In this document: positions 1-64,000 of the stretch, in pieces
Layout: each line of letters begins with the position of its first letter
Numbering within the stretch: position 1 is the stretch's first letter
DNA from: Pseudidiomarina aestuarii
GTDB lineage: Bacteria; Pseudomonadota; Gammaproteobacteria; Enterobacterales; Alteromonadaceae
Length of the DNA: 64,000 nucleotides
Direction: 5' to 3'
Assembly (NCBI RefSeq): GCF_003987355.1
Contig: NZ_PIPR01000001.1
Location: forward strand, 310,001 to 374,000
Made by a program: the position numbers and the translations under genes
The notes under the pieces: model-generated
Seen by the model: the letters and a program-made list of their open reading frames with translations, nothing else
Database searches by the model: none
Told to the model about the DNA's origin: nothing

Positions 1-558
1 TACAATAAACCGTCATTGCGCGGACTCATTGAACATTATAAAGCTTGCACTGAAGCCAGCGATAAACCCCAACTGCTCTACAACGTTCCGGGTCGTACGG
101 CGGCAGATGTGACGCCTGATTTCGTTGCGGAACTCGCGAGCATTCCCAATATTGTCGGGATCAAAGAAGCGACGGGTGATTTGAGCCGAGTTGAGCAATT
201 ACGGCGTGTGTGTGGCCCTGACTTTATTTTGCTCAGTGGTGATGACCCAACCGGATGCGAGTTTATGTTGCGTGGTGGCCAAGGAGTGATCAGTGTGACA
301 GCGAATGTTGCGCCACGAAAAATGAAAGCGATGGTGGATGCTGCTCGCGCCGGTGAGCAGGCTATTGCAACAGCATTAGATGCAGAGTTAGCTGCTCTGC
401 ATGAAGCGATGTTTGTACAAGCCAATCCAATTCCTGTTAAGTGGGCGCTGTCATTAATGGGAAAAATGCAACCCAATTACCGATTACCGATGACGCCGCC
501 GGAACTTCCAGAGCAACAGCACATCGAAGACACACTAAAACAAGCCGGAATTTTATAA
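1..558 (+). CDS. dapA: 4-hydroxy-tetrahydrodipicolinate synthase, 3' part
   Basis: The enzyme condenses pyruvate with aspartate semialdehyde in the cytoplasm, the first committed step of lysine and diaminopimelate synthesis. The frame is open from base 1, reading YNKPSLRGLIEHYK, so the gene is cut by the window edge and about 185 C-terminal residues are visible of the roughly 290 usual in the family. The visible part includes NVPGRTA and GIKEATGD, which carries the Schiff-base lysine, then LSGDDPT. It is followed after 13 bp by bamC, the same order as in Escherichia coli. The start and the N-terminal Thr-Thr-Glu region lie outside the window. Confidence 0.96.
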   Translation, partial: YNKPSLRGLIEHYKACTEASDKPQLLYNVPGRTAADVTPDFVAELASIPNIVGIKEATGDLSRVEQLRRVCGPDFILLSGDDPTGCEFMLRGGQGVISVTANVAPRKMKAMVDAARAGEQAIATALDAELAALHEAMFVQANPIPVKWALSLMGKMQPNYRLPMTPPELPEQQHIEDTLKQAGIL

Positions 559-571
559 CCGCGGAGTCGTA

Positions 572-1639
572 ATGAAAGAGTATGTACGTATTTTAACTTG
601 CCTGAGTGTAGTCGTTGCGAGTGGGTGTAGTTTCACCCCGCAAGAACAAGCAGACGGCGGTTTTGAGTATACTGAAGCGCAATTGACGAACGGGTTAAGA
701 CCGGCTCCCAACAAAGGTTTGCCTGCACCGAGCAACCGTTTTGAAGTTCCCGATGTTGACGGTAATTTGCCAGTCGGCCCTCAGGTTAATATCCAAGCCC
801 CTGTGCTAGTCCGTCCAACGGCTGCAGGGAGTCGAATTGATGAATCGGAGCAACGTGTTCGTATTTATTTTGACGAGCTCGAAGATATGTCGAATTTGTC
901 TTCATTCGTATGGGAAGGTGTGACCAAAGCGTTGAATCAGCGCGGTGTTCCTGTTGTTACGGCAGTGCCAGAGCAACGTCTGGTCACAGGTTCGGTGCGC
1001 AGTGAACGCGAAGTCTCGGAAGATGAGTTAATGCTCGTTACGGAACGTCAATTTGAGATCACGCAAGAAACACCTGATCACGGTCGTACAACCGCTATCG
1101 AAGTGACTGTCCTTGAGAGCCGCGAATCTGGCGCTGGCGCAGGTCGCCAACCGTCTGTGATTGCGGATAGAAATGCAGCTGCGATGCTGTTAAACGATAT
1201 TGTCAATGAAATTGCGATTGCGCAGCAGGAAAACCGAATCTTTAATCGTGCTAACCAAGAAATTAATGCAACTGCAGGATTCAATGCGGATGGCTTCCCA
1301 GCCATTGTTGTTGAAGCTGATTTTGATACCGTTTGGGCATTAATGGGCCAGTCTCTGCCTGAATTGGGTTTTAGTATTGATGACTTGAATCAATCGACCG
1401 GTCAGTACTTCACTGAGTACTCAAAAGGTGCAAAAGGGATGTCGAGCTTGGCATTCTGGCGTGATGAAGTGGAAGGCAAGTTAGATATCGCTGACGGTGA
1501 TTATATGGTGCGAGTGACCGGAGATAATGAGACAACTACGGTAACTTTCCACTATAATGACGAGCCGTTGTCAGCTGCCGAAGTGAATCGCATCTATGCG
1601 CCAGTTGCTGCCACGTTACGCCGTCAAAATAGCCTATAA
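572..1639 (+). CDS. bamC: Outer membrane assembly lipoprotein BamC
   Basis: BamC is an accessory lipoprotein of the BAM complex, which inserts beta-barrel proteins into the outer membrane. The 355-aa product has a short hydrophobic signal and a lipobox VASGC, with the acylated cysteine at residue 19. Next comes a low-complexity unstructured stretch (about 20-90, with LRPAPNKGLPAPSNRFEVP) typical of the lasso-like BamC N terminus, then two helix-grip-like domains. Its place between dapA and purC matches E. coli (old name nlpB). The ATG start follows GCGGAG at a suitable distance. The family is conserved mainly in fold, so the call rests on context, lipobox and N-terminal pattern together. Confidence 0.92.
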   Translation: MKEYVRILTCLSVVVASGCSFTPQEQADGGFEYTEAQLTNGLRPAPNKGLPAPSNRFEVPDVDGNLPVGPQVNIQAPVLVRPTAAGSRIDESEQRVRIYFDELEDMSNLSSFVWEGVTKALNQRGVPVVTAVPEQRLVTGSVRSEREVSEDELMLVTERQFEITQETPDHGRTTAIEVTVLESRESGAGAGRQPSVIADRNAAAMLLNDIVNEIAIAQQENRIFNRANQEINATAGFNADGFPAIVVEADFDTVWALMGQSLPELGFSIDDLNQSTGQYFTEYSKGAKGMSSLAFWRDEVEGKLDIADGDYMVRVTGDNETTTVTFHYNDEPLSAAEVNRIYAPVAATLRRQNSL

Positions 1640-1666
1640 ATCGTCTGCTTGGAGATTAAGTCGCTC

Positions 1667-2380
1667 ATGGAAAAACGTAGTGAATTGTACCGGGGAAAAG
1701 CTAAAACAGTCTTTACGACCGACAACCCGGAACGCTTAATATTGCAATTCCGGAATGACACCTCCGCATTCGATGGAGAGAAGGTTGAGCAGCTGGATCG
1801 AAAAGGTATGGTGAATAATAAATTTAATAATTTTATTATGGCCAAACTGGAAGCCGCTGGTATACCTACGCAGCTTGATCAAGTGCTCAGCGACACGGAA
1901 ACCCTAGTTAAAAAATTAACTATGATTCCAGTCGAGTGTGTGGTTCGAAACTTCGCCGCCGGTTCATTAGTACGCCGCTTAGGTGTGACTGAAGGGCAAG
2001 CGTTGAATCCACCGACTTTCGAACTATTCCTGAAGAATGATTCGCTCCACGATCCAATGATAAACGATTCCCACGTGGTTTCGTTTGGTTGGGCGACAGC
2101 CGAACAACTCGCTCAAATGAAAGCACTGACGCTGCGTGTGAACGACGTATTAAGCAAATTATTCGATGCTGGCGGTATGATGCTGGTGGACTTCAAATTA
2201 GAGTTTGGCGTCGACGCTGATGGTACGATTGTCCTCGGCGATGAGTTTAGCCCTGATGGTTGTCGCTTGTGGGATAAAGAAACACGTAAGAAATTGGATA
2301 AAGATCGTTTTCGTCAAGGTTTAGGTGGTGTGGTCGAGGCCTACGAAGAGGTAGCCGCTCGGATTGGGGTACCACTGTAA
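1667..2380 (+). CDS. purC: SAICAR synthase (purine biosynthesis)
   Basis: Phosphoribosylaminoimidazole-succinocarboxamide synthase joins aspartate to CAIR using ATP in de novo purine synthesis. The 237-aa product begins [16 protein letters not shown], matching the start of E. coli PurC ([16 protein letters not shown]), and contains [28 protein letters not shown] and [14 protein letters not shown]. An upstream in-frame TTG at 1649 would add six residues. I prefer ATG 1667, which has GGAG at 1651-1654 and fits the family N terminus. The gene ends only 6 bp before a 7-bp-periodic hairpin repeat. Confidence 0.97.
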
Positions 2381-2386
2381 AACAGC

Positions 2387-2497
2387 GTTACTAGTTACTA
2401 GTTACTGGTTACTGGTTACTAGTTACTAGAGAAGCGATATTTGCTAGTAGCCAATAACTAGTAGCCAGTAGCCAGCAGCCAATAGCTAGTAGCTAAT
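2387..2497. repeat. Heptameric hairpin repeat, copy A
   Basis: The left arm is six perfect 7-mers GTTACTA or GTTACTG (2387-2428). After a 16-base spacer, the right arm is seven 7-mers of the form YARYARC (2445-2493, for example TAGTAGC, CAGTAGC, CAATAGC), plus TAAT. The right arm is the imperfect reverse complement of the left, so the whole can fold into a hairpin of about 45 bp with many G-T pairs in RNA. It lies between purC and the convergent small membrane gene, and its right arm overlaps that gene's stop codon. There is no terminal T-tract on either side, so it is not a standard intrinsic terminator. Two related copies occur in the window. Confidence 0.85.
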
Positions 2498-2618
2498 CGT
2501 TTTTGTCTTCCGGATGCCGTTGCTTCAGTGACGGCATTTTCATATGTGCGGTGTGTTTGAGGAGCATGATATTGCCAATCACCACACCAAATACCAATGC
2601 TAAAATTAGCCAAACCAT
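2493..2618 (-). CDS. Small single-span membrane protein, DUF2897-like
   Basis: This 41-aa ORF starts [20 protein letters not shown] and continues with a KHTAHMKMP segment and a charged tail ending in DKND. One hydrophobic helix (about residues 2-20) followed by K-x-TA-x-MKMP is what I know of the DUF2897 family of short gammaproteobacterial membrane proteins of unknown function. The ATG at 2618 is the only possible start, because an in-frame stop lies just upstream. It overlaps the end of the M15 peptidase gene by 13 bp on the same strand, suggesting translational coupling. Its stop codon lies inside the right arm of the heptameric repeat. It is short enough to be missed by automatic calling. 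Confidence 0.72.
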   Translation of the reverse strand: MVWLILALVFGVVIGNIMLLKHTAHMKMPSLKQRHPEDKND

Positions 2619-3340
2619 ACATCATTTCCTGTGCTATCAGGGTGGCAAATTGCATCAATGTAACGCTCTTTTATGTCATCGAGTCGTTCCACTACATAGT
2701 CATAACCTTCCATTTCAAGTCCCATTTGTTGCGCCGCAGTCATTGCTTCTTTTAATGTTTCAGTTGTTAGCTGAGGAAGGTAATCCAGCGCTAACGGCGC
2801 GTAACTGAGGTGCCAAGGTTCGCTGGCGACTCCACCGAGATAGCGAGCGTAAGGAAAGAAAAAACCAAAGTCTCGGGCATGATGGACTAGCCACTGGTAA
2901 GCGCTGAAACAGGGACCACCCTCGCTGTATTCCGCAATGGTTAGCTCTAAAGGTGGATGATCGGGTTGGGCAAAAGGACGAGGATCATACACATCAAAGT
3001 CGGTACCCCAGTGGTGACGACTAGCACCCGGCAAGGCCGACCACGTCAAAATCGCTTCTAACTTTTCACCAGAGTTCATTTGACTGGCATCTAATCGGTC
3101 GCCGCGGTCATTGTAAAGCGGTGTGTCGCCACGATATTTACGATTCCAAATGGCTAACTGACGTGCATAGTCTCGAAAGCCAGAGGCAATGGCGATTGTC
3201 ACGCCTGATTCCGCAGCTGCTTGCTGCATTGATTGCCATGCAGTCACTACAATGGGTTGTAAACGTGGGTTCGGTTCGTCATCAGCAATCGTGACGACGT
3301 GCGTATCCTCCAGACCGGTCAATTGGCGAGTGCTTAACAT
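2606..3340 (-). CDS. M15-family D-Ala-D-Ala carboxypeptidase (VanY/LdcB-like)
   Basis: This is a zinc peptidase of the VanY/M15B type, which trims peptidoglycan peptides. The 244-aa product has [17 protein letters not shown] (the S-G-x-R substrate region), then [17 protein letters not shown] with the S-x-H-x-x-G-x-D zinc-binding pattern, and EPWHLSY with the catalytic Glu and last His ligand. The ATG at 3340 is chosen over an upstream in-frame start because it overlaps dapE by only 7 bp and gives a compact protein. No clear signal peptide is visible, so a cytoplasmic recycling role (LD-carboxypeptidase-like) is possible. It follows dapE, so both act on diaminopimelate metabolism or cell-wall peptides. 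Confidence 0.85.
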
Positions 3341-4461
3341 AGCAAATGCTCCAAGATTCGCTCGTAGACTAACGCCAGTTCTTCGAGGTCGGCGGCACGT
3401 ACGCATTCATCAACTTTGTGTATGGTTGCGTTCACTGGGCCCAGCTCAATGACCTGTGCGCCAGTGGGTGCAATGAAACGACCATCGGATGTTCCGCCTG
3501 CTGTGGATAGCTCTGTGTGTCGTCCAGTGACCTCATAAATGGACGTTTGCGTTGCCTCGAGCAACTCACCAGACCCGGTGATGAACGGTTCACCGTTCAA
3601 CTTCCAGTCAATAGCATAATCCAGCTGATGCGCATCAAGAATATCAATGACACGTTGTTGTAATTCGGGTGCTGTGACTTCGGTGCTAAAGCGAAAGTTA
3701 AAACTAGCCTTCAGTGTCCCGGGGACGACATTGCCAGCGCCTGTTCCAGCATGGATGTTGCTGATTTGAAAACTGGTGGGTGGAAAGAAGCGATTACCAT
3801 CGTCCCAATGCGCACCTGCAAGCACGCTGAGCGCCGGCATCGCCTGGTGTACCGGATTTTTTGCTAAGTGAGGGTAGGCGACATGACCTTGAATACCTCG
3901 AACACTCAGCTCACCACTGAGACTTCCGCGGCGGCCATTTTTGATTGAGTCACCCAGTTCAGCAGTACTGGATGGTTCACCGACCAAAGCCCACGTGATT
4001 TTCTCTTTGCGCGCTTCGAGGGTTTCAATAACTTTGGGTGTGCCGTTTATAAATGGCCCTTCTTCATCACTGGTGATAAGAAACGCGATACTGCCTTTAT
4101 GATTTGGGTATTTTCGGACAAAATTTTCTGTGGCGATAACCATCGCGGCAAGACTGCCTTTCATATCGGCAGCTCCACGTCCATGGAGATACCCATCAGC
4201 CAATTCGGCTGCGAAGGGAGGATACTGCCAACTCTGTTCATCACCGACAGGCACTACATCAGTATGGCCAGCAAAACAAAACACGGGCTCTTGGGTACCT
4301 CTGCGGGCCCATAAATTCGTGGTATCAGCAAACACCATCGACTCTAACTCAAAGCCTGCAGTGCTGAGCCGAGCGCCGATTAACGTCTGGCAGCCTTCAT
4401 CGACGGGTGTTATCGATGGCCGCTGAATCAGTTCGCGAGCGAGTTGAATCACATCACTCAT
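3334..4461 (-). CDS. dapE: Succinyl-diaminopimelate desuccinylase
   Basis: DapE removes succinate from N-succinyl-LL-diaminopimelate, giving LL-DAP for lysine and the cell wall. It is a dinuclear-zinc M20 metallohydrolase of 375 aa. Visible motifs are FAGHTDVVP (His ligand), GRGAADMKG (bridging Asp), TSDEEGP (catalytic Glu pair) and GGTSDGRF near the C terminus. The start at 4461 gives [19 protein letters not shown], which matches the family. Its ATG overlaps the stop of the upstream yffB-like gene as ATGA, so the two are translationally coupled, the same yffB-dapE order as in E. coli. Confidence 0.97.
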
Positions 4462-4841
4462 GCAGTTTGAAACTCCTGCGCCCAAACGGCTTCTTTGAAG
4501 CCGATGACAAATGTCTCTGGTTTAGTTGCTGCAATAGGCGTCACTAATGGACGTTTCATCAATGTCGGATGCAGTTGCAGCAAGTTCACAACAGCCTCGC
4601 TCGATGCGAGTTGTTGTTCCGACTCGCTGAGTCCGCGCCAGCTCGTGCTCCGCTTATTGATAATAGCTTCAGACCCAACCAAAGTGACTAATGCCTGCCA
4701 TTGCTCTTTGCTCAGTGGTTGTTTGCGAATGTCATGAAAACTATAGGCGATACCATGCTGGTTCAGCCAACGCTCGGCCTTTTTCACCGTGTCACAATTT
4801 GGTATTCCATATAGTATTGGTTGAGAGGTGTTTACTACCAT
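4458..4841 (-). CDS. yffB: ArsC/Spx-family protein YffB
   Basis: A 127-aa thioredoxin-fold protein of the ArsC/Spx superfamily, YffB branch. It has [16 protein letters not shown] at the N terminus, with a single Cys in the P-N-C-D-T position, and KRPLVTP further down, the conserved cis-proline region. YffB proteins have a glutathione-binding ArsC-like fold, but their cellular role is unclear and arsenate reduction is not shown. It overlaps dapE by 4 bp (ATGA) and is the first gene of the yffB-dapE-M15 peptidase-DUF2897 unit on this strand. Confidence 0.87.
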
Positions 4842-4942
4842 TAGACTAATGCTCGTGTCGTGAATTGGTTGTGATAGAGTTAAGCCTCAAGCAGAGGCAC
4901 CCCTGCATTGTGACAAAACCACTGTGAATTCTCCACAGTTTA

Positions 4943-4951
4943 TGTGGATAA
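4943..4951 (-). promoter_or_regulatory. Perfect DnaA box in the yffB/yfbV intergenic region
   Basis: On the minus strand this reads TTATCCACA, the consensus DnaA box. It lies in the 236-bp gap (4842-5077) between the divergent yffB and yfbV genes, next to short inverted repeats (ACTGTG/CACAGT and CCACA/TGTGG). Only one perfect box is present and there is no AT-rich unwinding element or dnaA/dnaN/gidA context, so it is not an origin. A role in DnaA titration or in regulating a flanking gene is possible but unproven. The rest of the gap holds no gene that I can support. Confidence 0.4.
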
Positions 4952-5077
4952 CTCTGTGGGTTAGCTGGTTTAAGTGCGCTAAATGCATGAAAATATTAGT
5001 TATATTTGAGTTGATTGAGAAGTGTTCAGCTTGTTCAATTGTGCATCTGTCAAGTCATTATTGGTGAATTATTTGTG

Positions 5078-5479
5078 ATGTTTCGAACCTTCAAAGATGG
5101 GCAACACTACGCCAAAGTTTGGCCACGCCATGCAGTGGTTGCAGCGTTTACCGAATCTACCGTAATTCCAGCCGTGCACATGGCAACACGTTGGATGCCC
5201 GCACTTGCCGTGATCAATTTTATGGTGCAGTGGCAACTACAAGGGCAGGAGCTCTTGCCGCAAGCCATAGTGACATCGCTGTTTCTGCTCTCGCTACCGT
5301 TACAAGGCTGGTATTGGCTCGGTCGGCGGTCACGCTCACCACTGACGCCGCAATTGCGAGCTTGGTATACAGATTTGACACGTAAGCTCCAGTTGCAACC
5401 AAAACCAGAACCGTGTTATTTGGACTTGGCGAAAATGGTCAAGCGCGCTCTGGATGAACTGCCGCCTGACCAGCATTAA
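5078..5479 (+). CDS. yfbV: UPF0208 membrane protein YfbV
   Basis: A 133-aa inner-membrane protein of the UPF0208/YfbV family, linked in E. coli to insulating the Ter macrodomain from its flanks. It begins MFRTFKDGQHYAKVWPRH, like the family's F-x-x-G-Q-H-Y-x-K-x-W-P, and has two membrane segments (about 28-47 and 57-78, the latter with LFLLSLPLQGWYWLGRRS). An ORF extends upstream to 5015, but the family N terminus begins at ATG 5078 or the adjacent GTG at 5075. The region upstream of 5078 is not family-like. It converges with xthA. Confidence 0.9.
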   Translation: MFRTFKDGQHYAKVWPRHAVVAAFTESTVIPAVHMATRWMPALAVINFMVQWQLQGQELLPQAIVTSLFLLSLPLQGWYWLGRRSRSPLTPQLRAWYTDLTRKLQLQPKPEPCYLDLAKMVKRALDELPPDQH

Positions 5480-5493
5480 GTCATTGCTATCGA

Positions 5494-6303
5494 TTAGGCA
5501 CTAAATGTCGACCAAACTGGCGCGTGGTCGGAAGGTTTTTCAATACCGCGCAAATCGTAATCAATACCGCTATCGATACATTTTGCCGCTAATGTTTCAG
5601 TGGCTAATATAAGGTCAATACGGAGTCCGCGATTGTCGTCAAAGCCTCGTGAGCGATAATCAAACCAGCTATATTCCTCTTTCGGCTCTGCCACAAACTG
5701 CCGGTAGGTATCGGTCAATCCCCAAGCAAGAAGATTATTCAACCACTCTCGTTCTTCTGGAAGGAATGAACATTTACCGGTTCGCAGCCAACGCTTCGCG
5801 TTGTCTTCACCAATGCCAATATCACAGTCTTGGTGAGAGATGTTGACATCGCCCATCACAATGACCGGATCCGTTGGCTTTAGATGACTTTCAACATAGT
5901 TCATGAGGTCAGCGTAAAACTTCTCTTTCGCAGGAAACTTGGTCGGGTGGTCGCGACTTTCGCCTTGTGGGAAATAGCCATTCAAAACACGCACGGTATC
6001 GCCATTGTCAGTGACATAGTCTCCCATGATCATCCGTCGTTGAGCATCGGCATCATCGGTCGGGAAGCCATATTGCGCATTGCGTAAAGGCTTTTTGCTC
6101 AGCAGAGCCACACCGTAATGACCTTTTTGACCGAAGTGCAATACGTGATAGCCCATCGCTTCAACATCCGCTAATGGAAATTGATCATCGTGTACTTTGA
6201 TTTCTTGCAGCCCAATAATGTCTGGCTGGTGTTTATCGATGAGCGCCTGAAGTTGATGCAGTCGAGCGCGAATACCATTGATGTTAAAAGAGATTACTTT
6301 CAT
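5494..6303 (-). CDS. xthA: Exodeoxyribonuclease III (AP endonuclease)
   Basis: XthA cuts DNA at abasic sites and degrades duplex DNA 3' to 5' in base excision repair. The 269-aa product has [21 protein letters not shown] (metal-binding Glu), [27 protein letters not shown] and the C-terminal SDHAPVW with the catalytic His. Length and motifs match E. coli exonuclease III (268 aa). It converges with yfbV and is divergent from the patatin-like gene. No strong ribosome-binding site is visible upstream of the ATG. Confidence 0.97.
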
Positions 6304-6479
6304 TTGATGCTCAAATTGATAGGAATTTAACGATGCTTAAGCATAACAAATAGACGGCAGCGGTGCGACTCTCAAGATCGCTATTCAAGCGGTGGAAGAG
6401 GCTGCCAATCTGATTCTATTTAAGTATACTCAACCCATACAAAACAAAGCAGTACGTGCACTAACTGTGGGATGAGAGC

Positions 6480-7547
6480 ATGGCAAGCGATTGGCTTGAA
6501 ATTAGAGCAGGGCGGCAAGCCTATGAGCGAATTCAGGAAGAAGGACTTCTCCCTAACTCCATTGAACTGCTAATGGGAGCATCCGGTGGACCTAAGTGGT
6601 TTATTCTACAAGGACTCGATAGGTACTTATTCGGTGAGTTTTTTGCCGACCGGCAACAACCTTTAGATTTGCTGGGCACGTCCGCCGGTGCCTGGCGATT
6701 TGCCAGCTTGGGGCAGTTGGACCCAGTAGCCGCGAGTGACTTATTTGTTCGGCTATACAGTTCGCAGACGTATAGCGAAAAGCCAGATGTGCAAGAAATT
6801 ACTGATGAAGCGCGCAAGCTCCTGCATGAGTATGTTCCGGATAGACAAGTTGAAGCTATTCTGCAGCAAGATCGATTCCGTCATCATATGATTGTCGCGC
6901 GCTGTAACGGTTTGACTGCCGTTGAGGGACGCCGCCAACTGCTGGGGTTGCTGGGTTCCGCTGCAGCAAATACCGTGAACCGTCGCTGGCTTGGACGGTT
7001 TTATGAGCGAGTCATCTTTCATCATCCGCAGTCTACTGCCGCCTTTAGCCGCGGCTGGCAGGATATGCCCACGTCTTATGTACCATTGAGTCAGGACAAC
7101 TTTAAATTGGCGTTGTTGGCGACTGGCTCAATTCCAATGGTGATTGCTGGTGTTGAGAATATTCCGGGGGCGCCGCCAGGTATGTATCGCGATGGCGGCA
7201 TTACAGATTATCATTTTGACGTTGATTTGAGTGCAGTGGATGGCCTGGTGCTGTATCCCCATTTTCATCGTGAAGTGGTACCGGGTTGGTTTGATAAGCG
7301 TCTAACCTGGCGTAGAACCACAGGAAAACACTGGCCTAATGTGATCTTTATGACGCCGAGTCGCGAATTTATTGAGTCACTGCCCTATGGCAAGATTCCA
7401 GACCGTACCGACTTTGCCAAGTTGGATGCTCAAACACGTTTTGATTATTGGACGAAAGCGGTTGAGCAAGGGCGACGAATGGCCGAGCAATTGCATGAAT
7501 GGATTGCGACCGATGCCATTCGGGAAAAAACGAAACTGTGGCTGTAA
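6480..7547 (+). CDS. Patatin-like phospholipase family protein
   Basis: A 355-aa serine acyl hydrolase of the patatin-like family. It has an oxyanion-loop motif GASGGPKW (about residue 34), the nucleophile elbow GTSAG with Ser68, and the catalytic dyad Asp in RDGGITD (Asp238). No signal peptide is visible, so it is probably cytoplasmic. Substrate is unknown; family members hydrolyse phospholipids or other acyl esters. It lies 32 bp upstream of hemH on the same strand and may be co-transcribed, but I know of no functional link between them. Confidence 0.88.
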   Translation: MASDWLEIRAGRQAYERIQEEGLLPNSIELLMGASGGPKWFILQGLDRYLFGEFFADRQQPLDLLGTSAGAWRFASLGQLDPVAASDLFVRLYSSQTYSEKPDVQEITDEARKLLHEYVPDRQVEAILQQDRFRHHMIVARCNGLTAVEGRRQLLGLLGSAAANTVNRRWLGRFYERVIFHHPQSTAAFSRGWQDMPTSYVPLSQDNFKLALLATGSIPMVIAGVENIPGAPPGMYRDGGITDYHFDVDLSAVDGLVLYPHFHREVVPGWFDKRLTWRRTTGKHWPNVIFMTPSREFIESLPYGKIPDRTDFAKLDAQTRFDYWTKAVEQGRRMAEQLHEWIATDAIREKTKLWL

Positions 7548-7579
7548 TCCGTGTATCCAACGATGTTTAAGGAACAATA

Positions 7580-8683
7580 ATGGCGTACCAAGGTAGTCCC
7601 AAATTTACTCACCATCAATGCGATAAAATTGGCGTGCTAGTCACGAATTTAGGAACCCCGGACGCACCAACGACATCAGCTTTGCGAGCCTATTTAAGAC
7701 AGTTTTTATCCGATCCTCGGGTGGTCGAAGTACCGCGATTCATTTGGTGGCTCATTTTAAATTTGATTATTTTGCGGATCCGCCCGCGGCGTTCTGCTGC
7801 TGCATATCGGACTGTGTGGACGGAGCGAGGCTCGCCACTTTTATACCACACAGCCGATCAAGCTGCCGGTATTCGGGCTGCGTTAGAACGCAAATATGGT
7901 GATGATGTGGTAGTCGAATTTGCGATGCGTTATGGCAATCCGTCCATCTCTAAAGGATTGCAGTCCCTCTTTGATCAGGGGGCGCGCAAGTTAGTGGTGT
8001 TACCTTTGTATCCGCACTACTCAGCAGCGACGACCGGATCAACGTTCGATGCCATTGCACACGACTTTACGCAACGTCGCTGGTTGCCAGAATTTCGTTT
8101 TATTAATCACTACCACGACCATCCTGCCTACATCAAAGCGGTAGCTACGAGCATTCAGCGGCATTGGGACGAGCATGGGAAGCCGCAAAAGCTGATCTTG
8201 TCGTATCACGGAGTGCCACTTAAGTATCTCTTGAAAGGTGATCCGTACCATTGTGAATGTCACAAGACATCGCGTTTGATCGCTGAGCATTTGGGATTGG
8301 AAAAAGATGCCTACATGACCACCTTCCAATCACGTTTTGGTCGTGAGGAATGGTTGCAGCCCTATACCGACGAAACATTAAAACACTTGCCTGAGCAGGG
8401 CGTTCATTCGATCCACGTCGTCTGTCCAGGCTTTTCGTCGGATTGTTTAGAGACCATTGAAGAAATCGGTGAAGAAAACCGTGAGTACTTCATGGAAGCG
8501 GGTGGTAAAGAGTACAGTTATATCCCAGCTCTCAACGCGACTCCTGAACATATTGACGTTTTAGTCCAATTGATTGAAAGTAATCTTCAAGACTGGCATC
8601 TTGATCATAATGAAGACCAACGTCACGCATTAGCCAGTGCTATGGAGACAGAGCATGAGCAACGAAAAGGGCGATCCAACTAA
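7580..8683 (+). CDS. hemH: Ferrochelatase
   Basis: HemH inserts ferrous iron into protoporphyrin IX, the last step of haem synthesis. The 367-aa protein carries GVLVTNLGTPDAPT at the N terminus, LSYHGVPLKYLLKGDPYHCE with the catalytic His, FQSRFGREEWLQPYTDETL, and VVCPGFSSDCLETIEEIGEE with the second active-site region. A strong AAGGAA ribosome-binding site precedes the ATG. Its 3' end overlaps the next small gene by 29 bp. The protein is a little longer than E. coli HemH because of a charged C-terminal tail. Confidence 0.97.
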   Translation: MAYQGSPKFTHHQCDKIGVLVTNLGTPDAPTTSALRAYLRQFLSDPRVVEVPRFIWWLILNLIILRIRPRRSAAAYRTVWTERGSPLLYHTADQAAGIRAALERKYGDDVVVEFAMRYGNPSISKGLQSLFDQGARKLVVLPLYPHYSAATTGSTFDAIAHDFTQRRWLPEFRFINHYHDHPAYIKAVATSIQRHWDEHGKPQKLILSYHGVPLKYLLKGDPYHCECHKTSRLIAEHLGLEKDAYMTTFQSRFGREEWLQPYTDETLKHLPEQGVHSIHVVCPGFSSDCLETIEEIGEENREYFMEAGGKEYSYIPALNATPEHIDVLVQLIESNLQDWHLDHNEDQRHALASAMETEHEQRKGRSN

Positions 8684-8882
8684 CGCGCGAGATCGCACGT
8701 ATGCGGTATCGGCAAATCGGCATCGCGCTCAGCATAAACTGCGCTATGTTGAGATGTCTGCAGCTGCCGAAAATGGTGAATGTCGCTTGTGTAAAGGCGC
8801 TATTGTTCCACAAGAGCCCGGGGAAGGTGATACTGATTTAGCCGCACGAGAACAAGCGAATACCTTGACTAACCATGACTAA
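8655..8882 (+). CDS. Small hypothetical protein with one CxxC
   Basis: A 75-aa hydrophilic protein starting MSNEKGDPTNARDRTYAVSA. I do not recognise its family. It has one CRLCKG pair, which could bind metal or form a disulfide, and an acidic C-terminal tail. Support that it is real: GGAG lies 7 bp before the ATG at 8655, it overlaps hemH by 29 bp in another frame, and its stop overlaps the next start by 8 bp, a typical tightly packed operon. The alternative is a chance ORF between hemH and the ClsC-like gene. Confidence 0.6.
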   Translation: MSNEKGDPTNARDRTYAVSANRHRAQHKLRYVEMSAAAENGECRLCKGAIVPQEPGEGDTDLAAREQANTLTNHD

Positions 8883-10350
8883 ACCAGTCGCTGCAGACTT
8901 GGACCGATCATTACAAGCGGCCGCTCGGGCCGCTTCTAACGCACATCCTGATGAAACCGGAGTCTATTTGTTGGATGATGGTCAGGATGCCTTTGCTGCG
9001 CGGATGTTGTTAGCCCAACAAGCTCAACACACGCTCGACATTCAATACTACATTTGGCGTCACGATCGCACGGGGACACTGCTCTTTGAAGCTATCCATG
9101 CTGCAGCTGAGCGCGGTGTTCGCGTGCGGCTTCTCTTGGATGATCACAATACTGCGGGAATGGATCCCTTGTTGATTGGTCTGGAGAGCCATCCCAATAT
9201 CCAAGTTCGGTTATTCAATCCGCTTCGTATTCGCTGGCCACGTGCGTTCAATTATCTGACCAATTTCAATCGCGCGAATCGGCGTATGCATAATAAGGCG
9301 TTTATTGCTGACGAAAGCGTGCTGATTACTGGCGGGCGTAACATCGGTGACGAATACTTTGGTGCAGCTGATGCACTCTTATTTGCTGATTTAGATGCAC
9401 TCATGGTTGGCCAGGCAGTTCAGCAGATTCACTTTGAGTTTGAAGAGTACTGGCGGAGCCCAGCGACCACGTCTGTGCGTAAATTATTTACGTTGCGTAA
9501 GCCTGAACATTTGGATGAACTCTCTCAAAGAGCCCAGCTTGTTGAACAGGACCCGGCAGCACAGAAATATATTCAAGCGATTCAGCGATTACCGTTACTA
9601 CATGATCTGATTCATCGCCGTGTTGAGTTTACCTGGGCGCAAGTTAACGTCGTCAGTGACGATCCAGCTAAAGGCTTGGGGCAGGTGCATGGTCGTGAAT
9701 TGTTGTCGAACCAGTTGCAAAGCGCGATTGGCATTCCAAAGCGGCAACTCACCTTAGTGTCTCCTTATTTTGTGCCGACGTTAGCGGGTTTCTCAGAATT
9801 ACAAAAGTTAGCTCAGGCTGGCGTGAATATGACTATTCTTACGAATTCGTTGGAGGCAACCGACGTTGCTATTGTTCACGCAGGTTATGCAAAGTGGCGC
9901 AAAGGCATGTTAAGGGCCGGAATTCGATTATTTGAATTGCAGCGCCAGACTGTTTTGTCGCCGCGCGCGCGCCGTAAAGAGCGACGAGAACGACTTAAAG
10001 GCAAAGAGCGGATTGGTCAAGCCGCATCGAGTCTGCATGCGAAAACCTTTACGGTTGATAAGATACGCGTGTTTATAGGTTCCTTTAATTTTGACCCGCG
10101 CTCGATGCAATTGAATACGGAGTTGGGGGTTGTTATTCATAGTCGCTCACTGGCGGAACGAATTCACCAGCGCTTTCATGAGGAAGTTGCTCGGTACGCC
10201 TATGAACTTAGATTAAATGGAAAGCGACTAGAATGGATTGAGTTTCTTGGAGATTCCACCATTACGCATACACGTGAGCCGGGCGCCTCTATTTGGCGGC
10301 GGCTGAGTTCAATTGTGTTGAGTTGGTTACCCATCGATTGGTTGTTATAA
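8875..10350 (+). CDS. clsC: ClsC-type phospholipase D family protein (cardiolipin synthase C-like)
   Basis: A 491-aa phospholipase-D superfamily enzyme with two HKD motifs: HNKAFIADESVLITGGRNIG (His139) and HAKTFTVDKIRVFIGSFNFD (His388). Order, spacing, LDIQYYIWRHD near residue 55 and the lack of N-terminal membrane helices match the ClsC (YmdC) branch, which makes cardiolipin from phosphatidylethanolamine and phosphatidylglycerol in E. coli. Whether this protein uses the same donor is inferred. An arginine/lysine-rich patch (about 362-380) precedes the second HKD motif. It is the middle of a packed unit, with the small CxxC gene before it and a beta-CASP nuclease 11 bp after. Confidence 0.86.
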   Translation: MTKPVAADLDRSLQAAARAASNAHPDETGVYLLDDGQDAFAARMLLAQQAQHTLDIQYYIWRHDRTGTLLFEAIHAAAERGVRVRLLLDDHNTAGMDPLLIGLESHPNIQVRLFNPLRIRWPRAFNYLTNFNRANRRMHNKAFIADESVLITGGRNIGDEYFGAADALLFADLDALMVGQAVQQIHFEFEEYWRSPATTSVRKLFTLRKPEHLDELSQRAQLVEQDPAAQKYIQAIQRLPLLHDLIHRRVEFTWAQVNVVSDDPAKGLGQVHGRELLSNQLQSAIGIPKRQLTLVSPYFVPTLAGFSELQKLAQAGVNMTILTNSLEATDVAIVHAGYAKWRKGMLRAGIRLFELQRQTVLSPRARRKERRERLKGKERIGQAASSLHAKTFTVDKIRVFIGSFNFDPRSMQLNTELGVVIHSRSLAERIHQRFHEEVARYAYELRLNGKRLEWIEFLGDSTITHTREPGASIWRRLSSIVLSWLPIDWLL

Positions 10351-10361
10351 GGACTACACGA

Positions 10362-11717
10362 ATGCGATTAGTTTATCTAGGTGGTGCGGAGACAGTGACG
10401 GGCTCGAAATACCTGCTGGAAACGGCATCGACGCGGATCTTAGTGGATTGCGGCCTATTCCAAGGCTACAAGTGGCTCCGGCAACGCAACTGGCAACCGC
10501 TGCCTCTCGGAATTCAAGATGTTGATGGCATTGTATTAACCCATGCGCACCTGGATCATTCCGGTTTCATACCTGTGCTCTACAAGCATGGTTTTCGCGG
10601 TCGCATTTATACTCATGAGGCTACCGCTGACTTGTGTGGAATTTTGTGGCCGGATAGTGGACGTATTCAAGAGGAAGACGCTAAGTTCTACAAGAAGCAT
10701 GGGCTGAGTAAGCATGAGAATCCCGAACCACTCTACGATGAGGCCACTGCGAAAGCCGCACTGGAATTATTGGAGCCGGTGGCTTTCGATCAACCGTTTC
10801 AAATTGGTGATATTGATATCGTTCTGCAGCCAGTCGGCCATATTCTTGGAGCGGCGAGTGTCATCGTGACTGCTGAGGGCAAGCGTATTGGCTTTAGTGG
10901 CGATGTGGGACGGCCCGACGATATTCTGATGAAAGCACCCAGACCGCTCCCTGAGGTTGACTATTTATTGCTAGAGGCTACCTATGGCAATAAACGACAC
11001 GCGGCAGAAGATGCATGGGAGCAACTGCAAGCCGTGGTTTTAGAGACAGCGCAGGCGGGTGGCGTTTTAATGATACCCAGTTTTGCGGTCGGCAGAGCGC
11101 AACTACTACAACACATGTTGACAGAACTGATGGCGCAAGGGCGAATTCCCAAATTGCCGATATTTCTAGATAGCCCCATGGCAATTCGAGCGTCATCCAT
11201 TTATCAGCGGCATCACGAATATCATCGATTGTCAGCGGCACAATGTGATGCAGCAGAAAGTCAGGTGATTTACTGTCACAGTGTTGATGAGTCGAAGGCG
11301 ATTGCCAACCAACATGGACCGCACATTATTATTGCCGGCAGTGGGATGGCGACAGGCGGACGTATCTTGCACCATTTTAAACGTTGGCTCAGTGATCATC
11401 GCGCCACAGTGTTGTTCTCTGGACATCAGGCAGGCGGTACCCGTGGAGCCAAAATGCTGCAAGGAGCGGAGAGAATTAAGGTACATGGCGACTGGATCGA
11501 GGTTCGCGCCAAGTTAAGACAGTTAGAGGGCCTATCGGGGCACGCAGATTTTGTCGAAATAGGTGATTGGCTAGCAGCGAGTCAGTTACGCCCTGAAACC
11601 AAAATACAACTGGTTCATGGCGAACCTGATGCTCTAGAGTCACTTTCTGACTACCTGAAGCAAAATACTCGATTTGACATCAGCATAGCGCCCTACATGG
11701 GAGTGGAACACTGGTAG
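10362..11717 (+). CDS. Beta-CASP metallo-beta-lactamase fold ribonuclease
   Basis: A 451-aa protein of the metallo-beta-lactamase/beta-CASP family, related to CPSF73/Ysh1-type RNA endonucleases. Visible are VLTHAHLDHSGFIP (H-x-H-x-D-H zinc motif, first His at 61), GHILGAASV, GFSGDVG, EATYGN, the beta-CASP stretch PSFAVGRAQ, DSPMA, GSGMATGGRILHH and the C-terminal GLSGHAD metal ligand. Bacterial members are probable RNA-processing enzymes; the target here is unknown. The start at 10362 (MRLVYLGGAE) is chosen because it follows AAGGA; a longer ORF from 10293 lies inside clsC in another frame. Confidence 0.9.
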   Translation: MRLVYLGGAETVTGSKYLLETASTRILVDCGLFQGYKWLRQRNWQPLPLGIQDVDGIVLTHAHLDHSGFIPVLYKHGFRGRIYTHEATADLCGILWPDSGRIQEEDAKFYKKHGLSKHENPEPLYDEATAKAALELLEPVAFDQPFQIGDIDIVLQPVGHILGAASVIVTAEGKRIGFSGDVGRPDDILMKAPRPLPEVDYLLLEATYGNKRHAAEDAWEQLQAVVLETAQAGGVLMIPSFAVGRAQLLQHMLTELMAQGRIPKLPIFLDSPMAIRASSIYQRHHEYHRLSAAQCDAAESQVIYCHSVDESKAIANQHGPHIIIAGSGMATGGRILHHFKRWLSDHRATVLFSGHQAGGTRGAKMLQGAERIKVHGDWIEVRAKLRQLEGLSGHADFVEIGDWLAASQLRPETKIQLVHGEPDALESLSDYLKQNTRFDISIAPYMGVEHW

Positions 11718-11788
11718 TGTGGTTGGCAAGCGGTTTGAAAATTCAAGCATTTATGCCTAGGGTTACTTAAACCCAAAAGGAGAACAAC

Positions 11789-13825
11789 ATGGCTGAAGTT
11801 GAGTCGAAACCGAAGTGGCACTCTGCAATTCTCATCCCTGTATTCGCACCTGCCGTTGTGGTTATTGCATTATTTGTAATAGGTACTTTATTTAACCCCG
11901 AGCGTGCGGGCGACCTGTTTAGCGATGTACTCGCCTGGATAACCGCTGATTTTGGTTGGTTTTACATGCTTGCGGTTGCTATTTTCTTAGTATTTATCGT
12001 CATTATCGCTTTGTCGAAGTGGGGACGAATAAAGTTAGGTCCTGATCACGCAGACCCTGAATACAGCTTTCCGGCTTGGTTTGCGATGTTATTTTCGGCT
12101 GGCTACGGTATTGCTCTATTGTTCTTCGGTGTGGCAGAACCAGTACTCCATTACGCAAGCCCGCCAGTTGGCGCAGCTGAAACAGTAGATGCTGCGAAAC
12201 AGGCAATGCAAATCGCTTATTTCCACTGGGGCTTTCATATTTGGGCTATTTACGGTTTAGTCGGGTTAGTCCTTGCTTATTTTAGTTTTCGCCATGGGTT
12301 ACCGCTATCGATGCGCTCGACTTTATATCCGCTCATTGGTGAGAAAATCCACGGTCCAATGGGGCATGCGGTCGATACCTTCGCCATTCTCGGCACCATG
12401 TTCGGTATTGCGACAACACTGGGTTTATCGGTGATTCAGATCAATGCCGGATTAAATTATCTGTGGCCAGCTATTCCAGTCGGAACTGCTGTTCAATTGA
12501 TTGCCATCGTTGTGATTACGTTGCTGGCTATTGTTTCGGTTGTGGCCGGCTTGGATAAGGGCGTCAAGCGATTGTCCTTTGTCAATATGGCACTGGTCCT
12601 GATTATTCTGACCTTCGTATTTGTCGCCGGTCCGACCGTTCATATTTTAGAGACCTATCTACAAAATACGGGCTCATACTTAAGCAATATTGTTGAGCGA
12701 ACCTTTAATCTCCAAGCTTATTCACGCAGTGATTGGATTGGCAATTGGACGCTATTTATATTTGGTTGGACTATTGCCTGGGCGCCATTTGTTGGACTTT
12801 TTATCGCCAAAATCAGTCGCGGTCGAACGATTCGTCAGTTTGTATTGGGAGTCATGTTAGTACCAACATTCTTTACATTCTTCTGGTTTGCGGTATTTGG
12901 TGATACAGCCTTGCATATGATCATGAACGACGGCTATACCGCCCTCATTGGCGAGGTTCAGAATAATGAGGCCATTGCCTTATTCAAATTGTATGAACAA
13001 CTGCCACTGACCAATATTTTATCCTTTTTAACGGTCATCCTGATTGTGACATTCTTTGTTACTTCATCAGACTCAGGGTCACTGGTTATCGACTCTTTGG
13101 CATCGGGCGGGAATCCGAATACGCCTGTTTGGCAGCGCGTGTTTTGGGCAAGTTCAGAGGGTATCGTTGCCGCTGTGTTATTACTTGCTGGTGGACTGGG
13201 TGCGTTACAAACCGCGTCTATAGCCAGCGCCTTACCCTTTGCTGTGATTATTTTGATTGCGGCCATAGGAATGTGGCGCGCGTTGGTGATTGAAGGGCAT
13301 CAGTACTCAAGTTTGAAGAGTGCGATGCGAACCCATCGTCGTGGCATTGACGCGGGCCCTGCCTATTGGAAGAAGCGTTTAGCCGGCGTCATTGAGTTTC
13401 CCGAAAAGGGCGAAGTAGAGGCCTTTATTAAAGAACGTGTGATTCGCTGTCTGGATGATGTCGCGACAGAAATGAAAGAGACTGAATGGGAATCGCAGGT
13501 GAGTTATGAAGACGAAAATGGCCGAGCCATTCTGACTTTGAAAAACTCGGAAGGTGCTGATTTCTTTTATGAAGTACGACTGCGCGAATACCAGCGTCCA
13601 CAATTTACGGTGAACCCACGCAATGATGATAGCTATTATCGTGCAGAGGTGTTCTTACGGCAGGGCGGACAAGCCTATGACCTTTATGGATACGAGAGTA
13701 GTGACATCATTAACGATGTCATTAATCAGTTCGAAAACTATCTTCACTTCATGCATATATTCCCCAATAGTTTGCCTTGGGACTTAAGTAAGCATGATGA
13801 TGAACTCAAGTCGGCTAGCGATTAG
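11789..13825 (+). CDS. betT: BCCT-family transporter, BetT-like (choline uptake)
   Basis: A secondary transporter of quaternary ammonium compounds, probably choline or betaine, for osmoprotection. The 678-aa protein has twelve predicted membrane helices across about residues 12-500, the family signature WAPFVGLFIAKISRGRTIRQF and GIATTLGLSVIQINAGL. A cytoplasmic C-terminal domain of about 180 aa follows. This length and long tail match E. coli BetT (677 aa), where the tail senses osmolarity. A strong AAGGAG precedes the ATG. No choline oxidation genes (betA, betB) are nearby, so substrate is inferred. Its end overlaps the convergent GGDEF-EAL gene by 11 bp. Confidence 0.86.
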   Translation: MAEVESKPKWHSAILIPVFAPAVVVIALFVIGTLFNPERAGDLFSDVLAWITADFGWFYMLAVAIFLVFIVIIALSKWGRIKLGPDHADPEYSFPAWFAMLFSAGYGIALLFFGVAEPVLHYASPPVGAAETVDAAKQAMQIAYFHWGFHIWAIYGLVGLVLAYFSFRHGLPLSMRSTLYPLIGEKIHGPMGHAVDTFAILGTMFGIATTLGLSVIQINAGLNYLWPAIPVGTAVQLIAIVVITLLAIVSVVAGLDKGVKRLSFVNMALVLIILTFVFVAGPTVHILETYLQNTGSYLSNIVERTFNLQAYSRSDWIGNWTLFIFGWTIAWAPFVGLFIAKISRGRTIRQFVLGVMLVPTFFTFFWFAVFGDTALHMIMNDGYTALIGEVQNNEAIALFKLYEQLPLTNILSFLTVILIVTFFVTSSDSGSLVIDSLASGGNPNTPVWQRVFWASSEGIVAAVLLLAGGLGALQTASIASALPFAVIILIAAIGMWRALVIEGHQYSSLKSAMRTHRRGIDAGPAYWKKRLAGVIEFPEKGEVEAFIKERVIRCLDDVATEMKETEWESQVSYEDENGRAILTLKNSEGADFFYEVRLREYQRPQFTVNPRNDDSYYRAEVFLRQGGQAYDLYGYESSDIINDVINQFENYLHFMHIFPNSLPWDLSKHDDELKSASD

Positions 13826-16800
13826 CTGACTTGATAAATTCGACCAATTGGTCAAAGGGCATAGGTCGAGCAAAATAGTAACCTTGACCCAATTCGGCGC
13901 CGAGCTCCAGCAGCGTTTGTTGTTGCTCGGCGTTTTCGATTCCTTCAGCTACGGTAGTAATACCTAATTGTTTCGCCATGGCAATAATACCGCGAGTGAT
14001 GGCCTCGTCGCTCTCGTGCGAGTGGATACCCTGGGTAAAGGCTTGGTCAATTTTCAGCTTAGTGACTGGCAACTGTTTGAGATAACTGAGTCCAGAGAAG
14101 CCTGTGCCAAAATCATCCAATGCAATCTGTAGACCGGTTTGTCGGAGTTTACGCAACAATGCAATTGCGTAGTCAGTGTTGTCCATAAGCACGCTTTCAG
14201 TCAGTTCAAGTTCAATCGTGCGCGGAGAGAGGTCATGACGTTGCAGTGTTTCCATGATGTAGTCTAGGAATTCCGCGCGATGGAATTGCAGTGCTGATAC
14301 GTTTACAGCTACCGTCAGATCGCCAAATTCTTGGAGTCGTTTGCTATCGCGACAAGCACGATCTAATGCCCATTCACTAGCTGGAATTATTTGCCCGGTT
14401 GTCTCCGCTAAGGGAATGAATTCTGCTGGCGATACATTTCGGCCGTCAGCTAATTGCCAGCGCATCAAGGCTTCCACACCAACAATTCTGCCAGTCGCAA
14501 GTTGATATATCGGCTGATAGTGAAGTTCAAGCTCTTCATCATCTAACGCCTGTTGGAATTGACTGCGTAAAACAATATCGGCCTGAAAACGAGCGCTCGC
14601 GTCAGCTGAATAAAACTGAAAGTGATTATGACCGTACTGCTTTGCTCGTGTCATCGCAATATCAGCGCGCTGAATCAATTCTAGGGGATACTTTACATCG
14701 GGTTCATAGAGTGCAACGCCGATACTTGCAGTTAAGTATATTTTTTGTCCTGCAGTGACTTCATAAGGTTCGCCGATACTGGTTAGAGCTTCAAAAACGA
14801 GTTCGGTCAAATCGGTAATTTTCTGCAGATGACTGATAACCACCACATATTCATCTCCGCCGAACCGTGAAATCACCTCTTGATGGCAAAAAGTACTTTG
14901 TAGACGGTGTGCTACCTCAATCAATATGGCATCACCAACTTCCAATCCCAGAGTGTCATTCACCGGCTTAAAGCCATCTAGATCGATGAAGAGTGTCGCT
15001 AGAATATTCTCATCGAGATCCGCACGATGCTGCTTAACTAAATCTGCGATAGCTGTCTCTAAAGCATTACGGTTAGCTAAACCGGTCAAGCCATCACGAG
15101 TCGCGTTGAAGGCTAGCTTCTTTTTGTTCGCTACTTGCTGAGACACGTCGTGTTGAACACCGATGTAATGCGTTACAACATTTTGATCATTGCGAACCGG
15201 CGAGATGAAAAGCTCGTTCCAAAATCGTTCGCCAGATTTGCGGTAGTTGATTAATTGAACTCGCACTTCTTCTTGCCGCGAAATAGCATGTCTTAACGCT
15301 TGCACAGCTTCTGGACTGGTTTCTGATCCCTGCAAGAAACGACAATTGCGACCGATCACATCGACTTTGTTATAACCCGTCATTCGTTCGAATGCTTTAT
15401 TAATGTAGACGATAGGCATATCAGCTTGAACCGCATCGGCAATGACAATGCCGTTAACACTGTGGTCAACGCTGCGCTGGAGCAATTGGAGGTGTTCATC
15501 TTGTTGTTTGCGTTGGGTGATGTTCTTCGCGATACCGTAGGTACCTATGATTTCACCATCGATCACAATGGGCAGGTTAATGATATCTAAGTCTAGGTGG
15601 ATGCCGTGAATATCGCGACAGCGCGCCTCATAGCGTTGCGAACGACCGGCTAGAACGTTTTGGAATAGCATGCCGATGCGCTCGATATCATCGTCCTCAA
15701 CAAACCGCTGGAAATGAACGCCAATAATTTCTTCTGCTGAGGCATCTAAAAGTTCTACAACGGCTTGATTCACCGCAACGAAATGACCGTCAGGGTCCAG
15801 TGAAAATACCGCATCAGGATTCTGCTCAAACAAACTGCGATAACGTTGCTCGCTCGTTTTAAGCGCATGGCGCTGAGTCCGCAAACGCCGCTGAATGTCT
15901 TGTAAACGCAGACTATGGACCTGCAGTTGCCGGTTTTGCTCGTACATCAACATAAACAGCAGGCTGAACGTGAGCCCTAAAAACGCAATCATGATGCGCA
16001 GATTGGCGTTGGCTACCAGATCATCGAAACTATATAACGATGCAAACATGGGTAGAGACGGACCTTGAGGAAGCGTCAGAACCGTTTTTGCTAAGCGTAG
16101 TTCATTTCTATGATAAGGCTTGGATTCATCGAAGCTAGTGACCGCATCCGTCGATAGTTGAATATAAATTTTTAGTGACTCAGGTAACATCCGCGTGTCG
16201 GGATTCAATAGTCGATTAAAATCATACGTCGCTAAGAGGTATCCATTCGAACTATCGCTGTAATCGACGGGCAATATCATATAAGCAAGCGGTGTGGCCA
16301 TGCCCCGAAAGGTTGACTCCGGAATGAAAAGCTCGGTGGTTTGATGTGGCTGATTCAGCCAATTTTGCACTTCAGGTGAACCAAAGTGACTGCTACTGAC
16401 ATTAGAGTTGTCATTCCCTTGTTGCCAGCGGCGTTGTCTCTCTTGGTCTAATAGCGTTAGATTGAGTAGGTGCGGTATGTCGCGTAAATACGAGTTGATG
16501 TCGTTCTTTTGCGCGTCGTCAAGCATCTTGAGGTCGTTTAATTGCCAGCGTTCGACCATCCGCTCCATCAGTTGGATATTCACGCTGACCATTTGCTGTC
16601 GCGCACGAGCTATTTTGTCGAGATCGGTCTGTGCCTGAAGTTGAACGGAGCGAATATTCTCATAGCTCAAGTAGTACCAAGTTCCGCAGGTCAGAAATAC
16701 AGCGATAAAGCCTAACCACATGGCTTTAGGACTGGGGAATGCAATTAACTTGGTAGGAATGAGCGATACCAACAAAAGCGAAATACTGACGAGAAAGATG

Positions 16801-17330
16801 ACGAGTCCGGCGATACTCGTAACCGCTGGGTGAGGCCCCAGCAGCATAAAGCCATTTGGAATAATGTGGAGTACGAGAAATAGGAATGCGACCGCAAGCA
16901 TCACTAGCGCTAACGCACGTTGCCACAAGCGTTGCAAACGTTGCTCAGGTGACATAGCTAAACAGGAGCCTAGAATAATAAATAGAATAGCAACAGGCGG
17001 GTAGAAGTAGGCATCCATTCGCGACAACCAACCCAGAAAAAAGATGTGGTTGATTGAAAAAGTGACCAACAAGCTATGTAGTGCCAGCAAACAAACTAAA
17101 AATGCTGCAATCAGTTGTATTTTTCGCCATTTGAGAACGATGGCAGCTAAAGCAACACTCACCGTCAGCGCAACGACACCAGAAGTCGTAGAAATCACTC
17201 GTTCAAAGGCCGTTTCTGGCTGAGTCCACCAGTTCATAGCAAGGCCAATCAGCCCAATTACAAATGTGGCGCTAATCGATGCGAATAGACTGGCTGTAAC
17301 AACGTGCGGATTAATGCGCTGGAGTAGCAT
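13815..17330 (-). CDS. Membrane LOV-GGDEF-EAL protein, probable blue-light c-di-GMP enzyme
   Basis: A 1171-aa sensor. Order: about seven to eight membrane helices (1-225), a periplasmic CHASE-like region (230-455), another helix, a coiled coil, a PAS domain (about 495-610), a LOV domain (about 620-740), GGDEF and EAL. The LOV motif GRNCRFLQG holds Cys663, with Asn695, Asn705 and Gln726 at +32, +42 and +63, exactly as in phototropin LOV2, so flavin photochemistry is very likely. The GGDEF site reads GGDEY (824-828) with no RxxD inhibitory site, so cyclase activity is uncertain. The EAL domain looks intact: EAL at 953-955, NVSALQF, DDFGTGFS and VAEGIE. It may be a light-controlled c-di-GMP phosphodiesterase. 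Which activity light changes is unknown. Confidence 0.92.
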   Translation of the reverse strand: MLLQRINPHVVTASLFASISATFVIGLIGLAMNWWTQPETAFERVISTTSGVVALTVSVALAAIVLKWRKIQLIAAFLVCLLALHSLLVTFSINHIFFLGWLSRMDAYFYPPVAILFIILGSCLAMSPEQRLQRLWQRALALVMLAVAFLFLVLHIIPNGFMLLGPHPAVTSIAGLVIFLVSISLLLVSLIPTKLIAFPSPKAMWLGFIAVFLTCGTWYYLSYENIRSVQLQAQTDLDKIARARQQMVSVNIQLMERMVERWQLNDLKMLDDAQKNDINSYLRDIPHLLNLTLLDQERQRRWQQGNDNSNVSSSHFGSPEVQNWLNQPHQTTELFIPESTFRGMATPLAYMILPVDYSDSSNGYLLATYDFNRLLNPDTRMLPESLKIYIQLSTDAVTSFDESKPYHRNELRLAKTVLTLPQGPSLPMFASLYSFDDLVANANLRIMIAFLGLTFSLLFMLMYEQNRQLQVHSLRLQDIQRRLRTQRHALKTSEQRYRSLFEQNPDAVFSLDPDGHFVAVNQAVVELLDASAEEIIGVHFQRFVEDDDIERIGMLFQNVLAGRSQRYEARCRDIHGIHLDLDIINLPIVIDGEIIGTYGIAKNITQRKQQDEHLQLLQRSVDHSVNGIVIADAVQADMPIVYINKAFERMTGYNKVDVIGRNCRFLQGSETSPEAVQALRHAISRQEEVRVQLINYRKSGERFWNELFISPVRNDQNVVTHYIGVQHDVSQQVANKKKLAFNATRDGLTGLANRNALETAIADLVKQHRADLDENILATLFIDLDGFKPVNDTLGLEVGDAILIEVAHRLQSTFCHQEVISRFGGDEYVVVISHLQKITDLTELVFEALTSIGEPYEVTAGQKIYLTASIGVALYEPDVKYPLELIQRADIAMTRAKQYGHNHFQFYSADASARFQADIVLRSQFQQALDDEELELHYQPIYQLATGRIVGVEALMRWQLADGRNVSPAEFIPLAETTGQIIPASEWALDRACRDSKRLQEFGDLTVAVNVSALQFHRAEFLDYIMETLQRHDLSPRTIELELTESVLMDNTDYAIALLRKLRQTGLQIALDDFGTGFSGLSYLKQLPVTKLKIDQAFTQGIHSHESDEAITRGIIAMAKQLGITTVAEGIENAEQQQTLLELGAELGQGYYFARPMPFDQLVEFIKSANR

Positions 17331-17399
17331 GTTGGAATGTTACTTCTTTATGAAAGTCATCCGACTATAGAGTCAAAGCGCTTATCGCGTCAACGCAAT

Positions 17400-17849
17400 T
17401 TATATACAGGTCCATGTTAAAAGTAAACGGTCTTGTCCTGGACCTAGGTAGTCGTATTTAGTCGCGGTTATCTGAAAGCCATGATTAAAATACAATTGTT
17501 GGGCGGAGATGTTGTCGGGAGCTACCGAGAGATGCACCTGATGAACGACACGGTCCTCTCTGCAGTGATTCTGAAAAGATGTTACCAATTGATTTCCGAT
17601 ACCCAGTCCACGCGCTGATGATGCAACTAGCAACGACATTAACCAAAGTTCTGAGCAATTGTTGCTTGGAGCTGCAAGCAGATAACCTTGAATGCGGCGG
17701 TCATGTTCTGCGCACAAGAACCACTGTGGCCATTGCGAGAGAGCTTGATAAAAGAAAGCTGACGGATAACCGTCAGCTCCGTAGAAGCCTTTTTCAATCT
17801 CTGAGATAGCTGCAATATCAGCTATCTCAGCGAGACGAATAGTTGTCAT
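17400..17849 (-). CDS. GNAT-family N-acetyltransferase
   Basis: A 149-aa acetyltransferase of the GNAT fold. The acetyl-CoA loop is visible in LLVASSARGLGIGNQLV (R/Q-x-x-G-x-G/A) and the C-terminal part has the usual N-x-x-A-x-x-L-Y-x-x-x-G-F pattern in NISAQQLYFNHGF. The acceptor is unknown. It follows the YceI-like gene on the same strand after 5 bp and is probably co-transcribed with it. A 69-bp gap separates it from the LOV-GGDEF-EAL gene downstream. Confidence 0.87.
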   Translation of the reverse strand: MTTIRLAEIADIAAISEIEKGFYGADGYPSAFFYQALSQWPQWFLCAEHDRRIQGYLLAAPSNNCSELWLMSLLVASSARGLGIGNQLVTSFQNHCREDRVVHQVHLSVAPDNISAQQLYFNHGFQITATKYDYLGPGQDRLLLTWTCI

Positions 17850-17854
17850 TGAGA

Positions 17855-18442
17855 CTAATCTAGCGCCAATTGCACTGAAAAGGTGACTGGAATCACTAGG
17901 TCAATGGATTTGAGTCCTGCGATGGTTCGCAATTGCTCAACACCCTCGCTGAATTTAAATGCGTTCGCACTAATAAGCACAGGCGATGTTGTTGTGACCA
18001 ACAACTCATCCGCGTCTAATCGGGTCACTTGGAGGTTAGCCTCTACGGTTCCCGTGGTTCCTGCTAAAAACACATCAAGGTCGACGGTTAACGGCAGGGT
18101 AGAGCCTGCAGGGATTGCGTCTACTGATGACATATCGAGTTCGCTTGTGACTGTTATGGTCGAATACTCTTCGCTCGCAAAGATATGCTTTAACATCCGC
18201 TCGTTCCGAATTGGAATCTGAGTATCAATAGATGCGACCGGAATGGACACTTCTAAGTTGCCATCAGTCACTGCACCACTTAACTCGGTGAAGCGATGTG
18301 TTTCTGCAACGGTTTCGTTCTTCACTGACACAAAATTTAAGACTGAGCTATCAGCATCAATTTGCCAGGTATCGGCATGCGCTGTTGCAATACTTAAGCT
18401 CATCAGCGTGGTTAAAGCCGTTGTAAGCATTAATGTTTTCAT
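17855..18442 (-). CDS. YceI-family periplasmic protein
   Basis: A 195-aa exported lipocalin-like protein of the YceI family. An N-terminal signal peptide ends near SIATAHADTW. The mature part begins WQIDADSSVLNFVSVKN, typical for YceI, and includes a long beta-strand-rich region with IRNERMLKHIFASEEY. Some YceI proteins bind isoprenoids, but the ligand here is unknown. A strong AGGAGG lies just upstream of the ATG. It is divergent from the fasciclin gene (188 bp apart), another small exported protein. Confidence 0.87.
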   Translation of the reverse strand: MKTLMLTTALTTLMSLSIATAHADTWQIDADSSVLNFVSVKNETVAETHRFTELSGAVTDGNLEVSIPVASIDTQIPIRNERMLKHIFASEEYSTITVTSELDMSSVDAIPAGSTLPLTVDLDVFLAGTTGTVEANLQVTRLDADELLVTTTSPVLISANAFKFSEGVEQLRTIAGLKSIDLVIPVTFSVQLALD

Positions 18443-18630
18443 ACTAAACCTCCTGTTTTAATTCACTCATAGCAGTACGGCATCTACTGTATTGATGATC
18501 ACATTTGTTAGGTTCATCGCGTCTTTACAAATATTTAGCACACCCATTTAAACTTGTTGTGATGTTTTGGCGTATTCCTTACCGAGCTAGGCAAAAAGCT
18601 TAGTCATTTTTCACAACGAGGAGATTTACG

Positions 18631-19137
18631 ATGTTACGTTCAATTAAAGTAGTCGCTACGGCGTTGCTAGCGGGTTTCATCGCTACTTCAGCCTTTGCTC
18701 ACAATCACGGTAAGAAAGCTGACGACATTGTAACCATCGCTAGCGGTGATGCACAATTCTCAACTTTGGTTACTGCAGTGCAAGCAGCTGGCCTTGTCGA
18801 AACTTTACAAGGTGAAGGGCCTTTCACCGTATTCGCGCCAACCAATGATGCGTTTGCAAAGCTTCCAGAAGGAACAGTTGAAAACCTGCTCAAGCCAGAG
18901 AACAAAGCACAGCTGCAAGCGGTACTAACTTATCACGTGTTAGGTTCAAAAGTCATGAGCTCAGACATCGCTGGTAAAGAATTGTCAGTAGCTACCGTGC
19001 AAGGTGAAGAAGTTGCAGTAGACGCAACTGATGGTGTGACTGTCGGTGGCGCTAATGTCATCAAAGCAGACATCAAAGCAAGCAACGGTGTTATTCACGT
19101 GATTGATTCGGTCATTTTACCGCCTTCAATTCAATAA
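18631..19137 (+). CDS. Exported fasciclin (FAS1) domain protein
   Basis: A 168-aa protein with a signal peptide (cleavage near SAFAHNHG) and a single FAS1 domain. The domain is clear from the H1 motif [27 protein letters not shown] and the C-terminal [17 protein letters not shown]1 proteins act in surface adhesion or cell-cell contact; in bacteria the partners are mostly unknown. The ATG follows GAGGAG. A good intrinsic terminator lies 17 bp after the stop, so the gene is monocistronic. Confidence 0.93.
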
Positions 19138-19154
19138 GAGTTAAGAATTACCTG

Positions 19155-19181
19155 AAAGCCCACATTTTTGTGGGCTTTTTT
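19155..19181 (+). terminator. Intrinsic terminator after the fasciclin gene
   Basis: AAAGCCCACA and TGTGGGCTTT form a 10-bp stem around a short T-rich loop, followed by a run of T on the plus strand. It closes the fasciclin transcript. Confidence 0.9.
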
Positions 19182-19192
19182 CTTGTAAAATC

Positions 19193-19204
19193 GAACATTC
19201 GTTC
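19193..19204. promoter_or_regulatory. Candidate TetR operator (GAACATTCGTTC)
   Basis: An inverted repeat GAAC-N4-GTTC lies 34 bp before the TetR-family gene, with flanking bases TC and TA. Short palindromes of this type upstream of a tetR-like gene commonly serve as autoregulatory sites. No binding data exist here, so this is an inference from position and symmetry. Confidence 0.4.
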
Positions 19205-19237
19205 TACCCTTGAGTATATTTTAACCAAGGTGAGCGC

Positions 19238-19819
19238 ATGCCCAAATTACCTGCCGAAGAACTAACCAAACGTAAACAGCACATTCTCAGTGCGGCTGCC
19301 CGCTGTTTTTCTGCGAAGGGCTACTATCACGCGACCATGCGTGATGTGCTCGCTGAGGCGAAACTAAGCTCCGGCGCGGTTTATCACTATTTCCCAAGTA
19401 AAGAGTCGATTTTGGCTGCGCTCGCGCAAGCCGATAGTGAGGCTGTCACGGCAAGAATTCTGTCTACGGATGCTCGCGGTGATCTAAAAAAGCTTGTTCG
19501 TCTGTTTTTCGGTGATATCCAACAAGCGAATGCGCAACAACTAGGAATCATGATGTTGTCGATTGCGAGCGAAGCGTCGGTTGATTTAGAGCTTCAGGAG
19601 CAATTTAAACAGCAACGATTGCAAATCAAGACCGCGCTCGTTGATTTCCTGCAAATTTACTATCACGCGCGGAAGCTATTTTTAAGTCCGCGCCAGATTC
19701 GAGCGCGCGCAGAAATACTGAGTACGGTATACAATGGATTATTGGTGGCGATAGCAGTGAATGACGCGCCTAACAGTGCAACTTTAATCGACGAGTTAGC
19801 AATAGCGTTAGCCAAGTAG
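19238..19819 (+). CDS. TetR-family transcriptional regulator
   Basis: A 193-aa repressor-type regulator. The N-terminal helix-turn-helix is clear: ILSAAARCFSAKGYYHATMRDVLAEAKLSSGAVYHYFPSKESIL is a canonical TetR DNA-binding domain (about residues 15-60; key residues G28, T33, G46, Y49-F52). The C-terminal ligand domain is diverged and the effector is unknown. A diguanylate cyclase gene follows after 9 bp on the same strand, so the regulator probably controls that operon and itself. Confidence 0.92.
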   Translation: MPKLPAEELTKRKQHILSAAARCFSAKGYYHATMRDVLAEAKLSSGAVYHYFPSKESILAALAQADSEAVTARILSTDARGDLKKLVRLFFGDIQQANAQQLGIMMLSIASEASVDLELQEQFKQQRLQIKTALVDFLQIYYHARKLFLSPRQIRARAEILSTVYNGLLVAIAVNDAPNSATLIDELAIALAK

Positions 19820-19828
19820 GAAATCATC

Positions 19829-21016
19829 ATGGTTGAATTCCGATTAGACATTATGACCTTGTTAGTATTGTTGATACTTGGCTATTTAATGCTCGCAATC
19901 TTATTGATGCTGCATGAATCACCCGTGACCTCGAAACGAGCCGTACGAGTCTGGACCGTAGCGCAGTCTTTAAAAGCGCTTGGTGCGTTTGGTGTCTTGG
20001 TTGCCTTTACGCTCGAAAATACGCCCATACGTATTGGTTTTAACCTCTTCCTGATTTTCGGTTTTGCGCTCGAATTTGCTGCTTATCAAGTCTACACCAA
20101 ACACCAACGCCCTTATCTAGTGCCACTCTGCTTAGGTGCGCTCGCTTCCTTGGTGTTTTTAGCAGGTAGCTTTTTTGAAAGTCCATGGCAGGGCCAATAT
20201 TGGGCTGCTACGGCTGCGTTATCATTTGGCGTCATGTCGGCAGGCGCCGCATATGTCCTGTTTCGTTGGAGTACTGAACAAACCCATCGGTCGGCCTATG
20301 TGGCGATTCTGATTGCTGTGAATTTCATGAATTTCGTCATTTCTGCTATTCGAGCCTGGTATGCCGTGATTATTGACGGACACAACTTTGTCACGCCTGT
20401 GCTTACTAATGAACTCATGTTTCTATGGAACTATGTGTTGTTGTTACTCAATGGGATTGGCTTCATTTTATTATTAAAAGAGCAGTCGGACCGACTGATG
20501 GCAGATTTAACCATTCGTGATCCACTGACAGGATTGTTCAATCGCCGCCATTTCGATACGGAGTTAAAGCTTGAGATATCGCGCTTTGAACGCGGTCAAA
20601 GCTCATTTGCGTTAGCAATGATCGATCTCGACCACTTCAAACAAATCAACGATATGCATGGTCATCAAACGGGTGATTGGATCTTAACGGAGTTCGGTCA
20701 ATTCATGCAGAAGCAGTGCCGAGATATCGATGTTTTTGCACGGATAGGTGGCGAAGAGTTCGCTTTAATACTACCCAATGCGTCAATGGCTCAAGCGAAA
20801 GAAAAGTTGGAAAGCTTACAACATCAACTGACCAACCAAGAATTCATACACCGTGGCAAACGTATTCATATCACCTTCAGTGCTGGTGTTACCGATTCCA
20901 GCTGCAGTCATGAGTTCGATGGGTTAATGATGCAAGCGGATGATGCGCTCTATGAGGCCAAAGCAAACGGTCGGGATTCCGTTTGCGGCTGGCGCTTTCA
21001 AGCCCGAACGGGTTAG
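19829..21016 (+). CDS. Membrane-bound diguanylate cyclase (GGDEF)
   Basis: Synthesises cyclic di-GMP from GTP. The 395-aa protein has six to seven predicted membrane helices (about 7-215), then a GGDEF domain with RDPLTGLFNRRHFD, DLDHFKQINDMHGHQTGD and an intact ARIGGEEF active site. An RxxD inhibitory site (RDID) lies five residues before GGEEF, so product feedback is likely. TAGGAAA precedes the ATG. It is transcribed with the TetR-family gene 9 bp upstream, suggesting ligand-controlled cyclase expression. Confidence 0.94.
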   Translation: MVEFRLDIMTLLVLLILGYLMLAILLMLHESPVTSKRAVRVWTVAQSLKALGAFGVLVAFTLENTPIRIGFNLFLIFGFALEFAAYQVYTKHQRPYLVPLCLGALASLVFLAGSFFESPWQGQYWAATAALSFGVMSAGAAYVLFRWSTEQTHRSAYVAILIAVNFMNFVISAIRAWYAVIIDGHNFVTPVLTNELMFLWNYVLLLLNGIGFILLLKEQSDRLMADLTIRDPLTGLFNRRHFDTELKLEISRFERGQSSFALAMIDLDHFKQINDMHGHQTGDWILTEFGQFMQKQCRDIDVFARIGGEEFALILPNASMAQAKEKLESLQHQLTNQEFIHRGKRIHITFSAGVTDSSCSHEFDGLMMQADDALYEAKANGRDSVCGWRFQARTG

Positions 21017-21115
21017 CTGCCGCGACGTAATAAATGATAGTGTCGCTATTCTTTCTGGTCACGGCACTGTGCTAAAGTTGCGACTATTCTCACCGAACTA
21101 ATTTGAAAGTAGGTC

Positions 21116-21994
21116 ATGGCAGACTTTTTTAATAAATTACTCCAGAACGTCACCGTTCCAGCTCCTTATCTTGGCATGTTGATCAGCTCAGCTGTGCTGA
21201 TTCTCGTGGTTATTATTTTACGTGCGATGTTGTGGCGTTTTATTCGACGCAGCGTTCAGTCGAGTGAGATGCGTCGCCGTTGGTTGACTCAAATCCGCAA
21301 TGGTTTGTTGCTGCTGATGATTCTCGGACTGGTGATGATTTGGGCTCATGAACTGCGAACCTTAGCACTATCGATTGTTGCGATTGCGGTCGCTTTTGTG
21401 GTGGCAACGAAAGAATTGATCCTGTGTTTAACCGGATCGTTGATAAAGTCGGGTGCTCGGTCGTTCACGATCGGTGATCGTATTCAAATCAAAGATTTTC
21501 GGGGTGACGTGATTGACCAGAACTTGTTGGCTACGACGATATTAGAAGTTGGTCCAGGTAAGCTAACTCACCAACGTACTGGTCGAATGATTGTCGTGCC
21601 CAACGCATTATTTGTGTCTGAACCGGTTGTGAATGAGAGCTATACCCATGATTATGTGCTGCATGTGTTTACAGTGCCGTTTAAACGAGATGAAAATTGG
21701 AAATTGGCGCAGCAAGTTCTATTGGAGGCCGCACAGAAGCACTGTTCCCCTTACCTCGAGCAAGCGCGAAAATACATGCGCCGCATGAGTGATCACAGTG
21801 GCTTTGAAATTCCATCCGTCGATCCGCGTGTGACCTTGCAGGTGCCGACAGCGGGGGAAGTGCATTTAATTGTTCGTTTCCCTGCGAAGCAAACCCAACG
21901 TAGTTTTATCGAACAACAAATTTTGACTGATGTGTTCACTCAACATGATTTAAGTGCTGCGAAAAAACCAATAGGAAACACTGAGAATAGCTAG
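21116..21994 (+). CDS. MscS-family mechanosensitive ion channel
   Basis: A 292-aa small-conductance mechanosensitive channel protein. Three hydrophobic segments lie in about 20-125, including the pore-helix-like LALSIVAIAVAFVVATKELI. A beta-domain follows with FTIGDRIQIKDFRGDVIDQNLLATTILEV and RMIVVPNALFVSEPVVNES, as in MscS. The usual glycine/alanine packing of the MscS pore helix is weak. The gene probably protects against hypo-osmotic shock. Its stop overlaps the convergent YchJ-family gene by 4 bp. Confidence 0.9.
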   Translation: MADFFNKLLQNVTVPAPYLGMLISSAVLILVVIILRAMLWRFIRRSVQSSEMRRRWLTQIRNGLLLLMILGLVMIWAHELRTLALSIVAIAVAFVVATKELILCLTGSLIKSGARSFTIGDRIQIKDFRGDVIDQNLLATTILEVGPGKLTHQRTGRMIVVPNALFVSEPVVNESYTHDYVLHVFTVPFKRDENWKLAQQVLLEAAQKHCSPYLEQARKYMRRMSDHSGFEIPSVDPRVTLQVPTAGEVHLIVRFPAKQTQRSFIEQQILTDVFTQHDLSAAKKPIGNTENS

Positions 21995-22365
21995 CTAATT
22001 TTGCCATCTACGTAATACCAACGGCCATCGATACGCTCGAATTCAGATTCTTCCTCAAGCATATCGATGGCTCGCCCCTCGCGATAAAATGCGCGGAAAT
22101 GAACGGTACCATGATCATCCTGCTCGTTTGCAGAGATAATCTGTAACTGTACCCACTCAGGATTGTCATCTAATTCAAAGTCATGCCGACGCATTTTTGG
22201 ATGCCAAGTTTGAAACAGATAGTCCGCATCATCGAGTGCAAAGGCACTGTACCGAGAACGCATTAACGCTTCCACGGTCGGCGCCACGGCACCGTTATGA
22301 TACTGCCCACAACAGTCTTCATACTCGAGTTCACTGCCACATGGGCAAGGGTCTTGAATAGTCAT
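21991..22365 (-). CDS. ychJ: YchJ-family (UPF0225) SEC-C motif protein
   Basis: A 124-aa protein with an N-terminal SEC-C zinc motif DPCPCGSELEYEDCCGQYH and then the UPF0225 core SRYSAFALDDADYLFQTWHP and FRAFYREG. Function is unknown; SEC-C motifs bind zinc and often protein or ribosome surfaces. The ATG at 22365 is preferred to an in-frame TTG at 22398, since family members begin just before the SEC-C motif. It is convergent with the MscS gene. Confidence 0.88.
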   Translation of the reverse strand: MTIQDPCPCGSELEYEDCCGQYHNGAVAPTVEALMRSRYSAFALDDADYLFQTWHPKMRRHDFELDDNPEWVQLQIISANEQDDHGTVHFRAFYREGRAIDMLEEESEFERIDGRWYYVDGKIS

Positions 22366-22681
22366 GATATCCGTATCTCCATGATTTGAGACTGACAAAA
22401 AGCCACGGTCGATTTTGAATGTAAACCAAAAAATTTCTGCCGTATAGTTTTATACCGTTCGCTTTGATTTGAACCGCATGCCAGTTTGCGGTAGCATGCG
22501 CGGCTTCATATATAGAGAGCTGCAATGTTTCAACTCACGCCACCCTAGCTGTTTCCCATCTAACTGAGCATGTCATCCCGACATGTGAGTGCTTGTGCGC
22601 GAGATTATGTGCAAGATTATGTGCAAGAGCACAGTGCTGACTATCTTTAGTTTTATATTCATTCGTAGAAGTGATTAAACA
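22366..22681. other. 316-bp intergenic region without a supported gene
   Basis: It holds the divergent promoters of ychJ and the SulP gene. I see a perfect tandem repeat AGATTATGTGCA twice (22602-22625) and a small hairpin CATGTC-ATCCC-GACATG (22569-22585). No ORF with a plausible start and family match is visible. The tandem repeat lies 57 bp before the SulP start, where an activator or leader structure could act. Confidence 0.5.
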
Positions 22682-24175
22682 ATGTTGAAAACAATTCAAA
22701 ACCAATGGTTTTCGAATATTCGTGGCGATCTTCTCGCCGGAATGGTTGTTGCTCTGGCTCTCATTCCAGAGGCCATCGCATTTTCGATTATCGCAGGAGT
22801 CGATCCGAAAGTAGGGCTGTACGCCTCATTTTGTATTGCGATGATTATTGCATTTGTGGGTGGCCGACCTGGGATGATCTCTGCGGCAACGGGAGCCATG
22901 GCTCTGCTCATGGTGACTTTGGTGCGCGAACATGGTCTCGAATACCTGCTAGCAGCAACGTTGTTAACCGGTGTTCTTCAAATCATCGCAGGCTACTTGC
23001 AACTCGGCAGCTTGATGCGATTCGTGTCTCGTTCCGTGGTCACTGGTTTCGTGAATGCTTTAGCGATTTTGATCTTCATGGCTCAACTACCAGAGCTCAC
23101 GAATGTGACTTGGCATGTCTATGTCATGACAGCAGCAGGTCTCGGGATTATTTATCTCTTTCCGTATCTACCCGTTATTGGCAAGTTATTACCATCACCG
23201 CTGGTTTGTATTGTCGGGTTAACGATAGTTGCAATCTGGTTTTGTATTGATATCCGCACTGTTGGCGATATGGGAGAACTGCCCGACACGCTACCCATAT
23301 TTCTATGGCCAGATGTGCCTCTGACTCTCGAAACCTTGATGATTATCTTTCCTTACGCTGCAGCTTTGGCGGTAGTGGGGTTACTTGAGTCTATGATGAC
23401 CGCAACCATTGTTGACGATCTGACTGATACGACAAGCGATAAGAATCAAGAATGTAAAGGGCAGGGTATTGCCAATATTGGTGCTGGCCTACTGGGAGGT
23501 ATGGCGGGTTGTGCCATGATCGGTCAATCGGTGATTAATGTGAAATCGGGTGGGCGTACGCGATTATCAACGTTCTCTGCGGGCTTGTTCCTGATTATTC
23601 TCATTCTGGTGGTCGATGATTGGTTAACGCAAATACCTATGGCAGCGCTTGTTGCCGTGATGATTATGGTATCGATTGGGACTTTTAGTTGGGATTCGAT
23701 TCGAAATCTTAAAAAACATCCGTTGTCCACGAACATTGTCATGGTGAGTACTGTCGTGGTTGTGGTGGCTACTCACAACTTGGCCTTGGGTGTCGGCGTT
23801 GGCGTACTATTGGCTGCCATGTTCTTTGCCAATAAAATTGGACACTTCATGCACATCTCAGCGCACATCAATGATGATGGCACCGAGCGTCAATATGATG
23901 TCATTGGGCAAGTTTTCTTTAGCTCTGCAGACAAGTTTGTCGAAGCTTTTGATTTTAAAGAAGCTGTTGATAAGGTCATCATTGATTTAACCCGAGCGCA
24001 TTTCTGGGACATTACCGCTGTTGCGGCACTTGATAAGGTGGTCATCAAGTTTCGTCGCGAAGGCGCTGAAGTTGAAGTGCGCGGTCTGAATGAGGCGAGT
24101 GCAACTATTGTCGATCGTTTTGGCGTCCACGATAAGCCCGATGCGGCAGACCGCATCATGAGTGGCCATTCATAA
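22682..24175 (+). CDS. SulP-family anion transporter with STAS domain
   Basis: A 497-aa transporter of the SulP/SLC26 family. The membrane domain covers about 1-390, with [32 protein letters not shown] near the N terminus (the family signature), and a cytoplasmic STAS domain follows (about 400-490, with [22 protein letters not shown]). SulP proteins move sulfate, bicarbonate or other anions, and the substrate cannot be read here. A universal stress protein follows after 11 bp with a strong AAGGAG, so the two form an operon. This SulP-Usp pairing recurs in marine bacteria as far as I recall. Confidence 0.93.
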
Positions 24176-24186
24176 GGAGAAAGAAC

Positions 24187-25038
24187 ATGAGTCAAGTGAT
24201 TGCTTGTATTGATGGTTCGGCCGCAACAGTCGCCGTTTGTGATTATTCTGCATGGGCTGCTACGCAGCTTGATGCGCCTTTACTTCTTCTCCATGTATTG
24301 GACGACAAGCGTTATCCTACCGCGACCGATTTGAGTGGTAATATTGGCTTGGGCAGCCGTGAACAGCTACTGGATGAATTAGCGGCTTTGGATGAGCAGC
24401 GTGCCAAGATTGCTCTCCAACAAGGTCATGGCATGCTCGAGAGCGCCAAAGCGAGAGCTCGAGAGGACGGTGTTGCAACCGTACAAATGCGTCAACGTCA
24501 TGGTGACTTAACTGAATCACTACAGGATCTTGAAGGTGATACCCGATTGGTCGTGTTAGGCCTGCATGGTAAAGATAGTAGTGCTAACCCACAACTGATC
24601 GGTAGTCATGTCGAAACAGTGATTCGGACGGCTCAGCGGCCGTTGTTGCTCACTCCAGCTAGTTATCAAAAACCCGGTAGTGTAATGATTGCATATGATG
24701 GCAGCGCGACAACTCAGAAAGGCGTGCAAATGATGGCACAAAGTCCTTTATTCAAAGGCATGCCTGTTCATGTGGTCATGGTCGACGTCGATACTGTCGA
24801 CAATCGAGAGAAATTGATGTGGGCGGAGAACTTGCTGAAGAGTCACGGACATCAGGTGGTAACTGTTTTGCGTGCGGGTGAAGTGGAACCAACGTTACAC
24901 GGCTATCAAACTGAGCAAGATATTGATGTTTTGGTGATGGGAGCCTATGGTCATTCGCGTTTGCGTCAGTTCTTGGTTGGCAGTACGACCACTGCGATGC
25001 TGCAAACCAGCACACGCCCAGTACTTATCCTGAGATAA
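24187..25038 (+). CDS. Tandem universal stress protein (UspA x2)
   Basis: A 283-aa cytoplasmic protein with two Usp domains (about 1-150 and 155-283). The second domain has VMIAYDGSATTQKGVQMM and ends with VMGAYGHSRLRQFLVGSTTTAMLQ, carrying the G-x2-G-x9-G-S/T ATP-binding pattern. The first is more diverged (VVLGLHGKDSSANPQLIGSHVETVI). Length is typical of E-type tandem Usps. It is the second gene of the SulP operon, hinting that it tunes or reports on transport. Its role is otherwise inferred. Confidence 0.92.
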   Translation: MSQVIACIDGSAATVAVCDYSAWAATQLDAPLLLLHVLDDKRYPTATDLSGNIGLGSREQLLDELAALDEQRAKIALQQGHGMLESAKARAREDGVATVQMRQRHGDLTESLQDLEGDTRLVVLGLHGKDSSANPQLIGSHVETVIRTAQRPLLLTPASYQKPGSVMIAYDGSATTQKGVQMMAQSPLFKGMPVHVVMVDVDTVDNREKLMWAENLLKSHGHQVVTVLRAGEVEPTLHGYQTEQDIDVLVMGAYGHSRLRQFLVGSTTTAMLQTSTRPVLILR

Positions 25039-25053
25039 GACGCCTCATCAAAT

Positions 25054-25065
25054 ATTGTCGACAAT
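25054..25065. promoter_or_regulatory. Perfect palindrome ATTGTCGACAAT, candidate operator of the GntR regulator
   Basis: A 12-bp perfect palindrome lies 123 bp before the GntR-type regulator. A second partial copy, TTGTCGACA, occurs at 25141-25149, and two TGATCA palindromes lie between them (25072-25077, 25082-25087). FCD-type GntR proteins bind such short palindromes. I recall similar TGTCGACA-like sites for the propionate regulator PrpQ in Shewanella, but cannot confirm this here. Confidence 0.55.
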
Positions 25066-25140
25066 TTGGGGTGATCACTCTTGATCATCCCAAGATTTCC
25101 TCCTAAAATTAGGGCTCTTGTCTATTCCGTTTGATCCATC

Positions 25141-25149
25141 TTGTCGACA
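25141..25149. promoter_or_regulatory. Second TGTCGACA site near the GntR gene
   Basis: TTGTCGACA lies 39 bp before the GntR start and shares the 8-bp core TGTCGACA with the perfect palindrome at 25054-25065. Two sites about 87 bp apart (roughly eight helical turns) would suit cooperative binding and autorepression. Binding is inferred from symmetry and position only. Confidence 0.45.
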
Positions 25150-25187
25150 TTACGACGCACTTTAGTGACGACGCTCGAGGAACTCTC

Positions 25188-25883
25188 ATGACAGCGACTG
25201 CCAGCCAACTCTCTCCGCTACTGACCAAACCGGTTACTGCGGCTGATCGTCTACTCGTCGAAATGCAGCGGGCGATTGTTGAGGGCGAGATTTCCGCCGG
25301 CAGTAAAATGAGTGAACCCGAACTTGCGCGACGCTTTCAAGTCAGTCGCGCGCCACTCCGCGAGGCGCTGGCACGCTTAGAACGGTGTCATTTAGTCGAA
25401 CGAACACCGAACACAGGTGCGCGTGTGGTACAATTGTCGACTACCGGTTTGGTTGCTTTGTATCAGATTCGTGAGGAACTCGAGGGTTTAGCCTGTCGGC
25501 TTGCCGCAGAGCAAATGCCAGAGCAAGAAATCCGCGCGCTGCAACAGTTACTCGATCAGCATCTGACGTCGCAACGCGTGCGTGAGGGTGAAAGTTATTA
25601 TCAAGAAGCGGGTGATCTCGATTTTCATTACCGTGTCATCTTAGGATCAAACAATCCTTATCTCATCAACATGCTATGTGATGAGCTCTATTTTTTAGTC
25701 CGAATGTACCGCGTCCAACTGGGTATGAACGGTCCTCGCGTCTCACGGGCATTCGACGAACATAAAGCCATATTAGCTGCCATTGCCAATCGCGATGGCG
25801 AACTAGCCGATTTACTGATGCGTCGTCATATAAGTGCGTCGCGTCGAAATATCGAACTACAACTGCAACAAGTAGGGAAGTAA
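25188..25883 (+). CDS. prpQ: GntR-family (FCD) regulator of the 2-methylcitrate operon
   Basis: A 231-aa regulator with a winged helix-turn-helix (about 20-85: [32 protein letters not shown], the GntR signature) and an FCD ligand domain (about 95-220). The FCD metal ligands look conserved (D and H in [10 protein letters not shown] and later H residues). ATG 25188 is chosen over an upstream TTG at 25131 because it follows GAGGA. It lies 1 bp before prpB, so it is the first gene of the operon and almost certainly controls it. I recall GntR regulators of prp operons being called PrpQ; the symbol is a tentative transfer. Confidence 0.85.
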
Positions 25884-25884
25884 C

Positions 25885-26763
25885 ATGACGCAAGTAACGA
25901 GTGCGGGTGCACGATTTCGACAAGCTATTGCCGCTAATCAGCCGCTTCAAATTGTTGGAACTATTAATGCCTACACGGCCATGATGGCTGAACGGGTTGG
26001 CCATCAAGCTTTGTATTTATCCGGTGCAGGGGTTGCGAACGCATCATTCGGCTTACCTGATTTGGGCATGACTTCATTAAATGATGTGTGTGAGGATATC
26101 CGCAGAATTACTGCTGCCACATCAGTGCCGTTGCTGGTTGATGCCGATACAGGTTGGGGCGGCGCCTTCAATATTGCGAGAACGGTCAAAGAAATGACGC
26201 GCGCAGGCGCTGCAGGATTTCATATTGAAGATCAGGTCGCGCAGAAACGTTGTGGTCATCGTCCAAATAAAGAGATAGTGACACAAGAGGAAATGGTCGA
26301 TCGTGTTAAAGCTGCTGTTGACGCACGTACGGATGAGCAGTTTTTTATCATGGCTCGTACCGATGCGTTGCAACAACAAGGTCTTGATGCAGCGATTGCG
26401 CGCGCGCAAGCCTGTGTGGATGCCGGAGCCGACGCCATTTTCGCGGAAGCTGTGCACACGCTTGAGCAATACGAAGCATTCACTAAAGCATTGAATGTTC
26501 CTGTGTTGGCGAACATCACTGAATTCGGCCAAACACCACTCTTTAACAAAGCAGAACTTGCGGACGTTGGTGTGGGTATGGTGCTGTATCCATTGAGCGC
26601 GTTCCGTGCGATGAACAAAGCGGCATTAAACGTGTATGAGAGCATTCTGGAGAACGGTGATCAGAAAGCAGTGGTTGATAGCATGCAGACACGCGCAGAG
26701 CTCTATGACTTCCTGAATTATCACGCATTCGAAGAAAAACTCGACTCACTGTTTAAAAAATAA
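25885..26763 (+). CDS. prpB: 2-methylisocitrate lyase
   Basis: PrpB splits 2-methylisocitrate into pyruvate and succinate, the last step of the methylcitrate cycle for propionate. The 292-aa protein has the family signature: VDADTGWGG (metal-binding region), the catalytic QKRCGHR loop near residue 122 and IMARTDA. It follows the GntR gene after a 1-bp gap, with AGGGAAG before the ATG. A heptameric hairpin repeat separates it from prpC. Confidence 0.97.
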
Positions 26764-26767
26764 GTGC

Positions 26768-26864
26768 GCGATTGGTTATTGGATATTAGCTATTAGTGAA
26801 AACCAAAACCAAAGCGCTAGAGCTATCACGATTAGCTAATAGCAAATAGCTAGTAGCGAGTAAC
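26768..26864. repeat. Heptameric hairpin repeat, copy B (between prpB and prpC)
   Basis: Left arm: GCGATTG GTTATTG and then GATATTA GCTATTA, four 7-mers at 26768-26795. Right arm: five 7-mers of the form NARTARC or similar (26830-26864; GATTAGC, TAATAGC, AAATAGC, TAGTAGC, GAGTAAC). The arms are imperfect reverse complements, as in copy A at 2387-2497, with the same 7-bp phase but diverged bases. It sits inside a single operon, so it would be transcribed and could form an mRNA hairpin that affects stability or relative levels of prpB and prpC. Confidence 0.75.
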
Positions 26865-26882
26865 AGAAATTGAGAGGGAATT

Positions 26883-28007
26883 ATGGTTGATAAGAAATTG
26901 AGTGGCGCTGGGTTGCGCGGACAGGTTGCTGGCGAAACAGCACTATGCACAGTAGGTAAAAGTGGTTCAGGATTAACTTATTATGGTTATGACATCAAAG
27001 AATTAGCCGAGAAGGTGAGCTTTGAAGAAGTTGCCTATTTGTTAGCCAACGGAGAACTTCCAAAACAAGCCGAACTAGATGCTTACAAAGCTCGTTTGAA
27101 AACTTTACGCGGTCTGCCGCAGGCTCTGAAAGATGTATTAGAGCGCATTCCTGCTGATGCCCACCCCATGGATGTGATGCGGACCGGTTGTTCATTCCTC
27201 GGCAATATCGAGCCAGAGGAAGATTTCAGCCAAGCGGATGCTAAGATTGAGCGGCTATTGGCTGCATTCCCGAGTATTTTGTTGTATTGGTATCGTTTTA
27301 CTCACGATAACGTGCGCATTGAAACGGAGACTGATGACGATTCCATAGGCGCCCATTTCCTGCACCTCCTGCATGATAAGAAGCCATCCAAATTGCACAC
27401 CGATGTCATGAATACATCGTTGATCTTGTATGCTGAGCATGAATTCAATGCGTCGACATTTACTGCGCGCGTGTGTGCGTCGACATTATCGGACTTATTT
27501 TCCTGTGTCACCGGTGCTATCGGTTCATTGCGCGGCCCTCTGCACGGAGGTGCAAATGAAGCTGCTATGGATTTGATTCGTGACATGAAAGATGCAGACG
27601 AAGCAGAGCGCACGTTGATGGGCATGTTGGAGCGCAAAGAAAAGATTATGGGCTTTGGTCACGCCGTTTATCGTGAGTTTGATCCACGTAACGACATTAT
27701 TAAAGGCTGGTCTGAAAAACTGGCACAAGAATTTGGTGATAGTCGTTTATATGATGTATCTGTACGTTGTGAAGACGTCATGTGGCGGGAAAAGAAATTA
27801 TTCCCCAATGCCGACTTCTTCCACGCATCGGCTTACCACTACATGGGTATTCCAACCAAATTGTTTACCCCAATTTTTGTGATGTCACGGGTCACTGGCT
27901 GGACCGCGCATGTGAAAGAGCAACGCGCTAACAACCGTATTATTCGCCCGAGTGCTGATTACATTGGGCCAGCACCTCGCCAAGTACCTGCATTGGCAAA
28001 TCGTTAA
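26883..28007 (+). CDS. prpC: 2-methylcitrate synthase
   Basis: PrpC condenses propionyl-CoA and oxaloacetate into 2-methylcitrate. The 374-aa citrate-synthase-fold protein has RGPLHGGANEAAMDLI (the first active-site His region), FGHAVYREFDPR (second His) and a catalytic Asp near the C terminus in the DFFHASAYHYMGIP stretch. Its length is typical of PrpC rather than the longer type-I citrate synthase. AGAGGGAA precedes the ATG. Confidence 0.96.
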   Translation: MVDKKLSGAGLRGQVAGETALCTVGKSGSGLTYYGYDIKELAEKVSFEEVAYLLANGELPKQAELDAYKARLKTLRGLPQALKDVLERIPADAHPMDVMRTGCSFLGNIEPEEDFSQADAKIERLLAAFPSILLYWYRFTHDNVRIETETDDDSIGAHFLHLLHDKKPSKLHTDVMNTSLILYAEHEFNASTFTARVCASTLSDLFSCVTGAIGSLRGPLHGGANEAAMDLIRDMKDADEAERTLMGMLERKEKIMGFGHAVYREFDPRNDIIKGWSEKLAQEFGDSRLYDVSVRCEDVMWREKKLFPNADFFHASAYHYMGIPTKLFTPIFVMSRVTGWTAHVKEQRANNRIIRPSADYIGPAPRQVPALANR

Positions 28008-28045
28008 GCGATTTGCCTTCACTTGCAACATGATGGAGGTGGCAT

Positions 28046-30643
28046 ATGAATAGCCAATTTCGCAAGCCGTTACCGGGTACCACGCTGCAGTATTATGATA
28101 CGCGCGCTGCGGTAGAAGCCATTAAACCAGGTTCTTATGATGAGTTGCCTTACACTTCGAAAGTGTTGGCTGAACAACTGGTGCGACGTTGTAACCCTGA
28201 CGATCTTACCGCCTGCTTAACTCAGATTGTTGAGCGCAGAAATGATCTCGATTTTCCTTGGTATCCAGCACGCGTGGTTTGTCATGACATTCTTGGTCAA
28301 ACCGCGTTAGTTGATTTGGCCGGTTTGCGTGATGCCATCGCAGAGCAGGGCGGTGATCCTGCCAAAGTTAATCCAGTAGTGCCCACGCAGTTGATCGTTG
28401 ATCATTCATTAGCCGTTGAACATGCTGGTTTTGAAAAGGATTCCTTTGAGAAAAACCGGGCTATTGAAGATCGTCGTAACGATGATCGTTTCCACTTTAT
28501 CAATTGGACCAAAACTGCGTTTAAGAACGTCGACGTGATTCCACCGGGCAACGGTATCATGCACCAAATCAACTTGGAGAAGATGTCTCCGGTAGTGCAG
28601 GTGCGTGACAATGTGGCGTTCCCTGATACTTGCGTTGGTACGGACAGTCATACCCCGATGGTAGATGCGTTAGGCGTTATTTCGGTGGGTGTGGGCGGTT
28701 TAGAAGCTGAAAGTGTGATGTTGGGTCGTGCATCCTACATGCGACTACCAGAGATTACCGGGGTCGAATTGACCGGTAAGTTGCAGCCTGGCATTACCGG
28801 TACTGACCTCGTGTTAGCGATTACTCATTTCTTGCGTAAAGAGCGAGTAGTTGGTGCTTATCTTGAGTTCTTTGGTGAAGGTGCCGACGCTCTATCCGTG
28901 GGTGACCGTGCTACGATTTCGAATATGACGCCCGAGTATGGTGCTACGGCCGCCATGTTCTACATCGACAACCAAACGATTGATTATCTGAAGCTCACCG
29001 GACGTGATGACAAGCAAGTGGCGCTGGTAGAGACCTATGCGAAGCATACGGGGTTATGGGCTGATGGCATGAAGAAAGCGAAATACGAACGTATTTTACG
29101 CTTTGACTTGTCTAAAGTGACCATGACCATGGCAGGTCCGTCGAATCCGCACGCAATGTTGCCAACTTCCGAGTTAGGCTCACGCGGTATTGCGTCTGCA
29201 TGGGAACAGCCAGAAGACGGTAAAATGCCTGATGGTGCGGTGATTATTGCCGCTATTACGAGCTGTACGAACACCAGTAACCCGCGCAACATGATTGCTT
29301 CGGGTTTGATTGCTCGCAATGCGAATCGCTTGGGTTTGACGCGTAAGCCATGGGTGAAAACGTCACTTGCACCGGGTTCCAAGACCGTCAAAATGTATTT
29401 AGAAGACGCGAATCTCTTACCTGAACTCGAAGAACTTGGTTTTGGTGTCGTTGGTTTCGCCTGTACCACCTGTAATGGCATGAGCGGTGCACTGGATCCA
29501 AAAATTCAGGAAGAGATCATCGAACGCGATTTATTCTCAGTTGCTGTGCTGTCTGGCAACCGGAACTTTGATGGCCGGATTCATCCGTATGCGAAACAAG
29601 CGTTTCTTGCGTCGCCACCTTTGGTCGTTGCCTACGCTATAGCGGGCACCATTCGGTTCGATATTGAGAAAGATATCCTTGGCTATGACCACGACGGTAA
29701 GCCTGTCACACTCAAAGACATTTGGCCGAGTGACGAGGAAATTGATGCGATTGTGAAACAAGCGGTTAAGCCTGAGCAATATCGTGAAGTTTATGACCCT
29801 ATGTTCACATTGAATGTCGATTATGGTGAGAAAAATAACCCGCTCTATGAGTGGCGTGAAAAAAGCACCTATATTCGCCGTCCGCCATACTGGGAAGGCG
29901 ATATGGTCGCTGCCAATCAGTTAAAAGGATTGCGGCCGTTGGCCGTTTTAGGTGACAACATCACCACTGACCATTTATCGCCCTCCAATGCGATTTTGCC
30001 TGACAGTGCAGCAGGTGAATATCTAGCGAAAATGGGATTGCCTGAAGAGGACTTCAATAGTTACGCAACCCACCGCGGCGATCACTTAACCGCACAACGT
30101 GCGACTTTGGCGAACCCGAAAGTCTTTAACGAAATGGTTAAAAATGAGCAGGGCGAAGTCATTCAAGGCTCGCTGGCGCGGGTTGAACCCGAAGGCAAAG
30201 TGATGCGCATGTGGGAAGCGATTGAAACCTACATGGAACGCAAACAGCCGTTGATTATTATCGCTGGTGCTGACTATGGTCAGGGTTCGTCTCGTGACTG
30301 GGCAGCTAAGGGTGTACGTTTAGCTGGCGTGGAATGTATTGTCGCTGAAGGCTTTGAGCGTATCCACCGAACCAATTTATTGGGAATGGGAGCGCTGCCG
30401 TTGGAATTTGAAGCCGGTACGACGCGTAAGACGTTGCAGATTGATGGCACCGAGACCTTTGATGTCGAGGGGACTATTGAACCGGGTGCAACCATGACCC
30501 TAGTCATTCATCGCCAGAATGGTGATGTTGATAAGGTTCCGGTTAAATGTCGTCTCGATACTGCCGAAGAAGTGTCGGTCTATTCAGCAGGCGGTATTTT
30601 GCAGCGATTCGCTCAAGACTTTTTAGAAAGTGAGGCGCGTTAA
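28046..30643 (+). CDS. acnD: 2-methylcitrate dehydratase, Fe-S type
   Basis: An aconitase-like [4Fe-4S] hydro-lyase of 865 aa that dehydrates 2-methylcitrate. It works with PrpF in species lacking PrpD. Cluster ligands are visible: AITSCTNTSNPRNM (first Cys) and GFACTTCNGMSG (two Cys). It also has GTDSHTPMVDALG and the swivelling-domain motif GADYGQGSSRDWAAKG. The order prpC-acnD-prpF identifies it as AcnD rather than the TCA-cycle aconitase. A strong GGAGGTGG precedes the ATG, 38 bp after prpC. Confidence 0.96.
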   Translation: MNSQFRKPLPGTTLQYYDTRAAVEAIKPGSYDELPYTSKVLAEQLVRRCNPDDLTACLTQIVERRNDLDFPWYPARVVCHDILGQTALVDLAGLRDAIAEQGGDPAKVNPVVPTQLIVDHSLAVEHAGFEKDSFEKNRAIEDRRNDDRFHFINWTKTAFKNVDVIPPGNGIMHQINLEKMSPVVQVRDNVAFPDTCVGTDSHTPMVDALGVISVGVGGLEAESVMLGRASYMRLPEITGVELTGKLQPGITGTDLVLAITHFLRKERVVGAYLEFFGEGADALSVGDRATISNMTPEYGATAAMFYIDNQTIDYLKLTGRDDKQVALVETYAKHTGLWADGMKKAKYERILRFDLSKVTMTMAGPSNPHAMLPTSELGSRGIASAWEQPEDGKMPDGAVIIAAITSCTNTSNPRNMIASGLIARNANRLGLTRKPWVKTSLAPGSKTVKMYLEDANLLPELEELGFGVVGFACTTCNGMSGALDPKIQEEIIERDLFSVAVLSGNRNFDGRIHPYAKQAFLASPPLVVAYAIAGTIRFDIEKDILGYDHDGKPVTLKDIWPSDEEIDAIVKQAVKPEQYREVYDPMFTLNVDYGEKNNPLYEWREKSTYIRRPPYWEGDMVAANQLKGLRPLAVLGDNITTDHLSPSNAILPDSAAGEYLAKMGLPEEDFNSYATHRGDHLTAQRATLANPKVFNEMVKNEQGEVIQGSLARVEPEGKVMRMWEAIETYMERKQPLIIIAGADYGQGSSRDWAAKGVRLAGVECIVAEGFERIHRTNLLGMGALPLEFEAGTTRKTLQIDGTETFDVEGTIEPGATMTLVIHRQNGDVDKVPVKCRLDTAEEVSVYSAGGILQRFAQDFLESEAR

Positions 30644-30644
30644 T

Positions 30645-31829
30645 ATGACGTTTGCACCACAATTAAAGATCCCCGCCACGTATATGCGTGGTGGGACTTC
30701 AAAGGGTGTGTTTTTTAAGCTTGATGACTTACCTGAGTTCGCGCAAAAACCGGGCGTAGAACGCGATCGGCTGCTGTTACGAGTGATTGGCAGTCCAGAC
30801 CCTTACGCCAAACACACGGATGGTATGGGTGGCGCTACGTCGAGCACGAGTAAAACGGTTATTTTGTCGCGCAGTGACAAAGCTAATCATGATGTCGACT
30901 ACTTATTTGGACAAGTCTCAATTGATAAGCCTTTTATCGATTGGAGTGGTAACTGTGGCAATTTGACCGCAGCCGTAGGTTCATTCGCGATTACCAATGG
31001 CTTAGTGGATGCCTCACGCATCCCTAAAAATGGTACTGCGGTGGTGCGAATATGGCAGGCTAACATTCAGAAGACGATTGTTGCACATGTACCTATTACC
31101 AATGGTTCGGTGCAAGAAACCGGTGATTTTGAGCTCGATGGCGTAACGTTTCCAGCGGCTGAAGTGCAAATCGAATTTATGGATCCGGCGTCAGACGAAG
31201 ATGGTGAGGGTGGCGCGATGTTCCCGACAGGGAATGTGGTCGACAGTTTCGAAGTACCCAACTTTGGAACCATTCAAGCCACCTTTATTAATGCCGGCAT
31301 TCCGACCATCTTTGTGAATGCTGCTGATATTGGTTACACCGGTACTGAGTTGCAAGGTGCAATCAATGAAGATGCGGAAGCATTATTGAAGTTTGAAGCC
31401 TTACGAGCCTATGGTGCGCTAAAAATGGGCTTGATTAATGACATCGAAGAAGCAGCCTCACGTCAACACACGCCAAAAATAGCGTTTGTTGCACCACCGG
31501 CTAATTATGTTTCGTCAAGCGGTAAACCCGTGCGAGCGGGTGATATTGATGTATTGGTTCGTGCCATGTCAATGGGGAAATTACACCATGCCATGATGGG
31601 CACTGCCGCCGTCGCGATAGGCACCGCTGCTGCGGTTCCCGGTACGGTGGTGAACCTGGCTGCCGGTGGCGGTGATCGGGAAGCGGTCGTGTTTGGGCAT
31701 CCGTCTGGTACCTTGCGAGTGGGAGCTGTAGCGAAACAGGTGAATGGGCAGTGGACGGTCACCAAAGCTATTATGAGTCGCTCAGCGCGGGTACTCATGG
31801 AAGGCTGGGTGCGAGTGCCACAGGACTAA
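30645..31829 (+). CDS. prpF: 2-methylaconitate cis-trans isomerase
   Basis: PrpF isomerises the 2-methylaconitate made by AcnD to the form that aconitase can hydrate. The 394-aa protein begins [24 protein letters not shown]; the YMRGGTSKG motif is a family hallmark, together with [12 protein letters not shown] and [13 protein letters not shown]. The ATG at 30645 is preferred over an in-frame start at 30630 inside acnD, leaving a 1-bp gap. It completes the cycle genes; no prpD is present. rluF follows after 1 bp, perhaps read through. Confidence 0.95.
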
Positions 31830-31830
31830 T

Positions 31831-32724
31831 ATGCAAGAGCGTGAATCGGTTCGTCTGAATAAGTTTATTAGCGAGAGTGGATTATGCTCGCGTCGCGAAA
31901 CTGATCGACTGATCGAGCAAGGTATGGTCACCCTCAACGGTCGCAAGGCCGTTGTGGGGGATAAAGTAGGGCCGGGCGACACGGTGAAAGTGAACGGTCG
32001 GCTCATTAAGCCTCAGAACAAAGAGAAATTTGTCTTTATTGCGTTGAATAAACCGGTCGGGATTGTGAGCACGACGGATTCAGCGGAACGCGATAACATC
32101 CAAGATTTTGTTGGACACAAAACGCGTATTTTCCCAATTGGTCGACTCGACAAAGATTCACAAGGTCTTATTTTCTTAACCAGCAATGGTGATTTGGTGA
32201 ATAAGATTCTGCGGGCAGGGAATCAACACGAAAAAGAATACGTCGTGACGGTGGATAAACCCATCACACCAGATTTTCTGCACGGTATGGCGAACGGAGT
32301 GCCAATACTGGGTACGCGTACCAAGCGCTGTAAAGTCGTACAGGTGAAACACAATGTGTTCCGCATTACCTTAATTGAAGGTTTGAATCGGCAAATCCGA
32401 CGGATGTGCGAGTATTTCGGGTACGATGTGCGCAAACTCGAGCGGGTGCGAATTATGAATGTTCGATTGAGTGGTTTGCCTGTTGGCCATTGGCGTGACT
32501 TGACCGAGGCGGAATTAAGCGAGCTGATGCAGTCGATCGCGCACTCGTCATCCGAAGCACCAGTTGGCCAAAAACGGCGTAAACCGGCGAACAAAGCTCG
32601 ATCATCGCAGGGGCAAAATACGAACTCTAAATCGGCTGGTAAGCCGCCTCACAAAGGCGCCAAACCAGCCAATTCTCGTCCAAAATCTCGTTCAAATTCT
32701 CGTCCGAAACAACGCCGCTCCTAA
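31831..32724 (+). CDS. rluF: 23S rRNA pseudouridine synthase RluF
   Basis: RluF makes pseudouridine at position 2604 of 23S rRNA. The 297-aa protein has an S4 domain ([20 protein letters not shown]), the catalytic [17 protein letters not shown] with Asp107, [11 protein letters not shown] and a basic C-terminal tail rich in K, R, S and P (about 245-297). The N-terminal and catalytic parts closely resemble E. coli RluF, which also has a charged tail. It starts 1 bp after prpF and overlaps the convergent DUF418 gene by 4 bp. Confidence 0.95.
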
Positions 32725-33980
32725 GCACTGCGTTTGAATGGTTGGCGTTTGCCGTAGGTGAGGGTGCGCCAGAGCCACTCAGCCGGACCAAAGTGGAACC
32801 GTTCAATCCACCAACGGCTGAATGGAATTTGTGCCAGATAAAGTAAAATTGCGAAGCCAGTAGCCGTTGCACGCCCAATCTCTCCATACATACCGAAGGC
32901 ATAACCGTAAAACAGTGTGGTAAAAACAATCGAGTGGGTGAGGTAGTTGGTCAATGCCATACGTCCGGCAGGAGCGAGATTGTGGAGCCAATGCTTCTTA
33001 TTACGACCCTCCGCGCGCCGCACGACCAGCGCAATAATGCTCATATAAGCTAAACACAGTGCCAGATTGGCGATAGTTTGGATGGTCGTCATCTGTGCAC
33101 CAAAGACGGTCGGCATCATCATATTCATATTGCGAGCGAATAAGCCAAAATAAACCGCGGTAGGAATACCAATCACCAGTCCCAAAATAGCCATGCGCCG
33201 ATAAACGCTAAAATGCTCTGAAGCCGATGTGAAAATACCGGCCCGTGCAAATGACGCACCAATCAGAAAGGTACCCAACAACGTTGGTAGAAAGAAGATT
33301 AAGCCGCCACCCAAATAGAGAAAGCTAGCCTCGTAAGCACGCCACTGCACAATTTCCCAGTAGGTGCCAGTTGCGTAAATGGCAGCTCCTTTAACAATAT
33401 CTGCTCGCATGGAAGCTTCGTTTGTTTCAAACTCCGCAGCCATTTCAGCAGCTTGAGCTGGATCAGACATTGCAGCTTGAATGCCAAATGCACCTAACCA
33501 TGCCAGCAAAATTGGCAAAATAATAAAGAAGGCACCCCATTTCCAGAGTCTAGACGGTTTCGTTTTGGCAAACAGCAGCAGAAATACGCCGCAAATGGCG
33601 TAGCTCAAGAGAATATCGCCACCCCAAATGAAGAACAGATGCACAGCACCGAACAAGCTAAGGATAAATAATCGTCTAAAGAAGAGTCGTTTGGGATGTT
33701 CGACTTTTTGCATGGCTCGGTCGAGGAAAATGACAAAGCCCATACCAAACAGCAGTGAGAACATGGTGTAAAATTTACCTTGAATAAAGGTAAAGACGAA
33801 TAAAGCTACACCAAAATCTAGCCCACTCAAGCTGGTATCGATACCAAGCATCATGGCTATTAAAGGCTTTTGAAAGTATTCGATATTCATCATGAGAATA
33901 CCGAAGAGAGCGAAACCACGGATAATATCAAGGGTTTTCACCCGTTCGCTGCCGCGGACGGGGTGGGTGAGCGTTGTCAT
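32721..33980 (-). CDS. DUF418 (YeiB-like) membrane protein
   Basis: A 419-aa integral membrane protein of the DUF418/YeiB family. It starts with [21 protein letters not shown], a conserved entry to the first helix, and has about nine to ten membrane segments plus the C-terminal DUF418 signature [16 protein letters not shown]. Family members are of unknown function; a transferase-like or transport role has been proposed. It is the last gene of the same-strand run GH1-GPH transporter-LacI-DUF418 (27 bp after lacI), so it may belong to the glucan locus. Confidence 0.85.
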
Positions 33981-34007
33981 AAGCTGTCCTCGTGTGCTGT
34001 AGCGGGG

Positions 34008-35009
34008 TTAGCTACAGGCGTGAGTAGAATCCCGCTGTACAACGCGCGGTTCAAAAACTTCCTGTATTGCTGTATTCGGTTGTTGATATACATTTTTGAT
34101 AACCCAGCGGGCAGCCATTTGGCCAATATCACCAATGGGGTAATCAATGGTCGTCAACTTCGGATAGATATAGTGGGCAAAGTTAACATTGTCAAAACCA
34201 ATGACCGATAATTGCTCGGGGATCTTTATTTTTAAATCATGTGCTGAGGTAATCGCACCAGAGGCCATTTCATCGTTGGCGCAGACTAATGCAGTAAATT
34301 TAAGGTTCTGCTGAAGAAAGTGAGCAAGCGCTTGTTCGCCGCCAGTCTCCTGAAAGTCACCTTCAAATACCAATGCGGGGTCTACATTAATATGAAACTC
34401 TGCTAATGCCTCACGATGGCCGTTATAACGCTCTTGCGCATCGTGCTTCCACATGGGACCAGAGACATAAGCAATATCGCGATGACCTAATTCAAGCAGA
34501 TGACGCGTAGCTAAGTAACCACCGTAATGATTATTCAGTGTGATACAGCGATCTGCTAGTTCTTCGACATAACGGTTAATCAAAACGAAGGCACAGCCTT
34601 TGCCCGATAATTCAATAAGGTAGTCGTCGGATACGGCTTCGACATGCAGAATGAGAGCATCACAGTTACGACTCCGCAGAAATTCGATGCTTTCGCGTTC
34701 TAGCGATTCGTTACTGTGGCCTGCTGCGATGATGACATGCTTACCAGCGGCTCTAAACTCGGCCTCAATGCGACTCAATAGAACTCCGTAGAAGGGACCA
34801 TTCAACTCGGAGACGAGAATACCAATGCTGTTTGAACGCGAGGATGCAAGTGATTGAGCAACGGAATTCGGACGGTAACCGAGTTCCGCCATAGCAGCCT
34901 CTACTTTCTTACGCGTAGCCTCACGCACCGGAGCATTACTGTTAATCACTCGGGATACGGTAGCAAGCGATACACCTGCTAATTTTGATACTTCGTAAAT
35001 AGTGGCCAT
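34008..35009 (-). CDS. LacI-family regulator of the beta-glucan locus
   Basis: A 333-aa repressor. The HTH reads MATIYEVSKLAGVSLATVSRVI (residues 1-22), typical of LacI/GalR, followed by a hinge (VAQSLASSRSNSIGIL) and a periplasmic-binding-protein-like sugar domain. Genes of this type next to beta-glucosidases and laminarinases in marine gammaproteobacteria bind palindromes with a central AAGCGCTT. Two such sites occur here, at 37789-37802 and 47514-47527. A strong AAGGA precedes the ATG. It follows the GPH transporter by 20 bp. Confidence 0.9.
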   Translation of the reverse strand: MATIYEVSKLAGVSLATVSRVINSNAPVREATRKKVEAAMAELGYRPNSVAQSLASSRSNSIGILVSELNGPFYGVLLSRIEAEFRAAGKHVIIAAGHSNESLERESIEFLRSRNCDALILHVEAVSDDYLIELSGKGCAFVLINRYVEELADRCITLNNHYGGYLATRHLLELGHRDIAYVSGPMWKHDAQERYNGHREALAEFHINVDPALVFEGDFQETGGEQALAHFLQQNLKFTALVCANDEMASGAITSAHDLKIKIPEQLSVIGFDNVNFAHYIYPKLTTIDYPIGDIGQMAARWVIKNVYQQPNTAIQEVFEPRVVQRDSTHACS

Positions 35010-35029
35010 GCGTTCCTTGATTTATTCTG

Positions 35030-36349
35030 TTATTGCGCGAGATCCTGTGCGATTTTCACCACTCGTTGCTGAGTTAAAGTGTACCCGCGCATGACCCACG
35101 CCACAAGCAATGACGCGATTGCCGGCAATACAGTAAAAGCGATGAGAATGCCGAGCTGAGCTTCCATTGTTTGGGGTTGGTCTGCTTGATAGCCGTATAG
35201 CGCTAACCACCAACCCGCGATAGCGCCACCAATGGCGATACCAACTTTGATAAAGAAGACCACCGATGAGTAGACGAGTCCAGTGGCACGAATGCCGGAT
35301 TGCTGCTGGCCAAAGTCGACCACATCAGCTATTTTCGCCCACAACATTGGCGTCGCCATTTGCAGGAAGAAGCCCCACAAAAAATATAGAGTAAAAGCCA
35401 ACGCAACTTGATCTGCCGGCACCCAAAACGCGGCTAAGCAGACTGCAGCGGCAATGTATTGTAGGGCTCGATAAGCTTTGACTTTGTCGACACGTCGAGT
35501 CAGTGGATTAGCAACCGCACAGCCGAGAATATTGCCAATCATGCCGAGTGAAATAAACGCGGTGATTAAATCTTCGCGCAACAAATAATACTTTACGTAG
35601 TAGATGGCCAGTGTGTTCTTAATTGCAATACCAATGAGTAACAGTACTGCAGCAATCGCAAGTGTTCGCCACGCCTCATTTTTCCAGAGTGTCCGCAGTC
35701 CAGAGGTGAGCGTTAAGTGCTGGTCAGTTGGGGGCGAGACGCGTTCCTTGGTACCGGCAAAGCAGAGTAGGAACAAGATCACACCTAATACGCTCATCAC
35801 TGCTATGGTGAGTTGATAACCGCTAGCACGGTCGCCTTGGCCGAACCAATCGACTAAAGGTAAAGTGAAAAGAGTTACTAATAAACCGCCTAACATACCG
35901 AAAACGAATCGATACGACTGCACCGAGACGCGCTCATTCGGATCACTGGAGAGCACGCCACCCAGTGCAGAGTAAGGAATATTGATGGCGGTGTAGGCCA
36001 ACATCAGGAGCGTGTAGGTGAAATAAGCATAAATGACTTTGCCGGTGGGGCCGAAGTCGGGTGTGGTAAAGGCCATGACGCTGGCTACTGCAAATGGAAT
36101 GACGAGCCACAATAAATAGGGACGGAACTGACCGTGACGGCTACGAGTTTTATCCGTAATCAATCCCATCATCGGGTCTGTAACTGCATCGATCAGCCGA
36201 ACAACCAGGAACATGGTACCGACAGTTGCTGCTGATATACCGAATATATCCGTATAGAAAAAGGCTAAAAATAGCATCACGGTTTGGAAGACGATATTGC
36301 TCGCAGTGTCCCCTAAACCGTACGCGATTTTCTCGCGACGAGAAATCAT
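35030..36349 (-). CDS. GPH-family sugar:cation symporter
   Basis: A 439-aa MFS-type transporter of the glycoside-pentoside-hexuronide (MelB-like) family, with about twelve helices. It begins REKIAYGLGDTASNIVFQ, the GPH signature, and has DAVTDPMMGLITDKTRSRHGQFRPYL in the loop between helices 2 and 3. It probably imports glucosides or short beta-glucan oligomers for the linked GH1 enzyme. Its ATG overlaps the GH1 stop (ATGA), so the two are coupled. Confidence 0.9.
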   Translation of the reverse strand: MISRREKIAYGLGDTASNIVFQTVMLFLAFFYTDIFGISAATVGTMFLVVRLIDAVTDPMMGLITDKTRSRHGQFRPYLLWLVIPFAVASVMAFTTPDFGPTGKVIYAYFTYTLLMLAYTAINIPYSALGGVLSSDPNERVSVQSYRFVFGMLGGLLVTLFTLPLVDWFGQGDRASGYQLTIAVMSVLGVILFLLCFAGTKERVSPPTDQHLTLTSGLRTLWKNEAWRTLAIAAVLLLIGIAIKNTLAIYYVKYYLLREDLITAFISLGMIGNILGCAVANPLTRRVDKVKAYRALQYIAAAVCLAAFWVPADQVALAFTLYFLWGFFLQMATPMLWAKIADVVDFGQQQSGIRATGLVYSSVVFFIKVGIAIGGAIAGWWLALYGYQADQPQTMEAQLGILIAFTVLPAIASLLVAWVMRGYTLTQQRVVKIAQDLAQ

Positions 36350-37707
36350 AACGCCTCCACAGCGTGCATTCGGGATTTCTTTTCTAACCAGAATTGTTGC
36401 AGCGCCTTGGCGCTATCTTTTAATAGCCGTTCTTGCGTGTCAAAGTCAACGTACACAATACCAAAACGTTTCGTGTAGCCTTCGGCCCATTCAAAATTAT
36501 CCATCAAACTCCACGCAAAGTATCCCTTAATATCGACACCAGACTCAATGGCGTTGTGCACTGCTTTCAGATGCTCCTGATAATAGTCAGTGCGCTGTAC
36601 ATCATGAATAGAGCCGTCCTCGACAATATCAGGAAACGCTGCACCATTTTCAGTGATGTAAACAGGCGGCAAGTTTGGATAGCTTTTATGTAGATTGACT
36701 AAAATTTCGGTGAGCCCCTGTGGGTAAATTTCCCAACCCATACAGGTTAACGGTGGCTGTGTCGGAGGCACATCAGAGAACCAGTTATTTTTATTACGGA
36801 ATACTGTACGGGTGTAATAGTTCACCCCCAAGAAATCAAGAGGCTGCGCAATAATATCCATATCGCCCGACTCGATGGTTGGTTGATCCTCTGCTGCTAA
36901 TTTGGAGAGTAATGATGGGTATTCACGAGTCAGTAATGGGTGTAGATACCATAAGTTATGATAAACATGAGCGAGGTTTGCGGCACTTTCGTCTTCAATG
37001 GAGTTGCTTGCTGGATGACACGGACTGAAGTTGAGAACGATACCGTGTTGCGCAGTTGGCGCATTCTTACGTAAAACGGGCATAGCCAACCCATGCGCAA
37101 GCAGCAAGTGGTGAGCGGCTTGCCGACCTTCACGACGATTCTTGTGACCTGGCGCGTGGATGCCCGCCTCATAGCTTAAATAGGCGCTGCAGAAAGGCTC
37201 ATTGATGGTGGCATAACTCGCTACTTTATCTCCTAAAGCGCGGCTCACGATATCAGCATACTCGGCAAATTTATAGGCGGTAGCACGATTCAACCAACCA
37301 CCGCGGTCATCCAGATATTGCGGCAGGTCCCAGTGATATAAGGTCACGTGAGATTGGATGCCAGCATCATGCAACGCATTGACAAGATGAACGTAAAAAG
37401 AGAGTCCCTGCTGATTAATACTGCCGTCTGCTCGAATCACACGTCCCCAAGCAACCGAAAAACGATACGCATCGACTCCCAGTGATTGAATGAGCGCGAG
37501 ATCGGCCTGCCAATGATGCACATGTTCACAGGCAACCAAGCCATCAGAACCGTCTTTTATCCGCCCCGGTTGCGCGCAAAACGTATCCCAAATACTGGGT
37601 TCGCGACCAGCCGCATCGCCTTCTATTTGGAATGAGGAAGTTGCTACGCCAAATATAAAATCGCGCTGCAGTAGTTTTGAGTGTTGCGGTAGGCTTATTT
37701 TAGTCAT
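36346..37707 (-). CDS. GH1 beta-glucosidase
   Basis: A 453-aa cytoplasmic retaining beta-glucosidase. The catalytic acid/base Glu is in TINEP (about residue 168) and the nucleophile Glu in YITENGA (about 353). The N-terminal FIFGVATSSFQIEGDA is the GH1 signature. No signal peptide is seen, consistent with use on imported oligosaccharides. It is the first gene of the minus-strand operon. A LacI-type palindrome lies 82 bp upstream, shared with the divergent glucose transporter gene. Confidence 0.95.
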   Translation of the reverse strand: MTKISLPQHSKLLQRDFIFGVATSSFQIEGDAAGREPSIWDTFCAQPGRIKDGSDGLVACEHVHHWQADLALIQSLGVDAYRFSVAWGRVIRADGSINQQGLSFYVHLVNALHDAGIQSHVTLYHWDLPQYLDDRGGWLNRATAYKFAEYADIVSRALGDKVASYATINEPFCSAYLSYEAGIHAPGHKNRREGRQAAHHLLLAHGLAMPVLRKNAPTAQHGIVLNFSPCHPASNSIEDESAANLAHVYHNLWYLHPLLTREYPSLLSKLAAEDQPTIESGDMDIIAQPLDFLGVNYYTRTVFRNKNNWFSDVPPTQPPLTCMGWEIYPQGLTEILVNLHKSYPNLPPVYITENGAAFPDIVEDGSIHDVQRTDYYQEHLKAVHNAIESGVDIKGYFAWSLMDNFEWAEGYTKRFGIVYVDFDTQERLLKDSAKALQQFWLEKKSRMHAVEAL

Positions 37708-37788
37708 CTTAGAATCAGTTCTCTTGCTGTCGAGATTTTACTTAAGCCGCCGCGAAAAGATTGCGATAAAACTCAAGTATGCTATAAA

Positions 37789-37802
37789 TGAAAGCGCTTA
37801 CA
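37789..37802. promoter_or_regulatory. LacI-type operator TGAAAGCGCTTACA
   Basis: A near-perfect 14-bp palindrome with the AAGCGCTT core, between divergent GH1 (start 37707) and glucose MFS (start 37856) genes. It is the exact reverse complement of the site at 47514-47527 apart from central symmetry (TGTAAGCGCTTTCA). Occurrence at both promoters of the glucan locus supports control by the LacI-family regulator. Confidence 0.78.
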
Positions 37803-37855
37803 TCATAGGCTATAAATAAACACATCGTCAAAAAATAATAAAGATTGAGGCGAAC

Positions 37856-39088
37856 ATGACCCAACAGACAACTAATTACAGGTTCGCGCTAACAGCGTTA
37901 ACTTCCTTATTCTTCATGTGGGGTTTTATTACCTGCTTGAATGATATTTTGATTCCCTACCTACGTTTACTGTTCGACCTGAGTTATGCACAGTCGATGT
38001 TGATTCAGTTCTGCTTTTTTGGTGCGTATTTTATTATTTCAGTACCTGCAGGCATGCTGATTGGAAAAATTGGCTATAAATCTGGAATTGTGACCGGCTT
38101 GATGATTGCTGGAGCGGGTTGTGTGCTTTTTTATCCGGCCGCGCAGGCCGAGATTTATGGCCTCTTTCTACTCGCATTATTTGTACTGGCCTCCGGCATA
38201 ACGATTTTGCAGGTTGCTGCTAACCCTTATGTGAGCGTGATGGGAGACCCGAAAACGGCACCCAGTCGACTCACTATGACTCAAGCTTTTAATTCACTCG
38301 GGACCACCGTCGCACCTTTCTTTGGTGCTTGGCTGATCTTCGGTGGTGTTGCTGATCCCGAAGTAACCGGTGTTTCCAAAGATACAGTCACCTTACCGTA
38401 CTTTATTTTGGCTGCTACTTTGGTGTTGATGGCTGTCATCTTTATGCGGTTGAAACTACCCGATATGGGCAAAGTGGATCCAACCGAAATGCTCCCAGTA
38501 GGTAGCGAAGCCTGGCGACAAAAGCATCTGGTTTTGGGCGCTTTGGGTATCTTCGTGTACGTGGGTGCAGAAGTGGGTATTGGTAGTTTCTTAGCGATTT
38601 ACTTATCGATGCCTGAAATTGGCGGGATGACGACCTCGCAGGCATCGCATTACATTTCGTGGTATTTCGGTGGGGCCATGGTAGGACGCTTTATTGGCGC
38701 GGCTGTCATGCAAACGATGCTCGGTAATCGTGTGCTGGCTTTCAATGCCGTAGCGGCAGTTCTACTGGTTGCAACCACTATACTCAGCAGTGGTAAGCTC
38801 GCCATGTGGTCATTGCTACTGGTTGGTCTATGTAATTCGATCATGTTCCCGACCATATTTAGTCTCGCCATTGCGAATTTGAAGCAAAGTACTGGACAGG
38901 GTTCCGGAATTCTTTGTTTAGCGATTGTCGGTGGCGCCATTATTCCGCTAGCTCAAGGCTTTTTAGCCGATCAAGTTGGCGTGCAATTATCCTTTATTAT
39001 CCCATTGGTTTGCTATGTGTATATTGCCTACTATGGTATGCGTGGTTACGTTCCGCGCGCATTCAAATCAACTAAGGAGGCTGGTTGA
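37856..39088 (+). CDS. gluP: Sugar MFS transporter, FucP/GluP-like (FHS family)
   Basis: A 410-aa MFS sugar:proton symporter of the fucose-galactose-glucose (FHS) family. It opens FALTALTSLFFMWGFITCLNDILIPYL, the FHS signature, and has IGKIGYKSGIVTG and ITILQVAANPYVSVMG. In glucan-degrading marine bacteria such genes probably import glucose released outside or in the periplasm; glucose is inferred from the neighbours. GAGG precedes the ATG. Its stop TGA overlaps the next ATG by 1 bp. Confidence 0.87.
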   Translation: MTQQTTNYRFALTALTSLFFMWGFITCLNDILIPYLRLLFDLSYAQSMLIQFCFFGAYFIISVPAGMLIGKIGYKSGIVTGLMIAGAGCVLFYPAAQAEIYGLFLLALFVLASGITILQVAANPYVSVMGDPKTAPSRLTMTQAFNSLGTTVAPFFGAWLIFGGVADPEVTGVSKDTVTLPYFILAATLVLMAVIFMRLKLPDMGKVDPTEMLPVGSEAWRQKHLVLGALGIFVYVGAEVGIGSFLAIYLSMPEIGGMTTSQASHYISWYFGGAMVGRFIGAAVMQTMLGNRVLAFNAVAAVLLVATTILSSGKLAMWSLLLVGLCNSIMFPTIFSLAIANLKQSTGQGSGILCLAIVGGAIIPLAQGFLADQVGVQLSFIIPLVCYVYIAYYGMRGYVPRAFKSTKEAG

Positions 39089-41619
39089 TGGAATCCCGAA
39101 CGACCCCAAAATTTTTGTTAAGTGCAGTTTGTTTGGCGGTACTAGCAGGGTGTGCACCTGTTAGTCAGCCAGAGAATAAACTAAAAAGTGAAACGGAAGA
39201 ATCGATTTGGCCAGTCATTCAATCTCCCGTAACTCAGGATGCCGAGATGGAAAAGCGGATCACTGAGCTAATGGATGAGATGACTCTGGAGCAGAAAATT
39301 GCCCAAATGATTCAGCCTGAAATTCGCGATATCACAGTTGAAGACATGCGTAAGTATGGGTTTGGCTCCTACCTCAACGGTGGCGGTGCTTTCCCCAATA
39401 ATGATAAGTATGCAACCCCTGAAGACTGGATTGCGTTAGCTGAAGCTATGTATCAAGCCTCAGTCGATGACAGTCTTGATGGGAGTAGCATTCCGACTAT
39501 GTGGGGAACCGACGCCGTTCATGGTCATAACAACGTTATTGGTGCGACTATTTTTCCGCACAATATCGGCTTGGGCGCCGCGAATAACCCAGACTTAATA
39601 AAACAAATTGCTAACGTGACAGCACGTGAAGTAATGGTCACCGGTATTGATTGGGTATTTGCACCTACAGTTGCCGTTGCTCGCGATGTGCGTTGGGGCA
39701 GAACCTATGAAAGCTACTCAGAAAATCCTGCTATTGTCCGTGACTACTCAGCAGCCATCGTTGAAGGGTTGCAAGGTCAGGTTGGACAAGACTTCCTAGG
39801 TGACCAACAGGTCATCAGCACCGTCAAACACTTTATTGGCGACGGCGGCACCACGGACGGTATTGACCAAGGTAATACCGAAGTGAGTGAGGAGGAATTG
39901 TTTACCGTTCATGGTCAAGGTTATGTCGGCGGTTTAACTGCTGGCGCGCAGACAGTCATGGCTAGCTTTAACAGCTGGAATGGTGAAAAAATTCATGGCA
40001 GCAAGTACCTGTTGACCGATGTCCTCAAAGAGCAAATGAAATTTGATGGGTTTGTGGTGGGTGATTGGAATGGCCATGGTCAAATTCCCGGTTGCACCAA
40101 TGACGATTGCCCACAAGCAGCGAATGCAGGGCTCGATGTCTACATGGTTCCAACCGATGCGTGGAAACCTTTGTATGAAAACCTCATTCAACAAGTTCGT
40201 GATGGTGTCATTGCTCAATCACGCGTCGATGATGCGGTCCGGCGCATATTGCGAGTCAAAATGCGGGCTGGACTGTTTGCCAAGCCAAGCCCCGCGGAAC
40301 GCCCCCTGGCTGGACGAACTGAGCTCATCGGCGCGGCAGAACACCGTGCGGTAGCGCGTGATGCCGTGCGGCAATCCTTAGTTTTATTGAAAAATAACCA
40401 ACAATTGCTGCCGTTGCAGCCTAATCAGCGTATTTTGCTGGCGGGCTCGGGCGCCGATAATATCGGTCAACAATCGGGTGGCTGGACCATTAGCTGGCAA
40501 GGCACGGGCAATACCAATGAAGATTTCCCGGGTGGCACCTCAATTTATGCAGGCATTGCCGAGCAAGTTACGGCTGCAGGTGGCAGCGTTGAGCTTAACG
40601 AATCGGGTGAGTTCTCAGAGCAGCCCGATGTCGCAATTGTGGTGTTCGGTGAGCAACCTTATGCCGAGGGTAATGGTGATATCGACAATCTCGAATATCA
40701 GCGCGGTAATAAAGCTGATCTGGAATTGCTGCGACGATTAAAAGCACAAGGCATTCCTGTCGTTGCATTATTTATCAGCGGTCGGCCGTTGTGGGTAAAT
40801 CCAGAAATAAACGCGTCTGATGCGTTTGTAGCCGTTTGGTTGCCGGGTAGCGAGGGGGGCGGTGTTGCGGATGTGATTCTGCGCAAGCCGGATGGTTCTG
40901 TACAGTATGATTTTCAAGGCAAACTGCCATTCTCTTGGCCAGCAACGCCGCAGCAAGCGGTCTTAAATGTCGATAACGACGATTATTCGCCATTGCTGCC
41001 ATTGGGTACAGGATTACAGTATGGTGACGCCGATTTGTTGCCTGAGAATTTGTCTGAAACCGCCGGTATGACTGAAGAAGTTCAACCACTCGTCATTTTT
41101 GAACGTGCACCTCAGGCGCCATGGTTGCTTGAACTACAAAGTGGCGAGAGCCGTAGTCAGGTCGAGAGCAGTATTCAAGCACTGGGAGCCATAACGACAC
41201 GGACCTTTGACGATCAAGTTCAGGAAGATGCTCGACGTTTCACCCTCAGCGGTGAGGAAGTCAGCGGGTTTGCATTCGTGAGTCCATTCCCCCGTGATTT
41301 ACGGGCCTACGCGAATGATACCAGCACTTTGGAACTGTCGGTGCGCCGCGAAAGCGCTAGCCCTGAAGATGTCCGATTAACGATTCATTGTGGTGACGAT
41401 TGTTTGGTTTCTGAAAATATCGCTGAGTATTTTGCTGCACTACCCGTAGATGAGTGGCAAACGCTGCGCTTCAGTATGGCTTGTTTGCAAGAGCAGGGAC
41501 TTGAGCTGGCTCAAGTTGCGAGTGTAGTGGGAATTCAGTCCGCTGAATCGATGACAATCAGTATCAATGATATTCGCATTAAACCGGATACCACAGCCCC
41601 CAGCATCTGCCTGAACTGA
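39088..41619 (+). CDS. Lipoprotein GH3 beta-glucosidase (exo-glucanase type)
   Basis: An 843-aa outer-envelope beta-glucosidase/exo-1,3/1,4-glucanase. It has a lipobox LAVLAGC (Cys22), a TIM-barrel domain with KHFIGDGGT (about 247) and the nucleophile Asp near 325 in FVVGDWNGHG, then the GH3 C-terminal alpha/beta domain, then a C-terminal galactose-binding-like module (about 670-843) resembling those of marine ExoP-type enzymes. The module's W-Q-T-x-x-F-x-M/L and N-D-I-R-I strands resemble the GH16 modules of this locus. ATG 39088 is preferred because a perfect AAGGAGG lies 7 bp upstream and its A is the last base of the previous stop. Periplasm-facing location is inferred from the lipobox. 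Confidence 0.93.
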   Translation: MESRTTPKFLLSAVCLAVLAGCAPVSQPENKLKSETEESIWPVIQSPVTQDAEMEKRITELMDEMTLEQKIAQMIQPEIRDITVEDMRKYGFGSYLNGGGAFPNNDKYATPEDWIALAEAMYQASVDDSLDGSSIPTMWGTDAVHGHNNVIGATIFPHNIGLGAANNPDLIKQIANVTAREVMVTGIDWVFAPTVAVARDVRWGRTYESYSENPAIVRDYSAAIVEGLQGQVGQDFLGDQQVISTVKHFIGDGGTTDGIDQGNTEVSEEELFTVHGQGYVGGLTAGAQTVMASFNSWNGEKIHGSKYLLTDVLKEQMKFDGFVVGDWNGHGQIPGCTNDDCPQAANAGLDVYMVPTDAWKPLYENLIQQVRDGVIAQSRVDDAVRRILRVKMRAGLFAKPSPAERPLAGRTELIGAAEHRAVARDAVRQSLVLLKNNQQLLPLQPNQRILLAGSGADNIGQQSGGWTISWQGTGNTNEDFPGGTSIYAGIAEQVTAAGGSVELNESGEFSEQPDVAIVVFGEQPYAEGNGDIDNLEYQRGNKADLELLRRLKAQGIPVVALFISGRPLWVNPEINASDAFVAVWLPGSEGGGVADVILRKPDGSVQYDFQGKLPFSWPATPQQAVLNVDNDDYSPLLPLGTGLQYGDADLLPENLSETAGMTEEVQPLVIFERAPQAPWLLELQSGESRSQVESSIQALGAITTRTFDDQVQEDARRFTLSGEEVSGFAFVSPFPRDLRAYANDTSTLELSVRRESASPEDVRLTIHCGDDCLVSENIAEYFAALPVDEWQTLRFSMACLQEQGLELAQVASVVGIQSAESMTISINDIRIKPDTTAPSICLN

Positions 41620-41630
41620 CGGTAAACATC

Positions 41631-41679
41631 AAAAAGAGCGCCAGCAGCTACTAGCCAATAGCTACTGGCGCTCTTTTTT
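41631..41679. terminator. Bidirectional intrinsic terminator with a heptad-repeat loop
   Basis: AAAAAGAGCGCCAG and CTGGCGCTCTTTTTT form an outer stem of at least 13 bp, with an A-run before and a T-run after, so it can end transcription in both directions between convergent GH3 and TonB-receptor genes. The loop carries the 7-mer motifs GCTACTA and GCCAATA plus an inner AGCTA/TAGCT stem, so it is also copy C of the heptameric repeat family. Confidence 0.88.
41640..41667. repeat. Heptameric repeat, copy C inside a terminator
   Basis: Four 7-mers, GCCAGCA GCTACTA and GCCAATA GCTACTG, at 41640-41667, in the same phase and sequence style as copies A (2387-2497) and B (26768-26864). Here it is short and sits within the loop of an intrinsic terminator. 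Confidence 0.65.
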
Positions 41680-41683
41680 GTCT

Positions 41684-41709
41684 AAAAAAAGTGCCTGCAA
41701 GCAGGCACT
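41684..41709 (-). terminator. Minus-strand terminator after the TonB-dependent receptor gene
   Basis: AGTGCCTGC and GCAGGCACT form a 9-bp stem with a tiny loop. Read on the minus strand it is followed by seven T. It lies 31 bp after the receptor's stop and backs up the bidirectional terminator beyond it. Confidence 0.8.
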
Positions 41710-41739
41710 AAAAGGATCCAGGAAGATCTCGGGTTGCGG

Positions 41740-44730
41740 TTAGAAGCTGTAACGTGCTCCTACGGTGTACCGCGGACCGTATTGACGAGCGAACAAGAAC
41801 TGCTCCTCAAACCGGCCATAACCTTGTTCCGTCTCGTTATTCAGGTTAATCCCTTCAAAGAACACAGTTAGGTTATCCGTTACTGCATAGTTCACGCTTA
41901 AGTCCCATTGGCCATAAGCTTTTGCAAACTGCGGTGGTGCATCTGATGAGCCTTGTGCCTGACCGACACCTATCAGATAGCTATCACGCCATGCGTAAGT
42001 CGCTTTAACGCTTAAACCATCTTTCTCATAGAACGCTTGGAAGTTAGCTGAATCGCTCAAGCCGGTTAATGGCGACTGTTGCGTTAAGCTGTTTACGTCA
42101 AACTCGACATCACCTTGAACAATAGTGGCATTTGCACCTAAGCCAAAGCCGGTCTCGCCAAAAATGTGCTGGCCTGCAATCTCAAAGCCATCCACACTCT
42201 TGCTGTCCGTGTTCTGCGGCTGACTAATACTCCAAACAATCAGAGGATCATCCGCATTTGGTTCAATGACGCCATCTTCATTACCATGACCGTTTGCCAA
42301 CATTTGCTCGAAAATAGCGGTGCTGGTTGCTTGCTCCCCACGCGCCTCGATATCAGCAATAGCTTGTTGATAACGTGGACCATTGAAAATGTCGCGTAAG
42401 CCCTCGATGGTAATGTCGGTAATAGTCGTTTGAATAAAATTGTCGACGTCTTTACGGAAATAGCCAATTGCCGCATAGCTGCCCGGTGCGTAGTAGTACT
42501 CCAAGCTCAAATCAATATTGGTTGATTCGAACGGCAGCAAGTTGGTATTACCTTGACCGCCACTACGAGCGCCTGGACGCGGGCTACCACTGAGGCTACG
42601 ACCACCCGCTAATGCACCAAGAGGAGCACGAGCAATGGTCTTACCGGTTGAGAAACGACCCACCAGCTCATCAGTGAAATCAACCCGTAAATCGAGCATA
42701 GGTAGCAGGACATCATGATCACCCGTGAGTGTCAGGAAGCTACCTTCACCTTGCGGTTCGTACTGCATGATCCACTCTGATGCACTGACCCAGTTCACCT
42801 GACGTTCAACACGTTGACGAACCGTACTAGTCACATCGGTTTTTTCATAACGAACACCAACGTTCAGCTGCGCAGGGAAGCGACCGATTTCAAATTCCCA
42901 ATCAGATTGAACGAAAATGGCATCCGTGACTTCAGTGACGTAGCTTTCGCTGTCAATACCGTCATAGAACGCATCTGGAACGAACGCATCGGCACCCATT
43001 AACTCTTCGGTTAAATAAGCCATCTGACGGGCGACCGCTTCGTCAAAGTCATACCAGTAGTAGTAGGGCGATGCTAAATCATTACCGCCACCAACGAACT
43101 GGTCGAGAAAGTTGCCAGTACTGCGCAGCTCGAACATGCCATCAGGGAAAATCTCGGTGAAAGCAGGGTTGAAACCTGGACCACCGCGAAGTCCACTCCA
43201 AGCATTGTAACCGCCCATATCCTGATCGGTGCGAGACAAGCCAGCGGTGATCTTGGTCAATGGTAGATCAAAGGTACCGTAGTTAAACCACTCGGTTTTG
43301 AACTGATATTGCTTGATGTTCGATTCACCGGGTGAACGAATGAACTGACCAAAGTTTGAGTCAATTTCGCTTGGCATGAGCATATTCGTACCGTTAGCCC
43401 ACAGAATACTGGCTTGCGGAATTTCACCGTTGCGGTAATCGTAAATCTTGGTCAGCAACTGATCAGAGCCCAAAATCACTTGGCCCGCGTTCATACTACC
43501 CGGATCAGCACCATTATCGGTTTCATTGCTCGAGTCATGCACGTCAAACCAGAACCGTAAGTCGTCACGCGCGTCATAGGAGATGTTGAAGCCAATGGAT
43601 TGTGCTTTAACTTCGGTGGTGCTTTTATTGGTGGTGAATGACCCATCATTACCGCTTATGTCGGCGTAGATTGCGGTACCATTTTCATCGAGTTCATAGG
43701 CATTGATGTTCCCGCCAAACTCGTTCCAGATACCCCAACCAATGCTGTCACGACCAGTCAGTGCACGACTGGTGGTGTAATCGGCGGTTAATACTAAATC
43801 GTCAATTGGGTTGAACTGCAGCGTTAATTGACCGTTGGTGCGCTCGGTGGCAACGTCTTCAATTCCATAGTTCATATCTTTTGGAAAGAAATGGTTACCA
43901 ATGCGCTCACCATCTTCACCGATTGGACGTGGGTCAATTGCGAGCGATTCATCGAGAGTCGGGAGGCCGACGTTAGCCTGCCAGCCCTGAATGTTCGCTT
44001 GTTGTAATTGGAAGTCACGACGACTCTGCGAGACGCTGAATGCCACACCAAAACGATCATCCGCAAAGGTATTGCTGTAGACTGCTGCGACTTCAGGCGT
44101 GACATCGTCACCCACTTCTACAGAGGTGTCATGCAGTGCTTTACCCATGATGGCAAAGCGCTGTCCTGACGTTGAAAGTGGACGAAGAGTCACGATATTA
44201 ACCGTTGCACCCAAACCACCACTGGGCGTTTCGGCCCGCGCGGTTTTATACACTTCAAGCGCACTTACGCCTTCTGAGGATAAGTTCTCGAGGTTGTAAG
44301 AGCGGGTATAACCGGTGCCCGGCATTTGCCGACCATTCAAGGTGATCAGGTTAAACTCAGGGCCAAAACCACGAACCGTGATCTGACTACCTTCACCATT
44401 CACTCGGCTCACCGATACACCCGTTATACGCTGTAACGATTCAGCTAAGTTAGTATCTGGAAATTTCCCCATTTCTTCTGAAGAAATCGCATCCACAATA
44501 CCATTGCTATTGCGTTTAAAGTCCGATGAGCGCGCTAAACTGCCGCGGATACCTTTAACACTGATAATCTCAACGTTATCGTTTTGTTCCGCTTGTTGCT
44601 CAGTCTGTTCGACAGCAGTGGCGTTTTGCGCAGAAGTATCCTGCGCATAAACCGGTGCCATGATGCCTGCTGACAGTACGACTGAAATTGCTGCCGCTAC
44701 AGGACTTTTTATAAACTTATTATTTTTCAT
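41740..44730 (-). CDS. TonB-dependent receptor (probable glucan uptake)
   Basis: A 996-aa outer-membrane receptor. It has a signal peptide (cleavage near APVYAQ), a TonB-box-like stretch VEIISVKGIRGSL, a plug domain with MGKFPDTNLAESLQRITGVSVSR and QITVRGFGPEFNLITLNGRQMPG, and a beta-barrel ending in an aromatic residue (ARYSF). The plug signature is that of the Xanthomonas/Caulobacter-type family, which includes polysaccharide receptors. It follows the GH16 gene by 32 bp and so is probably in one operon with it, importing oligosaccharides after GH16 cleavage. The ligand is inferred from context. Confidence 0.93.
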   Translation of the reverse strand: MKNNKFIKSPVAAAISVVLSAGIMAPVYAQDTSAQNATAVEQTEQQAEQNDNVEIISVKGIRGSLARSSDFKRNSNGIVDAISSEEMGKFPDTNLAESLQRITGVSVSRVNGEGSQITVRGFGPEFNLITLNGRQMPGTGYTRSYNLENLSSEGVSALEVYKTARAETPSGGLGATVNIVTLRPLSTSGQRFAIMGKALHDTSVEVGDDVTPEVAAVYSNTFADDRFGVAFSVSQSRRDFQLQQANIQGWQANVGLPTLDESLAIDPRPIGEDGERIGNHFFPKDMNYGIEDVATERTNGQLTLQFNPIDDLVLTADYTTSRALTGRDSIGWGIWNEFGGNINAYELDENGTAIYADISGNDGSFTTNKSTTEVKAQSIGFNISYDARDDLRFWFDVHDSSNETDNGADPGSMNAGQVILGSDQLLTKIYDYRNGEIPQASILWANGTNMLMPSEIDSNFGQFIRSPGESNIKQYQFKTEWFNYGTFDLPLTKITAGLSRTDQDMGGYNAWSGLRGGPGFNPAFTEIFPDGMFELRSTGNFLDQFVGGGNDLASPYYYWYDFDEAVARQMAYLTEELMGADAFVPDAFYDGIDSESYVTEVTDAIFVQSDWEFEIGRFPAQLNVGVRYEKTDVTSTVRQRVERQVNWVSASEWIMQYEPQGEGSFLTLTGDHDVLLPMLDLRVDFTDELVGRFSTGKTIARAPLGALAGGRSLSGSPRPGARSGGQGNTNLLPFESTNIDLSLEYYYAPGSYAAIGYFRKDVDNFIQTTITDITIEGLRDIFNGPRYQQAIADIEARGEQATSTAIFEQMLANGHGNEDGVIEPNADDPLIVWSISQPQNTDSKSVDGFEIAGQHIFGETGFGLGANATIVQGDVEFDVNSLTQQSPLTGLSDSANFQAFYEKDGLSVKATYAWRDSYLIGVGQAQGSSDAPPQFAKAYGQWDLSVNYAVTDNLTVFFEGINLNNETEQGYGRFEEQFLFARQYGPRYTVGARYSF

Positions 44731-44762
44731 AGTGTTCTATCCGTTTCTCGTAGCGTACTGGC

Positions 44763-47420
44763 TTAGAAGTTAGCAATTTCAACGTTATCGATTTGGTACA
44801 CTGTACCTTGGCCAGTTCCCCATGCAGGGAAGACCATAATCACGTTGATGTCACTAATATCGAGACCTGCATCAAACAACGCCTGCAGTGGGAAGTTGTA
44901 AGTTGCCCACTCACCAGCAACAATAGGCGCATCGTAGTTACCAGAAATTAAAGGTAACTCGACAGCCGTTGCAGCACCGGTTGATTCAACTTTAAACAAC
45001 CAAGTGGTCTCACCCGCGGTTGGTTGATTGACCAAGCGCATATCAAAGCTAATTGCACCGTTGGCAAGCATGGGCGATGCGTCAACTGAAACGCCTTCAT
45101 CAGCTAAGAAACCAAGAACAGTCTCTGGCCAACCCGGAATTTCAAATTGGGCTACGGAGCCATATGGGGCACCAGCATCGACGACTTGTGGTGTTGTGCC
45201 TGCACAACAATCCCACAATGACCAGCCGCTAGTAATGTTGTTTTCGAAGATAGTGATGCTGTCGTTACCACCCGCACTTGGGTTGTAGATACGTGCTTCG
45301 TCGACACGATATACGGCACCGTTACCGGTATCCCAAGCAGGGAAGATCATCACCACATCAATGGCTGAAACGTCTAAACCGGCATCAGCGAGAGTTTGCA
45401 ATGGGAACGTATAGGTTGCCCACTCACCCGTGACTGGGGCAACACCGCCACTGCCTGTCGTGAGGTCGACTTCAACTGCCGTTGAGGCACCATCTGACTC
45501 AATTTTGAATTTCCAGACTGAATCAGGGTTAGTTGGAGCATTCACGACTTTCATGTCGAACTGCACAACACCTTCAATCAAGAGTGCTGAAGCATCAAAT
45601 TGGATACCGCTGCCATCTGGTGGTTTAAAGCCCATCACCGTCGGTGTTGCGCCGATGCTGAATTCAGCAACGTTGCCATGCTCTTCGTCCTGCACTTCAA
45701 CTGGCGTCGTTCCGCCACAGCAATCCCACATTGGCCAATCCGGATTTTGTTCATCACCGAACAGAACCAGCTCAGGGGACGCACCTTCAGGTGCAGCTAT
45801 CTCAACATTTGTTAACAGATACTCAGCACCGTTACCGGTATCCCATGCAGGGAACACCATCACGACATCGATTCCAGACACATCTAAGCCGGCATCCGCG
45901 AGCATTTGTAGTGGGAACGTAAAGGTCTGCCATTCACCAACTGCAGGTGAAACACCCTCAGCGCTGGCTGAAAGTGGTAATTCTGCAAACGTAGACGCTT
46001 CGTTACTCTCAATTTTAAACAACCACGTCGAATCAGGATTACTAGGCGGTGAGAGTACTTTCATATCAAAGCTGACAGCACCGTTTTCGATAATCGGTGA
46101 TGCGTCAAACGGTGAGGGAACACCATTTGGATCCGTAATAAATGCAGCACGGGATATGAAGCCCATCACCGTTGGTTGTGGTCCAATCACGAACTTGTAA
46201 GCGTTTCCGCGCTCAGGATCTTCCACTAACTCTGGTGAAGAACCTGCACAACAATCCCATGCCGGCCAGTTTGGATTTGGCGTACCATCAAAAATGGTTA
46301 AGTTACGAGCGACACCGTCAGAAGGCGGTGAAGGAATGGGTGCATCACCTTCGACCAAGGTTTCTTCGTCTTTATAACCAGCGCGGATGGTTTCACAACC
46401 ACGACCGGTATTCGGGTTCTGAGCACACTCGTACACGCGAATATAGTCTATTTCAAACGTTTGGCCGTTTGCTAACGCGTCAGCATCTATGCCTAAGTTA
46501 TTCACGTTTTCAGGCCAAGTACCACCAATCGCGAGGTTCATGATTAGGTGAAAGCGCTCATCAAAGGGAGCTGGAGAGTAATTGACTTCCAACTCACCAG
46601 TAGCTTGATTAAAGAACTCTGCAAACCAACCACGATGGCGCAAGCCAACGGGTTCGCCGCGGCTATTGAATCGAACTTGCGACTGCATTTGTGTCGCATA
46701 AAGATAATCGTCAACATACCAGCGGAATTCTCCTTCCTGCCACTCAATAGCGTAGGTATGAAAATCATCGGCTGGGTTGACGCCGTCGGGCAGGGCATAA
46801 GCTTTACCAGATGACGAGTTATTCGGTGCGTCGCGGCCGTAATGCAAAGTACCGTACACACGATTTTCAACGTTGCCTTCTGCGTCTTCTGTTTTTAAAT
46901 TGACGGCTTCAACAATGTCAATCTCACCAGATTTTGGCCAGCCACCGTAAACTTCATCGGTTGGCATCATCCAGACCGCAGGCCAGGTACCTTGACCTGA
47001 TGGCATTTTGGCGCGCACTTCAATGCGACCGTAGGTGAAATCACCCTTCATTTTGCTGTTTAATCGTGCCGAAGTGTAAGGCTGTTCAGCGCCTTCAGCG
47101 GCGGGGAGGGCTACAATTTTTAACGTGTCATCGGAAACAAAAGCATTTTCAGAACTGTCGGTGTAACACTGCTTTTCTTGGTTTCCGCCGCCTTGGCAGT
47201 TGACTTCAAAATTCCATTTTCGAGTATCGATAGTGCTACCGTCGAATTCGTCACTCCAAACCAATTGCCAGTCGCTGACCGGTTCGGTGGGGTCTACAGT
47301 AGTGAAGTCTGAATTGGTCTTCACGTCGCCACCACCGCATGCGGATAAACCGAAACCGGCCAGTCCTAGCGTGATAAAGAGAGCCGAAATGCGGCTTCTT
47401 TTTATGTTGTTGTTGTGCAT
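44763..47420 (-). CDS. Lipoprotein GH16 endo-beta-glucanase (laminarinase) with three repeated modules
   Basis: An 885-aa surface-type glycoside hydrolase. Lipobox LSAC at Cys28, then a GH16 domain (about 48-335) with the catalytic GEIDIVEAV (near residue 168), WPAVWMMP and GGTWPENV. Three C-terminal modules of about 160-175 aa follow (about 370-548, 550-720, 722-885). Each has a W-D-C-C motif near its start (W-x-x-WDCC) and a long beta-rich tail with VMVFPAW. These look like carbohydrate-binding modules but I do not recognise a named family. It probably cuts laminarin (beta-1,3-glucan) outside. AGGAA precedes the ATG; a LacI-type site lies 94 bp upstream. Confidence 0.93.
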   Translation of the reverse strand: MHNNNIKRSRISALFITLGLAGFGLSACGGGDVKTNSDFTTVDPTEPVSDWQLVWSDEFDGSTIDTRKWNFEVNCQGGGNQEKQCYTDSSENAFVSDDTLKIVALPAAEGAEQPYTSARLNSKMKGDFTYGRIEVRAKMPSGQGTWPAVWMMPTDEVYGGWPKSGEIDIVEAVNLKTEDAEGNVENRVYGTLHYGRDAPNNSSSGKAYALPDGVNPADDFHTYAIEWQEGEFRWYVDDYLYATQMQSQVRFNSRGEPVGLRHRGWFAEFFNQATGELEVNYSPAPFDERFHLIMNLAIGGTWPENVNNLGIDADALANGQTFEIDYIRVYECAQNPNTGRGCETIRAGYKDEETLVEGDAPIPSPPSDGVARNLTIFDGTPNPNWPAWDCCAGSSPELVEDPERGNAYKFVIGPQPTVMGFISRAAFITDPNGVPSPFDASPIIENGAVSFDMKVLSPPSNPDSTWLFKIESNEASTFAELPLSASAEGVSPAVGEWQTFTFPLQMLADAGLDVSGIDVVMVFPAWDTGNGAEYLLTNVEIAAPEGASPELVLFGDEQNPDWPMWDCCGGTTPVEVQDEEHGNVAEFSIGATPTVMGFKPPDGSGIQFDASALLIEGVVQFDMKVVNAPTNPDSVWKFKIESDGASTAVEVDLTTGSGGVAPVTGEWATYTFPLQTLADAGLDVSAIDVVMIFPAWDTGNGAVYRVDEARIYNPSAGGNDSITIFENNITSGWSLWDCCAGTTPQVVDAGAPYGSVAQFEIPGWPETVLGFLADEGVSVDASPMLANGAISFDMRLVNQPTAGETTWLFKVESTGAATAVELPLISGNYDAPIVAGEWATYNFPLQALFDAGLDISDINVIMVFPAWGTGQGTVYQIDNVEIANF

Positions 47421-47513
47421 AGCTGAGTTCCTGATTGATTACTCGCGTAATTCTCTTGTTGTTCTTTGTTTTTAAGTCTGGTTGTCTTTGCGCATACCGA
47501 GCCACTCTGTAAA

Positions 47514-47527
47514 TGTAAGCGCTTTCA
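47514..47527. promoter_or_regulatory. LacI-type operator TGTAAGCGCTTTCA upstream of GH16
   Basis: The reverse complement of the site at 37789-37802, here 94 bp before the GH16 start, on the promoter side of the GH16-TonB receptor operon. The shared sequence at two distant promoters of the glucan locus is strong internal evidence of a common regulator. Confidence 0.8.
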
Positions 47528-47578
47528 TACCATAGAACAAGAAATTCTGAGCGTCAATCATCTCAGCATAAAAACTCC

Positions 47579-48658
47579 TTAAATCGCAAAAGCCATGGCA
47601 CGTTTTTCAGCGAATTTTTTACCGTCATGTTCTTGATTAGATGTGTTTTTTACAACATCCATCCATGCCAAAGTATTATCCAGCATGCGTTGGCTAAAGC
47701 CCCATTCGTTGTCATACCAAGCCATCACTTTCACTAAACGACCGTTCACGCGGGTTTGTTTGGCATCGAAAATGGATGAACTTGGATTATGATTGAAATC
47801 AACGGATACCAAGGGGAGCTCATTAATAGTGAGTACTTGGTTGAGCGGCTCCTGTTGCGCTGCGTCGCGAATAATCTGATTCACTTCGTCCACAGTGGTA
47901 TCACGTTGTGCAATAAAAGATAAATCCACCAGAGACACGTTTTGCGTGGGCACACGCACGGCTAAACCGTCAAATCGCCCTTGCAACTCAGGAATCACTA
48001 AACCAACGGCAGCAGCAGCGCCAGTCTTGGACGGAATAAGCGAAGAGGCAGCTGCGCGTGCTCGCTGCATATCACTGTGATACGCGTCAGTCAGGTTCTG
48101 ATCATTGGTATAGGCATGGACTGTGGTCATCAAACCAGACTCAATGCCCAATGCTTGCTGCAAAGGTAATGCGATAGGAGCCAAACAGTTGGTTGTACAG
48201 GAGGCATTCGATACGATTTTCATGTCAGCATCGAAAAGGTGCTGATTCACGCCGTAAACAATAGTCGCATCAGCGCCCTTAGCAGGCGCAGAAATCAACA
48301 CCCGCTTAGCACCGGCTCGCAGGTGAGCGCTGGCCTTCTCACGTTCTGTAAATAAACCAGTACACTCAAAGACAACATCAATATCCAGTGCGCCCCAAGG
48401 GAGTAGCTCGGGATCTCGAACGCTGAACATCTTAATCGAATGTCCATTAACTTTCAGTGTCGTGCCTTGCTGAGAGACTTCGCTGGGCATGATGCCATGT
48501 ACGGAGTCGAATTTGAGCAAGTGCGCGTGAACAGCTGGATCACCTAAATCATTGATCGCAACAATTTCGATTTGGTCATCTAATCCGCGCTCTTGCCAAG
48601 CCCGAACAATGTTTTTACCGATGCGGCCAAAGCCATTGATAGCTACTCGAATACTCAT
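47579..48658 (-). CDS. gap: Glyceraldehyde-3-phosphate dehydrogenase
   Basis: A 359-aa NAD-dependent GAPDH of glycolysis and the lower Entner-Doudoroff route. It starts [21 protein letters not shown] and has the catalytic Cys in [12 protein letters not shown] (about residue 153), [25 protein letters not shown] and [13 protein letters not shown]. The C-terminal tail of about 25 residues is longer than in standard GAPDH and basic. GAGGT precedes the ATG. Two HexR boxes lie 62 and 114 bp upstream, and the gene sits between hexR and the glucan locus, so it probably follows sugar availability. Confidence 0.96.
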
Positions 48659-48719
48659 AATTATTACCTCACTTGTACATCATGTGTGCGATCAAGCAGG
48701 TAACCGCACATTCTATTTA

Positions 48720-48734
48720 TGTAATAAAATTACA
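48720..48734. promoter_or_regulatory. HexR box 1 upstream of gap (TGTAATAAAATTACA)
   Basis: A 15-bp palindrome matching the known HexR consensus TGTAATWWAATTACA, 62 bp before the gap start. HexR binds such sites and is released by KDPG, an Entner-Doudoroff intermediate. HexR itself is encoded just upstream. Confidence 0.82.
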
Positions 48735-48771
48735 TTAAGATACGATTTGATCAAGTGATTTGGTTCAAAAA

Positions 48772-48786
48772 TGTAAAATAATTACA
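48772..48786. promoter_or_regulatory. HexR box 2 upstream of gap (TGTAAAATAATTACA)
   Basis: A second 15-bp near-palindrome of the HexR type, 114 bp before gap and 52 bp from box 1 (centre to centre), about five helical turns, suiting paired binding. Confidence 0.72.
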
Positions 48787-48816
48787 TTTTGTATCGAGTT
48801 TTAGGCTCGTTGGAGT

Positions 48817-49668
48817 TTAGGATTCCGGTTTCATATAACGAGAGTCGCGCAGACTCTCTTTAATAAGTCTGAGGTTGTCGCGGAAATCGGGTCCACGGCG
48901 CAGGGTATAGCCAGTAATGAGTACATCAATCAGCATCAAGTGAGCGATACGAGATGCCATTGGCATATACACGTCGGTATCTTCGGGAACCTGTGTCGAC
49001 AGGACTATCGAACACTCTTTGGCGAGTGGGCTTGCGGCGGCGGTTATACCCAACACAGTTGCTTTGGTTTGACGCGCTATTCCTGCAATTTCAACAATCG
49101 CTTTGGTGCGGCCGGTGTGACTGATGCAAACAATGACATCTCCGGGTCGCGCATTTGTGACGACCATACGTTGCATGAGAATATCGTCCGAGAAATACAC
49201 GGGCGTATCAAATCTAAGAAATTTGTTTTGTGCATCGTGTGCAACCGAGGCTGATGCGCCAAAACCAAAGAAAGAAATTTTTGCAGCGTTGCTCAGTGCG
49301 TCAATCGCTTGCTCGAGCGCACGAACATCAATGTTCTTGCGTGTGACATTTAGTGCCGCCATAGTCGACTCGAATATCTTTGCCGTATAGTCATCGATGG
49401 TGTCGTTTTGCTCGACATGGCGGTTGACGAATGGAGTACCTTTGGCAAGACTCTGTGCCAATAGCAGTTTGAAGTCCGGGTAGCCTTTGGTATCGAGCCG
49501 TCGACAGAATCGATTCACTGTAGGTTCGCTGACGTCAGCTAGTTTAGCCAAGACGGCGATGCTCTTGTGAATAGCGGCACGAGGATCCGCAAGAATGACT
49601 TCAGCCACCTTGCGCTCGGATTTACTTAAATGTGAGACTTCTTGATGCAACTTTTCAAGTATGTTCAT
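48817..49668 (-). CDS. hexR: HexR, RpiR-family regulator of central sugar metabolism
   Basis: A 283-aa regulator with an N-terminal RpiR helix-turn-helix (LSKSERKVAEVIL and LAKLADVSEPTVNRFCRRLDTKGYPDF, about residues 13-70) and a SIS sugar-phosphate domain (about 125-265, with FFGFGASASVAHDAQNKF and ISHTGRTKAIVEIA). HexR represses Entner-Doudoroff and related genes and is relieved by KDPG. It is divergent from zwf with a HexR box between, so it is likely autoregulated. Its gene lies next to all its expected targets here. Confidence 0.96.
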   Translation of the reverse strand: MNILEKLHQEVSHLSKSERKVAEVILADPRAAIHKSIAVLAKLADVSEPTVNRFCRRLDTKGYPDFKLLLAQSLAKGTPFVNRHVEQNDTIDDYTAKIFESTMAALNVTRKNIDVRALEQAIDALSNAAKISFFGFGASASVAHDAQNKFLRFDTPVYFSDDILMQRMVVTNARPGDVIVCISHTGRTKAIVEIAGIARQTKATVLGITAAASPLAKECSIVLSTQVPEDTDVYMPMASRIAHLMLIDVLITGYTLRRGPDFRDNLRLIKESLRDSRYMKPES

Positions 49669-49688
49669 ACGGGCTATCCGGTATATTT

Positions 49689-49703
49689 TGTAATTTAATT
49701 ACA
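49689..49703. promoter_or_regulatory. HexR box between hexR and zwf (TGTAATTTAATTACA)
   Basis: A 15-bp near-perfect palindrome of the HexR type, 21 bp before hexR and 78 bp before zwf. It would control both divergent transcripts. A weaker, shorter element TGTAAAGTTACA lies at 49752-49763. Confidence 0.85.
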
Positions 49704-49780
49704 TTTATTGGATTTGAATCGATTTCACTGATAGCATCTTAACCGATTTGTTGTAAAGTTACATAATCATGAGGCAAACC

Positions 49781-51253
49781 ATGACCACAGCGGCAACTTG
49801 TTGCGATCTCATTTTATTCGGCACTTTAGGTGATCTTGCACGGCGAAAACTGCTTCCAGCGCTTTATCAATTGGAAAAGGCCGAATTACTGCATCAGGAT
49901 TCACGCATCATCGGTGTAGCCAGAGATGCAATGTCGGCCGACGATTACCGCACACGCGTGCGTGAAAGTTTACAACAGTTTGTGACAAAAGAATCGATTG
50001 ATGAAGAGGTTTGGCAGCGCTTCAGTGCCAAATTGGTCTATTGTGCGGTTGATTTGGCCGACCTTGAAGCGTACAGCGCACTCGGTGATATCACTGATCC
50101 AACAAAACGCACACCCATTAGCTATTTTGCAACGCCTCCAGCATTGTTTCCGATTATTTGTGATGGTCTTGCCAGTGTTAACTTAATCACCGCGCCAGCG
50201 CGTGTCGTATTAGAAAAGCCTCTCGGTCATAACCTCATCTCATCGCGCAAAATTAATCAGCATGTTGGCCGCTATTTCGATGAGTCCCAGATTTACCGAA
50301 TTGATCATTATCTCGGGAAAGAGACGGTCTTGAATTTGCTCGCCTTGCGATTCGCTAACTCGATTTTCTCATCACATTGGGACCACAGCACCATTGACCA
50401 TATTCAAATTACCGCGGCTGAGCAGGTTGGTGTTGAAGGTCGTTGGAGCTATTACGATGATGCGGGTCAACTGCGCGATATGGTGCAAAATCATTTATTG
50501 CAGGTGTTGTCGTTGATTGCGATGGAGCCGCCCACTCGACTGGATGCCGATAGTATTCGGGATGAGAAACTAAAAGTATTGAAGTCATTGCGGCCTATTA
50601 CTTCACAAAATGTTCGCGATGATACAGTGCGAGGTCAGTATACCGCCGGTTTTGTTGGCGATTCCAAAGTGCCCGGTTACTTGGATGAAGACGGAGCCAA
50701 AAGTAAAAGTGTTACGGAGACATTTGTCGCACTGAAGGTCCACATTGATAACTGGCGTTGGTCGGGCGTGCCGTTTTATATTCGTACCGGTAAACGCATG
50801 CCTCAGAAGCGCACCGAAGTGGTGATCTCGTTTAAACCTCAACCGCACAATATTTTCCATGAGACGCTCAGTCAGCTACCACCCAATAAACTCATTATTC
50901 GTTTGCAGCCTGATGAAGGTGTCGAGATCCAAATGATGAACAAAGTGCCTGGCTTGGGTAAGCAAATGCAGTTGAAGCCCACCACACTCGATTTAAGTTT
51001 TTACGAAACATTTGAAAATAAAAGAATTGCAGATGCCTATGAGCGACTTTTGCTCGAGGCCATTGAAGGGAATCAGTATCTGTTCGTGCATCGTGAAGAG
51101 GTAGAGCATGCATGGCGTTATATTGATGGTATTTTGGCTGCTTGGAGTGATACTGCTGAATCACCAAAAAGCTATCAAGCAGGTACCTGGGGACCCGTCG
51201 CATCGGTTAGCCTAATGGCCCATGACGGTCGACAATGGGATGACGAATCATGA
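49781..51253 (+). CDS. zwf: Glucose-6-phosphate 1-dehydrogenase
   Basis: Zwf oxidises glucose-6-phosphate to 6-phosphogluconolactone using NADP, the entry to the Entner-Doudoroff and pentose-phosphate pathways. The 490-aa product has the nucleotide-binding LILFGTLGDLARRKLLPALYQ and the active-site signature RIDHYLGKETVLNLL (residues about 165-180). ATG 49781 is preferred to 49769 because GAGG lies 6 bp before it; the length then matches E. coli Zwf (491 aa). It is the first gene of the zwf-pgl-edd-glk-eda operon; pgl overlaps by 4 bp. Confidence 0.97.
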   Translation: MTTAATCCDLILFGTLGDLARRKLLPALYQLEKAELLHQDSRIIGVARDAMSADDYRTRVRESLQQFVTKESIDEEVWQRFSAKLVYCAVDLADLEAYSALGDITDPTKRTPISYFATPPALFPIICDGLASVNLITAPARVVLEKPLGHNLISSRKINQHVGRYFDESQIYRIDHYLGKETVLNLLALRFANSIFSSHWDHSTIDHIQITAAEQVGVEGRWSYYDDAGQLRDMVQNHLLQVLSLIAMEPPTRLDADSIRDEKLKVLKSLRPITSQNVRDDTVRGQYTAGFVGDSKVPGYLDEDGAKSKSVTETFVALKVHIDNWRWSGVPFYIRTGKRMPQKRTEVVISFKPQPHNIFHETLSQLPPNKLIIRLQPDEGVEIQMMNKVPGLGKQMQLKPTTLDLSFYETFENKRIADAYERLLLEAIEGNQYLFVHREEVEHAWRYIDGILAAWSDTAESPKSYQAGTWGPVASVSLMAHDGRQWDDES

Positions 51254-51948
51254 GTATTGCACCCGTCGAATTGCTCCGTTTTGACACCGATGCTGAACTT
51301 GTTCAACGGTTTATTGAGCGCCTCTGCAAGCAATTGAGCCAAGCAATTGCGGAACGTGGAGAGGCGTATTTGGTTGTGTCCGGCGGACGAACGCCCATTA
51401 AATTATTTTCCGAATTATCACAACAGCCTCTCGATTGGGCGCGGGTTACGATCACTTTGGCCGACGAACGGTGGGTGGCAGCGGACGATGCGGCGAGTAA
51501 TGAATGTTTAGTGCGCATGCATTTACTGCAACACCGAGCGGCGGCGGCTAAGTTTGTGAGTTTGCTCGACTCGACGGTGGGGGCGGCGGCTTCGGCAAGA
51601 TCTGCTGAATCAAAGTTAGCCCAATTGCCAACCTTCGATGTGGTCATTTTGGGGCTGGGCGAAGACGGTCATACGGCGTCATTATTCCCGTGCAGCGCAG
51701 AGCTTGAGACGGGCTTAACAACTAAAACTGCAGCGTTGGTGGTAACACCGACAACAGCACCTCATCAGCGCATTTCAATGAGCTTACGGCGTTTGTTAGA
51801 CAGTCGCCAAATCTATTTTCATTTGAGTGGCGCGGCAAAGGCCGATGTGCTTGCGCGCGCGCTCAAAGACACGAATCACTTAGCCATGCCGGTTCGAGCT
51901 GTGTTGCAACAAACGCAAGTTCCCGTATCGGTTCTGTTGGCAGGATAG
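51250..51948 (+). CDS. pgl: 6-phosphogluconolactonase
   Basis: Pgl hydrolyses the lactone made by Zwf to 6-phosphogluconate. The 232-aa protein is of the SOL/DevB type, with [12 protein letters not shown] near the N terminus (phosphate-binding), ADERWV, and [14 protein letters not shown], the family signature. Its ATG overlaps the zwf stop (ATGA), so translation is coupled. edd follows after 10 bp. Confidence 0.95.
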
Positions 51949-51958
51949 GAGTTTTATC

Positions 51959-53797
51959 ATGCATCCGGTTATTGAACGGGTCACGCAACGCATAGAAGCC
52001 CGTAGCAAGAAGTTACGCCAAGACTATTTACAGCGCATGGAGCAAGCACGTCAGCAGGGGCCGCATCGTGGCGCGCTATCGTGCGGCAACTTAGCCCATG
52101 GTTTTGCAGCTTGCGACAAAGGCGATAAAGGTGAGCTTCGGAGTCTAACGAAAGCCAATATTGCGATCGTTACAGCTTACAACGATATGCTGTCGGCTCA
52201 TCAGCCGTACCATGCTTATCCTGAGCAGATCAAATCAGCGGTTCGTGCCGTGGGCAGTGTGGCTCAAGTAGCCGGTGGTGTGCCCGCTATGTGCGATGGG
52301 GTGACACAAGGTCAACCGGGAATGGAGCTTAGCTTAATTAGCCGCGATGTGATTGCTATGGCAACTGCGGTGAGCTTATCCCACAATATGTTTGATGGTG
52401 GTTTATTACTCGGTATTTGCGACAAAATTGTTCCTGGCTTGATGATCGGAGCCCTAAGTTTTGGTCATTTACCGTTTATTTTTGTTCCTGCCGGACCAAT
52501 GCCCTCAGGTATCACCAACAAAGAAAAAGCACGGGTGCGTGAATTATATGCTGAAGGTAAAGTCAGTAAAGATGAACTGCTTGAAGCCGAAGCTGCTTCC
52601 TATCACAGTCCAGGTACCTGTACCTTTTATGGTACCGCGAATTCAAATCAATTAGTCATTGAGATCATGGGCTTACAACTACCAGGTTCATCCTTCGTGA
52701 ATCCTGGAGCAGGCCTGCGTGAGGAGCTTACCCGAGTTGCGGCACAACAAGCGACTCGAATCACCGATCTGGGCACGGATTATCGTCCAATCGGTCAAAT
52801 CGTCAATGCTAAGAGCATTGTCAACGGTATTGTCGGCTTGCTTGCCACCGGTGGCTCTACCAATCACACCATGCATTTAGTCGCTATGGCTCGAGCTGCG
52901 GGTTACCTGATTGACTGGACTGATTTCGCTGAGTTGTCAGACGTGACGCCATTGCTGACGCGGATTTACCCGAATGGCGAGGCCGATATCAATCATTTTC
53001 AACGGGCAGGGGGTATGGCCTTTTTAATTCGAACGTTGCTGGATGCAGGTTTACTGCATGAAGACGTCGAGACGGTTGCAGGCTCAGGCTTACGCCGCTA
53101 TACCCAGAAACCTGAATTGCACGATGGTAAAGTGACTTGGGTTGAAGGGCCATCGGCATCACTCGATGAAGATGTTCTTCGGGGCTTTGAGCGACCATTC
53201 AGTTCGCACGGAGGCCTTTGTTTGTTGCGTGGCAATTTAGGTCGAGCCATTTTAAAAACCTCGGCATTGCCAGAGGGCGCTGGAACCGTCACGGCTCCAG
53301 CCGTTATTTTCTCGAGTCAACACGAGCTCGATGCAGCGTTCAAAGCAGGACGATTGGATCGCGATTGCGTGGTTGTGGTGCGCTTCCAGGGGCCGAAAGC
53401 GATTGGCATGCCAGAACTGCACAAACTCACACCACCGCTGGGTGTATTGCAGCAGCGTGGCTATAAAGTGGCCTTGGTCACTGATGGGCGAATGTCAGGG
53501 GCCTCAGGTAAAGTGCCAGCGGCCATTCATGTTACGCCGGAAGCTGTCGACGGTGGCTTGATTGCGAAAATTGAAGAAGGCGACTTGATTCGTGTTGATG
53601 CAGATAGTGGCACCCTGGAACTATTGGTTGATGAATCCGTATTAGCACAGCGCCAAGTTGCCAAAATTGATTTAACTGAGAGTCACTTTGGTATGGGAAG
53701 AGAGCTATTTGGTGGTTTCCGGCAACAATTCAGCGGTGCAGAACAGGGCGCTTCAGCCCTGTTTGAACCAGTTCCATTTCCCGACCACTCATCCTAG
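51959..53797 (+). CDS. edd: 6-phosphogluconate dehydratase
   Basis: Edd removes water from 6-phosphogluconate to give KDPG, the defining step of the Entner-Doudoroff route. The 612-aa protein belongs to the IlvD/Edd [4Fe-4S] dehydratase family; visible are [38 protein letters not shown] and [15 protein letters not shown]. Length fits Edd (E. coli 603 aa). AGGAG precedes the ATG. Confidence 0.97.
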
Positions 53798-53823
53798 AAA
53801 TTCATCACATAAGAATAAAAATT

Positions 53824-54822
53824 ATGGTCACAACAGATACCAAACAACTGAAAAGCGATGCCTATGCGGTAGTCGCAGATATTGGTGGCACTAACGCGAG
53901 ATTTTGTCGGATTCATCTGGAAACCTTTGAGCTGGACCGAATTCAGGTTTTTCAATGTGCTGATTATCCGACGCTAACAGATGTGATGAGCGCCTACAGC
54001 TCGGCACAAGATGTCGCGTTGGAACATGTCGCGATTGCGATTGCGTGTCCGGTGGAGTCCGATGAAATCAATATGACCAACCACCATTGGCAATTCTCGA
54101 TTCGTGGTGTACGTAAGAGTATGGGTTTGAAAACCTTTATTGTACTGAACGATTTTGCGGCGGCTGCGATGAGTATCGTGACGCTGAAACCCAGTGAGTT
54201 AAAACAAATTGGTGGGGGTAAGATTAAGCCCAAGGCACCGAAAGCTGTGTTGGGTGCAGGCACAGGCCTTGGGGTTGGGCATTTGATTACCATGCCAGAT
54301 GGTCGAGTTATGCCACTGCCGGGCGAGGGCGGGCATGTTGACTGGGCGCCAACGAACGAGAAAGAGTGGATCATTCATCGTTTTATTCACAATCGTTTTG
54401 GTCGTGTTTCTGCGGAACGTGTGCTGTCCGGACCTGGATTGGAAACAGTGTACTTGGCGTTAGCTGACTACCACGGTCGCAACGTCGTACCGTTAAGTGC
54501 TGCAAAAATTGGACAGCGTGCGTTAAGCGGTATCGATACCCTTGCTTTGGAAACCGTGAATCAATTTTTTGCGAGCTTGGGTAGTTTTGCAGGTAATTTG
54601 GCGTTGAACCTAAATACTTATGGTGGTGTTTATATTGCCGGCGGTGTCGTACCGAAACTATTGAATTTAATGGCAACATCGAATTTTCGTGCGCGCTTTG
54701 AGCATAAAGGGCGTTTTTGCCAAGTGGCAGAGGCCATTCCTTGCTTTGTGATTACTGCCGAACACGCTGGTTTGCGCGGTGTCGCACAATATTTGAAGCA
54801 AACCCTCCAACATTCAGAATAA
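53824..54822 (+). CDS. glk: Glucokinase
   Basis: Glk phosphorylates glucose with ATP. The 332-aa protein is of the bacterial Glk type, with the phosphate-binding VVADIGGTNARFC near residue 16, FIVLNDFAAAAM, GAGTGLGVGHL and PGEGGHVDWAP. Given the transporters upstream, it probably acts on glucose freed by the glucan enzymes. It has no strong ribosome-binding site and may depend on read-through from edd, 26 bp before. Confidence 0.95.
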   Translation: MVTTDTKQLKSDAYAVVADIGGTNARFCRIHLETFELDRIQVFQCADYPTLTDVMSAYSSAQDVALEHVAIAIACPVESDEINMTNHHWQFSIRGVRKSMGLKTFIVLNDFAAAAMSIVTLKPSELKQIGGGKIKPKAPKAVLGAGTGLGVGHLITMPDGRVMPLPGEGGHVDWAPTNEKEWIIHRFIHNRFGRVSAERVLSGPGLETVYLALADYHGRNVVPLSAAKIGQRALSGIDTLALETVNQFFASLGSFAGNLALNLNTYGGVYIAGGVVPKLLNLMATSNFRARFEHKGRFCQVAEAIPCFVITAEHAGLRGVAQYLKQTLQHSE

Positions 54823-54835
54823 GGTAGAGTCGGCG

Positions 54836-55483
54836 ATGAGTTTTCCACAGTGGCAACGGACATCTGAATCTATATTTGCATTAGGTCCTGTTGTACCCGT
54901 AATTGTGATTGATGATTTGGCGGATGCGCTACCGCTGGCTAATGCGTTACTGGCCGCGGATATTCGAGTTCTCGAGGTAACCCTACGCACACCGGTTGCG
55001 CTGGAGGCGATCCGACTGCTCAGTGAGGCATTACCGCAAGCCGTCGTCGGTGCTGGCACTGTCACGAATCCCGACGAATTGGCGGCGGTCACCGCTGCTG
55101 GTGCTAAGTTCGCGATTAGTCCAGGCATCACCGCAGATCTCCTGCGTGCTGGAGCGCAAGGTGACATTCCTCTGATTCCAGGCATTGCGACTATTTCAGA
55201 GCTGATGCTAGCGCGCTCGATGGGCTATCAAGCGTTAAAGTTTTTTCCTGCGGAGGCGGCAGGTGGTACTGCTATGCTGAAATCCATAGCCGGACCTTTC
55301 CCTGATATTCAGTTTTGTCCGACAGGTGGCATTCATCAAGATAACTTTATGGACTACCTGAAGTTATCCAATGTTCGTTGTGTGGGTGGTTCTTGGATCT
55401 TACCCAAAGACGCAATTCAACAGAAAGATTGGTCGAGAGTCACAGCTGTGAGCCGAGCTGCGGTAACCACAGCAAAAGCATAA
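54836..55483 (+). CDS. eda: KDPG aldolase
   Basis: Eda cleaves KDPG into pyruvate and glyceraldehyde-3-phosphate. The 215-aa protein has VIDDLADALPLANALLAADIRVLEVTLRT (Glu in the active site), VGAGTV and the Schiff-base lysine in ALKFFPAEAAGG. It closes the operon, with an intrinsic terminator overlapping the stop codon. All five Entner-Doudoroff-linked genes run together on one strand. Confidence 0.97.
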   Translation: MSFPQWQRTSESIFALGPVVPVIVIDDLADALPLANALLAADIRVLEVTLRTPVALEAIRLLSEALPQAVVGAGTVTNPDELAAVTAAGAKFAISPGITADLLRAGAQGDIPLIPGIATISELMLARSMGYQALKFFPAEAAGGTAMLKSIAGPFPDIQFCPTGGIHQDNFMDYLKLSNVRCVGGSWILPKDAIQQKDWSRVTAVSRAAVTTAKA

Positions 55484-55512
55484 AAAAAGGCCGTGCAATG
55501 CACGGCCTTTTT
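55482..55512. terminator. Bidirectional terminator after eda
   Basis: GGCCGTGCA and TGCACGGCC form a 9-bp stem with A-run before and T-run after, so it serves eda on the plus strand and the convergent cold-shock gene on the minus strand. Confidence 0.92.
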
Positions 55513-55554
55513 CATCGTTTTGAATTCGTTTGGTTTCTCCGAAGAGAGCGCGAA

Positions 55555-55764
55555 TTACAGAGCGACGATGTTCTCAGCTTGTGGGCCTTTAGGGCCTTGA
55601 GTGATTGAGAACGATACGCGTTGACCTTCAGCTAAGGTTTTGAACCCGCTGCTAGCAATCGCGCTAAAGTGAGCAAATACGTCTGCGCCACCTTGTTGCT
55701 CGATAAAACCAAAACCTTTTGCTTCGTTAAACCACTTTACAACGCCAGTTACTGTAGTAGACAT
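55555..55764 (-). CDS. CspA-family cold-shock protein
   Basis: A 69-aa nucleic-acid-binding protein of the cold-shock (OB-fold) family. RNP1 is KGFGFIEQ and RNP2 is [18 protein letters not shown] is typical. It binds single-stranded RNA and DNA as a chaperone. Start is set by AGGAT 8 bp before the ATG. The 228-bp gap upstream to the SelO gene could hold a long 5' leader, as in E. coli cspA, but I see no defined cold-box sequence. Confidence 0.95.
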
Positions 55765-55992
55765 AATAATATCCTGTATTCTTTGAAAAATTTTCCGCCA
55801 TAGCCAATGCTGTGAACGGGATCATGCGGGTAAAAAAATGGAAATTTAAAGCTACAGGACGAAGATTTACTGCTAGTAATGCGACGTAGAGGAGATTTAA
55901 CTTGCTGTTTCTTAACCAACGCCGCCCACTGTACGCTCATTCGCAGCGAAGTCAAACTTATTTCAAAAGTATCTCTCTCGCGTTGGTGTGAA

Positions 55993-57480
55993 CTAGGTTC
56001 CGCAAAAGGTACGCGTCACGCGTTTCTCGGGAGCTGCTGGCTCCGCATAGCGCGACAATTCCAGCGGAACGACGTCATAAGGCGTGCGAAGAACCTGAGT
56101 AAGCTCATTGAAAATAGTAAGGTCCCCGCTAGCTACAGTCTGCTTTATGGCCGCCTCAACCCAATGATTGCGTGGAATAACTGCTGGATTATGTTGTCTC
56201 ATACGCGCACTGACGACAGCGTCTGAGTCCCCCTGTAGCGTGAGTAATTTATGCCAACGTTGTTGCCAAGCCGCCCAGCTTTGCATTTTTTCGAAGTGCT
56301 CCACATTGGTCTCAAGCGTATCAGCTAACTGACGAAATGACTGCGTGTAATCCAAAGCATGATCTTGAAGCAAAGAAAGCCAATCACGCGTGAGCGCTTG
56401 AGTTTCCGCAGTAACGCTATTTAAGCCCAGTTTAAAAGCCATTTTTTGATCGTAGTAAGCTTCGTAGCGGATTGGAAATTCATGCACTAACTCGGTTGCC
56501 GCTTCGATTAGCTGTTGCTGTGATTCTCCTGACTTCGCTAATAACGGTAACCATGCCTCTGCCAGTCGTGCCAAATTCCAAAGCGCAATGCCGGGTTGAT
56601 TTTGGTAAGCATAGCGGCCAGCTCGGTCGATGGCGCTGAAGACCGCATTTGGATCGTAGTTTTCCATAAATGCACAGGGGCCATAATCAATAGTTTCACC
56701 ACTGAGCGTCATATTGTCCGTATTCATTACGCCATGCACAAAGCCTAAGCTCATCCACAGGGCTACCGTATGGGCTTGCTGATCAATGATTTGACGCAAC
56801 AGTGCACGATAGGGATGCTTACGGTCCTTCGATAGTGGATAGTGTCGTGCAATCACATAATCTGCAAATGCCTGCCGCAAGGACTCATCGGCCCCTTGGG
56901 TAATCTTGTGCGCAACAAATTGTGCGGTACCAATGCGGAGGTGGCTTTTTGCAACGCGCGTAATGATGGCTCCTGGCTGCGCCTCGTCGCGCTGAACCCA
57001 GTCACCGGTGACGACTGCTGCTAATGCACGCGTGGTTGGCACCCCAAGGGCATGCATAGCCTCACTGACGAGGAATTCACGCATGACAGGACCCAGTGGT
57101 GCTTTACCATCACCGCCGCGAGAAAAGGGTGTTGTGCCAGAGCCTTTGAGTTGCAGGTCAAACCGCTCGCCATCCGGCGCGATAATCTCGGTCAGCAACA
57201 GCGCTCGACCATCCCCAAGGCGAGGGACGAAGTTGGCGAATTGATGTCCTGCATAACCCAACGCCACAGGTTGAATCCAATCAGGTAGTTCGGTACCACT
57301 ATACAACCCCAAGCCCGCTGCCGTGGTATGCAGTGATTCAGGTATACCTAACTGACCTGCCAACTCGGCATTAAATGCTAACCACTGCGGCTCGCGTGCT
57401 TGGGCAGGATGGCTTGGTAGCACCAGCTCAGCATCACTATCCGTGGCAAAGGTATTGGCATAGCTATTGTCGGTTTGCAT
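55993..57480 (-). CDS. selO: SelO-family protein AMPylase (YdiU)
   Basis: SelO is a pseudokinase-fold enzyme that transfers AMP from ATP to proteins and helps redox homeostasis. The 495-aa protein has GYAGHQFANFVPRLGDGRALLL, DLQLKGSGTTPFSRGGDGKAPLGP (inverted ATP-binding lysine region), MREFLVSEAMHALGVPT, VHGVMNTDNMTLSG and DYGPCAFM (metal-binding). It ends TFCGT, where the eukaryotic protein has selenocysteine. ATG 57480 is preferred to a GTG at 57492. A perfect inverted repeat, ACAGGT-ATA-ACCTGT, lies 42 bp upstream. Confidence 0.95.
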   Translation of the reverse strand: MQTDNSYANTFATDSDAELVLPSHPAQAREPQWLAFNAELAGQLGIPESLHTTAAGLGLYSGTELPDWIQPVALGYAGHQFANFVPRLGDGRALLLTEIIAPDGERFDLQLKGSGTTPFSRGGDGKAPLGPVMREFLVSEAMHALGVPTTRALAAVVTGDWVQRDEAQPGAIITRVAKSHLRIGTAQFVAHKITQGADESLRQAFADYVIARHYPLSKDRKHPYRALLRQIIDQQAHTVALWMSLGFVHGVMNTDNMTLSGETIDYGPCAFMENYDPNAVFSAIDRAGRYAYQNQPGIALWNLARLAEAWLPLLAKSGESQQQLIEAATELVHEFPIRYEAYYDQKMAFKLGLNSVTAETQALTRDWLSLLQDHALDYTQSFRQLADTLETNVEHFEKMQSWAAWQQRWHKLLTLQGDSDAVVSARMRQHNPAVIPRNHWVEAAIKQTVASGDLTIFNELTQVLRTPYDVVPLELSRYAEPAAPEKRVTRTFCGT

Positions 57481-57521
57481 AGAAGCGCTCACAACATCGA
57501 TTCATTTATAGGATTAGTGTA

Positions 57522-57536
57522 ACAGGTATAACCTGT
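57522..57536. promoter_or_regulatory. Perfect inverted repeat ACAGGT-ATA-ACCTGT between selO and the deaminase gene
   Basis: Two 6-bp half-sites with a 3-bp spacer in the divergent promoter region. A TATAAA element lies just beyond on the minus strand, toward selO, so it may overlap a minus-35 region. No regulator is identified. It could also be a weak hairpin, but the short spacer suits a dimeric protein. Confidence 0.4.
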
Positions 57537-57641
57537 CCCTATGAATTGAAGTAGTTGCAAAAAAGCCCGGTCGTGTTGTACTCAATTGTACGAACTCTTG
57601 TTTACTGACTCGTAACGAATGATTGTAAGGACTATACATTG

Positions 57642-58088
57642 ATGAGTGATACAGATTTATTTATGCAGGCGGCTATCGAAGAAGCAAAGCAAGGCCTTGC
57701 CGAAGGTGGCATTCCGATAGGTTCGGTGTTGGTCTACCAAGGTGAGATTATCGGCCGTGGACACAATCGCCGTGTGCAGCAGGGCAGTCCCATTTTGCAT
57801 GGTGAAATGGACGCACTAGAAAATGCTGGGCGACAGAGTGCTCAGGTGTATCGAGATAGTGTCATTTACACCACGTTGTCTCCATGTTGCATGTGTTCTG
57901 GAGCGATTGAGTTATACGGTATACGTAAAGTCATTGTCGGTGAAAATCAGACGTTTATGGGCGCCGAACAACGCTTGCGAGATGCAAGCATAGAGGTTGA
58001 AGTGAGGCAGGACGCTGAGTGCATTCAACTCATGAAAGACTTTATTGCGGCGCGACCCGACTTATGGAATGAAGATATCGGTGTCTAG
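57642..58088 (+). CDS. Cytosine deaminase of the yeast FCY1 type
   Basis: A 148-aa zinc hydrolase of the cytidine-deaminase fold. Zinc site: HGE (His53, Glu55) and SPCCMCSG (Cys82, Cys85). Several stretches resemble yeast FCY1 closely: EGGIPIGSVLV, GRGHNRRVQQGSPILHGEMDALENAGR, TTLSPCCMCSGAIELYGI and the C-terminal DFIAARPDLWNEDIG (FCY1 ends QFIDERPQDWFEDIGE), where the C-terminal helix closes the active site. So cytosine to uracil is the likely reaction, rather than tRNA A34. ATG 57642 is preferred to a TTG at 57639. It may salvage cytosine; no codB or related transporter is adjacent. Confidence 0.88.
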   Translation: MSDTDLFMQAAIEEAKQGLAEGGIPIGSVLVYQGEIIGRGHNRRVQQGSPILHGEMDALENAGRQSAQVYRDSVIYTTLSPCCMCSGAIELYGIRKVIVGENQTFMGAEQRLRDASIEVEVRQDAECIQLMKDFIAARPDLWNEDIGV

Positions 58089-58885
58089 TGCTTGTGCTCG
58101 AGCTCAACACGCAAACGGCGACGCATGAGTCGAAGATAAAGACTCGGAGTGATGCGGTAGAGCAAGCTTGCGAAATAGGTAAAGCGATCGGGGAATAGGC
58201 GTTGGCGGTTGCTATAGATAGCGCGTTCGATGCGCTCGGCCATCCATTCAGTGCTGCGCATGTTACCGACCATAGAGCGTGGATGCTTGGCGACCAAACC
58301 TTGCCCATCAAGGGCGTGGTGCTCAATGGGCGTATCCACAAAGCTCGGATAAACCATCAAAATAGATACGGGTGTATCAGCGATTTCAGCGCGCAACGTT
58401 TCAAAATACTGAGTGAGAGCAGATTTAGCTGCGCAATAGCCCGCTCGACCTAATACTGGCATCCAACCTGCCATGGATCCCATATTGACGATTTTGCCGC
58501 TGCTTTTCTGCAACAAAGGCAGCAGCCCTTGCGTGAATTGCACCGGCGCGAGGTAATCGACCGCAAGCACTCGCTCAATGACGTCGAGCTGAGTTGCTGT
58601 TGCTAACGAACGATGAGTAATTCCAGCATTATTAATCAGCAGGTCTAAACGCGGAAGCTCACTGGCTTGATGATTCAACCAAGTGGCGACTGCAGCGCGG
58701 TCTGATAAATCTAACGCGTGTAGTGCGACGGCTGTTCCGTCGCTGAAATGTTGTTCCAAGGCTGCAGCATTGATATCCACTAAAACAAGGGAGTAATCAG
58801 CGCTTAATCGCTGCGCCAATGCCAATCCTAACCCTGATGCAGCGCCTGTAATCAGCGCTATGGGTTTCGAGTCAGGGGGTGTCAT
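58085..58885 (-). CDS. Short-chain dehydrogenase/reductase
   Basis: A 266-aa NAD(P)-dependent oxidoreductase of the classical SDR type: ITGAASGLGLALAQ (T-G-x3-G-x-G), NNAG in LLINNAG, catalytic Ser in GSMAGW and YCAAKS (Y-x3-K). The substrate is unknown. It is the last gene of the FMO-BASS-epimerase-SDR operon and overlaps the epimerase gene as ATGA. It also overlaps the convergent deaminase gene by 4 bp. Confidence 0.92.
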   Translation of the reverse strand: MTPPDSKPIALITGAASGLGLALAQRLSADYSLVLVDINAAALEQHFSDGTAVALHALDLSDRAAVATWLNHQASELPRLDLLINNAGITHRSLATATQLDVIERVLAVDYLAPVQFTQGLLPLLQKSSGKIVNMGSMAGWMPVLGRAGYCAAKSALTQYFETLRAEIADTPVSILMVYPSFVDTPIEHHALDGQGLVAKHPRSMVGNMRSTEWMAERIERAIYSNRQRLFPDRFTYFASLLYRITPSLYLRLMRRRLRVELEHKH

Positions 58886-59817
58886 GAGCGATACTCAGGA
58901 TTGTGTTCAAGAAAGAAAGCAAATACCTCTCTTGAAGTTTTTTGTGGTGTATAGCCGAACGACGCTTTCAAAAGTTCATTGGCTAACACGGGACGATAGC
59001 GTAAAAAATCAATTTGCTCGGCGCTGTATTGCGTCAGGCCAACTTTGTGGCCGAGCCGCAGTGCAGATTTAAGCAGCCAGGGTGGCAATGTCAGTAACGG
59101 TTTGTTCAGCGCTTCAGCGATTTCGCTGATGGTCATGGCGCCGTCACCGGCAAGATTATATTGACCTTCTTTACTCGCGGTTACGCCGTCATGAATGATA
59201 TTGACGACATCTTGGTCCCAAATAAACACAAATGGCGACTCTGAACCTTTAATGGCAAGCAAACGTCGTTTGGCAAATAAATCGGTAATTTGATTCTTCG
59301 TTTGGGCACCAAGAACAGTCCCTGGGCGTAATACGAGCTGTTTTAACTGCGGTTGCTCTAACCGATAATCGGCGAGCATTTCCTCGATTAGACGCTTATG
59401 ATAACTGTAAGCAAAGCTCTTATTACCGCGCAATGGGTCGGATTCGCTTAACCACATTGGATTGTTGGCATGATATCCGTAAGCGGCGCCACTACTCGTG
59501 ACAGTAAGATGCTGAACATTGGCTTGCACGCAGGATTCGACGACATTTTGGGTGCCATTCACATCAATGTCATAGTCGCGTTCACGATTGTCGCTGGCTT
59601 GCATGACACTGGCTAAATGAATGACATGTGTGATTTGGTGTTGCAGCATAATATCGGCAAGTCGCGCTGAACGAATATCCTCCCGATAATAAGGGTAGGG
59701 CTGTGCGTTCGCTGGGCGAATATCAACGCCAACAACCTGGTGCTGTGATTGCAGACGAGCAATACAAGCTTGGCCAATATAGCCTTCACTACCTGTGATC
59801 AGGATATTGAGTGTCAT
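58882..59817 (-). CDS. NAD-dependent epimerase/dehydratase family protein
   Basis: A 311-aa extended SDR with ILITGSEGYIGQACIARL (G-x2-G-x2-G at 8-14) and the catalytic SYHKRLIEEML (Y-x3-K). The substrate is unknown; relatives act on nucleotide sugars or other NAD-linked ketones. ATG 59817 is preferred over a long upstream ORF, because it overlaps the BASS stop as ATGA and removes an implausible N terminus. Coupled to the SDR gene. Confidence 0.9.
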   Translation of the reverse strand: MTLNILITGSEGYIGQACIARLQSQHQVVGVDIRPANAQPYPYYREDIRSARLADIMLQHQITHVIHLASVMQASDNRERDYDIDVNGTQNVVESCVQANVQHLTVTSSGAAYGYHANNPMWLSESDPLRGNKSFAYSYHKRLIEEMLADYRLEQPQLKQLVLRPGTVLGAQTKNQITDLFAKRRLLAIKGSESPFVFIWDQDVVNIIHDGVTASKEGQYNLAGDGAMTISEIAEALNKPLLTLPPWLLKSALRLGHKVGLTQYSAEQIDFLRYRPVLANELLKASFGYTPQKTSREVFAFFLEHNPEYRS

Positions 59818-60713
59818 CTCGTTGCTGTCCTTGATGCGTTTCCATGCCGACGATCCAGCCATTGCCAAAAGAAAGTTAAGCTTAGACCTGAAATTAGATG
59901 CCAAATTCCCCACGCGGCCGCGATGATGGCCATCTCTGTTTGGGCTGCAAAATACGTGAAAATAATTCCCAGTCCTAAACCTGAGTTCTGCAAACCAACT
60001 TCTAAACTGATGGCACGGCGATCTGCTTGTGGCAACCCGAGTAGTCGAGCAGAAGCCCATCCTAGGCTTAACGCTAGTGCATTGTGGGCAACAACGAAAA
60101 GCAAATAGATGCTTGCGCCAGCAATGAACTTATCCCAGTTTAACCACAGTGCAATGGCGACAAATCCCAGCAATGCGATAAGCGAAACGATTCGAAAAAA
60201 TTGCTCGGTGGTGGCCGCGAAATGTGGAAATCGACGACCACACAGAAGCCCCAGAGTTAGTGGGATCGCTAGCACTAAGACAACAATAGTGAGCATATCC
60301 CAGGTCGAGACATCAATGGCTTTTAAAAGCGCATCCGTGTGCGGATTCAAACTTGCATAGAACATGAAATTCAGAGGGGTGAGTACAGAGGCCAGTAAGC
60401 TAGCAATACCAGTCATACTCACCGACATGGCGGTATTGCCATTGGCTAAGTATGTCATTAAGTTGGAGAAGCTACCGCCGGGACAGCAGCTCACTAAAAG
60501 CAAACCGAGCGCCACTTCGGCAGGCATAGAAATCAGCGAGACGGCCACATAGGTGAGTGCAGGTAAGAGTAAAAACTGTGCAACTAATCCGACTAGCGGC
60601 CCCTTTGGCGCCCGAGCTACACGTTTAAAGTCGTCTGCTTTTAAACTTAACGCGATGCCAAACATCATCAATGCTAGTACAGCATTCAAGACAAACAATG
60701 ATGCAGCAGACAT
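59814..60713 (-). CDS. BASS-family (bile acid:sodium symporter-like) transporter
   Basis: A 299-aa membrane protein of the SBF/BASS family, with about nine to ten helices. The core has LLLVSCCPGGSFSNLMTYLANGNTAMSVSMT, the family signature, and ends with a helix and basic tail. BASS carriers use sodium to import organic acids or steroid-like substrates; the substrate here is unknown. It starts directly after the FMO stop (TAAATG) and is coupled to the epimerase. Confidence 0.9.
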   Translation of the reverse strand: MSAASLFVLNAVLALMMFGIALSLKADDFKRVARAPKGPLVGLVAQFLLLPALTYVAVSLISMPAEVALGLLLVSCCPGGSFSNLMTYLANGNTAMSVSMTGIASLLASVLTPLNFMFYASLNPHTDALLKAIDVSTWDMLTIVVLVLAIPLTLGLLCGRRFPHFAATTEQFFRIVSLIALLGFVAIALWLNWDKFIAGASIYLLFVVAHNALALSLGWASARLLGLPQADRRAISLEVGLQNSGLGLGIIFTYFAAQTEMAIIAAAWGIWHLISGLSLTFFWQWLDRRHGNASRTATR

Positions 60714-62009
60714 TTATGCCTCGTGTCCAATCAGCTTCATTTCTTGTGCTAGCGCTTTGAGATAAGTGTCTTTATGCACGTAATACGCCATGCGCTCAAG
60801 GTCGAGATAGTGCATACCACCGTCAATACGTTGTTGCACATGTTCTTGTGCTCGTTGAAAGAAGGTTCTCGCTCGTTGCGGGTTATCTCGTTGCTGACGA
60901 ATAACCGCAGCGACTAACTGAGCTTGCTCGTCACGCCCTTGCCAACCTAAACCAGCCGCTTCAACCATTCCCATCACAAACAAATTATGCTGCTGGGGAT
61001 TGAAGATATTCAGATAAAGCTGCGGAGCATGGCCGTTCCAGTTCAGATGCTTTGCTTCGATAAATGGATAGTGCAGCTTGTAGCCAGTCGCTTGCAAAAT
61101 AAGGTCATAATCAGCACTTTCGCCATCCTTAAATGTTGCTCCGCTGTCTGTGAGTTGCTCAATAGCTGGGCGAACTTTAATGTCACCATGACCAATATGA
61201 TGCAAGAACAGGGTGTTAATGACCGGATGTGATTCATACATCCGATAGTCTGGATCGGGCAGTCCATAATGGCTGGGTTTGCCGGTGAGTAGTCGCACTA
61301 ACAATCCATCGATGACTTGCTTTAGGCGCATCGGTAGCTTAATTTTGCCGCCGAGCGTATCAATGGGGCGACCTGCCACAAATTTCGGGAGGAAGTAATA
61401 GCCACGGCGTACGACCATATCGACGCTTTTGGCGCGGTGCACAGCATCAACCGCGATGTCGCAGCCACTGTTACCGCAACCGATGATCAATACGCGTTTA
61501 CCAGCAAAAATATCAGCGCTGCGGTAATCACAGCTATGCATCATCTCGCCACGATAATCACCCTTCAACGTTAGCCGGTTTGGATTGTGCAGGGTACCGT
61601 TTGCGAGTAAAACTGAACTTGCTAACAAGGTATGAACGTCATCGTGTTGGCGATAGGTGACTAACCACTGATCGTCTTGTGGCTCAATTCTCTCTACCGT
61701 GCTATTGAAGCGATAATGCTCATACAAGCCAAAATGACGTGCGTAATCTTGAAAATAGGCCTTCAATTCGTCGTGTTTAGGGTAGGTCGCGACATGGTCC
61801 GCCATTGGGAAGTCGCTATATTCCGTCATACGCTTTGATGAAATCAAATGCGCCGAGTCATACATAGTGCTGGTGGGGCTATCGATATCCCACAAACCTC
61901 CCACATCTGTATGCGCTTCCAGCCCAATCACATCAAGGTTCTGTTCCTTCAGTCGACGCACCGTGCACAGTCCCATGGGACCCGCGCCAATCACCACACA
62001 TGGATTCAT
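60714..62009 (-). CDS. Flavin-containing monooxygenase
   Basis: A 431-aa FAD/NADPH monooxygenase of the FMO class. FAD site: VVIGAGPMGLCTVRRL (G-x-G-x2-G). NADPH site: VLIIGCGNSGCDIAVDAV. The linking motif between them resembles the FMO F-x-G-x3-H-S. It may oxygenate amines, sulfides or ketones (Baeyer-Villiger type). It is the first gene of the four-gene operon, so the set could take up an organic substrate (BASS) and oxidise or reduce it (FMO, epimerase, SDR). Confidence 0.92.
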   Translation of the reverse strand: MNPCVVIGAGPMGLCTVRRLKEQNLDVIGLEAHTDVGGLWDIDSPTSTMYDSAHLISSKRMTEYSDFPMADHVATYPKHDELKAYFQDYARHFGLYEHYRFNSTVERIEPQDDQWLVTYRQHDDVHTLLASSVLLANGTLHNPNRLTLKGDYRGEMMHSCDYRSADIFAGKRVLIIGCGNSGCDIAVDAVHRAKSVDMVVRRGYYFLPKFVAGRPIDTLGGKIKLPMRLKQVIDGLLVRLLTGKPSHYGLPDPDYRMYESHPVINTLFLHHIGHGDIKVRPAIEQLTDSGATFKDGESADYDLILQATGYKLHYPFIEAKHLNWNGHAPQLYLNIFNPQQHNLFVMGMVEAAGLGWQGRDEQAQLVAAVIRQQRDNPQRARTFFQRAQEHVQQRIDGGMHYLDLERMAYYVHKDTYLKALAQEMKLIGHEA

Positions 62010-62111
62010 AACGACCTACTTATCAACATAAACTGGTATTGATAATAACAACCACCGCCACCGATGACATTAGTTTTCAAACAGTTTTCGGAGAATCCCA
62101 TACATGCAAAA

Positions 62112-63503
62112 TCACAGCGCGCGGGCGCGAAAGCGCTTGCCCTTGATTTTGTCGTTGTTGATTAGGGTCAACGCATGCTTGGCAGAAGACTTTTTGACAG
62201 CGACAAACGCCCACTGACTTTGAACTTTGATTTTGCCGATGTCGGCCATGGTGAGTTTATTGTCGCGAGTGAGTGCACCAACAATATCACCAGGACGTAA
62301 TTTGTCTTTCTTGCCACCACTGAGTTGTAGCGTTACGAGTTCTGCTTGCAACGGTATGCGTCCGGCTGCTGGGTGTGGCAGTGGCTGCAGTTTGATGGGC
62401 TCGGCGAAGGTATCTTCGAGTAAGCGCAGTCTGTAGTCGTCTTGTGGGCCAATGAGGGTAACCGCAAGGCCCTCAGCACCTGCACGTCCGGTACGACCAA
62501 TACGGTGGGTATGGGTATCGGTGTCGTGAGCCATGTGCACACTAATCACTAAATCGAGTTCGGCGATATCAAGGCCGCGTGCAGCGACATCGGTTGCAAC
62601 CAAAACGCGAGCGCTACCGTTGGTGAATTGCACCATCGTTTGGTCACGATCTTTCTGTTCCAAATCACCATGCAAGGCAAGCACACTGTGACCTTTGCCG
62701 TGCAGCTTATCGGCGATTGCCTGCGTTTCTGCTTTGGTGTTACAGAACACCATACAATTACCCGGTTGCTGATCAAGAAGCAGTTGGTTGACTGCTTGTG
62801 CAGCGGCGGTATCCGCTAAATCATAAAATCGTTGAGTGATTCTCGTAGCGGCTTGAGTCGAGGCGACTTGAATGGATCGCGCGTTCTTGCTGACACGAGC
62901 CGTCAACTGTTCAATTTTGTTTGGATAGGTGGCACTAAATAATAAACTCTGGCGTGACGCTGGTGTTGCCGCAATCAGAGCGTTAATCTCGTCTTGAAAG
63001 CCCATTTCTAGCATCCGATCGGCCTCATCTAAAACCAACGTAGCTATCTGATCGAATTGGATACGCTGCAGATTCGCATGATCGAGGATTCGCCCAGGCG
63101 TCCCCACGAGCACATGAGCCCCGTGTTCGAGCGAAGCTATTTGATTGCGTGCCGGAACGCCACCACAGAGCGTTAATACTTTCACGTTCGCCATTGACTT
63201 GGCCAATGTTCGTATGGCTTCTGCGACCTGTTCTGCCAATTCGCGGGTAGGGCACAACACCAGCGCTTGCGGTGCGAATATTCCGATGTTGAGTTTTGCC
63301 AAAATCCCAAGTGCAAAGGCGGCTGTTTTGCCCGATCCTGTTTCTGCCTGAACAAGAACGTCCTCGCCCGCCAAGATGACCGGTAAGCTCAATGCTTGTA
63401 CCTCGGTCATATGCTGAAATCCAGCTTCACTCAAGCTTGATAACAGGGCTGGCGAGAGCTTCAATTCAGTGAAGTTGCGTGGACTAGTGTTTGAATCAGA
63501 CAT
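62112..63503 (-). CDS. dbpA: ATP-dependent RNA helicase DbpA
   Basis: A 463-aa DEAD-box helicase for 50S ribosome assembly. It has the Q motif, Walker A AETGSGKTAAF, PTRELA, GTPGR, DEAD in VLDEADRML, SAT, ARGLD and HRIGRTGRAG. A C-terminal DbpA RNA-binding domain (about 390-463) contains KLRPGDIVGALTRDNKL and IGKIKVQSQWAFVAV, as in the 23S hairpin-92 binder. ATG 63503 is preferred over GTG 63515. It is divergent from ppiC. Confidence 0.95.
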   Translation of the reverse strand: MSDSNTSPRNFTELKLSPALLSSLSEAGFQHMTEVQALSLPVILAGEDVLVQAETGSGKTAAFALGILAKLNIGIFAPQALVLCPTRELAEQVAEAIRTLAKSMANVKVLTLCGGVPARNQIASLEHGAHVLVGTPGRILDHANLQRIQFDQIATLVLDEADRMLEMGFQDEINALIAATPASRQSLLFSATYPNKIEQLTARVSKNARSIQVASTQAATRITQRFYDLADTAAAQAVNQLLLDQQPGNCMVFCNTKAETQAIADKLHGKGHSVLALHGDLEQKDRDQTMVQFTNGSARVLVATDVAARGLDIAELDLVISVHMAHDTDTHTHRIGRTGRAGAEGLAVTLIGPQDDYRLRLLEDTFAEPIKLQPLPHPAAGRIPLQAELVTLQLSGGKKDKLRPGDIVGALTRDNKLTMADIGKIKVQSQWAFVAVKKSSAKHALTLINNDKIKGKRFRARAL

Positions 63504-63629
63504 GCTTACGATCACTTATTGGTGGCTTTGTATTGGCTACATTTAGTTGCGGGCATTGTATCAGAGATATTGGTTGGGACGGATGGTTTGTGTAGACTTC
63601 AATAGTTCTGACAGATTCTAGGAGAGCTC

Positions 63630-63908
63630 ATGGCTCGCGCGCACGCTTTACATATTTTAGTGAAAACCCAAGCCGAAGCAGAACAGCTGAAACAGCAATT
63701 AGCAAAAGGTGCCAAGTTTGGGGACCTAGCGCGCAAATATTCCTTGTGCCCGTCAGCTAAGAAAGGCGGTGATCTGGGTGAGTTTGGTCGTGGTCAAATG
63801 GTTCCCGCTTTCGATAAAGTTGTCTTTAGTAAACCTACCTTAGAAGTTCACGGTCCGGTGAAAACCAAATTTGGTTGGCACCTCATTAAAACACTTTCGA
63901 GGAGTTAG
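63630..63908 (+). CDS. ppiC: Parvulin-type peptidyl-prolyl isomerase
   Basis: PpiC catalyses cis-trans isomerisation of peptide bonds before proline, in the cytoplasm. The 92-aa protein is a single rotamase domain: [46 protein letters not shown] and [11 protein letters not shown], matching E. coli PpiC (93 aa). No signal peptide. AGGAG precedes the ATG. The 92 bases beyond it to the window end hold no supported gene. Confidence 0.96.
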
Positions 63909-64000
63909 AACTTTACCCAAGCTAAACATCCTATGTGCGTTACCGTACCGAATTCCCCACAATAATCCTGCAGACTCTGTCCACAACCAACACATTTTAG

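Follow-up and report, generated by a model that had tools for sequence, protein, structure and literature searches.

The two heptad-built palindromes designated copies A and B in Pseudidiomarina aestuarii probably belong to a genus-wide set of non-coding, dispersed elements of ~95 bp that inserted at gene ends, were subsequently modified by slippage and form hairpins at 3' ends. These elements are dispersed throughout the genome, follow a fixed plan, lie close to stop codons, are present or absent at given sites depending on the species, and are written in distinct "dialects" of the same heptad pattern. Both copies were found in a 64,000-nt stretch of DNA, hereafter referred to as the window, and the evidence presented below comes from the window, the surrounding genome and the genomes of relatives.

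Plan, copy number and distribution of the elements

An excess of heptads is already apparent in the window, where 23 YARYARC pairs with at most one mismatch were counted relative to a shuffle mean of 3.35, with 0/100 shuffles reaching 23. Across the 2.64-Mb genome, 277 exact YARYARC triplets were found (114 forward, 163 reverse), and the reversed-pattern control gave none. In stretches taken around matches, 60 elements combine a left GYTRYTR arm with a right YARYARC arm. Their basic plan consists of AAAAGC, four heptads, a centre of ~23 nt (often AGATCT), four complementary heptads, and GCTTTT; exactly four units per arm are present in 19/60 elements, three of these 19 constituting one tandem trio. 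Centres usually measure 22-24 nt and are near-palindromic, with a consensus near gaaaacacagatctgtgttttc or gaaaacacagatctgcgctcttc. Within the heptad, positions 2 and 5 (A) and 7 (C) are almost invariant and position 4 is nearly always T, while variation at positions 1, 3 and 6 consists almost solely of transitions. Unit number varies in 7-base steps, and the longest one-sided arrays reach up to 20 units. The conserved AAAAGC and GCTTTT ends form terminal inverted repeats, and TTTT was found in 22/58 right flanks and AAAA in 18/58 left flanks, relative to a TTTT background of 4%.

The long one-sided arrays, together with single-arm arrays in relatives, might suggest simple tandem heptamers of the cyanobacterial STRR or Beggiatoaceae TAACTGA type that were expanded by slippage and form hairpins by chance. 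This already disfavoured reading is scarcely credible in the face of 60 elements that possess a left GYTRYTR and a right YARYARC arm around a shared centre, with a basic count of four units per arm. Since the basic plan is fixed at four units per arm, slippage would instead represent a later modification of the dispersed palindromes, not their origin. The six single-arm cases inspected have the appearance of decayed elements, and no transposon was found between separated half elements in these six cases.

A covariance model trained on 20 elements, none of them from the window, added 14 places to the 60 in the P. aestuarii genome (11 of the 14 were inspected), and within the window it recognised only copies A and B and, weakly, copy C. 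In relatives, its matches span the full length of the model (positions 1-95). Members of the family were matched in 18/26 genomes of the genus at E 0.001 or better, with 150 candidates scored per genome and palindromes matching on both strands, the P. aestuarii genome having more matches than any other. A dispersed, hairpin-forming repeat family, as proposed in the first-pass annotation from the window alone, is thus borne out by the triplets, the palindromes and additional places, and the matches in the genus; the search for further copies found many, both in the genome itself and in congeners. A wider sample of 59 genomes from the family comprised P. aestuarii, one other member of the genus and 57 genomes of other genera; only P. 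aestuarii gave matches at 1e-5, and the 57 genomes of other genera had no covariance match at that threshold under stricter filters. The exact YARYARC triplet was found in 17/59 relatives searched (P. aestuarii included), where the next highest genome total was 44, but the reversed control reached 23 in that genome. Likewise, NARYARC x4 was found in 23/369 genomes of the class, P. aestuarii accounting for 251 occurrences (control, 1) and no other genome for more than 23; because the reversed control also scores in several of these genomes, most such cases are plain heptamer runs. Heptad hairpins with the arms reversed (YARYARC first, GYTRYTR second) were observed at three loci (L367, L372 and L373) from other gammaproteobacterial genera, and comparable structures may therefore have originated in other lineages as well.

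Both the words and the presence of elements vary between species. For example, 400 kb of the congeneric genome G010 contains 16 elements written mainly in TAATATC and CAATATC, as opposed to the TAGTAGC, CAGTAGC and TAGTAAC of P. aestuarii. Six distinct P. aestuarii sites were mapped within those 400 kb, and 5/6 are without an element there, the prpB-prpC site being the one that has it.

Several other arrangements were observed along the way. At the starts of contigs C1, C7, C8 and C9 (loci L139, L163, L164 and L166), elements that resemble one another closely come after the 5S rRNA and its terminator. These contig-end copies offer a ready-made set of paralogues within one genome; in the C9 copy, the centre is long and consists of CGAATAA-type heptads. 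At L158, L161, L184, L187 and L195, the centre between the two arms has a further heptad word (GTTATTC, GTTAATC, GTTAGTC) nested in it, and looks as if one dialect began inside another. Three left arms are tandemly duplicated in ~60-bp steps at L185 (C1:1311575-1311800), and three whole elements are tandemly duplicated in 88-bp steps at L146 (C1:602738-602992). Finally, a c-di-GMP-I-GGC riboswitch match (L189:4773-4851) is located a few hundred bases to 1.1 kb from heptad elements.

Placing at gene ends and the copies in the window

The elements are found chiefly beside the 3' ends of genes. Convergent pairs make up 21/53 gene pairs with an element and 23/190 without one (p 2e-5), the remaining element-holding pairs being codirectional (26/53) or divergent (6/53). 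Flanking 3' ends are a median of 10 bp from the element (37/71 within 10 bp) and flanking 5' ends a median of 50 bp (2/41 within 10 bp), with gene positions taken from a home-made caller by which small genes, such as the DUF2897 gene beside copy A, are overlooked.

It is tempting to regard such sequences as ordinary intrinsic terminators acting in both directions, or as 3' hairpins, each of which originated at its own site and whose heptads result only from slippage within hairpins. Intrinsic bidirectional terminators have the A-run before and T-run after the hairpin that part of the elements show, and the same association with convergent genes; the placing after stop codons, the AAAAGC/GCTTTT ends and the resemblance of copy C to a plain terminator also fit. 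In contrast to terminators of independent origin, however, the elements have a ~23-nt centre and a plan of four units in common at many unrelated sites within a genome, match the model over its full length across species, and are found at two sites inside operons, namely prpB-prpC and rpsO-pnp. The recurrent centre and plan, together with the full-length cross-species matches, indicate copying, and we consider an origin site by site unlikely. A counterpoint to a terminator role as such is provided by the 26 codirectional pairs, in which termination would in many cases interrupt an operon.

The features of the window discussed here are collected in Table 1.

Table 1. Heptad elements of the window and their neighbouring genes (positions are those of the window)
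Feature	Positions	Strand	Remarks
purC (SAICAR synthetase)	1649..2380	+	PF01259; stop 6 bp 5' of copy A
Copy A, whole palindromic element, 6 + 7 heptads	2387..2493	.	covariance model E 2e-14
Copy A left arm, six GTTACTR units	2387..2428	+	
Copy A centre, 16 nt, below the usual ~23	2429..2444	.	
Copy A right arm, seven YARYARC-type units	2445..2493	+	
DUF2897 small membrane-type gene, convergent to purC	2493..2618	-	PF11446
prpB-like gene, upstream of copy B	25885..26763	+	PF13714
Copy B, diverged element between prpB and prpC	26768..26864	.	covariance model E 2e-8
prpC-like gene (citrate synthase family), downstream of copy B	26883..28007	+	PF00285
Copy C, terminator-like hairpin, doubtful member	41632..41677	.	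GH3 gene (+) / TonB receptor gene (-) either side

Copy A had been described as six GTTACTR units facing seven YARYARC-type units, and the analysis confirms that architecture. The TAG stop of the DUF2897 gene borrows the final base of the element, and the encoded protein is 41 aa long here vs 50-58 aa in relatives. The purC product has its closest counterparts in P. indica, P. tainanensis, P. donghaiensis and P. woesei (90% amino-acid identity). purC directly abuts the convergent DUF2897 gene in relatives, with a 4-nt stop overlap in 6/7 relatives parsed out of eight, L036 being the unparsed one, and a palindromic element was found at this junction in 0/22 Idiomarinaceae loci judged by eye. 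Copy A is apparently an insertion, absent from relatives. At the corresponding site of I. xiamenensis (L080), a short, unpaired GTTTAGC heptad run is present ~25-60 bases after purC. Copy A was not flagged by a simple terminator scan.

Copy B is likewise a genuine match, in the same style with diverged bases as originally reported: it possesses 4+4 units, more diverged than those of copy A, around a 41-nt centre. The proposed third copy fares less well. The model matches copy C weakly (E 0.015 and 0.19 for the two strands), and its membership in the family is doubtful because its heptads, in a hairpin that is otherwise terminator-like, match the pattern poorly.

Pairing of the arms and polarity of growth

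The spacer containing copy B was compared across 23 genomes of the genus, P. aestuarii included (2/25 prpC loci were unparsed, and one genome is without prpC). In 17/23 genomes the prpB-prpC spacer is 93-199 nt long and folds into a hairpin, while in the other 6 it measures 14-49 nt; the folding z is -2 or lower for 15/17 hairpins and near that of shuffles for 2/17 (z -1.1, -1.7). On the prpC tree, the hairpin extends across most of a 20-genome clade, being missing in G009, G021 and G006, and five other genomes outside this clade have a short or unread spacer. The heptads at this single address are TAATATC in G010, G017, G019 and G023; CGAATAA in G022; AAGCAAC/AAGCAGC in G005; AAACATC/AAACAGC in G008 and G016; and a longer, CGAACAGCGAAGCGCA-type word in G003, G004, G011, G018 and G024. 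Dialects differ even between near sisters, such as G008 and G018 (prpC 93.0% identical) or G011 and G017 (93.3%), the latter pair being a candidate example of dialect switching at a fixed address.

The cross-genome comparison revealed that the arms keep pairing as the words change. Specifically, true arm pairs at the prp site have a mean duplex energy of -41.1 kcal/mol vs -26.3 kcal/mol for arms mixed between genomes, and 0/20,000 permutations over the 17 hairpin genomes were as good as the true pairing. Only in 1/17 rows does an arm pair better with its true partner than with every other arm, because relatives share dialects; co-change therefore occurs at the dialect level and partly reflects shared ancestry. 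A second shared site, in 11 genomes, lies between rpsO, marked by an Rfam match to the S15 leader, and a downstream gene whose product starts VNPITKKFQYG... and which we take to be pnp from its resemblance. True arms at this site gave -39.3 vs -32.2 (p 0.005, 11 genomes). As judged from these spacers, the prpB-prpC site of copy B is an old address at which both arms change together between species.

The first-pass annotation had further proposed that the repeats grow by slippage while keeping pairing, and this is half right. Variation in 7-base steps and the co-change between species at prpB-prpC agree with it; within the genome, the arms are not coupled. Arm unit numbers are uncorrelated (Spearman 0.085, p 0.52, 60 elements), growth being mostly one-sided, and compensatory change between paired units was not found: the variable positions of facing units agreed slightly less often than those of shuffled partners, with match values of 0.593 vs 0.629 when counted from the outside (lower-value p 0.016) and 0.626 vs 0.653 when counted from the centre, in both cases for 44 elements of one replichore, and an earlier test with the replichores mixed was also negative. 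Pairing within the genome is kept because both arms share words, not through unit-by-unit compensation. No RNA strand preference was detected in folding.

The side on which growth occurs is itself biased. The expanded arm is on the side predicted by GC skew in 21/24 placed elements with an arm of at least 6 units, and the orientation of the centre is also biased relative to replication (24/33). It could thus be supposed that replication, through slippage as the fork copies the hairpin, sets the polarity of growth, and not transcription. This agreement looked strong, but all three exceptions are elements between ++ genes of the minus replichore and track gene direction: within that replichore, -- elements have 12 expanded left arms and 0 right, and ++ elements 0 left and 4 right. 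In relatives, a hand tally gave 13 runs for a replication polarity and 9 against, two of the 13 having near-zero skew, and replication-driven polarity was set aside as quite improbable. Among all codirectional elements with unequal arms, those between -- genes are expanded 12 times on the left and once on the right, and those between ++ genes 0 times on the left and 5 on the right (Fisher 7e-4). The promoter-distal arm has a mean of 7.0 units and the proximal arm 4.4 (p 8e-4, 26 elements); this transcription polarity was spotted post hoc, and its p value is nominal. Six codirectional runs in relatives were evenly divided, 3 for and 3 against, and leave it unconfirmed.

Known systems, proposed mechanism and significance

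REP/BIME sequences with RAYT, as portrayed in PMC2817692, are dispersed, species-specific, multicopy intergenic palindromes, as are the elements of Pseudidiomarina; the latter are, in contrast, larger (~95 bp), heptad-built and located in a genome with no Y1 transposase. Mobilisation as REP/BIME elements by a RAYT (Y1) transposase that has since been lost would account for intergenic, palindromic, species-specific sequences that are present in many copies close to gene 3' ends, and a Y1 transposase is indeed present in 17/20 congeners tested. However, the P. aestuarii genome (99.5% complete) yielded 0 PF01797 matches with 2 candidates scored, and G005 is also without a Y1 transposase yet has elements. 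Moreover, the inverted repeats at congener Y1 loci are other sequences (GTAGCCCG..., AGAGGGGGCAGCCC...) and not heptads, as judged among the five longest inverted-repeat pairs per locus in 12/20 fetched stretches, mostly congener Y1 loci. Because Y1 is absent here, and given that the congener Y1-flanking repeats differ, an origin from RAYT-driven REPs was rejected as the main reading and is very improbable, in line with the original opinion that the repeat is not a REP. The congener Y1/RAYT loci (L207-L225) themselves possess ordinary REP-like inverted repeats around the gene.

ERIC, RUP, NEMIS and similar sequences are MITE-like palindromic repeats of ~100-130 bp that insert in intergenic regions and whose mobiliser is often missing. 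The heptad elements are like them in size, palindromy and intergenic insertion, a comparison made from descriptions only, and a 7-bp internal periodicity is not known in those families. As in MITEs, terminal inverted repeats are present, but a target-site duplication was absent in 343 offset/width tests (best z 2.7, with 0 exact matches in the best rows). The missing target-site duplication and the missing Y1 transposase both speak against a classic transposon. The TAACTGA heptamers of Beggiatoaceae, cyanobacteria and Bacteroidetes, according to PMC4679880, are intergenic and lineage-specific, show 7-nt indels between close strains, and are direct repeats located mostly just 5' of start codons, with one indirect repeat in BOGUAY. 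Tandem heptamers and heptamer slippage are common to both systems, whereas the units of Pseudidiomarina are paired inverted arms after stop codons, and not direct repeats only. A match to a described repeat family, which the first-pass annotation gave as a refuting result, was not found in Rfam: at gathering score, the 12 + 6 sources scanned gave no match for the element, and only tRNA, c-di-GMP riboswitch, S15 leader and 5S rRNA were matched. Similarly, a literature search, with subscription journals mostly outside its scope, found no publication on a heptad palindrome family, and a term search of PMC12306157 gave 0 matches. By analogy, the family would act like a REP or MITE-type dispersed palindrome, a likeness and not an assignment.

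The dispersed palindromes may be envisaged to arise and change as follows. A whole unit would insert at or near a gene end by means of a putative mobiliser, for which a search covering Y1 transposase identified no candidate. Following insertion, slippage would add or remove units, for the most part in a single arm. Pairing would survive such one-sided slippage because each unit pairs with nearly every unit of the opposite arm, so compensation is unneeded. Occasionally, whole elements may be replaced or homogenised, and whole-element replacement is proposed to switch both arms together to another dialect at a fixed site. At the RNA level, the element would fold into a stable hairpin at the 3' end, where it would terminate or protect transcripts at the ends of genes, and it may separate segments inside the prpB-prpC and rpsO-pnp operons.

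A more speculative reading, to which we assign a low probability, combines register-independent pairing, word swaps in both arms at fixed addresses and transcription-polarised growth of the YARYARC units of the 3' arm. YARYARC units can be read as repeated ARN triplets, and ARN triplets are the motif of the Hfq distal face; if this reading were true, the element would be a putative, tunable 3'-UTR hairpin for protein binding.

Most dispersed bacterial palindromes are known from a fixed consensus, whereas here a fixed architecture is accompanied by changing words at the orthologous sites of sister species. Because the architecture persists while the words change, the question of whether arm pairing is maintained by selection or by copying can be put directly, and the prpB-prpC and rpsO-pnp sites constitute ready comparative series for doing so. 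If confirmed, growth linked to transcription would allow transcription and replication to be told apart as drivers of repeat expansion. The family can thus serve as a natural experiment on the spread and change of hairpin repeats in bacteria.
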